From positions 1-35,602 of the forward strand of contig CALGDE010000033.1 of NCBI GenBank assembly GCA_937883785.1: DNA of 35,602 nt, given 5' to 3'. How positions within the stretch are numbered: the first letter of the stretch is position 1; every line of letters starts with the position of its first letter. Shown one piece after another: positions 1-35,602 of this stretch. The translations under genes were made by a program, and so were the position numbers. Under the pieces are notes generated by a model. It was given only the letters and a program-made list of their open reading frames with translations. It was not told the origin of the DNA and ran no database searches. This DNA comes from an uncultured cyanobacterium (GTDB taxonomy: Bacteria > Cyanobacteriota > Cyanobacteriia > CACIAM-69d).

Positions 1-13
1 CAAGTGCGGCGTC

Positions 14-925
14 TCACTCAATTTCATTGGTGGCCTGCATAACTCTCAATTTGGGATTGAAAAAGCGGATTTCGTATAATACCCCTACCTCTGCCGGATC
101 AGGGTCCCGATACCAGGCAGCCAGCTCTTGCATAAACGGTTCGCGATCTTCCCGCCGCGCGAAGTGTACAAAGAACTGCTCAAACTGATCCAAAATCAGC
201 AGCAACGGACGATCCGCCGCCATCACCGCCGCCTCGCACATCTCCCGCAAACTTTTTTCGGCAATATCCTCCCATTCCAACGCCTCAATTCCCGACACTA
301 AAGCCCGCCGAATCGTCTCTAACGGCTCCTGCTCGGTAAATTTTGCATAAACTCCAGAGCGATCTTTCCCATGCCCCGGCATAAAACCCTGGGTCAAAAC
401 CGGCATCAATCCTGCCTGAAGCACCGACGTTTTCCCACTACCAGACTCTCCTGCCACAACTCCCAGCCGAAACTCCTGACGGGCGATCGCCAACAAACAC
501 TCCTGCACAAAATCCTGCCGTTCCAACTGGGCAAAAATCTCCGCATCGCCCATCTCAAAAGATCGCAACCCCTTAATCGCCTTGCGATCCGCCATATCCC
601 CCAGGGTTATCGTTTGTGACTTAGGACGCCCCGCCACCGCAATAGCGATCGCGCCCACAAACAGCCCCAACACCACCAACCAGAACCAACCGCCGTAGCT
701 CTCCGTCTCAACACCAACCCAATCCGGCAAAAACTGTCGTCCAAATCCCGTATGAGGATTGAACATAAACACCAGCACAACATCCGCCAACAACAACAGC
801 TTCGACCACTGACGCTGCACCACCAACTCTGCAATCCACTGCACCAACCCCCACAGCTTTTCCGTTAGTGACTTAAGTCCATCCACAGCCGCATCAGCTT
901 TCTTCGACGGTGGTTCAGTTGCCAT
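14..925 (-). CDS. Membrane-anchored STAND-type P-loop NTPase, short C-terminus
   Basis: The 303-residue product has two hydrophobic segments (about residues 41-58 and 79-99), then a cytoplasmic nucleotide-binding domain. The Walker A motif is GESGSGKTS (159-167), followed by SVLQAGLMP, and the Walker B is LLLILDQFEQF (241-251). The DQFEQ signature is typical of the novel STAND class often found in cyanobacterial multidomain regulators. STAND proteins act as signal-triggered switches, usually with helical and repeat domains after the ATPase core. This protein stops about 50 residues after Walker B, so the expected winged-helix and sensor parts are absent; it may be a truncated gene, or the rest may be a separate gene outside the window. 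It lies 103 bp downstream of the PP2C gene on the same strand, so co-transcription is plausible. The substrate or signal is unknown. Confidence 0.75.
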   Translation of the reverse strand: MATEPPSKKADAAVDGLKSLTEKLWGLVQWIAELVVQRQWSKLLLLADVVLVFMFNPHTGFGRQFLPDWVGVETESYGGWFWLVVLGLFVGAIAIAVAGRPKSQTITLGDMADRKAIKGLRSFEMGDAEIFAQLERQDFVQECLLAIARQEFRLGVVAGESGSGKTSVLQAGLMPVLTQGFMPGHGKDRSGVYAKFTEQEPLETIRRALVSGIEALEWEDIAEKSLREMCEAAVMAADRPLLLILDQFEQFFVHFARREDREPFMQELAAWYRDPDPAEVGVLYEIRFFNPKLRVMQATNEIE

Positions 926-1028
926 AGCGGTAGAGAGTAGGTAGCAGTTAAGACACCCTCAGTCTATCTACGCAGCCATAGGATCGCATTTAAAGCGAGC
1001 TCCCCTTAACAAAGAAGGGATGATTAGC

Positions 1029-3122
1029 TTACAAAGGCTCGTCTGTGGGTTCTGAGATTCCTTCAGATTCCGTACCTTCCGGGGAGATGTCGGGAGAATT
1101 AGTGGGCTCTAATTCGGGCGTTGTGGGAACGGGAGCACCTTCTTCGGGGGCGGGCGATCGCCACAAAAACACCCCCACCACCAATCCAGCCACCAATGCC
1201 GCAGCCGCTACGATCGCCGCTGCCGAGCTAGTTGCCCACTGGAATCGCGATCGCTGACTTTGCTTACGTCGCCGCTCCAGCTTGCGCCCCTCCTCACTAT
1301 CCCCATAAAGCAACACTTTTGAGGCCTCCGAAAACTCCGACTCCCACACCTTGGGAGCCAACGCCCCATCCCCCTCCGTAGATGCCACCGCCCAAGGATC
1401 CGGCACCGAATCCGTATCCACAATTAGCTGACAAAAACTCAGGGTCGCCGTCACATTATCGCTACCGTTCCGCCGCACCGCCGCCGACAGCCAATTGCGC
1501 AGCCCCACCTCCAGGGTAAAATCCCCCCGCAAAATCGCCGGCACATACCGCCGCCAGGACCGCTCCACCCAATCATCCACGCTAAACCCATCGGAGCAAA
1601 TCAACAGCAACCCATTCTCATCCACCAAAAACCGCTCCGTGTGAATATTGAGCCGCGCCCCCTCCTTCGTGCCCAACGCCTGCACCAGCGCCTCCCCCCG
1701 ACTGCGCCCCAACGCATCTCGATAGGGACCGCGTCCATCCAAGGTCTCCTGCCCCGCAAAATCATCATCCACCGTCAGCAACTGACAATGGTCCGCCGTT
1801 AGCCAATAGGCGCGACAATCACCCACGTGACCTAAATAAATATCCTGCACCTGCCCCGGAATCTCACATATAGGCTCTTCCACCGACTGGGTTACGGATA
1901 GCGCCAAAGTCAGGGTGGTGCCCATGCGCTGGCGGGCTTCCCGATGCTGCTCCGAATTTTGGGACAGCACCAAATTATTCGCCACCCGCATAATGGCGCT
2001 AATGCCGTCCCCAATCACCGTGCCATCGGCAAAATCTGGGTCCGTGGCCACATTAGTTTGCAGCGCTTGAGCCTGCAGGGACAGCGATCGCACCGCCAAC
2101 TCACTGGCCACCTCCCCCTTCTCGTGCCCGCCAATGCCGTCACCCACCATGGCAATTAGCCGCCCATCATTCACCGGCATATCTTGCCCCGACATATCCC
2201 CCGATAGCGGAAACGCCGCATCCTCGTTATGGACCCGCTCCGAGCCAGCATCGGTCAGCCCTGCACTTTCACAGCGCAGATTGTAAGCTACCTGTTGCGA
2301 TCGCACCAACTTCTCATGGCGCTCCACCGCCGCCGCCGGAGTCAACTGCCCCTGGCGAATCCCCTCAAAAATCCCCTGTAGCTGAGTCACCAACCGCTTT
2401 GCCCCATCCATCTCCGTTCGCGCCGCCACCCCCGTCAGCCACGCGTACCAAAGATCTCCAAACTTCCGCCAAATCGGCGTAATGGTGTTAGCCACCTGGG
2501 ACGGCAGCACCGCCTCAGTCCCCTTAGGCGCGTCAATACCGTTTTCTAAAATCCGTAGCCAAACCCGTCCCCCCTGCACCCGCACGTTCTGGGAGGACAA
2601 CACCGTCATTTCCACCCCAGCGCTTGCCAACACCGGCCACAGCTTTAACAGCTGCAAAAACCACGACACCCGCCGCAGTGATCGCGCCGTCCCCCAAGCA
2701 TCCGCCAATGTGGGATACAGCTTGCCCGTCCGATCAATAGGCGCATTTTCCAACAGCACCACATCGGTAATGGAATTCTCGCCCCCCATGGGACAGGCCC
2801 CATACACCCGGGGCACATGGAACGGATAGCGGTGCAGCTTCATATAAGGCTGAGCGATCGCCGGCCACTGGGGCAACATCCACGGATCCCTATGGGGTTG
2901 GGTGTCAAGCCAAATAGACGGAGCCTGCACAAAATAGCGCCCCGCCAAAAAGCTACCCACCGGAATCGCCGCCGCCACATCCCCCAGCGCCCACAAATAC
3001 CGATAATCCAGCGGCTCCTGGCACTCTGCACACGCCTCACGCCCCACCACATTCTGCGGGTTTTTGCAGCGGGGGTTAACGCAAAACAGAGGAATTGAAT
3101 CAGAAGCCGGAGAAACACCCAT
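1029..3122 (-). CDS. PP2C-family Ser/Thr phosphatase with N-terminal zinc ribbon and C-terminal membrane anchor
   Basis: This 697-residue protein opens with four cysteines spaced as a zinc ribbon (C14, C19, C31, C34). Residues about 40-280 carry motifs reminiscent of a degenerate kinase fold (for example LSSQNVRVQGGRVWLRILE) but no catalytic triad, so a pseudokinase is only a guess. The PP2C domain spans about 285-570, with metal-binding motifs GDGIGGHEKGE (D328), GHVGDCRAY, CSDGF (D511) and GSDNVTATL (D555). A single membrane segment sits at about 632-654, followed by a Pro/Glu/Thr-rich tail. It should dephosphorylate phospho-Ser/Thr on cytoplasmic partners near the membrane. The start at 3122 places an ATG directly before the zinc ribbon. 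The gene precedes the STAND ATPase gene on the same strand; no Hanks-type kinase is visible in the window. Confidence 0.9.
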   Translation of the reverse strand: MGVSPASDSIPLFCVNPRCKNPQNVVGREACAECQEPLDYRYLWALGDVAAAIPVGSFLAGRYFVQAPSIWLDTQPHRDPWMLPQWPAIAQPYMKLHRYPFHVPRVYGACPMGGENSITDVVLLENAPIDRTGKLYPTLADAWGTARSLRRVSWFLQLLKLWPVLASAGVEMTVLSSQNVRVQGGRVWLRILENGIDAPKGTEAVLPSQVANTITPIWRKFGDLWYAWLTGVAARTEMDGAKRLVTQLQGIFEGIRQGQLTPAAAVERHEKLVRSQQVAYNLRCESAGLTDAGSERVHNEDAAFPLSGDMSGQDMPVNDGRLIAMVGDGIGGHEKGEVASELAVRSLSLQAQALQTNVATDPDFADGTVIGDGISAIMRVANNLVLSQNSEQHREARQRMGTTLTLALSVTQSVEEPICEIPGQVQDIYLGHVGDCRAYWLTADHCQLLTVDDDFAGQETLDGRGPYRDALGRSRGEALVQALGTKEGARLNIHTERFLVDENGLLLICSDGFSVDDWVERSWRRYVPAILRGDFTLEVGLRNWLSAAVRRNGSDNVTATLSFCQLIVDTDSVPDPWAVASTEGDGALAPKVWESEFSEASKVLLYGDSEEGRKLERRRKQSQRSRFQWATSSAAAIVAAAALVAGLVVGVFLWRSPAPEEGAPVPTTPELEPTNSPDISPEGTESEGISEPTDEPL

Positions 3123-3441
3123 GGGCTACTCAAGAAAAGGGCAGTAGGAGAGCAAAAATACCGTAACGCCACTGATTTTAGCCGCGATTCTGGCGATAAG
3201 TTTCTTCCATTGCAAATTTGATCCCAACGATTAAGAGCACCGACAACGGCACCGGCAATGGCACCGATTGTAACGGTTGCAATTGCTGTCGCAATGTAAG
3301 GGCGCCGCCAGGGAAATTTCGCGCTAGAACAAAGGTAGAACGGTGGCGATTCTGTTTGACAGCTACGTGATATTTGATGATTGAATCCGTGGCATTTTAA
3401 AGTCTTCGCCCCGAGAATTACTCGTATAAGGGCCTAAACCC
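3123..3441. other. Intergenic stretch with a possible decayed small membrane-protein gene
   Basis: This 319-bp gap separates the divergent PP2C and NfeD genes. Part of it (about 3178-3350) reads on the minus strand like a degraded coding sequence, listed separately. A purine-rich AAGGG (about 3428-3432) is the ribosome binding site of the NfeD gene. I see no RNA gene or convincing sigma-70 promoter. Confidence 0.5.
3178..3350 (-). pseudogene. Possible remnant of a small glycine-zipper membrane protein
   Basis: On the minus strand one frame reads as RRPYIATAIATVTIGAIAG followed by AVVGAL, a plausible glycine-zipper transmembrane helix. A second frame then gives IVGIKFAMEETYRQNRG and a TAA stop at 3178-3180. 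Joined by a one-base frame change near 3220, they would give a natural-looking short membrane protein. No ATG, GTG or TTG start is seen in the first frame. It could be a degraded gene, or chance in a GC-biased spacer. Confidence is low. Confidence 0.25.
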
Positions 3442-3873
3442 ATGGTCTTAATTTGGCTGCTAATCGCCCTTGGACTAATCGCCATTGAACTGGTGGTGCC
3501 GACAGCATTTGTGTCAACGGTAATGGGCGTTGCGGCCCTGGGCGTCGCGGCATTATCCCTGGTATTTCCATGGGTGGCCGGCCAAATTGTGGTGTGGATG
3601 TTGGCATCGGTGGGCTTAGCCTGGGGCACCCGCCGCTGGGTCAAGCTTTCCGGTGTTAAAAACAACCACTGGGATCCTGTCGAAGCCGAAACCTTAACGG
3701 AAATCCCGGCAGGACAGTCCGGGCGTGTGCTTTATGACGGCGGTTCCTGGCGGGCCCTGTGTGCAGACGAAACCCAGGCGATCGCCCCTGACGCCAAGGT
3801 TTACGTGGTAGGTCGCAAAGGCACCACCTTACTGGTCGTTCCCCAAATCAATGCCCTACCTTACACGCCCTAA
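3442..3873 (+). CDS. NfeD-like membrane protein (short form)
   Basis: The 143-residue protein has two or three hydrophobic helices in its first half (about residues 1-65) and a soluble second half with the small OB-like beta fold of NfeD C-terminal domains (for example AGQSGRVLYDGGSWRALC). NfeD proteins usually partner SPFH/stomatin-like proteins in membrane microdomains, and the gene is usually beside one; no SPFH gene is adjacent here. The ATG at 3442 is preceded by AAGGG at a good spacing. It converges on the nuclease-like gene with only a 32-bp gap and no evident terminator. Confidence 0.8.
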   Translation: MVLIWLLIALGLIAIELVVPTAFVSTVMGVAALGVAALSLVFPWVAGQIVVWMLASVGLAWGTRRWVKLSGVKNNHWDPVEAETLTEIPAGQSGRVLYDGGSWRALCADETQAIAPDAKVYVVGRKGTTLLVVPQINALPYTP

Positions 3874-3905
3874 CTCCAGCGGCGGTAGGTGAAAGGGATC
3901 GCCAG

Positions 3906-5075
3906 TTATCCAAGGTCATCGCGCAGTTGCCAAAAAGAGTCTTCCTCCGTAACCAGTTTGATTAACCTGTTGGTTTCGTCGTAGAAGCGATCGCCCTGCT
4001 CTTCCCCAGTTTGAGCCCCCGCCAACACCTCCAGCAGCGGCTTTCTGAGGTAAATCGGACGCCAATAATGGTGTCCCAGTCTGCTGTACTCATCAATCGT
4101 TGGGTCCACCAGGCACCTGTAAAGCTCCCACCCATCATCCAGCGCCGCCACCTTCCCTGAAAGACGCTTTACCAATTGAGTGTAATTTGGGTTAGTCAAA
4201 TATTGGCGATGAACACTTTCGTCGAACTCTAAAATCAAGCAACAGTCAGGACCTTTATCAAGGTGAGACGGCGTAAAACCGTACTGGTCTCCGTCCACAT
4301 CAACGCCCACATAAATCCCAGGGTAATATCCATCAAGAAGCTGGATGCCAATTTTTCCATGTTCTTGACCAGGATAATATCCATACCTTTCATTCCAGCC
4401 GTTTTGCAATCCCGGCATGACTTTTTTGTAGTCTTTCTGAATATAAGTAGACCAATTTCGCATTAGAACTCGCCGCACAAGTTCACTAATCGTTCTTTTC
4501 AAATTTGATGAGGCGTAATAATATCTCATCGCTTCAGAAGAAATCGGCGCTGGCGGTCCCATTCCCTCCTCTTGAATCAGCTCTAGAAAGTCATCGAAAA
4601 CAAAAAGAGATGGGTCCGAATTATCCTTACGCCAACGTTCAATAATCTGACAAACATCGCTCCAACACAGGGCTATATCGAAGTTTTGACCATGCTGGCG
4701 AGTTGACGCCGTAATTAAAACCACAGAACTATTTGCAAAATTGCTTTCAGCATAATTTCGATAGTTATCGAGCTGGTTTTCATGAAGGGAACTCCAGGTT
4801 TTATGCTCGAAAATAATTGCTTTTTCTTCCGAAAGATACACCATGTCAGGAAAAAAGCCGTCGAAGCCACATTGCGTATTCCACTCGCCTTTTTCTTTAT
4901 TAATATCAATCCAATTTTCTGGCGATCGCGCCTGAAGTTCCCGAAGAAAAAAAACAGAAAAATCAGGATGCTTACGTAAAATCCAAGCAAACGCTTCCGT
5001 TATAAAATTTTCCAAAGGATCGTGTCCCTCGCGAGGGCGGTACTTTCTTAGGGATGACAAAAGACCGTTGCCCAT
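3906..5075 (-). CDS. PD-(D/E)XK nuclease superfamily protein, orphan
   Basis: The 389-residue product starts with a helix containing LENFITEAFAWIL (E22), then FPDMV (D77) and IIFEHKTW (E90, K92), followed by QLDNYRNY (Q101). This E...D...ExK...QLxxY order matches the catalytic layout of the PD-(D/E)XK nuclease superfamily, as in restriction-like and defence-associated enzymes. The C-terminal two thirds (about 180-389) is a mixed region I do not recognise. The gene is visibly AT-richer than its neighbours, although two HIP1 octamers (near 3988 and 4922) suggest it is not very recent. No methyltransferase, ATPase or other defence partner is adjacent. The target (DNA, RNA or neither) cannot be told. 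Confidence 0.65.
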   Translation of the reverse strand: MGNGLLSSLRKYRPREGHDPLENFITEAFAWILRKHPDFSVFFLRELQARSPENWIDINKEKGEWNTQCGFDGFFPDMVYLSEEKAIIFEHKTWSSLHENQLDNYRNYAESNFANSSVVLITASTRQHGQNFDIALCWSDVCQIIERWRKDNSDPSLFVFDDFLELIQEEGMGPPAPISSEAMRYYYASSNLKRTISELVRRVLMRNWSTYIQKDYKKVMPGLQNGWNERYGYYPGQEHGKIGIQLLDGYYPGIYVGVDVDGDQYGFTPSHLDKGPDCCLILEFDESVHRQYLTNPNYTQLVKRLSGKVAALDDGWELYRCLVDPTIDEYSRLGHHYWRPIYLRKPLLEVLAGAQTGEEQGDRFYDETNRLIKLVTEEDSFWQLRDDLG

Positions 5076-5169
5076 ACTCCTTCAATCCCCGTTCTTTAGC
5101 CTGTTTTTCTGAAGATACGCCCACTTAACCACGACGCCACCGCCAGCAAGACACAGGCCAAAAACTATT

Positions 5170-5212
5170 CAAAAAAATACAGGTGGCGAAACCTTATCCG
5201 TTTTGCCACCTG
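5170..5212 (-). terminator. Intrinsic terminator of rpsN
   Basis: CAGGTGGCGAAAC pairs with GTTTTGCCACCTG (13 bp including one G-U pair) around a 7-nt loop. On the minus strand the stem is followed at once by TATTTTTTTGAATAG, a good U-tract. It lies just downstream of the rpsN stop. Confidence 0.85.
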
Positions 5213-5236
5213 CCAAAGAAGAATTTAAGTTAAGGT

Positions 5237-5539
5237 CTACCAGCTAGACTTAACCACACCGGGAAGCAAACCCTTGTGAGCCATATCCCGCAAAGCGTTG
5301 CGGCACAGACCAAAGTCCCGGTAATACGCCCGAGGACGACCGGTCAACCAACAGCGATTGCGGTGACGGGTGCGAGAGCTGTTGCGAGGTAGACGCTGAA
5401 TCTTACGGTGCAGATTAAGCTTCTCGAGGGGATCCGTCGCCTTCTCAAACTCTTCCTTTAAAGCAGCTCGCTTGGTGGCGTATTTTGCAATAAGGCGATC
5501 GCGCTTTTTCTCGCGCTCCACCATGGACTTTTTAGCCAT
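5237..5539 (-). CDS. rpsN: 30S ribosomal protein S14
   Basis: This 100-residue basic protein matches full-length bacterial/plastid S14 from [13 protein letters not shown] through [19 protein letters not shown] to the C-terminal LPGVVKSSW. It binds 16S rRNA in the head of the small subunit. It is the long, zinc-independent form: the paired CxxC motifs of the short form are missing. It stands alone, outside an S10/spc-type ribosomal operon, as is usual in cyanobacteria, and has its own terminator downstream. Confidence 0.97.
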
Positions 5540-5702
5540 TGTGTCTGTGGTATTAATGTCGGATTAACTAACAATTGGGCGGTCGGAACAGACACTCTGG
5601 CGGGATAAGCTCCCTTGAGTATTGATCCAGATTCACCGGTCTATAATCTTATCGAACAACCTAACCCTTGCCAAGGGGATGGAATAGCTCGACCTAGGTC
5701 TC

Positions 5703-7652
5703 CTAAGAAACCTTCGCCAAGGACGAGTCCGCCGTTGCCGGGCGATCATCCAAAACCGCCTTAGACACCTTATCCTCATCTTCCGGATAATCCTTCGGCG
5801 GCAACGTCGTATATTCCCGAGCAATTTGCCGAAATTCTTCGCCGCTAATCACCTCCCGCTCCACCAAAAGATCCACCACATAATCCACCAAAGAGCGATT
5901 ATCTCGAATTAGGGCACAGGCTTTCTCATAGCACTCCCCAACAATTTGCCGCACCTGGTGGTCGATTTTTGTCGCCACCTCCTCAGAATACTCAGACTGG
6001 GACGGGAACCCACGCCCCAAAAACACCTCGTTGTCAGGCTTCTCCAACGCCATCGCACTCAGGTCCGACATCCCATACTTAGTCACCATTTCCCGAGCCG
6101 TCGCCGTCACAAATTCCAGGTCGTTCATCGCCCCCGTGGTCACCTCATCGGAGCCAAAGATTTCATGCTCAGCGGCACGTCCTCCTAATGCCGTACAAAT
6201 ACGGGCCAAAATTTGCGATCGCGTCAGCAATCCCCCATCTTCACTGGGAATAAACCAAGTCAGCCCCCCTGCCTGCCCCCGCGGCAGCACACTAACCTTC
6301 TGCAACGGCTCATGATCCTTCAGCAAGGTTCCAATAATGGCGTGCCCCGCCTCGTGATAAGCCACCAGCCGCTTACCCTTGCCATCCAACTGCGGTCGCC
6401 CTTCCATACCCGCCACAATGCGATCCACCGCATCGTCAATTTCCGCCTCGGTAATTGCGGACTTCCGTCGCCGCGCCGTCAAAATCGCCGCCTCATTCAA
6501 TAAATTGGCCAACTCCGCTCCGGAAAATCCCGGAGTGCGGCGAGCCACCGTCTCCAAAGTAATATCCTCCGCCAGCTTTTTCGTGCGGGCGTGCACCTTA
6601 AGAATCGCCAGCCGTCCCCGATAATCCGGCAAATCCACCGTAATCTGCCGATCAAATCGCCCTGGACGCAACAGCGCCGAATCCAGCACGTCGGGACGGT
6701 TCGTTGCGGCAATAATAATGATGCCGTTATTGCCTTCGAAGCCATCCATCTCCGTCAGCATCTGATTCAGGGTCTGCTCCCGCTCGTCGTTGCCGCCGCC
6801 AATGCCGGCTCCCCGCTGGCGACCCACCGCATCAATTTCGTCAATAAACACAATACACGGGGCATTTTCTTTCGCCTTTTTAAACAGGTCGCGCACTCGT
6901 GATGCACCAACCCCCACAAACATTTCCACAAATTCTGAGCCAGAAATGCTGAGGAAAGGCACTCCGGCTTCCCCGGCGATCGCCTTAGCCAACAGGGTTT
7001 TACCGGTACCCGGCGGTCCCACCAACAATACTCCCCGGGGAATTTTTGCCCCCACTGCCGTAAATCGATCCGGCGTTTTCAGGAACGTCACCACCTCCTG
7101 CAACTCTTCCTTCGCCTCTTGAACCCCCGCCACATCCTCAAACATCACCTTACTTTTGGCGTTCACCTGGAATTTCGCCCGTGACTTACCAAAACTCAGG
7201 GCTTGCCCAGAGGCACTAGCGGTGCGGCGCACAATAATAATTAGCAGGGCGATCCCCAAAAACAGAATCAAAAAATTCGTCAAATATCCCAGGGCTGCCG
7301 AATGGTCCGCCGACTCTTGCACATCGATCGCCACCCCTTTGCGCCGCGCCCGCTCCACCAACTCCGGGTTGTAATTAAACAGGGTCACCTCTTCCACCTG
7401 AGTGGTCCCATCCGGCTGGATAACGTGCACCTTTGCCTGCTGGCTGCGACGATTCAGCTCAATTTCCTTAATCTTTCCCCGATCAATATGGTCCAGCAAA
7501 CTGCCATAGCTCATAGACTCCGGCTGCTGAGGGCGCTGGGCGATCGCCGCGCCGCCGCCTAAAATCGACTGAACCAGCGCCAAACCCAACACAGCTCCCA
7601 GCCACCGAGACTTAATCGGTGCTTTAATTTTTGCCATGTTTGACTTCGTCAT
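5703..7652 (-). CDS. ftsH: ATP-dependent zinc metalloprotease FtsH
   Basis: Domains in order are an N-terminal hydrophobic segment ([19 protein letters not shown]), the FtsH extracytoplasmic domain, a second membrane helix ([19 protein letters not shown]), the AAA+ ATPase with Walker A GPPGTGKT, Walker [12 protein letters not shown] and the SRH motif RPGRFDRQ, and the M41 protease with zinc site HEAGH. Cyanobacterial FtsH complexes in the thylakoid and plasma membranes degrade damaged proteins such as photodamaged D1. The sequence looks closest to the FtsH1/2/4 group, but the paralogue cannot be assigned. The reading frame is open to a TTG at 7703; the ATG at 7652 (649 residues) or the one at 7637 is more natural. 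No strong Shine-Dalgarno decides between them. Confidence 0.96.
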
Positions 7653-7781
7653 TGATATCACTAGCTTTGGTGAAATAGGTGGTGATAAGGGCCAATACCC
7701 CAATGTCTTCCTATAGTTTAGCGCCCAGTTCTAGAGTTCACGGCTGATCCCGCCAATTCGGTCCGGTTCGTATATCACCTT

Positions 7782-7814
7782 CTTGCTGCCCGCCTCGAGT
7801 GGGTGGACAGCAAG
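7782..7814 (-). other. Hairpin in the ftsH upstream region
   Basis: CTTGCTG pairs with CAGCAAG, and inside it CCCGC pairs with GTGGG (one G-U) around a CTCGA loop. No U-tract follows on either strand, so it is not an ordinary terminator. It lies between the S1-domain gene and ftsH and could be part of the ftsH leader. Whether it is transcribed is unknown. Confidence 0.35.
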
Positions 7815-7890
7815 CCGGTCCCCGGTCCCTGGCATTGCTACCACGATTCTCATTCCCCAGCCACCGGAAAGGATTTAATTCTAACCGTAT

Positions 7891-9111
7891 CTAGCTCTTA
7901 TCCTCATCCCCACTAGAACGCTGAGGCTTAGGATTTAGGGAAACGATTTTTGGTTTCGCCGCCGTTAAATCAATAGTTTTTTTCCCGGAAGGCTTTTCAC
8001 CAGCCTCTTCTTTCTTGGGCTCAACCGTTTCCGCTGCTGAAGGCTCGTTTACCGGCTCAACCTTTTTCTCTGCCTTTGCTGAATCGTCTGATTCATTAGA
8101 AGCAGGGCTCTCTTGTGTGATGTCGTCTTTGCCTTCATCGCCGGCGATCGCCACCGCGCTTTGATCCCCAGAATTGTCGTCCCAAACTCCCTCGTCTTTG
8201 CTGCCCTCAGCGTCAGCCTTATTGGGATAGAGCTGGGCATACCGTGCGGCCGCCTCAGCCATGACCTTTTCTTTCTCCTCCAGCACTTCTCCCTTGTAGT
8301 TCTCAAAGGGAAAAGTCATCAGCGCAATGCGTCCTTTCCACTCGTCCACATCAGCCACAATCGCCCGCACTGTCTCCCCAACGGAAAACACCTGCTCCAC
8401 CGACGGCACATGAGCCTGACTAATTTGTTTAATATGCAGCAGCGCATCGATACCGTTGATATTTACAAACGCCCCAAACGGACGCAGACTGCTGACGGTG
8501 CCCGATACAAACTGTCCCGCTGCAATATTCGCCATTAAGGTGGCTTGCTCGGCTTTTCGCTGGGACAGCACCAGCTTTTTACGCTCCCGACTCACCTCAA
8601 GGGCCGTCACGTTCATTTTCGTTCCTACCAGCGTTTCCAGGTTGTCTCGCTGAAGCAGATGCGATCGCGGCACAAATCCCCGCAATCCCCGCACGTTGAC
8701 CGTTACCCCCCCTCGGTTGGTGCCCGACACCTTAACGGCGATCGCGTCCTTCGAATCCACCATCTCCGCTAGCTGATCCCAAGCTCGTCGCTGCTCAAGC
8801 TGCAGTAGGGACAACCCCACTTGCCCATCAGCATTGGGACCGCGCACCACCAAAAATTCCTGCTCCTGTCCCAACGGCAGCCATTCTTCAGGGCTTCCCA
8901 CCGCCGTACTATGGGCTTCACCGTTAGGCAAAAATGCCGCTGATTTTCCACCAATGTCCACATAAACACCGTCGTTAGCAAACTCAGCTGGCTTGCCCTT
9001 CACGATCTGCCCCACTTCAACTACAAAATCGTGATTATCGAGGGCTGCCATGAAGTCATCCATGGAAAAAGCAGCCTGGTTAGATTTCGAAGAAGGGGCG
9101 CCTGCGTTCAT
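7891..9111 (-). CDS. S1-domain RNA-binding protein (ribosomal protein S1 homologue, Rps1B-like)
   Basis: Three S1 OB-fold domains are visible at about residues 35-106, 123-188 and 202-269; the third has the classical core GTVSSLRPFGAFVNINGIDALLHI. Cyanobacteria carry two S1 homologues, each with few S1 domains instead of the six of E. coli, and this resembles the B type, which binds mRNA/rRNA. After residue 300 comes an acidic and Lys/Glu-rich low-complexity tail of about 100 residues, rich in Ser, Glu, Asp and Lys, so the protein is longer than most Rps1B. The open frame begins at a TTG (9117), but the ATG two codons later (9111) is the likelier start. Confidence 0.88.
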   Translation of the reverse strand: MNAGAPSSKSNQAAFSMDDFMAALDNHDFVVEVGQIVKGKPAEFANDGVYVDIGGKSAAFLPNGEAHSTAVGSPEEWLPLGQEQEFLVVRGPNADGQVGLSLLQLEQRRAWDQLAEMVDSKDAIAVKVSGTNRGGVTVNVRGLRGFVPRSHLLQRDNLETLVGTKMNVTALEVSRERKKLVLSQRKAEQATLMANIAAGQFVSGTVSSLRPFGAFVNINGIDALLHIKQISQAHVPSVEQVFSVGETVRAIVADVDEWKGRIALMTFPFENYKGEVLEEKEKVMAEAAARYAQLYPNKADAEGSKDEGVWDDNSGDQSAVAIAGDEGKDDITQESPASNESDDSAKAEKKVEPVNEPSAAETVEPKKEEAGEKPSGKKTIDLTAAKPKIVSLNPKPQRSSGDEDKS

Positions 9112-9233
9112 AAACAACGACCTAAATTATTCCTAATATCTTTGAAAACGTCTAAAAGTTAGAGTTAGCTTTGGCTTCCCATTGTAACGGGATGCCTCAG
9201 TAAGACTCAGCGTACTTAAATTACTGTTTTAAA

Positions 9234-9797
9234 TTACCGGGCACCAACGCTTGCTTTAAATGCGGGGCGATCGCCCAGACGCTTCATATAAGCTTGAACT
9301 GCCGGATAATCTGACAAATCCATTTTAAAAAATATCGGCAAGTAGAATAACAGCGAGCCCACTGCCACATCCGCGACACCAAAGACACTGCCCGTCAAAT
9401 AATTGCGATCACCTAAAATCTGGTTCAAAGGCTCTAAAAGGCGCGGCGTCTCTTTCTCCCGTCGATCATCCACAAACAGTCCCACTGCCAAGGTGGCGTT
9501 GGCGAAGTGAACCCATTGAGTATCCAGGGCGCGATCGCCCTCGGATTTCTCGGGACCATAAGCACGATCCAAATACAGCAAAATCGCACCAGATTCCCAT
9601 AAAGTCACCTTCCCATCATCGATAGCAGGTACTTTTCCGAAGGGATTAATTGCCCGAAAGTCAGCCGCCAAATTCTCTCCCCGCTTCATATCCAACTGGA
9701 CATATTCGTAGGGGATTTTTAACTCCTCTAGATACCACTGGGCGATCGCCGCACGAGTCCTAGGAGCACCATAAAGCTTGAGCTTATTCTGCATCAT
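9234..9797 (-). CDS. Glutathione S-transferase family protein
   Basis: This 187-residue protein has a thioredoxin-like N-terminal half with the glutathione-site signatures NPFGKVPAIDDG and LWESGAILLYL, and an all-helical C-terminal half containing GVADVAVGSLLFY, a GST N-capping-type segment. It should be a cytosolic GST, slightly shorter than the usual 200-220 residues. The N-terminal catalytic residue is probably within APRTRAAIA, so Ser/Cys-class chemistry cannot be assigned with confidence. Two consecutive ATGs (9797, 9794) mark the start. It appears monocistronic. Confidence 0.9.
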   Translation of the reverse strand: MMQNKLKLYGAPRTRAAIAQWYLEELKIPYEYVQLDMKRGENLAADFRAINPFGKVPAIDDGKVTLWESGAILLYLDRAYGPEKSEGDRALDTQWVHFANATLAVGLFVDDRREKETPRLLEPLNQILGDRNYLTGSVFGVADVAVGSLLFYLPIFFKMDLSDYPAVQAYMKRLGDRPAFKASVGAR

Positions 9798-9834
9798 TTG
9801 AATCTGTTTCTAAAAATGCGTCTTTTCCATCGGC

Positions 9835-9866
9835 GTTAGTCTTCAGCGAAGTTAGTCTTCAGCGAA
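9835..9866. repeat. 16-bp perfect tandem repeat upstream of the GST gene
   Basis: GTTAGTCTTCAGCGAA occurs twice head to tail (9835-9850 and 9851-9866), about 40 bp before the GST start codon. It could be a replication-slippage duplication or a tandem regulator site in the GST promoter. Confidence 0.8.
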
Positions 9867-10160
9867 CAAACCGGTTTGTGATGCCAGCCTGAAGTTAATC
9901 CTGCAGCCTATCTATGCTGGAATTTATTCGTTACTCAAACTTACCCCTTAACACTTATGGATTTACAGATTTAGCGAGATCCGCCTTATTCGCTGCTTTA
10001 TGGCAAGCTCACCTTGAATCTCAATTTCTAGGGCGTGTTATCAATTGAGCGCCAGAAGCCTTACGTGGTGGGGAATATACGCCCTTTTAAAGCAAAAAGA
10101 TCTGGGAACTGAAACCCTGAGGCTTTGAGACGTAAATGATGACAGCTCCCAGTCTATGCC

Positions 10161-10193
10161 CAAAACAAAGGCGGACCCAAATGGATCCGCCTT
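10161..10193 (-). terminator. Intrinsic terminator of the RTX-like gene
   Basis: AAGGCGGA (10168-10175) pairs with TCCGCCTT (10186-10193), and a further CC/GG pair closes an AAAT loop after one mismatch. On the minus strand the stem runs into TTTGTTTTGG, a fair U-tract. It lies about 60 bp after the RTX stop codon. Confidence 0.8.
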
Positions 10194-10252
10194 CAAAACA
10201 GCTTATTTAGCTAAGCCGCCTAAACACTTTCAAGTCAGAAGACCGTCGGCGT

Positions 10253-12301
10253 TTAGATGAACAGAACGTCACGACCGCTGAAGTTAGCAACGGGAGCGTC
10301 ATTGTTCAAGACCTGTACGAACGGAATAGGCTGTCGGAAAGTACCCTGGTCAGAGAATACCTCACCAACCTTAGCGAAGGTGAAGTTCAAGGTCGTTACG
10401 CCGCCGCCAGCACCGATGGGCTGAGACAGGTTAGGCGCAATGGTGACGCCAGCAGGAGCCTGAACACCAGCTGTGCCGCTTGCGAACACTGCCTCCGTAC
10501 CAGCAGGACCTTCTGCGAAGAACAGAATACCGGTAGCGGGGTTGTAGTACAGACGGGTAGCAGCGGTGGTCAGGGAGGTACCCAACAGCTTGTTGTTCTC
10601 GCTCAAGCGTCCGCCGAACAAGGAAGAGGACAAGCGCAACTGGTCAGTTCCAACGGTGAAGTCGTTGATAACGTCAATTCCAGTGCTTGCATAACCGAAG
10701 TCAGCAGCAGGAGCAGCGTTCGTTCCTGCGTTTGCACTACCGGTGATTTGAATACCGGTCTGAGTAGCGGTGGTTCCCACCAAAGCTAGAGTCTCAGTTC
10801 CGATAGATGCGTTGTAAACACCTGCAGCGTTACCGAAGTTCAAGCTGGTACCAGGGAAGTTGGTGTTGACAGCGTTGCCAAACCCAGTGAAAGAGGTGCC
10901 AGACAAGATCAACGTTCCGCCGGTCCCTGCAGTACCTGCACGGGTGTTGAACTCGGTAACTCCCGTGGTGGGGAAGGTTACACCAAGGGTTCCGGTAGCA
11001 AAGGTGTTACGCGTGGTACCGAAGGTTAAAGTAGCGATTTCGCTAACGTTGTTGCCCTGGAACAGGAAGATATCAGCACCTGCACCACCCGTTAGGATGT
11101 CTGCACCGCCGCGACCTTCTAGGGTGTCGTTTCCAATTCCACCGGTTAGGGAGTCGTTGGAAGCATTACCGGACAAGCTAACGGAGGTGCTACCTGCGCC
11201 GATAACAACATTGGGAGAATCAGTTCCCAACAGAACCGTGGAAGCATTGATACCGGTTACGGTGTCGCCAGCGCCCAAGGTGATGGTGTCAGCACCAGGA
11301 CCAGCGGAGATGACGTTACCGCCACCACTGCTAACAGTGTTGTTACCGCCACCAGTCAAATCAATCTTGTTGTTTGCGGAAGGAGCAGAGCTACCGGTGC
11401 TAATGACGTCGTTGCCAGCACCAGCAATAATGCTGAATCCAGCGCTGCCCACTGTGGAACCAACGCTGATTACATCGTCGCCGTCACCAGCGTTAGCAAT
11501 TACGCCGGTACCACCAACGGAGATTGACAAGGTGTCGTTGCCAGCACCACCAAACCCTTGAACAGCGCTACCGTTCAGAGCCAATACATCGTTTCCGGCG
11601 TCGCCAGAAATCACTGCACTTGCACTACCGGATAGAACGTCATTGCCCTGACCACCGTTGATGGTGGCAGAGTCAAAGGCAGACAAGGAGTCGTTGCCAG
11701 TGTTACCAAAGCCACGAGAGCTTCCTGCAGCGTAAACGGAGTCATCACCGTCCAAAGCAGTCAAGGTGGCAGAGCCAGCGGATGAACCAGTCAACAGGGC
11801 GTCATTGCCCAAGTCACCAAATACGCTGGGAGACCAAGAACCTACAACGATGGTGTCGTTTCCTTTACCACCACGTAGGCTATCGTCACTGCTACCAGCA
11901 ATGATGTAGTCATTACCTGCGTTTCCGTTTACAAGGCTGCGACCAAAGGAACGAATGGAGTCGTTACCGTCACCACCTTGAATGGTATCGCTGCCACCAG
12001 CGCTGGAGCCAAATAGGTCAGCTACGCCTTGCTCACCGAAGATGGTGTCATCACCAGCGTCTCCAGAAAGAACAGCGTTGCCTCGGCTAATTAGGACGTC
12101 GTTGCCTTGACCACCGTTCTGGGTATCGCCAGGACCGCGGCTTAGAAGGGAGTCATCACCCTGGTTACCGAACAGTTGGTTTTCTCCAACAGTGGCACCT
12201 GCAAGGGTGTCGCGGCCACCATTAGCAATGATGATTACTGGTTCTACGCCAGTTCCTGCTAAGAAATTAGGAAAATTGTTATCAACAATAGTTATGGTCA
12301 C
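10253..12301 (-). CDS. RTX-like calcium-binding repeat protein
   Basis: The first ~430 of 682 residues are a glycine/aspartate/serine-rich beta-roll array with many GND and GDD cores (for example NGGQGNDVLISRG, AGNDVISTGS, IGNDTLEGRGGADILTGGAG). These are diverged nonapeptides of haemolysin-type calcium-binding proteins. The C-terminal ~250 residues hold a DVINDFTVGTDQLRLS segment often seen after the last RTX repeat. Such proteins are usually exported unfolded by type I secretion and fold in external calcium, ending up in S-layers or exoproteins. There is no N-terminal signal peptide, which fits that route, but no secretion genes are nearby. The start is a GTG at 12301 with AGAGGAG about 9 bp upstream. 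Many repeats lack the full GGxGxDxxx consensus. Confidence 0.85.
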   Translation of the reverse strand: MTITIVDNNFPNFLAGTGVEPVIIIANGGRDTLAGATVGENQLFGNQGDDSLLSRGPGDTQNGGQGNDVLISRGNAVLSGDAGDDTIFGEQGVADLFGSSAGGSDTIQGGDGNDSIRSFGRSLVNGNAGNDYIIAGSSDDSLRGGKGNDTIVVGSWSPSVFGDLGNDALLTGSSAGSATLTALDGDDSVYAAGSSRGFGNTGNDSLSAFDSATINGGQGNDVLSGSASAVISGDAGNDVLALNGSAVQGFGGAGNDTLSISVGGTGVIANAGDGDDVISVGSTVGSAGFSIIAGAGNDVISTGSSAPSANNKIDLTGGGNNTVSSGGGNVISAGPGADTITLGAGDTVTGINASTVLLGTDSPNVVIGAGSTSVSLSGNASNDSLTGGIGNDTLEGRGGADILTGGAGADIFLFQGNNVSEIATLTFGTTRNTFATGTLGVTFPTTGVTEFNTRAGTAGTGGTLILSGTSFTGFGNAVNTNFPGTSLNFGNAAGVYNASIGTETLALVGTTATQTGIQITGSANAGTNAAPAADFGYASTGIDVINDFTVGTDQLRLSSSLFGGRLSENNKLLGTSLTTAATRLYYNPATGILFFAEGPAGTEAVFASGTAGVQAPAGVTIAPNLSQPIGAGGGVTTLNFTFAKVGEVFSDQGTFRQPIPFVQVLNNDAPVANFSGRDVLFI

Positions 12302-12763
12302 TTAGTTCCACTCCTCTACGATTTGCTGTAGCTGTCGTCAGCCCTGGTTTGGGGGGCAAACGGAATTTTCTTGACAATTCAGCGCTTGTTTAACTCCGAA
12401 AGCTCGCCGGTTTGGACTTTTTTAGACCTTATACAGCCAGCGCAAGTCTACCCCAGATGAACTCTCAATGTCTAGTTATGTCAACCGTGACGGAACGCCT
12501 GTGGAAAGGGTTCCTCACAGCAGTTTGTCGTCTCTCCCAAAACAGCCAGGTTGATTAGACTAAATAATCGGAACACTGAGTAGCTTTACGATTAAAAAGA
12601 ACTCAACTGGTAGCGGTTCGAGACCCTCGCCCACTTGGACGTGCTTTGGGATACATGGTTCCCAGATTGCACATGGAAATTAGGCAATATTCACTGAACA
12701 TAACAGATCTTGTTTTCTGGGCAAGGGTAGGGACGCTGATTTTTTTGGATTTATGGGAAGAGG
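12302..12763. other. Divergent intergenic region between the RTX gene and uvrC
   Basis: These 462 bp separate two divergently transcribed genes and must hold both promoters. A purine-rich AGAGGAG (on the minus strand) serves the RTX GTG start, and GGGAAGAGGG precedes uvrC. TTGACA occurs on the minus strand near 12478 but lacks a well-spaced -10. I find no RNA gene. Confidence 0.5.
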
Positions 12764-15070
12764 GTGATGACTGGGGAGCGTAAGGTGCTGCTGCAGGAGC
12801 CGGAACGGCTGAAGGCTCGGCTAGGGGAGATTCCCCAGGAGCCGGGGGTCTATTTCATGCGCGATCGCCAGGACCATATCTTATATATAGGTAAATCAAA
12901 ACATTTACGGACTCGGGTGCGGTCCTATTTCCGTCCGTTTCAGAATCAGGCAGGGCGGGCTCCTATGGAGCAGTTGCATAGTCCGCGCATTGAGCTGATG
13001 GTGCGCCAGGTGGCGAATATTGAATTTATCGTCACCGACACGGAGGCGGAGGCGCTGGCGCTGGAGGCGAACGCCATTAAGCATCATCAGCCCCATTTCA
13101 ATGTGTTGTTGAAGGATGACAAGAAGTATCCCTATCTATGTATTACCTGGTCTGATAAGTATCCGCGGATGTTTATTACTCGGAAGCGGCGGCTGGGGAG
13201 TTCTCGTGATCGCTACTACGGTCCTTACACCGATGCCTATTCTTTGCGGAGTACTTTGCGGCTGGTGAAGCGGTTGTTTCCTCTGCGCCAGCGGCGGCGA
13301 CCGTTGCACAAAGACCGACCGTGCTTGAATTACGACATTGGGCGATGTCCGGGGGTTTGTCAGGATTTGATCACGCCGGAGCAGTATCGGGCGACCTTAA
13401 ATCGGGTGGCGATGATTTTTCAGGGGCGTACCGAGGAGCTGCTGGTGGAGTTGGATCGGCAGATGACGGCGGCGGCGGCGGAGTTGAATTTTGAGTTGGC
13501 GGCTCAGTTACGCGATCGCATCCGAGGACTTCGCCATTTGGGGGAGGATAAAAAGGTATCTTTGCCCGATGACCGGGTGTCGCGGGATGCGATCGCCCTG
13601 GCGGCAGATCGGGAGCGGGCCTGCGTGCAGTTATTTCAGGTGCGGGCGGGGCGGCTGACGGGGCGGCTGGGGTTTGTGGCGCAAATGCCGGGGGCGAAGG
13701 ATGTGCCTAAGTCTGCTGAGCCGATTGATGGGGCGGCGTTGTTGGCTCAGGCGAAGGGGGATGCTCAGAAGGAGGGGGTTTATAACACTGGGGCGAAAGA
13801 GGCGAATGCGATCGTCCCGGCGCAGTTGTCGGCGTATAAAGCGGGTAAGGCGAAAAGTCGGGTTCGGGACTCGGGAGAGGGGAGCTATTCCGTTGAGGAT
13901 TCTGCCGAGGCAGAGTCCTTAGACACAAAATCCACAGGGGAAAAGTCTGCGGAGGCAGACGCTGTTACAAGTTCGCAAGAGGGTGCAACAGTTGCCACAA
14001 TCCCTGCGGATGAAACCCTGTTGGGGTCGGTGATTCAGCGGGCGGTGGAGGAGCATTATTCCACGGTGGACCCGGTGGAAATTCCGGCAGAGATTGTGGT
14101 GCAGTATCAGTTGCCGGACCAGGATTGGCTTCAGGATTGGCTCAGTCGACGGCGGGGGCGAAAGGTGACGGTGATGGTGCCCCAGCGGCAGACGAAGGCG
14201 GAGTTTGTGCAGATGGTGGAGCGTAATGCGGAGTTTGAGCTGAAGCGGTTACAGCGATTGGCGGATCGCGATCGCTCAGCTCTGCAAGACTTGACCGAAG
14301 TTCTGGACCTGCCGGACCAGCCGCGATGGATTGAGTGTTATGACATTTCCCATATTCAGGGCTCCGATGCGGTGGCCTCGCGGGTGGTGTTTGTGGATGG
14401 GGTGCCGGCGAAGCAGCATTATCGCCGCTATAAAATTCGCAATCCCAAGGTAACGGCGGGGCATTCGGATGATTTTGCCAGTATGGCAGAGGTGATCCAG
14501 CGGCGGTTTAAGTCGGGGCAGTTGCGACCGGTGGCGAACGTGGCGATGGATGTGCTGCACGGGGGCGACGGCGCGGGCGGACGCAAATCTAGCAAACGAA
14601 ACGCGGCGGGGCAGGATTGGCCGGACTTGGTGGTAATTGATGGGGGTAAAGGGCAGTTGTCGGCGGTGATGACGGTGCTGGGGCAAATGGAAATTGCGGA
14701 CGATTTGCGGGTAATTAGTTTGGCAAAGCGGGAGGAGGAGATTTTCTTACCCGGTGAGTCGAAGTCGTTAAAAACCGATCGCGAACAGCCGGGAGTTCAA
14801 TTACTGCGCCGGCTGCGGGATGAGGCGCACCGATTTGCCGTGAGTTTCCATCGCCAAAAGCGCACGGAACGAATGCGGCGATCGCATTTAGACGCCATTC
14901 CCGGTTTAGGTCACCGTCGTCAAAAGGATTTGCTCGCCCATTTCCGCTCCGTGGACTATATCCGCGAAGCCACCACCAAGCAACTTTGCGAGGTGGATGG
15001 CATTGGTCCAAAGATGGCGCAGCAGATTTACGAATACTTCCATCCGTCCAACACCGACGATGCTGAATAG
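12764..15070 (+). CDS. uvrC: Excinuclease ABC subunit C
   Basis: UvrC makes both incisions in nucleotide excision repair. The 768-residue protein has the GIY-YIG nuclease (25-105, with GVYFMRD and ILYIGKSK), the cysteine cluster [13 protein letters not shown] (187-199), a UVR domain binding UvrB (223-257), the RNase H-like nuclease (ECYDISH with D527, VVIDGGKGQ with D626, DEAHRFA) and a C-terminal double helix-hairpin-helix (about 705-765). It is roughly 140 residues longer than typical UvrC: residues about 308-415 are a Ser/Ala/Glu/Lys-rich low-complexity insert between the UVR and RNase H regions. The frame starts at GTG 12764 with an ATG next to it (12767); GAAGAGGG just before fits either. 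It converges on folC with a 36-bp gap. Confidence 0.97.
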
Positions 15071-15106
15071 TCGGTTAGAAGCAGCAAGATACTTTGATAG
15101 ATGGCG

Positions 15107-16414
15107 TTATTGGGACAGCGCCAAGAAATGTCCTAATAAATAGAGTGAACCGCAGAGGATGACCGGACGATCTCCCCCACCCACAAACGCACGGTCTAAC
15201 CCCTTATCCAGGGATCCGAAGTTTTGAGCTTCTCCTAAATCGGGACAAATACTGTTGCCTAACTTCACAAGTTCAAGGGGATCAACCCCCGCATGGCTAG
15301 GAACAGGGACGGTGAGCAGGCGATCGCCCGGTCGCAAAATTGCCTCTAGAACCTGTCGATAATCCTTAGTGGTTAAAATCCCCATCACCCAGGTGACGCT
15401 GTTTCCCTTGCGCACAAATCGATCCACGTACTGGCTGAGGCACTGGGCGGCGGCGGGATTATGGGCCCCATCTATTAATAGGGATTGATTTTTCCATTGG
15501 CTCCACTGCAACCGCCCCGCCCAGCTTGCTTTGCCCATACCGGCAACAATGGCGTTGTCGGAAATTTTCCAGCCCTGGTGCTGAAGGGATTTTAAAAGGG
15601 CGATCGCCACCGCCGAATTAGCCAGTTGAAAGTCCCCCGCCAGTGCTAGCGGATAGGTAATGCCCTGGGATTCGGCGTGGGACTGTCCGTTCTTATCGAT
15701 AGGTTGGGCGGGGGAAATTTCCGTTAGGGGCGCTTGCATTTTCTCAGCAATTTCCCGCGTTACCGCCAACGCTTCATCGGGCAGCGGTCCCACAATGGCA
15801 GGGGAGTCGCGCTTGAAAATTCCCGCTTTTTCTCCAGCGATTTTGCCCAAGGTGTCCCCCAGCGCCTGTTGATGATCCATGCTGATGGACACCACCGCAG
15901 TGGCTGCGGGGCGATCGCACACATTAGTGGCATCGAGTCGTCCCCCCAATCCCACTTCCATCACCGCAATATCCACGCCCGCCGTCGCAAAATGCCACCA
16001 TGCGGCCGCCGTCACGATTTCGTAAAGGGTTGGAATTCCGGCGGTGGGATCGTCGAAGTCTTGCGGCAAAGTTTTAGCTGCGTCAAGCACCGTGCTGATC
16101 GCGGTTAATAATTCTTGCGGGGTTATAGGCGATCGCCCTACCGCCACCCGCTCCGTCCAATGCACCAAATGGGGAGACGTGTAGCAGCCGACCCGATAGC
16201 CCGCCTCCGTCAACACTGAAGTTAGGTAGGCACACACCGATCCTTTGCCGTTGGTGCCGGCAATGTGCACCATCGGCATTTTGTCCTGGGGATTGTCCAA
16301 TGCTGCCAATAATCGCTTCATGCGATCCAAGCCCAGGTGAATACCTGATGGTTTGAACGGGGCGAGGCGATCTTGGATTTGTTGGTGGAATTGGCGATCA
16401 GCAGCAGGACACAT
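15107..16414 (-). CDS. folC: Folylpolyglutamate/dihydrofolate synthase
   Basis: FolC joins glutamate to dihydropteroate and/or folate in cytosolic folate synthesis. Visible signatures are the P-loop HIAGTNGKGSVCAYL, VMEVGLGGRLDATNV, and LIDGAHNPAAAQ in the C-terminal Mur-ligase-type domain. The open frame extends to a TTG at 16471, but that codon lies inside the tsf terminator stem, so the ATG at 16414 (MCPAADRQF, 435 residues, normal family length) is the better start. No clear Shine-Dalgarno precedes it. The gene is downstream of tsf on the same strand, separated by the terminator. Confidence 0.93.
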   Translation of the reverse strand: MCPAADRQFHQQIQDRLAPFKPSGIHLGLDRMKRLLAALDNPQDKMPMVHIAGTNGKGSVCAYLTSVLTEAGYRVGCYTSPHLVHWTERVAVGRSPITPQELLTAISTVLDAAKTLPQDFDDPTAGIPTLYEIVTAAAWWHFATAGVDIAVMEVGLGGRLDATNVCDRPAATAVVSISMDHQQALGDTLGKIAGEKAGIFKRDSPAIVGPLPDEALAVTREIAEKMQAPLTEISPAQPIDKNGQSHAESQGITYPLALAGDFQLANSAVAIALLKSLQHQGWKISDNAIVAGMGKASWAGRLQWSQWKNQSLLIDGAHNPAAAQCLSQYVDRFVRKGNSVTWVMGILTTKDYRQVLEAILRPGDRLLTVPVPSHAGVDPLELVKLGNSICPDLGEAQNFGSLDKGLDRAFVGGGDRPVILCGSLYLLGHFLALSQ

Positions 16415-16427
16415 GGGCAAAACGTTA

Positions 16428-16480
16428 AGGCAAAAAACAGCAAACCGGCACTGAGATTTAGGGATGCTCAATGCCGGTTT
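16428..16480 (-). terminator. Intrinsic terminator of tsf
   Basis: AAACCGGCA (16442-16450) pairs with TGCCGGTTT (16472-16480). After one mismatch TGAG pairs with CTCA, leaving an 11-nt loop. On the minus strand the stem is followed by GCTGTTTTTTGCC. It begins about 30 bp after the tsf stop and would isolate tsf from folC. Confidence 0.88.
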
Positions 16481-16512
16481 TATGTCGGGACTGGGGAATA
16501 AGGCGCTAGAAA

Positions 16513-17358
16513 TTAGCCCTTGGTTGCCGCAGCAACTTCAGCGGCAAAATCGCTTTCTTCCTTCTCAATGCCATCACCCACACCAAAGCGCACAAACTCG
16601 GTAACGGTTGCGCCCTTTTCCTTCAGCATTTCGCCAACGGACTGGGAGGGGTTCATCACAAAGGGCTGACCGGTCAAGGAAATCTCACCGGTGAACTTCT
16701 TCATCCGACCGGCAACCATTTTCTCGGCGATTTCGGGAGGCTTGCCCGACTGCACTGCGATGTCGATTTGAATTTGCTTTTCCTTCGCAACCACGTCCTC
16801 GGACACATCCTCGGGGTTTAGAAACTCAGGATTAGACGCCGCCACGTGCATGGATACGTTCTTGAGGGTCTCATTATCCTCAGCGCTACCCACAACCACA
16901 ACGCCAATTTTGCCGCTGTGAATATAGGTGCCTAGCTTGTCGCCAGAGAAATGGGCAACGCGGCGAATACCAACGTTCTCACCAATTTTGATCACTAGCT
17001 CAGAGCGGATAGCTTCGAACTTTTCCTTCAGAGCCTCGGTGGAAAGCCGCTCTGCAAAGGCTGCATCGAGGGCATCGTTCGCAAAGCTCAAGAAGTTTTT
17101 GTCCTTGGCCACAAAGTCAGTTTCACAGTTAACTTCCAGGATGGTGGCTTTACCGCCTTCGGATTTGATTAGGATGGCACCTTCTGCGGCTACCCGAGAT
17201 GCTTTCTTGGCAGCCTTAGCTACGCCGCGCTTTCGGAGGTCTTCAATGGCTGCTTCGATATCACCATCAGCGCCAACTAGGGCTTTTTTGCACTCCATCA
17301 TGCCTGCGCCGGTCCGTTCGCGCAGTTCTTTTACTAGGGCAGCGGTAATGGTTGCCAT
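16513..17358 (-). CDS. tsf: Elongation factor Ts
   Basis: EF-Ts recycles EF-Tu by exchanging GDP for GTP. The 281-residue protein begins [19 protein letters not shown], continues with MMECKKAL and the core [10 protein letters not shown], and ends with the dimerisation/coiled-coil region and a second ELGE-like core ([15 protein letters not shown]). An upstream TTG at 17391 is in frame, but the ATG at 17358 has AAGAG a few bases before it and matches the family start. In most cyanobacteria tsf follows rpsB; here the upstream gene is the M56 protease, so the two have been separated. A strong terminator follows. Confidence 0.97.
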
Positions 17359-17464
17359 GACTCTTAAATATGTGTTTCCAAACTTATGCAAATCTCAGCA
17401 TAGCGTCATTGGGCACATTTGCATCGAAGTCTGTGGCGATCGCCCCCAGCAAGCCCCAGCGGCA

Positions 17465-18409
17465 CTAATGGTGCAAGGCAATAATCAACAGTGGGCAGGC
17501 GGCGAGGAGCGTCAGTCCCCAGGAAAATAGGGCAGGAATGGACTGGGACGCCTTTGCAGAATTTTGAGGCTGCTGCTGGGTTTGTCGAATCAAAGATTGG
17601 ATGCGACGGTTGAGGCGATCGCCCCCCGCACCTTCCCCCATCGCAACGGCATCTCCCATGGCAGTGGTCATTGGCGCAGGCGATTTCAATGGAAATTTGA
17701 CCATGATCAACAGGGCTTCGGCCACATCCAAAGGATCCGTTAAGGTTGCGGCATGGTAATCGGCGCGAATTTCCCGCAGCAGCAACAGCTCTTGCCACAG
17801 TTCGCCCGATCCAGGCAGCCAGCGCACTAGACGGTGCAGCCAACTTAGCCAAAAAAATGTGAACGTATCGCGGGTACTGGCGTGGGCCCCTTCGTGGGCA
17901 AGGACAGCTTTGATTTGAGCCGGAGAAAAACAGTTTAAAAAGCCTTGGCTCACGACTAGATGCGATCGCCAAAACCCCACCTGAGCTGCGTAGGGAACCG
18001 GCTGATCAATTAGCCGTGCCGTTTGCCCCTGCACTTCCGCCGTGGGCAGTTGGGTAATGGCGTCAACGGCATGTTGACCTTGGCGCCAGGCGATCACCAA
18101 TTGCGCCACTGCCCAGGCAAGCCCAGCGATCGCCAAAATCGATCCCAAGGTGCCCACGGAATACCCCCACATGGTGCCCGCGTGTCCCATTAGCAGCACC
18201 GCGATCCAGCCATTTAGCAACCACAGCGGCGGCAATGCCAAAGCCACCAATGCCCACCACCATTGGCGGTCCCACTGGTTCTGTTGGCTATCCTGTTGAC
18301 TCTGGAATAACTCGCCTGAGCGCTGAGATTTCTGATAGTGACGGTGCCATTGCCAGCGGAGGGTTAGGGCAGAAGCGGCGATCGCCAACACTAAATAGGT
18401 GTGAATCAT
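17465..18409 (-). CDS. M56-family membrane metalloprotease (BlaR1/PetP-like)
   Basis: This 314-residue membrane protein has hydrophobic helices near residues 3-17, 52-75, 84-107 and 293-312, a zinc site HEGAH (172-176) and a downstream glutamate in LREIRADYHA (E213). It lacks the penicillin-binding sensor domain of BlaR1. Its partner BlaI-like gene overlaps it by ATGA, so the two are translationally coupled. In Synechocystis a BlaI repressor (PetR) and an M56 protease (PetP) make up the copper-responsive switch between plastocyanin and cytochrome c6; this pair is a good candidate for the same system. Copper sensing is inferred from family only, and neither petE nor petJ is in the window. Confidence 0.85.
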   Translation of the reverse strand: MIHTYLVLAIAASALTLRWQWHRHYQKSQRSGELFQSQQDSQQNQWDRQWWWALVALALPPLWLLNGWIAVLLMGHAGTMWGYSVGTLGSILAIAGLAWAVAQLVIAWRQGQHAVDAITQLPTAEVQGQTARLIDQPVPYAAQVGFWRSHLVVSQGFLNCFSPAQIKAVLAHEGAHASTRDTFTFFWLSWLHRLVRWLPGSGELWQELLLLREIRADYHAATLTDPLDVAEALLIMVKFPLKSPAPMTTAMGDAVAMGEGAGGDRLNRRIQSLIRQTQQQPQNSAKASQSIPALFSWGLTLLAACPLLIIALHH

Positions 18410-18825
18410 GGCTGCCCCCGTCGTAGCTGCTTAAGCTGGTCAATTTGCTCCGCCAAAGACTCAATGCGGTCCAGACTCGCGGAATCCAACTCGTTGGCAA
18501 ACGCCGCCACCATATCGGAGTTGCTGATGGCCATAAAGCGGTTCAAATGTTCGTAGGCTTGCAGCGCCTTCGCCCGCTCCCGAGACACCGTGACGGTCCA
18601 ATTGCTTACTCGCCCCGCCCGCTGGCGCTGAACCCAGCCCTTCTGCTCCAACCGCTTCAACACCGTCAGCACCGACGCCTGAGTAAGTTCTCGAGCTGGG
18701 TCGTCTAAGATTTGGTCCAATACCTCGCGGGCCGTTGTGCCAGCAGTCGCCCAGAGGATATCAACAATCTCTTCCTCGAGGGATCCTAAAGACAACCGCA
18801 CTGGGTCTGGAAAAAATTCGGACAT
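18406..18825 (-). CDS. BlaI/MecI/CopY-family repressor (PetR-like)
   Basis: The 140-residue protein has the winged-helix BlaI fold: LGSLEEEIVDILWA, TAREVLDQIL, then recognition helix and wing LTQASVLTVLKRLEQKGWV. BlaI repressors bind as dimers to palindromic operators and are cleaved or inactivated through the M56 protease encoded by the next, overlapping gene. The frame is open to 18891, but the ATG at 18825 (MSEFFPDPVRLS) fits family length. A C-terminal helix with Glu/Asp/Leu residues is the likely dimer region. By analogy with PetR it may repress petJ and permit petE expression according to copper; the operator cannot be located here. Confidence 0.86.
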   Translation of the reverse strand: MSEFFPDPVRLSLGSLEEEIVDILWATAGTTAREVLDQILDDPARELTQASVLTVLKRLEQKGWVQRQRAGRVSNWTVTVSRERAKALQAYEHLNRFMAISNSDMVAAFANELDSASLDRIESLAEQIDQLKQLRRGQP

Positions 18826-19125
18826 ATACAGAGGCCACAACGGACGTTTTAGGGGCAACAGGTCTTGAATGCGCCAGAGAACACCAAGCAAAATCTATTC
18901 AATATTTGGCGAGACTTTGTGGGTAAAGCCAAAAATCAAGCTTCCGTAAATTATGCCATTGCCTCCAGTCTGTTGAAAGATAGCGATTAAAAGTTCATTT
19001 TTGGCGCCTAGTTTTGTGCCAATTTCGGCGATCGCGAGAAAACGTACTATTTTTTACTCCTTTCTTCAAAATATCTTTGAAACATTTTCGAAAATCCTAA
19101 GTCATGATGGAGAGAGAGTAGTTGG

Positions 19126-19158
19126 GGAGTCTTGCGTGATGCAATACTCCTTTTTTTT
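19126..19158 (+). terminator. Terminator-like hairpin, copy 1 of a 51-bp repeat
   Basis: GGAGT pairs with ACTCC and, past a C/T mismatch, TTGCG pairs with TGCAA (one G-U) around a TGA loop; eight T residues follow directly. This is the shape of an intrinsic terminator on the plus strand, but no plus-strand gene lies upstream. Confidence 0.7.
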
Positions 19159-19440
19159 GCCCATATTTTTTGATCCGCGTCCACGAGTTTCCAGAAGACG
19201 ATATTTCAAGGATTTTCCTGTCAAGGGCTTTCCCATCACGTAATGGTTGCACTCATGTTTTTGTGGCAATGTTCTCAACCTGTGACGTCTGCGCCTTATG
19301 TGTCCCTACGCTAGATTTCGCCGACGATAATCCAAGAGAACTACTGAATATGCCGTTGAATATGCCGTGAGCTTTCGCTGAATTATGCTTGGGAACTTTT
19401 GCGATCGCCCCCCAGTCCAGGAACCCAAGAGAGTAGTTAG

Positions 19441-19473
19441 GGAGTCTTGCGGAACGCAACGCTCCTTTTTTTT
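19441..19473 (+). terminator. Terminator-like hairpin, copy 2 of a 51-bp repeat
   Basis: GGAGT pairs with GCTCC (one U-G) and, past a C/C mismatch, TTGCG pairs with CGCAA around a GAA loop, followed by eight T residues. The element is 45/51 identical to copy 1, exactly 315 bp away, and the differences within the stem keep the pairing. Confidence 0.7.
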
Positions 19474-19713
19474 GCCCACTTTTTTCGACGTTTTGCCCAA
19501 CCCCTTGAAGCTTAGGAACAATGCAAATTTTTAAGTATCTCTAGGGGGAAATGTGGCGGCGACCAGGTTCCTCGGTAATATGGGCCTGCGCAGTAGTTTT
19601 GTAAGTCCATATACCAAACGAATGCCCCAGACAATGGAAGGCACTTGTCAGTTTGGGCGACAAAATTTTCCACAACTTGCTTCCTTCTGTTTGCGCTTGC
19701 CAGTCGCGCCGCC

Positions 19714-21315
19714 ATGACCGCCACAAATACTACCCCTGACTCTTCAAAATCCGCCAAGAAGTTTTCTGCAACAGTACCGGAGGTGCCGCCCAAAATAGGG
19801 TCCGGCGATCGCATCCCCGTTCGCGACAGCCAGTTTCTGTCCCAAAATCCCCACCTATTAGAGATAGAGAGCAATTCGGGGGTGCCCGGCGATGGTTTTG
19901 CAGTGGAAATGCGCCCGAAGCCGGAATCATTGGGCGATATTCAAGGGTTTGATTCGCAGCATCCTCCCGCGCAGGACGTTATTGATTCCTGTGTGCACTG
20001 CGGGTTTTGCCTGTCCACCTGTCCCAGCTATCGGGTGTTGGGCACAGAGATGGATTCGCCGCGGGGGCGGGTGTACTTAATGGATGCGATCGCCAGCGGG
20101 GAAGGGGCGCTGGATGAAACGACGGCGAGCCATTTTGATAGCTGTCTCGGTTGCTTAGCCTGTACGTCAGTGTGTCCATCCCAGGTGGGCTACGACAAAT
20201 TATTGGCGGATATGCGGCCGCAAATTGAGCGCAATGTGCCTCGCCACTGGCGCGATCGCCTAATTCGCGCTCTGGTATTCAACCTATTCCCCTATCCTCG
20301 ACGGCTGCAGGCGGTGATGCCCGGGTTATGGCTATACCAAAAGCTGGGGTTGCAACGGATTGTGCGGCAAACGGGGTGGCTGAAAAAGCTATCGCCCCAG
20401 CTAGCGGCAATGGATTCGGTGCTGCCCGATTTACCGGCGAAGGGGCTGAACCCTATTGCTCCTCGGCTAATCCCGGCGCAGGGTAAGCGGCGCTATCGGG
20501 TGGGGATGTTGTTGGGGTGTGTGCAGCGGTCGGTGCTGCCTCAGGTGAATGAGGCCACCATGCGGGTATTGTCGGCACTGGGCTGTGAAGTGGTGATTCC
20601 GCCGGAACAGGGGTGTTGCGGGGCATTGCCTGCCCATCAGGGTCAGGAAAATCAGGCTCAAAATATTGCGAAGCAGATGATTCGCGCCTTTGAGGGGGTG
20701 CAGCAAGATGAGCCATTGGACGCAATTATTATTAACGCGGCAGGTTGTGGGCATACCCTCAAGGAATACGGAGAAATTTTGCGGGACGATCCACAGTGGC
20801 GGAGTCGCGGCGTAGGGTTTTCTGCCCAGGTGCAGGATATTCATGAATTTTTGGCGGACGTGGTGGCGGACGGTGATTTTGCGGGAGAGCTGCGGGCCAT
20901 CGCTCCCGATGCCGAGCCGCTGACCATCGTGTATCAGGACGCCTGCCATTTACTGCACGGTCAGAAAATTAGCGCCCCGCCTCGGCAGTTGCTCCGCAAA
21001 ATCCCAGGCGTAGAGCTGCGAGAGCCCATGGACGCGTCTCTGTGCTGCGGCAGTGCGGGGGTATTCAATCTATTGCAGCCGGAGATTTCTGAGGAGTTGG
21101 GGGAGCAGAAGGTGGACAACCTGCTGGCAACGGGGGCGCAGGTGATTGCATCCCCCAATCCCGGCTGTACGCTACAAATTCAAAAACATCTGCGGGAACG
21201 AAACCAGGATCATCCTGATGCGGCATTGGCAACGGTGCCGGTTTACCATCCCATCCAGCTTTTAGATTATTCCCTGCGGGGGGAGGCGATCGCCCTACCT
21301 CCCTTCAATTCCTAA
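19714..21315 (+). CDS. glcF: Glycolate dehydrogenase iron-sulfur subunit GlcF-like
   Basis: Two [4Fe-4S] ferredoxin motifs (CVHCGFCLSTCP and CLGCLACTSVCP) are followed by two CCG domains (around GCCGALPAHQG and SLCCGSAGVFN), the classic GlcF layout. With GlcD/GlcE flavoprotein it oxidises glycolate from photorespiration to glyoxylate, passing electrons to the respiratory chain; GlcD and GlcE are not in the window. The open frame starts at a TTG (19645). I chose the ATG at 19714 (533 residues), but this leaves an unusual N-terminal extension of about 85 residues, and the ATG at 19909 would give a typical length. Related (Fe-S)-binding oxidoreductase subunits cannot be fully excluded. Confidence 0.88.
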   Translation: MTATNTTPDSSKSAKKFSATVPEVPPKIGSGDRIPVRDSQFLSQNPHLLEIESNSGVPGDGFAVEMRPKPESLGDIQGFDSQHPPAQDVIDSCVHCGFCLSTCPSYRVLGTEMDSPRGRVYLMDAIASGEGALDETTASHFDSCLGCLACTSVCPSQVGYDKLLADMRPQIERNVPRHWRDRLIRALVFNLFPYPRRLQAVMPGLWLYQKLGLQRIVRQTGWLKKLSPQLAAMDSVLPDLPAKGLNPIAPRLIPAQGKRRYRVGMLLGCVQRSVLPQVNEATMRVLSALGCEVVIPPEQGCCGALPAHQGQENQAQNIAKQMIRAFEGVQQDEPLDAIIINAAGCGHTLKEYGEILRDDPQWRSRGVGFSAQVQDIHEFLADVVADGDFAGELRAIAPDAEPLTIVYQDACHLLHGQKISAPPRQLLRKIPGVELREPMDASLCCGSAGVFNLLQPEISEELGEQKVDNLLATGAQVIASPNPGCTLQIQKHLRERNQDHPDAALATVPVYHPIQLLDYSLRGEAIALPPFNS

Positions 21316-21337
21316 CGATCCCAAGCCTTTATGCCAG

Positions 21338-22077
21338 ATGCACTATTGGCAAAGGAGCTCGCCCGCCCGCCCCAAACAGCAGGCTACTTTATTCTCAAAA
21401 GTACTGTTTAAGCCCATGCTGTTTGCCAAAACTGCCCTGTCTCGCTCCCTGCTTGTGGGGCTTTTGGGGGGCTCCTGTCTCTGCACCGGCTATGCCCTAA
21501 CCCGCTCCGCCCAAGCCACCGTATCCCTCGCCGCCGCCCAGCCCATAACCGCCCAAAGCCCCCCCCTAAATGGCGCTTCCCTCACGAAAGACACCTCGGT
21601 TCCTTCCACCTTTGAAACCACCGTAGAAGGCGAGCCGGTTACCTACAGGATGCGTCCTTATCAACCGCAGGGAATTCCTGTGGAAATGGGGATTCCCAAC
21701 AACGCCTATATTCCAAGCGTGGTGCGCCAGGATGGCTTTAAGGTCATTAGGCTGGTGTCCAGACTCAATGAGAAGACCAAAATCGAGATTATGTGGCCTG
21801 ATCGGACGGCGACGTTGGCGGAAATGGAAAGCCAACTGCTTCAGGCGATGAGTCAAGACGGCGCAAATTTAGAGGAAATTCCCCTCAACACCCCTGGGCT
21901 TTCGTCCTACCCCTGGCGGCGGCGTATGTGGCTCTATCGAGACGGGTGACGGGCAATATTATTTGGGGTGAAATTAACGGGCGGGGCTTTGTGATTTTTG
22001 ACCAGTCGGAGTGGGATATGGCGGAGTCCCATGCTTCCACCAGCCACGCCATTTATTCCACTTTCCAAAGACGCTAA
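21338..22077 (+). pseudogene. Exported protein of unknown function, disrupted by a one-base frameshift
   Basis: The annotated frame gives 203 residues with an N-terminal signal-like segment (TALSRSLLVGLLGGSCLCTGYA, then an Ala-rich junction) and stops at 21949. The neighbouring frame continues without stop to TAA at 22075-22077 with natural protein sequence: AAAYVALSRRVTGNIIW, then GEINGRGFVIFDQSEWDMAE. The two join cleanly if one G is restored in the TGGCGGCGG run at 21914-21920, which gives YPWAAAYVALSRRV and 246 residues in all. So this is either a recent pseudogene or a sequencing error. The start may be ATG 21338 or ATG 21416; neither has a strong ribosome site. The family is not recognised; it follows glcF by 22 bp. 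Confidence 0.75.
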
Positions 22078-22399
22078 GCATCAGAGCTGTAGCTTCGATT
22101 CTCCGGTTGAGGGCACAGGGGGTTTGCCCCTAGCCGGAGTTACGCAGTTAGGGGGCACATAATGCAATGGGGTGATCAACGAGCCAAAGCGCCAGGCTGC
22201 GGACTGCTCAGAAATTGATGCCCAGCATAACGGACAATCGAACGTTGGGCTTCGTACCAATAATTGTGTAACTCTTGCCCTGGGTGAGTTCTACTGGGGG
22301 AGGCAGGTGAAAATGGGGCAAGATTACCATTCCACCCCCAGTGCGCCCATAGGCTCGTTACACTCAGGATGTTCTTAATGTTTATCTAATCTATTTGCC
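22078..22399. other. Intergenic stretch with one strong hairpin
   Basis: This 322-bp spacer contains the hairpin at 22101-22139 but no gene I trust. A 68-codon open frame at 22172 shows no ribosome site or protein-like composition. Confidence 0.5.
22101..22139. other. Two-tier hairpin without U-tract
   Basis: CTCCGGTT pairs with AGCCGGAG (one G-U), and an inner AGGGG/CCCCT stem closes a GTTTG loop. No T-run follows on either strand, so it may be an RNA structure or dispersed repeat, or the weak terminator of the broken gene just upstream. Confidence 0.4.
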
Positions 22400-22690
22400 A
22401 TGGGAAGTACGACCACCGGAGCTGGGGCTGTGGATGAGGCGATCGCCAAAGGGGTGGACCTGGACGGCAGCAAAATTCCGGCGGAAAAGCTGGAGCTTTA
22501 CAAAGAAATTATGGCGTTGGAAGCGGATCGGCAGCGCAGTGGCGTTAGCAATTCCATGCGATCGCGCATTGTGCGCATCGGGGCAAAGCACCTAAGTCAC
22601 GCCGATTTAGATGTAAAACTGGTGGCTGCGGACTTTAAGCCTTTAACCGAGCGGGAAGTGATTTATTACTACACCAGCTTGGGAAAATAG
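22400..22690 (+). CDS. Small soluble protein of unknown function, 96 residues
   Basis: I do not recognise a family. The protein is predicted mostly helical, with a central charged stretch (KLELYKEIMALEADRQRSG) and a C-terminal segment with KPLTEREVIYYYTSLGK. There is no signal peptide or membrane segment. The composition and codon use match the surrounding genes (it contains a HIP1 octamer), and an intrinsic terminator follows directly, which supports a real single-gene unit. The start is the ATG at 22400; its Shine-Dalgarno is poor. Confidence 0.75.
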   Translation: MGSTTTGAGAVDEAIAKGVDLDGSKIPAEKLELYKEIMALEADRQRSGVSNSMRSRIVRIGAKHLSHADLDVKLVAADFKPLTEREVIYYYTSLGK

Positions 22691-22715
22691 AATTACAGGC
22701 AATCACAGGGATTTT

Positions 22716-22752
22716 GGGGGCTGGGGATTTCTACTTTTCCAGCCCCCATTGT
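22716..22752 (+). terminator. Intrinsic terminator after the 96-residue gene
   Basis: GGGGGCTGG pairs perfectly with CCAGCCCCC (9 bp) around a 14-nt loop, followed by ATTGTTTATC, a weak U-rich tail. It lies 26 bp after the stop codon. Confidence 0.7.
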
Positions 22753-22862
22753 TTATCAAACCGCCTGCATAAACCTGGAAAAAAGTGATTGAGCCCTGGG
22801 CGGAGTCGTTCCGCAGCATTGGAAAAGCTAATAGGACGTTAGTTCGATGGCACAAAATCAGC

Positions 22863-23090
22863 TCAAGTCTGCTTCCCATTCAGTCCCTCGGTGAAGCTAA
22901 TCATTCGTGCCATAGGTCCAGTAATTAGCAGCAGCATCACTGGAAGAACATTCAAGACAAAAGCAAACTTTGGGCAAATCTTTTCAGCGCTGTCTTTGAT
23001 GGTTTTTTGATTTGAGTATGTGAAGCGATCGCCCGTTATTTCAGGGGATTGTGCAAAATGGGAGAGTGTAATCTGCTGACTGTTCGCCAT
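22863..23090 (-). CDS. Doubtful small membrane protein, 75 residues
   Basis: An ATG at 23090 with GGGGAC shortly upstream opens a frame with a polar N-terminus and one hydrophobic stretch (FAFVLNVLPVMLLLITGP). It contains a HIP1 octamer. It does not overlap another gene and is divergent from the large sensor kinase gene. No family is recognised, and it may be a chance frame. Confidence 0.3.
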   Translation of the reverse strand: MANSQQITLSHFAQSPEITGDRFTYSNQKTIKDSAEKICPKFAFVLNVLPVMLLLITGPMARMISFTEGLNGKQT

Positions 23091-23147
23091 TTCTAGTCCC
23101 CAATTTTTGCCCCCTGATTTTTAGATCTGCTTGCTGTAGTTCTGGGT

Positions 23148-26100
23148 ATGTTGCTAACCCTTCGCGAACTTTTAGCCAAACGCCGCCGCCAAGGACTGTC
23201 CCTACGGACCATTCAAATTGCTCCTTTTGCGGTGCAAATTTTGGCGGTGGTCGGTTTTACTGGCTATGCCGCCTACTACACCGGTCAGCTGGCAGTGGAT
23301 GGCGTTGTTGAACGCTTGCGCAGTGAAGTTACCCTGCGCGTAGAAAACCAGCTCCAATACTATTTGAATGCGCCTCAGGTGCTGGCAGAATTTACGGTTG
23401 ATGGCTTTAACCTGGGGAACCTTAGGGTCGAAGATCCAGCAGGGTTGACGCAGCAATTTTGGCAGTTGCGGGATGTTTTGGCGCCGGCAGAGGCGTCAGC
23501 AATTTATATTGGCGCTGAAAACAAAGAGTTTATTGGGCTCGGTTTCCAAGATAATCAGCGTTGGGAAGTGGGGCGATCAGGAGTCTCCACAGGCAATCGC
23601 TTCTTCAGCTACGACACGGATGAAATTGGCACGCCAACGGATTTAGTGACCCAGGGTAAGGACTACGACCCTACCCAGCGCCCGTGGTATCAGAAAGCGA
23701 AGGCAGCGGGGAAGGCGACGTGGAGTGATGTGTATGTGGATTTCAAGGAAAAACGCCTCAAGATCACCCTAGCTCGTCCCCTGTATGGTGATCAGGGAAA
23801 CCTTGAAGGGGTTGTGGGCGTTGATCTGGTGCTGTCCCATATTTGGACATTGTTGGGGCAGCTCGATATTAGTCCCGGCGCTCAGACTTATATTGTGGAT
23901 GGCGACGGGCTTTTGGTGGGGATGTCGGCCCCCGATCAGCCTTTCGTGATTGACGGAGAAGATGTCAAGCGCATGGCCGCAACGGAGGCGTCGGTACCGC
24001 TGGTCCAAGACACGGCAAAGGCACTGCAAAATTTGGGCACTCTGCGAGGTGCTGAAAATTCCCAGGCGATCGCCACCAGTATTACCAGTCCCCAACAGGT
24101 AGATTTAAATTTAGACGGTGAACTTTATTTTTTACAGGTGGCTCCCGTTGGGCAAGAGATGGGGCTGGACTGGAAGATCGTAGTGGTTATTCCCCAAAGC
24201 GACTTCACGGGACAGCTAGCATGGACCGCCTGGATTACCGTTGGCGTTTGTGTGGCGGCAGCGCTGGGGGCGTTAGGGGTGGGGGTGGTCACGTCCCAGT
24301 GGATTTCGCAGCCGGTATATCAGCTAGAACAGGCGGCACGAGGTCTGGCGAAAGGGCGGTGGGATGCGGCTGTTACGGTGCGATCGCCCCGGGAGCTGGC
24401 TCACCTTGCCAACTCATTTCACGACATGGCAGCCCAGCTCCAGGCATCTTTTGATCAACTCGCCCGTAAAAATGCTGAACTACAGCGCCTCGATAAACTT
24501 AAGGACGAATTTTTAGCTAACACCTCCCATGAATTGCGCACGCCTTTAAATGGCTCCATTGGTCTATTGGAATCTTTTTTAGAAGGATCCTACGGTCCAA
24601 TCACTGTCCGTCAAAAACAAACCCTAGAGGCACTGCTGCACAGTAATTGTCGGCTCAGCGCCTTAGTGGACGATATTTTAGATTTTTCGTCGATTCAGCG
24701 AGGACGATTTGATTTACAAGTTCAGCCTTTGAGTCTGCGGGAGGTATTGGCAGACGTCATTGCCATCTTGAAACCGGTTGCCGAACAGAAATCCCTAACC
24801 CTTGTTAACTGTATTGATGAGGCGTCACATCTGCCGCCTGTGGTGGCAGACGCTAACCGGCTACAGCAAATCCTGTATAACCTTTTGGGCAACGCGATTA
24901 AATTTACCCACGCAGGTACCGTCACGATTGAGGCGATTTTCGAAGGCGTTGGTCTTGAGAAAAGTAATGGACAGGACTATCCAGCACACGTTGATGAATT
25001 GGAGCAAGCTCCCCCTGTAGAGGACGTAGAAATAGAGTCGGCCGCAAAAATACGATCAGGCAGAGTCAGCCACCAGTTGTGTATCAAGATCACCGATACG
25101 GGGATTGGCATTCCTGAAAGTAAACGGGAGCGGATTTTCGAGGCGTTTGAACAGGTGGATGGTTCCGACAGTCGCCAATACAGTGGTGTGGGGCTGGGGC
25201 TGGCGATCGCCCGTCAACTGGTGGAAGCCCACGAGGGGCGCATTGAGGTGGACTCCACCCTGGGTATCGGCACCACGTTTTCCGTATGGCTTCCCGTGGC
25301 GGTGGGCACGGAGGCAGTGCCCTTGGCAACCGTGGCCGGGCTGCGGGTGTCGCGACCGTTCGTTAGTTTGTTAGGCGAATTGTCAGGCGAATTGTCAGGC
25401 GCAATTAACGGTGTTGGCAGTGACGCCGCGATCGCCAGCATAGGCTCAGCAGATCGGGCAATCATCCAGATTGAAGTAACCGACGGTCCGTCATCTATAG
25501 TGCTACCGGTGTCAGAAAGCGCGTCTGAAGGGCTTGAGGGCTCTGAAAAGCCTGACGTGGCGCACCTTGCACCGCTGCCTGGAGCCCATCAACCTCAGAT
25601 TTTAATCGTGGATGATGACCCCCTGAATATGCAGGTGCTGACGGAACGCCTTGAAGTGAGTAACTATGCCATTATTCAAGCCAGCAGCGGGGACGAAGCC
25701 TTAGCCACTGTGCAGCAGGGATGCCGTCCTGACTTAGTGCTGCTTGATGTAATGATGCCCCGTATGAATGGGTATGAAGTGGCCAAACAACTCCGAAAAC
25801 AGTTTTCGGCCAATGAAGTCCCCATTGTGATGCTGACCGCTAAGAACCAACTATCAGACTTAGCGCTGGGGCTAGAGTCAGGGGCGAATGACTATTTAAC
25901 AAAGCCCGTGTCCCGCGAAGAATTACTGGCTCGCTTAAAAACTCACCTACAGCTTTCTAATTTAAATATTGCCTACAATCGCTTTGTGCCTCGGGAGTTT
26001 TTAGAGCTGCTCCAAAAGGATTCCATCATCGATGTGGGACTGGGCGATCGCACTAAGCGCACCATGAGCGTTCTATTTTCCGATATTCGCGGCTACACTA

Positions 26101-26864
26101 GCCTGTCGGAAAAAATGACGCCCGAGGCTAACCTGCAATTTATCAACGCCTACCTGGCAGAAATGGAAGACGCCATTATCCAGAACCAGGGCTTTATTGA
26201 TAAGTACATTGGCGATGCCATTATGGCCCTATTTGATAAGCCTGCCGATAGTGCTCTTGATGCGGCGATCGCTATGTTGCACAGCTTAGAACGCCATAAT
26301 GCTCAGCGCCACCTGGAGGATCCTGAAAACTCGGACGGTCCCATTCGTATTGGCATTGGCATTGATACAGGACCTTTGATGCTGGGCACCGTCGGGGGAC
26401 AACGCCGACTGGATACGACGGTCATTGGCGACGCGGTTAATTTGGCCTCTCGCTTGGAAGAGCTGACAAAATTTTATGGCGTGCCACTGCTGATTTCCCA
26501 CCGAGTATTGGCTGAACTCGAGGAACCAGAGCGGTTTGCCGTTCGATTTTTAGATCGGCTGTCGGTAAGGGGGCGGGACCAGCCAGTGGCAATTTACGAA
26601 GTCTTAAATGCAGATCCCGAGAACATAAGAGCCCAAAAACTTGACACAGCTGATCGCTTTGAAGAGGCAATTTTGCTTTTCCACCAGCGGCAATATGTGG
26701 AGGCAGCAGGGCTGTTTGAAGCTTGTTTACACCACAGCCCCGGCGATCGCGCCATTGAAATTTACCTGGAGCGTTCCGTCCAATTGGGATCCCCTCCACA
26801 GAATACGTCTAGTGAACAGTCAACGGTTGAATCGCCGATCAATACCGTTGAGAGTCAGGCTTAA
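23148..26864 (+). CDS. Cache-HAMP hybrid histidine kinase with receiver and class III adenylate cyclase (CyaC-like)
   Basis: The 1238 residues contain, in order: TM1 (26-46), a dCache extracytoplasmic sensor (about 50-350), TM2 (358-382), HAMP (384-437), HisKA with H461 in NTSHELRTP, an HATPase (N box LLGNAIKFTH, G boxes DTGIGIP and GVGLGLA), a receiver (817-935; D822/D823, D867, K919) and a cyclase homology domain (970-1150). The cyclase keeps metal aspartates D979 and D1023, and N1098 and R1102. The base-selecting pair is K1019/T1091, typical of class IIIb adenylate cyclases, the bicarbonate-responsive group that includes Spirulina CyaC. A signal in the periplasm or lumen probably drives phosphotransfer to the receiver and so controls cAMP output. 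The HATPase carries an unusual insert (about 598-640). The tail (1170-1205) looks like one TPR-like hairpin. Confidence 0.93.
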   Translation: MLLTLRELLAKRRRQGLSLRTIQIAPFAVQILAVVGFTGYAAYYTGQLAVDGVVERLRSEVTLRVENQLQYYLNAPQVLAEFTVDGFNLGNLRVEDPAGLTQQFWQLRDVLAPAEASAIYIGAENKEFIGLGFQDNQRWEVGRSGVSTGNRFFSYDTDEIGTPTDLVTQGKDYDPTQRPWYQKAKAAGKATWSDVYVDFKEKRLKITLARPLYGDQGNLEGVVGVDLVLSHIWTLLGQLDISPGAQTYIVDGDGLLVGMSAPDQPFVIDGEDVKRMAATEASVPLVQDTAKALQNLGTLRGAENSQAIATSITSPQQVDLNLDGELYFLQVAPVGQEMGLDWKIVVVIPQSDFTGQLAWTAWITVGVCVAAALGALGVGVVTSQWISQPVYQLEQAARGLAKGRWDAAVTVRSPRELAHLANSFHDMAAQLQASFDQLARKNAELQRLDKLKDEFLANTSHELRTPLNGSIGLLESFLEGSYGPITVRQKQTLEALLHSNCRLSALVDDILDFSSIQRGRFDLQVQPLSLREVLADVIAILKPVAEQKSLTLVNCIDEASHLPPVVADANRLQQILYNLLGNAIKFTHAGTVTIEAIFEGVGLEKSNGQDYPAHVDELEQAPPVEDVEIESAAKIRSGRVSHQLCIKITDTGIGIPESKRERIFEAFEQVDGSDSRQYSGVGLGLAIARQLVEAHEGRIEVDSTLGIGTTFSVWLPVAVGTEAVPLATVAGLRVSRPFVSLLGELSGELSGAINGVGSDAAIASIGSADRAIIQIEVTDGPSSIVLPVSESASEGLEGSEKPDVAHLAPLPGAHQPQILIVDDDPLNMQVLTERLEVSNYAIIQASSGDEALATVQQGCRPDLVLLDVMMPRMNGYEVAKQLRKQFSANEVPIVMLTAKNQLSDLALGLESGANDYLTKPVSREELLARLKTHLQLSNLNIAYNRFVPREFLELLQKDSIIDVGLGDRTKRTMSVLFSDIRGYTSLSEKMTPEANLQFINAYLAEMEDAIIQNQGFIDKYIGDAIMALFDKPADSALDAAIAMLHSLERHNAQRHLEDPENSDGPIRIGIGIDTGPLMLGTVGGQRRLDTTVIGDAVNLASRLEELTKFYGVPLLISHRVLAELEEPERFAVRFLDRLSVRGRDQPVAIYEVLNADPENIRAQKLDTADRFEEAILLFHQRQYVEAAGLFEACLHHSPGDRAIEIYLERSVQLGSPPQNTSSEQSTVESPINTVESQA

Positions 26865-26962
26865 AGCGTTGACCGTCCTTTAATTCGGCGGATACATCTT
26901 CCCAAGGTCAGTGCGACGAAAGGCTATCGCTCCGCGACTTTTTGTCAAAGTCACAGCTACTT

Positions 26963-26981
26963 GAGAATATTAGTCATTAGC
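26963..26981. promoter_or_regulatory. Candidate Fur box upstream of the AraC regulator
   Basis: GAGAATATTAGTCATTAGC matches 14 of 19 positions of the classical Fur consensus GATAATGATAATCATTATC. It ends 20 bp before the ATG at 27002, where binding of iron-loaded Fur would block transcription or the start region. Chance similarity in an AT-rich spacer is possible. Confidence 0.5.
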
Positions 26982-27001
26982 TAATTTAATTCCCAAGTGT
27001 A

Positions 27002-28018
27002 ATGACCACCTTCAATATTGCTCTCTCCACAGATGCAATTCCGAAGATGCTTAAGGCATCGCAGCAGCAGTTAGGTGGGCAATGGCAAATCAACAAGGAC
27101 GAACTGTGCTGGGATATCGAGCAGCCCTTTGGTCTTTGGCAAAATCGATGTATTCCCGTTAGGGATGGGATTTATCTGGGGTTTATCCGGGCAGAACTGC
27201 GGCAGGATGTGTCCTTTGTGGAGGAGCTTGATCAGCTTTCAAACTGGGCGATTCGGTTTTGTCTCTCTGGACAATCGGTGCAGCGGTTAGAGGGCGAGAA
27301 TTTAGAAATCGTTGGTCGCCCTGGCATGAATATGATTGGCTTTGCGTCAGGCAAAATCCAAGCCAAAACCACCTATGCTGCGAATCAAGTTGTGGAGATT
27401 TTAAACGTTGGGATTGCACCGGAGCAGTTTAAGGCTTTGCTGCCGCCGGAGCTGGCGGAAATGGATTTTGGGCAAACGATCGCCCGTGATCGCCCCGACT
27501 CCAAGCTGCTGGTTACGGTGAACCAAACGACACCTGCGATGTTGACCGTGTTGCAGCAGATTATGACCTGCCCCCATGAGGGACAGCTAAAGCTGCTCTA
27601 TATGGAAAGCAAAGCCCTGGAGCTAATTGTGATGAAACTGGCGCAGGTGCAGGAGTCTGCTTCGATTCCACAGTTCAAATATCAAATTAAGGCTGACGAT
27701 ATCGAGCGCCTCCATCGAGCCCGGGAAATTTTGATTCAGAATTTGGCTCACCCTCCGTCTCTCAAAGCTTTGGCGCAGCAAACGGAGATGAACGATTTTA
27801 AGCTAAAGCGTGGATTTCGCCAGATGTTTGGCACAACGGTTTTTGGCTATTTGCATCAGTGTCGAATGGAAAAGGCACAGATGATTTTGGAGCGGGGAAA
27901 CTACTCGGTGGCGCAGGTGGCGCAGAAGGTGGGGTACGCAAGCCCAAGCCAGTTTTCCGCAGCCTTTAAACGCCGCTTTGGCGTAACGCCTCGCTCCTAC
28001 AAAGGTTATTGCGGCTAA
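27002..28018 (+). CDS. AraC-family regulator, PchR-like
   Basis: The 338-residue protein has an N-terminal domain of about 230 residues (probable ligand-binding) and a C-terminal AraC double helix-turn-helix (about 245-335): LKALAQQTEMNDFKLKRGF, then YSVAQVAQKVGYASPSQF and FKRRFGVTPRSYK. In Pseudomonas, PchR senses ferri-pyochelin and activates its receptor and uptake permease; this gene sits 140-160 bp before a TonB-dependent receptor and a RhtX/FptX-like permease. The receptor promoter holds a direct repeat fit for it. The start is ATG 27002, just after a Fur-box-like site. The ligand is not known. Confidence 0.9.
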   Translation: MTTFNIALSTDAIPKMLKASQQQLGGQWQINKDELCWDIEQPFGLWQNRCIPVRDGIYLGFIRAELRQDVSFVEELDQLSNWAIRFCLSGQSVQRLEGENLEIVGRPGMNMIGFASGKIQAKTTYAANQVVEILNVGIAPEQFKALLPPELAEMDFGQTIARDRPDSKLLVTVNQTTPAMLTVLQQIMTCPHEGQLKLLYMESKALELIVMKLAQVQESASIPQFKYQIKADDIERLHRAREILIQNLAHPPSLKALAQQTEMNDFKLKRGFRQMFGTTVFGYLHQCRMEKAQMILERGNYSVAQVAQKVGYASPSQFSAAFKRRFGVTPRSYKGYCG

Positions 28019-28061
28019 GGCGTGGTCAAGGGCGCTGCCTTTGAAGTGATGGCTGCAATTT

Positions 28062-28099
28062 AAAAAATCCGTTTCGGGCATGAAAAAATCCGTCTTGGG
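28062..28099. promoter_or_regulatory. Direct repeat, candidate AraC/PchR operator
   Basis: AAAAAATCCGTTTCGGG (28062-28078) and AAAAAATCCGTCTTGGG (28083-28099) are 15 of 17 identical and start exactly 21 bp apart, two helical turns, as for AraC-family dimers. The repeat ends about 25 bp before a -10-like TATAGT (28124-28129), where a -35 element should be; none is seen. This is the arrangement expected for activator-dependent transcription. Confidence 0.65.
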
Positions 28100-28130
28100 A
28101 TAATTTTCCGACTCGCGACTTTTTATAGTT

Positions 28131-28169
28131 CTCCACAACAGGATCTGTTGACTAATCAGTGTTGTGGAG
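28131..28169 (+). promoter_or_regulatory. Inverted repeat covering the receptor Shine-Dalgarno
   Basis: CTCCACAAC (28131-28139) is the perfect complement of GTTGTGGAG (28161-28169), whose GGAG is the Shine-Dalgarno of the receptor ATG at 28177. Between them AACAG and CTGTT can form a smaller stem. If transcribed the hairpin would hide the ribosome site; if not, it may be a repressor operator at the promoter. Confidence 0.55.
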
Positions 28170-28176
28170 TGTGGCC

Positions 28177-30408
28177 ATGAGTGGGTTTCGAACCAGTGCG
28201 GTGATGGGGGTGGTCAGTGCGATCGCGGGGCTATGGGCATTGGAAAACGCGCCAGCCCGGGCAAACCCCCCAGGGGCAGCACCGTCGGATTCAATGGTGG
28301 TCCAGGAGTCCGAAATGGAAACCAAAAGCGACGCGGAGGAGCAAACCGGAGATGCTGATGCCCTGCGCATTAACGTTACGGGGGAAGACGATGGATATTT
28401 TGCCCCCAATGCCGGCGCCGCCACACGCACCGATACGCCAATTATCGAAACTCCAGCATCGGTCCAGGTGATTCCGCGAGAAATCCTTGACGATCAACAG
28501 GTGATTCAGCTCGATGAAGCGCTGCGTAATGTGAGCGGTGTGGTGGTAGATTCCACTGAGGGCTCGGGGTTTCAGTACAGCATTCGCGGATTTCAAGGGG
28601 CGCGGGTGCTGCGGGATGGCTTTAGCGTGTCCGGATCCGACGCCGTATCCAATAACGGATTTTTAACCCTGCCAGAGGTGGCAAATCTGGAGCGCATCGA
28701 AGTGCTTAAGGGACCGGCGTCTATTCTCTATGGAGAAATTCAGCCCGGTGGTGTGGTCAACCTAGTCACCAAACGCCCCACTGAAGAGCCACTCTACGAA
28801 TTGCAGCTTCAGGCGGGAAGTCGATCGCTAATTCGCCCACAGATTGATTTTTCCGATCGCCTCTCCGCTGACGGTCGCCTGCGCTATCGCATCAACGCGT
28901 TGTATTCCAGCCAGGATAGCGTTCGGGATTTTGACCAAGATATTGATCGGGTGTTTGTGGCGCCGATGGTGACTTGGGATATTGGCGATCGCACCACCCT
29001 CACCATTGACGCAGAATATTTCAACGACGAACGCCCCAATGACGGTGGGCTACTGGCCTTTGGTGACGGCATCCTTGATGTGCCGGAGGATCGCATTACC
29101 GGTGAACCAGGAGACAAGGTTGAACGGGACTTCTTCAGCACTGGCTATCGTTTGGAGCACAACTTCAACGACAACTGGAAAATTCGCAACGCTTTCCGTT
29201 ACAGCCATCAGGATTATGAGGCTAACGCCTTCACGCCCACGGCATTTAATGAACCGGCAGGTGCCCTAATTCGGTTCAATACCGCCACCGAGATCGATCA
29301 GGAATATTACGGTTTTCAGACGGATGTGGTGGGTAACTTTGTGACGGGCAGTTTGAAGCACCGGGTGCTATTTGGTATTGATTTAAGCCGTGACAACACT
29401 GATATTGAGTCGCGAGGCAATCTGCAAGCGCCCTCCCCTCTTAATGTTTTTGACCCCGTCTACGGCACCGCACCCCGGGTAGGGTTTGACGACCTGCCCG
29501 ATGCTGCGCGTGTTCAAGACGTGACCACCCGCCGCTTTGGAATTTTTGCCCAGGATCAAATCGAGATTGTGGACGGGCTGCATTTTGTGGCGGGCATTCG
29601 CTACGACAGCGTTACCCAGGAAGTGGATAATGCACCCTCACTATTTTCTCGTCAGGGCAATGAAGCGGAACAAACCGTTGATTCCGTAACGCCACGGGTG
29701 GGAATTTTGTACCAGCCGGTGCCGGAGCTTGCGCTCTACGCTAGCTATTCCCAGTCTTTTACGCCCAACAGCGGCACCGATATTGACGGTAATTTGCTGG
29801 ATCCCGAGGAGGGCGAGGGCTTTGAAGTGGGGGTCAAAACCGAGTTATTTAACCGCCGCTTGAGGGCAACCCTGTCCTATTTCAATATCACTCGCGAGAA
29901 TGTGGCCACTCCTGATCCTAATTCGCCCCAGTTTGTCAATGCGTCCCTAGCTACCGGTGAGCAGCGTAGCGGAGGGGTGGAGTTGGATGTTATCGGCGAG
30001 ATTTTGCCCGGCTGGAATATTCTGGCAAACTACGCCTACACCAACGCCCGAATTACCGAAGATAACCAGTTTGAAAAGGGCAACGGCTTAGCGGGCATTC
30101 CCCGACACAGCGCCAATCTTTGGACCACCTACACCTTGCAAACCGGTGATTTAGCCGGACTAGGCTTTGGCTTTGGGTTGAATTATGCCAGCGATCGCCC
30201 CGGCGACTTAAACGATAGCTTTGAGCTAGGAGACTACACGATTGTCAACGCCGCAGTGTTCTATAAGCGGGACAACTGGGATGTGGCCGTTAATTTCAAA
30301 AATTTATTCAACGAAGACTATATTCAGGGCACGCCAATTTCCCGCGTGCGGGGCATTGAAGCGGGCGATCCCTTTACCGTTGTCGCCTCCTTCTCAGTGC
30401 GGTTTTAA
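28177..30408 (+). CDS. TonB-dependent siderophore receptor
   Basis: After a signal peptide (about 30 residues ending in ALENAPARA) comes a plug domain (TPASVQVIPREILDDQQV, then RGFQGARVLRDGF and RIEVLKGPASILYGE) and a long 22-strand-type barrel, ending in FSVRF with the C-terminal aromatic residue of outer-membrane barrels. It takes up ferric siderophores through the outer membrane using TonB energy. No N-terminal STN signalling domain is present, so control is through the upstream AraC protein rather than an anti-sigma factor. The frame starts at GTG 28159, but ATG 28177 has GGAG seven bases before it. The siderophore class cannot be read from sequence. The permease gene follows by 62 bp. 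Confidence 0.93.
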   Translation: MSGFRTSAVMGVVSAIAGLWALENAPARANPPGAAPSDSMVVQESEMETKSDAEEQTGDADALRINVTGEDDGYFAPNAGAATRTDTPIIETPASVQVIPREILDDQQVIQLDEALRNVSGVVVDSTEGSGFQYSIRGFQGARVLRDGFSVSGSDAVSNNGFLTLPEVANLERIEVLKGPASILYGEIQPGGVVNLVTKRPTEEPLYELQLQAGSRSLIRPQIDFSDRLSADGRLRYRINALYSSQDSVRDFDQDIDRVFVAPMVTWDIGDRTTLTIDAEYFNDERPNDGGLLAFGDGILDVPEDRITGEPGDKVERDFFSTGYRLEHNFNDNWKIRNAFRYSHQDYEANAFTPTAFNEPAGALIRFNTATEIDQEYYGFQTDVVGNFVTGSLKHRVLFGIDLSRDNTDIESRGNLQAPSPLNVFDPVYGTAPRVGFDDLPDAARVQDVTTRRFGIFAQDQIEIVDGLHFVAGIRYDSVTQEVDNAPSLFSRQGNEAEQTVDSVTPRVGILYQPVPELALYASYSQSFTPNSGTDIDGNLLDPEEGEGFEVGVKTELFNRRLRATLSYFNITRENVATPDPNSPQFVNASLATGEQRSGGVELDVIGEILPGWNILANYAYTNARITEDNQFEKGNGLAGIPRHSANLWTTYTLQTGDLAGLGFGFGLNYASDRPGDLNDSFELGDYTIVNAAVFYKRDNWDVAVNFKNLFNEDYIQGTPISRVRGIEAGDPFTVVASFSVRF

Positions 30409-30470
30409 GCTCACGTTTAATTCCGTATCTCGCTTTCCTTATTCAGTGGTGGTTTGCCCCCTAAGTAACC

Positions 30471-31712
30471 GTGTCCCCAAAGCCGCACGTTCAAAAGTAC
30501 ATTTTGCTGGGCAGTCTGTACGTTTCCCAGCTAATGCCGTTTTGGTTTTTGTATGAGGCGCTGCCGGTGCTGCTGCGTCAGCAAAATATGCCCCTGGAAC
30601 GAATTGGGCTGTTGCCGTTGGTGGCGATCGCCATGACCTTTAAATTCCTGTGGGCACCGCTGATTGATCGCTATAGCGTTGCCCGCTGGGGACACTACCG
30701 CTTTTGGATTATCACGTTCCAGCTTGCCGTGGTGGGGCTAACGGTCATTTGCAGTAGCTTCAGCCTGGAAAGCCAACTGCCATTGGTGTTGCTCACCCTG
30801 GGGTTGATGGGCGTGTGCTGCGCCAGCCAGGATATTGCCACCGATGCCCTGGCGCTGCGGCTACTTGCCCCCTCCGAGCGCGGCACCGGCAACGCGGTTC
30901 AGGGGGCGGGCGGTTCACTTGGCAAGATGATTGGCGGCGGTGGCATGTTAATTTTGCTCAGCCGATTAGGCTGGCAACCGAGTCTGTGGATGCTGGCGAT
31001 TATGCTGCTGGTGGCGCTATTGCCGGTGGTGCTACACCGCGAACCGCCCCGGCAAGATATTAATCGCGCAGCCACTATCACCCTGCGTAGCTATTTCCAA
31101 ATCTTTGCCCAATCCTGCCAACAGCCGGGAATGGGACCGTGGCTGTTGCTGCTAACCCTTTATGCCGCCGCCCAAAATCTTTCCGCAACAATGTTCCGCC
31201 CGCTTCTGGTGGATCAAGGTCTGAATGTAGATGATATCGGCTCACTGTTAGGGGTCGGCGGCACGACCATGACGCTAGTGGGCGCTTTGGTAACGGGGTC
31301 CGTAATTTCTCGGTGGGGACGACAGCGATCGCTCCTAATAGCCACAGCGCTCGCCTTTATCGGCGTGCTGCTCTACTTTCTACCCACCTTTGGATTCACC
31401 CAAATGCCCGTGCTGTATGCCATTGTCGGCACCATCTTCTTAGCCCTAGGCATGATCGCCACCAATAGTTTTACGATCATGATGGACAAAAGTCGCCCAG
31501 AAATGGCGGGCACCGATTTCACAGTCCAAACATCGTTTATCAGCCTAGGCGGCATCGTGGCCGCAGTATCCAGCGGTATTCTTGCTCAGGCGATCGGCTA
31601 TCGCGGCGTCTTCACCTTCAGCGCTCTGCTACTGCTGCTATGCGCCCTGTTGATTACAAAAATCCGGATATTAGCTCCGGCTCACCCCAGTGGAACCTTC
31701 GAACCAAACTGA
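30471..31712 (+). CDS. MFS permease of RhtX/FptX (AmpG-like) type
   Basis: The 413-residue protein has about twelve hydrophobic helices and no soluble domain. Features such as FKFLWAPLIDRY near the N-terminus and ASQDIATDALALRLL are shared with AmpG-like and RhtX/FptX permeases. RhtX and FptX each carry an intact ferric siderophore across the inner membrane without an ABC transporter. The position directly after a TonB-dependent siderophore receptor strongly supports that role. The start is a GTG at 30471 with a weak ribosome site, so translation may depend on coupling to the receptor gene. AmpG-type muropeptide import is the alternative. Confidence 0.87.
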   Translation: MSPKPHVQKYILLGSLYVSQLMPFWFLYEALPVLLRQQNMPLERIGLLPLVAIAMTFKFLWAPLIDRYSVARWGHYRFWIITFQLAVVGLTVICSSFSLESQLPLVLLTLGLMGVCCASQDIATDALALRLLAPSERGTGNAVQGAGGSLGKMIGGGGMLILLSRLGWQPSLWMLAIMLLVALLPVVLHREPPRQDINRAATITLRSYFQIFAQSCQQPGMGPWLLLLTLYAAAQNLSATMFRPLLVDQGLNVDDIGSLLGVGGTTMTLVGALVTGSVISRWGRQRSLLIATALAFIGVLLYFLPTFGFTQMPVLYAIVGTIFLALGMIATNSFTIMMDKSRPEMAGTDFTVQTSFISLGGIVAAVSSGILAQAIGYRGVFTFSALLLLLCALLITKIRILAPAHPSGTFEPN

Positions 31713-31719
31713 TGCCTTA

Positions 31720-31731
31720 GCTTGATCAAGC
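31720..31731. repeat. Palindrome GCTTGATCAAGC
   Basis: A perfect 12-bp palindrome lies 7 bp after the permease stop codon and about 85 bp before the AraC start. It may be an operator for a dimeric regulator, or half of a weak terminator without U-tract. Confidence 0.4.
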
Positions 31732-31816
31732 GATAGCTTTAAACAAGTCTGTTTTCTGGCGCTGGTTACACTGTTGCTGTTCATGGAATGTGGACAGACC
31801 AAAAGGAAGAATACAT

Positions 31817-32614
31817 ATGCCAGAACCCAGTATCATTCCTGACGTATCCGTATTTTCAATCTCCCAAGCCACCAGAGCGACATTCACAGAACTGTACTTC
31901 CAGTACACCTGCCTGGTTTTCATTCACGTTGGCAGCAAAAGGGTATTGTGCCCCGTTAACGGTGAAATGATCGGGAAGGCTGATGAGATGATGGTCTTCC
32001 CTCCTGGGGCGATCGTGACGCTGGAAAATCGCCCCGTACTGGACAATGGCTACCGAGCCACGGGTGTTTGCTTCTCCCATCCCATGGTGAAAGCGGTTTT
32101 CCCCATCAAGAAACGAGTAGCAACCCCCTTTGGCATCCAAATCTTGCAACTTTGCTCAGACCAGGTTCTCAAGATATTGGACAGCGTTCAGAACACATTG
32201 AAAGACGAAGAATTACCTGAATCTATTAGGCAACATCGTTTGCTGGAGCCTTTGATTTGGCTGAAATATCACGGCGTTCAACTCTCACCCTATGAGGATG
32301 AGAACCCACTGAGTAAGGTCAGAAGGCTGATCGAAACGGATCTAAGCCATCCTTGGCGGTCCAGTGAAGTCGCTGAATATTTTTCTATTAGCGAGTCAAC
32401 GATGCGGCGTTGGTTAGCTAAATCTGGGCAAGGCTTTGCAAGAACGCTACAAAATACCAGGCTGGAGCACAGTCTCAGTCTTTTACAGTCAACCGATATT
32501 CCAATTTCAGACATTGCGCTGGATTGCGGATTTAAAACACCATCTCACTTTTCGGATTCCTTTAGAAAAAGGTTTGGCATCAAACCCAGTGAAATACGCA
32601 ATGTGGAGAATTGA
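31817..32614 (+). CDS. AraC-family regulator
   Basis: The 265-residue protein has an N-terminal cupin-like domain (VLCPVNGEMIGKADEMMVF) and a C-terminal AraC HTH: SSEVAEYFSISESTMRRWL, then IPISDIALDCGFKTPSHF and FRKRFGIKPSEI. The frame opens at GTG 31790, but ATG 31817 is preceded by AAGGAAG at 7 bp. It is of the GadX/RhaS-like size class, not closely alike to the PchR-like protein upstream. It probably controls the secreted YbhB-like gene just downstream, as AraC regulators often sit beside their targets. The ligand is unknown. Confidence 0.88.
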   Translation: MPEPSIIPDVSVFSISQATRATFTELYFQYTCLVFIHVGSKRVLCPVNGEMIGKADEMMVFPPGAIVTLENRPVLDNGYRATGVCFSHPMVKAVFPIKKRVATPFGIQILQLCSDQVLKILDSVQNTLKDEELPESIRQHRLLEPLIWLKYHGVQLSPYEDENPLSKVRRLIETDLSHPWRSSEVAEYFSISESTMRRWLAKSGQGFARTLQNTRLEHSLSLLQSTDIPISDIALDCGFKTPSHFSDSFRKRFGIKPSEIRNVEN

Positions 32615-32782
32615 CTGTTTTTGGATAGATTACGCCTGACTGGGAGAAGCGCCATAAAATAGCTGCTGGTTAAATATGAAGTGTCGAAAGCCTATTTTGA
32701 AACCTCCAGTTTTCTCGGTGGAAAAGCGCTAAATCTGGACTTCACGAAGGCTTAGTTATTTACGCTAGAAAGGTCAAAGAGA

Positions 32783-33331
32783 GTGCTTAAACAGTGCATT
32801 GCTATTGGATTTTCCCTTGCGGCAACGGTGACGTCCCCTGCCTTGGCGCAAGAGTTTAGCCTGACCAGCACAACGGTTTCTGAAGGCGAAAAACTATCCA
32901 ACACTCACGTTTTTGAAGGGTTTGGATGCGAAGGAGAAAATCAGTCACCTCAGCTATCGTGGGCTGGAGCACCGGAGGGAACGAAAAGCTTTGCAATTAC
33001 CGTATACGATCCCGATGCTCCCACTGGCTCAGGCTGGTGGCACTGGAATGTGGTCAATATTCCGGGTGCCGTAAATTCTATTTCCCAGAACGCCAGTGCC
33101 GATGACAGTTTGCCCGGCGGAGCGTTGGAAATTCGCAATGACTATGGAAGCGCAGAGTTTGGAGGCGCTTGTCCTCCCCCTGGTGAAGTGCATCGCTACA
33201 TATTCACGGTATATGCCCTGGGTACAGAGCGCTTAGAACTCCCTGAAAATCCTAGCAATGCCCTGGTTGGCTTTATGACTCGCGCAAATGCGATCGACAG
33301 TGCCAGCATCACCGCTGTTTATCACCGATAG
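32783..33331 (+). CDS. Exported YbhB/YbcL-type PEBP (Raf-kinase-inhibitor-like) protein
   Basis: The 182-residue protein has a signal peptide (cleavage after SPALA) and the phosphatidylethanolamine-binding fold: FGCEGENQSPQLSW, then YDPDAPTGSGWWHWNVVNIP with the conserved DPDAP and HW motifs, and GEVHRYIFTVYAL. Family members bind small phospho-ligands or anions in a shallow pocket; the bacterial role is poorly known. It is periplasmic by prediction. The start is a GTG at 32783 with AAAGG nine bases upstream. It probably depends on the AraC regulator next to it. Confidence 0.9.
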   Translation: MLKQCIAIGFSLAATVTSPALAQEFSLTSTTVSEGEKLSNTHVFEGFGCEGENQSPQLSWAGAPEGTKSFAITVYDPDAPTGSGWWHWNVVNIPGAVNSISQNASADDSLPGGALEIRNDYGSAEFGGACPPPGEVHRYIFTVYALGTERLELPENPSNALVGFMTRANAIDSASITAVYHR

Positions 33332-33550
33332 ACATAGACAGCCAAGTATCGTTTGTTGCATCCTCGGTCAAGGGTGGGATTGGAGGTAAAAGAACATCCA
33401 ATCTTGCCCTTTACTGATCGATCCTAATTGCTGCGGTGGCTGCCCTTACTTACGCGTTACATTTCCTACATAGACTGTCTTAAGATCCTGAGGGACAAAG
33501 CATTAGAAGGAATAATTATTCAGCTACAAAATCTGCAAGAGTAGTTCATA

Positions 33551-35440
33551 ATGCCCCAGCCAAAAAAGCTTACGGAAATACAGCGTGAGAAGCTTGCTGT
33601 CAACGAAATTGAATCGGCAACTTGCGAAATTCGTGAGCTTTTCAAAGAAATTCTCCCAGAGGGACTGCCACAGGCAACGTTAACTGTTGCTTACGCAATT
33701 ATTGCCGACTTGGAGGAAGCAAGTCAGCGTGTAGCTGATGGTCGAATCTTAGTAGCGATTGTTGGAGGAAGAGGGGGCGGTAAGTCTAGCTTTATCAATG
33801 CAATACTGAATTACAACTTGCTTCCAGAAGGTCCTGTCGAAGCATGTACAACCTTCCCTGCAATAGTTAGTTTTTCCACACAGCACGAACTTAAAGTGGA
33901 TTCAGAGAATCCAAAGTACTGCACACAATTGGAGGAACTAAGTCGTTCCGATCTCAAGAATACTCTTCGCCACCTTCTTGATGAAGAGTTTAATCGCGAT
34001 AACGTTAAGCGGCTGAAAAGTGTAAATGTGGGGGTCCCAGAGAATATCTTGCGGCGTATTGAGCTTGCGGATGTTCCAGGATTTACTCTAGGCAACAAGC
34101 GTCAGCAGCTGTTAGCTGAAAGATACTCTACACAAAAGGCTGATCTGGCATTGGTACTCCTCAACAATGCTGATTCCGTCGAAATTAGAGGTATTGGAGG
34201 TCTTGATGGATTAGCAAGTTGCTTTAAAAATCGTTTAAAGTCCACAATATTCATTGTCAATAAAGCGGATGAAGATGAGTCGCTTGAGTACTTTGAGAAA
34301 CTAAAGCATCGGTTCATCGGAATGCTTCAAACACATGGAGCTGATACAAGTGATGTTCGCGTATACGCAGTTTCCGCTCGTGCAACTTTAAAAAAGTGGT
34401 CGAACACTTATGAATTCGATAAGATTCTCCGTGATTTTGTTGCTATCTCAGGGCAAAGTAGAGTCTTTGCCGCTGCGGGCTCATTTGATCGCGTTGCTGA
34501 TTCTCTTTCTGCTTTATGTATCTTGTGTAGAAAAGACAGAGACGTACTTCTTGAGTTGCGTGAAAGATTGGTTCAGCTATCACAGGTTGAACTCCACGCG
34601 CACGCGGACAGAATTCAAGACTTACTTTTATACAAGGGAATTATCGAAGCTCAGCGTCCTCCAAAAGTTGACTTTCATGATCTTGCTTTGCCCCTCCCAA
34701 ATTCATCGGAGCTCCCTGCAAACTACACAAGTCGGCTATTTCGGCATATTCAAGAAGATGGAGCTCGGATTGTAAACAGGAAGGTAGAGAATTATTTGGC
34801 TGACATCGAAGAAGGTTTGAGATGCGTACTCGAAAAGAGAACAAGCGAAGTCGCAACTCGGGTAAAGATGAGAGTAGAGGAAATTGAAGACCGGTTTGGT
34901 ATTCGTGGCGAAGTTTCGATCCCCAGAATTCCAAATGGTAGGACTGATTACGAATTTGACGACAATCTCGTTTCTCACTTGAAGCCTCGAAGGCATCGTA
35001 TACTTCTTGAGAAGCTGCTGCCTTTTGAGTGGCTACATCGCAGTATTGCACTACCTATTTTTGATAAGGCAACTATACAAACGCTTGTGGGTGGAGTTGA
35101 ATTGGATTTCGGCTCTGAGGAGGCTGATAGCGCAGATGAAGGAAGAGGGCTATTGAAAAGCACGGCTAAGCAGATGCAAGAGGCTTATGAGAGGTGCAGT
35201 AGAGGCACCGCAAAAATGTCCAATATACACATCAAATTCGTGAGTGAAAGTCACGTGGGTAGACTTCTGCGTGATTATGAGAATGCCTATCGTGAATACG
35301 TTGACGAGTGGGAGGACTGGCTTGGCAGGTATCAAAACCTGGTTGATTTAGCACTTCGCGTCAGTAGCAATGAAGTTCAGAAGAAGATCACTGATGCCGC
35401 TAAAGGGCTTCGTTACCGCGCAAACAGACTCAGACATTAG
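33551..35440 (+). CDS. Dynamin-like large GTPase
   Basis: The GTPase domain has G1 GGRGGGKSS (72-80), G2 threonines T100/T101 (ACTTFPAIV), G3 DVPGF (174-178), G4 VNKADED (N237, D240) and G5 SAR (275-277). Residues about 300-460 and 540-600 are helical with likely coiled-coil stretches, the expected middle and effector region of dynamin family proteins. There is no transmembrane segment. The P-loop has G76 where dynamins have serine in GxxxSGKS. Bacterial relatives include CrfC/YjdA, LeoA and BDLPs, some of which act in stress response or phage defence. The gene is AT-rich relative to its neighbours and I see no HIP1 octamer in it, which suggests recent transfer. No partner lies within the window. 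Confidence 0.75.
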   Translation: MPQPKKLTEIQREKLAVNEIESATCEIRELFKEILPEGLPQATLTVAYAIIADLEEASQRVADGRILVAIVGGRGGGKSSFINAILNYNLLPEGPVEACTTFPAIVSFSTQHELKVDSENPKYCTQLEELSRSDLKNTLRHLLDEEFNRDNVKRLKSVNVGVPENILRRIELADVPGFTLGNKRQQLLAERYSTQKADLALVLLNNADSVEIRGIGGLDGLASCFKNRLKSTIFIVNKADEDESLEYFEKLKHRFIGMLQTHGADTSDVRVYAVSARATLKKWSNTYEFDKILRDFVAISGQSRVFAAAGSFDRVADSLSALCILCRKDRDVLLELRERLVQLSQVELHAHADRIQDLLLYKGIIEAQRPPKVDFHDLALPLPNSSELPANYTSRLFRHIQEDGARIVNRKVENYLADIEEGLRCVLEKRTSEVATRVKMRVEEIEDRFGIRGEVSIPRIPNGRTDYEFDDNLVSHLKPRRHRILLEKLLPFEWLHRSIALPIFDKATIQTLVGGVELDFGSEEADSADEGRGLLKSTAKQMQEAYERCSRGTAKMSNIHIKFVSESHVGRLLRDYENAYREYVDEWEDWLGRYQNLVDLALRVSSNEVQKKITDAAKGLRYRANRLRH

Positions 35441-35602
35441 TCAACATAGAGGCCTCAGTTATCGAAGCGAGCTCTCCATGCTGGGTGGTGGGAAACGCAT
35501 AGATCTGTAGATGCTTGAGGTTAAGCTCTAGGCGCTCCAGTGTGATGGACCTGACGGGGTGACAGAGTAGGTGAAAGCCTTTTTAGCCATGACTTACAGC
35601 AT

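Follow-up and report, generated by a model that had tools for sequence, protein, structure and literature searches.

Shedu is a single-gene system in which one protein joins one PD-(D/E)XK nuclease domain to one other domain. According to a review (PMC12904381), binding of DNA ends relieves the autoinhibition of the Shedu nuclease, and in EcSduA the DNA-end-binding clamp is N-terminal. In type I restriction operons, the space separating hsdS from hsdR has been described as a site for defence genes, DarTG2 among them (PMC12255303). The gene for the anticodon nuclease PrrC is embedded in the prr operon, whose type IC enzyme, EcoprrI, holds PrrC (PMC3874165). Here we compare with these systems a cyanobacterial nuclease gene, hereafter X, and the family to which it belongs. 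A further point of comparison is PDC-S26, which from its PADLOC name we take to be a candidate phage defence gene of the PDDEXK_4 type. In the literature searched, we found no paper on the X family and none on PDC-S26.

X was analysed in the window, the whole 35,602-nucleotide stretch of contig CALGDE010000033.1 (Table 1). Upstream of it lie the rpsN-like gene and an ftsH-like gene, and beyond the NfeD-like gene downstream there is a protein-phosphatase-like gene, the names of the ribosomal, ftsH-like and phosphatase-like genes being taken from reading of the sequences. The original prediction had described X as AT-richer than its flanks and as standing alone, with no partner such as a methyltransferase, and both points were borne out. 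X had a G+C content of 0.446; the window as a whole has 0.526, rpsN 0.541 and the NfeD-like gene 0.574. Reading of the window's long open reading frames recognised no methyltransferase, other partner gene or defence gene beside X, and no hsdM, hsdS or hsdR in the window. Among the 23 window genes compared, X had the lowest G+C, tied with a dynamin-like gene, and its first 170 codons were the AT-richer part (0.414 versus 0.471). Two of the window's 55 HIP1 octamers lie inside X, so the gene is not foreign in every respect; it may have been resident for some time or have derived from a related genome. A sigma-70 promoter scan returned 0 sites versus 2.0 in shuffles, and terminator-like sites were at chance level. 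Elsewhere in the window, the dynamin-like GTPase gene (33551-35440), with the same G+C of 0.446, has no HIP1 site, and its third-position G+C (0.39) is the lowest of the 23 genes. At the edge of the contig, a frame on the reverse strand (14-925) has an nSTAND1 NTPase domain, the match being limited to positions 3-149 of a profile of 379; with its stop only 14 bases away from the end of the contig, the frame appears to encode a truncated protein.

Table 1. Coordinates of X, its domains, motifs and neighbours in the window, and the copies of the family
Feature	Position	Strand	Basis or remark
X, PD-(D/E)XK nuclease-type gene, 389 aa	3906..5075	(-)	Open reading frame and translation, ATG start; 71% identical same-genus copy at the same place
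N-terminal restriction-endonuclease-like domain, residues 1-170	4566..5075	(-)	AlphaFold2 model, VIA-align, PDC-S26 match
E22 codon (helix-1 glutamate)	5010..5012	(-)	Invariant 9/9
D77 codon (PD motif)	4845..4847	(-)	Invariant 9/9
E90-H-K92 codons ((D/E)XK motif)	4800..4808	(-)	E90 and K92 invariant 9/9; middle H is N in L010
Q101 codon	4773..4775	(-)	Invariant 9/9
C-terminal alpha/beta domain, residues 172-389, without sequence family	3909..4562	(-)	Modelled alone
rpsN-like small ribosomal protein gene, upstream neighbour	5237..5539	(-)	Named by reading the sequence; order kept in G001
NfeD-like gene, downstream, convergent	3442..3873	(+)	PF01957, E 9.2e-12
X copies, window (genome G000) and G001			Cyanobacterial
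X copy L010, Candidatus Parabeggiatoa			51% identity
X copy L011, Colwellia			Gammaproteobacterial
X copy L012, Pseudoalteromonas			Gammaproteobacterial
X copy L007, Pseudoalteromonas plasmid			Gammaproteobacterial; truncated
X copy L013, Marinomonas			Gammaproteobacterial
X copy L014, Alginatibacterium			Gammaproteobacterial
X copy L015, Shewanella mangrovi			Gammaproteobacterial
X copy L006, Shewanella baltica plasmid			Gammaproteobacterial; plasmid typed as conjugative
X copy L029, genome G634			Gammaproteobacterial; in the order of G418

The catalytic layout that had been proposed, E22, D77, E90-x-K92 and Q101, was found in the translation exactly as quoted, and these residues together with Q68 were invariant in the nine aligned full-length members, a set that includes the window protein and leaves out L029 and the N-terminally truncated L007, both of which are in the tree. 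An AlphaFold2 model of X built with eight sequences (mean pLDDT 76.6, pTM 0.62) placed helices at residues 20-35 and 101-112 and strands at 64-67, 78-81, 85-92, 115-122 and 134-137. Residues 20-137 of the model therefore run helix, three strands, helix, two strands, which is the order of the PD-(D/E)XK core, and the restriction-endonuclease-like core on which the original prediction depended was recovered by structure prediction. With the conserved E...PD...(D/E)XK...Q set lying on this modelled core, X can be placed in the PD-(D/E)XK superfamily as a predicted nuclease. The best VIA-align match of the N-terminal part was R.BspD6I2 (2p14; Z 7.5, rmsd 3.2 over 114 residues), just under the Z of 8 that is the tool's caution level. 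Other matches, also below Z 8, included the BspD6I nickase, EndoMS, Can2, McrBC, FokI and more nucleases; proteins of unknown function ranked second (1y88) and also high (1xmx). The leading matches of the N-terminal part are thus mostly nucleases of one fold, in agreement with the motif despite Z values below 8. In Foldseek, neither the full model nor the C-terminal model had a match at E ≤ 0.001, a result that does not exclude families absent from its lists; the top rows for X, starting at E 0.019, were the restriction enzyme MspJI. A sequence comparison of X with solved structures gave nothing meaningful. On the modelled core and its motif, X is predicted to cut nucleic acid, most likely DNA.

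We found that the nuclease core could be assigned more closely than the rest of the protein. X scored below the curated cut-off of Pfam PDDEXK_4 (PF14281; 13.5 bits versus 22.3, E 0.069), and eight of nine members matched this family at E ≤ 0.1 (best 4.8e-6). PADLOC PDC-S26 matched residues 77-150 of X through positions 106-184 of its 397-position profile (E 5.4e-7), and a match to this core at E ≤ 0.001 was seen in all nine aligned members; L029 matched as well, and the truncated L007 did not. The full profile of about 400 residues was not covered, the C-terminal part of X being unmatched. Six distant proteins from the same phylum match PDC-S26 more strongly than X does, five of them nearly along the whole profile. 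When X was compared with these six by profile-profile alignment, the nuclease core was related with a probability of 96% over 80 columns, whereas the C-terminal domain reached only 0.2%; by sequence, the kinship of X with PDC-S26 is thus confined to the core, and the second domain is a different one. A further difference is that a WYL-type gene was read at or near four of the six distant proteins (L030, L031, L034 and L035), while the window X has none. The L035 gene was confirmed as WYL/WCX by Pfam. NCBIfam and PHROGs gave no match to X, and the Pfam matches TPR_INTS8 and L_protein_N, being below cut-off, were set aside as chance. With Shedu, X shares the single-gene arrangement of one PD-(D/E)XK domain plus one other domain; the order is different, the nuclease being N-terminal in X where EcSduA has its clamp. 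Pfam searched up to E 10 gave no match of X to SduA_C (PF14082), and X as a Shedu protein was rejected for this reason.

None of Pfam, PADLOC, NCBIfam and PHROGs gave an accepted match for the C-terminal part of X, as had been anticipated for the last two thirds of the protein. Strictly speaking, X is nevertheless no orphan, since relatives exist. Modelled alone, the domain was well defined (pLDDT 82.3, pTM 0.84), and an alignment of eight sequences had 12 invariant columns in this part. Its best structural match in VIA-align was a Bacillus subtilis putative protein (Z 7.0). The type III secretion chaperones Spa15, SicP, InvB and CesT, together with DUF1054 and YbjN, matched as members of one fold group at Z 5.9-6.9 over 121-148 residues with 7-11% identity, all below the trust level of Z 8 and without a sequence match. 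Next came MotA, Atg10 and two uncharacterised proteins (Z 5.3-5.5), and then kinases and Arp2/3 at about 4. The chaperone-like fold is accordingly a lead from the model and not a result, and a sensing role for the domain is suggested by analogy only.

The family is small, with 11 copies in total including that of the window (Table 1); this count leaves aside the partial matches, namely L008 and the six distant same-phylum proteins. A profile search of the phylum produced matches at E ≤ 1e-5 in 7 of the 386 genomes sampled, the window's own being the only strong match and the other six partial and centred on the nuclease core. In the order of G418, 4 of 394 genomes matched, three of them known before (G418, G420 and G421) and the fourth being G634. 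No relatives were found in IMG/VR with single-protein and alignment queries, which used few short peptide patterns and could miss distant relatives, or in phage records with two queries. These data indicated that the family is rare and patchy. One copy is probably decayed: L007 (11899-12861) lacks the N-terminal part and the catalytic motif and adjoins HipA/HTH and WYL genes.

Within its own genus, X is present in both genomes searched, and the copy of G001 retains the gene order with rpsN. A search of four genomes from other genera of the family (G002-G005) did not find it. No empty insertion site was found; since in those four genomes the NfeD-like gene is on another contig than rpsN, the exact insertion of X cannot be drawn. 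Comparison of the window with G001 gave a dN/dS of 0.15 for X over 381 codons (nuclease half 0.146, C-terminal half 0.152); these values come from a Nei-Gojobori type count and are rough, as dS of X exceeded 1. For rpsN, NfeD and part of ftsH the corresponding values were 0.03-0.08. Both halves of X are thus under purifying selection, which speaks against a chance reading frame or a relic, and X evolves faster than rpsN, NfeD and the ftsH part.

Five of the 11 copies (L006, L011, L012, L014 and L015) occupy the hsdS-hsdR gap of a type I restriction operon, the same kind of position as that of prrC and DarTG2, whose proteins appear, from their named families, to be unrelated to X; the cyanobacterial X lies outside any such operon. 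Pfam confirmed HsdM in L011, L012, L014 and L015, HsdS in L012, L014 and L015, and HsdR in L011 and L012. The HsdR of L014 and L015 was identified by 69-71% identity and the HsdS of L011 by reading, and the L006 operon follows the annotation of the record. These five copies are encoded with hsdM, hsdS and hsdR, as a type I subunit would be, and the window copy is not. The stop of X overlaps the start of hsdR by 4 bp in four of the five; in L015 a SLFN_AlbA_2 gene intervenes. Companion genes encode a DUF4268 protein in L011 and an FRG protein in L012. The FRG-domain protein (L012:8681-9985) has a T1RH-like_C domain in common with the C-terminus of HsdR, a domain through which accessory proteins might attach themselves to the type I enzyme. 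The four HsdR proteins compared from embedded loci belong to one close lineage (69-81% identical to L012 HsdR). In a maximum-likelihood tree of X the operon label needs two changes, forced by well-supported branches, with two forks open; the tree does not distinguish gains from losses of the operon position. Because of this and the single HsdR lineage, the embedded copies may represent few independent acquisitions.

The slot before hsdR was then surveyed within this one HsdR lineage. Of 388 genomes sampled from the order, 33 had HsdR relatives at E ≤ 1e-250, and 30 loci were returned. The gene directly before hsdR was scanned with Pfam or otherwise identified in 20 of the 30; seven loci lay outside the scan (L063, L073, L075, L077, L078, L081 and L085) and three had no upstream frame (L066, L070 and L082). 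It was of the SIR2_2 type in four (L060, L071, L072 and L084), Fic in three (L061, L065 and L083), DUF4268 in three (L064, L069 and L074), SduA of Shedu in one (L079), ThsB-TIR in one (L086), X itself in two (L051 and L054), SLFN_AlbA_2 with X next in one (L053, where the assignment is that of the corresponding L015 scan), hsdS in two (L067 and L076) and a gene without any Pfam family in three (L062, L068 and L080). SIR2 and Fic proteins have defence roles, and the anti-phage status of the SduA and ThsB slot genes is taken from their Pfam family names. Given this variable content, X is one of several interchangeable cargoes of the slot, some of them from established anti-phage families; in L079 the slot is filled by a Shedu gene.

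The remaining six copies stand alone (the window, G001, L010, L013, L029 and L007). The Parabeggiatoa copy adjoins what looks, by reading, like a toxin-antitoxin pair; an AAA_21 gene follows at a greater distance. In Marinomonas (L013, 1902-13485), X has an AAA_13 gene adjacent on one side and, on the other, Tn7-like genes of the TnsA and TniB types, of which the closest is at about 3.5 kb; it is possibly transposon cargo. The neighbourhood of L007 contains HipA, HTH, WYL and recombinase genes. Around L029, reading recognised no defence gene nearby, and the neighbours look ordinary. The original prediction was staked on homologues occurring near defence or mobile genes, and they do, in type I operons, on a conjugative plasmid and in a Tn7-like neighbourhood.

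The L012 HsdR was used to search nine genomes. It was found at 69-100% identity in all four that carry an embedded X (G417, G418, G420 and G421), while G000, G001 (93% complete), G416 and G419 (no completeness given) had none and G634 had a distant HsdR at 34% identity, so that this type was not found in four of the five searched genomes with a full-length stand-alone X. X therefore appears to persist without that HsdR, and because HsdR of this type was not found in its genome, the cyanobacterial protein probably works alone; the searches speak for the L012-type HsdR only. A PF04313 search of the window's own genome gave three matches, all in short frames of 149-215 aa, which ruled them out as full hsdR genes.

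The reading that best explains these data, at a probability of about 0.6, is that X is a self-contained single-gene defence nuclease, a sensor-nuclease of the Shedu kind. Its N-terminal PD-(D/E)XK domain (residues 1-170) would cut nucleic acid, most likely DNA, and its C-terminal domain (172-389) would sense or hold the target and restrain the nuclease until it encounters DNA of a phage or plasmid, or else a protein of the phage; sensing would be coupled to cutting as it is in Shedu. In marine gammaproteobacteria the module rides as cargo between hsdS and hsdR, and in the cyanobacterium it would act on its own. Nuclease activity, a DNA target, autoinhibition and restriction of phages or plasmids are predicted properties. 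We infer the defence role from association, and it is more secure than the mechanistic details. The suggestion that X is a single-gene defence system or a new nuclease subfamily remains the best-supported reading, with the amendment that the core is already covered by the PDC-S26 candidate family. Support for it is also partial because five of the 11 copies, though not that of the window, sit in a methyltransferase-bearing operon. A bolder form of the idea is unlikely: X would belong to an undescribed single-gene defence family in which the PD-(D/E)XK nuclease is switched on when a YbjN/secretion-chaperone-like domain binds a phage protein or peptide, not DNA ends, and which moves between a free-standing life and the type I operon slot.

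An abortive-infection toxin is a comparably doubtful explanation. X would then be a latent DNA or RNA nuclease freed by phage takeover in the manner of PrrC and EcoprrI, with the C-terminal domain as the holding or sensing part. SIR2_2, Fic and ThsB-TIR proteins, the types that fill the same slot, elsewhere kill or arrest the cell, and the position of X in type I operons parallels that of prrC in the prr operon (PMC3874165). However, the L012-type HsdR was not found in the genomes of the two cyanobacterial, the Parabeggiatoa and the Marinomonas copies, so holding by that enzyme cannot be general, and the modelled core looks like a DNA restriction fold. We consider it clearly less probable still that X has no part in defence and serves DNA repair or recombination. 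The structural matches do include EndoMS and Holliday junction resolvases, other proteins with PD-(D/E)XK folds, and X sits between housekeeping genes and is present in both searched genomes of its genus, but a very patchy distribution (one strong match, the window's own, in 386 genomes of the phylum, 4 of 394 in the order of G418, none of four same-family genomes of other genera) and the copies in restriction operons and on a conjugative plasmid argue against it. Just as improbable is a reading in which X modifies the type I enzyme as an accessory component, such as an additional cutting subunit brought in by HsdR, HsdM or HsdS; the cyanobacterial copy would then be a stranded relic or the partner of another enzyme. 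The 4-bp overlaps with hsdR and the T1RH-like_C domain that the L012 FRG slot protein shares with HsdR would fit such a subunit, and more distant HsdR types were sought in the cyanobacterium through PF04313 only, with its short frames. Against this, the cyanobacterial X is under purifying selection with no match of that HsdR in either cyanobacterial genome, and the slot content is highly variable, unlike a required subunit.

These comparisons connect a cyanobacterial gene that had no annotation with a rare family of nucleases for which there is good guilt-by-embedding evidence of a role in defence. The hsdS-hsdR slot exchanges known effector types (Shedu, SIR2, ThsB-TIR and Fic) for uncharacterised ones, and so provides a short, testable list of candidate new defence genes. 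If the C-terminal domain is indeed a chaperone-like sensor, X would represent a new way of arming a nuclease.
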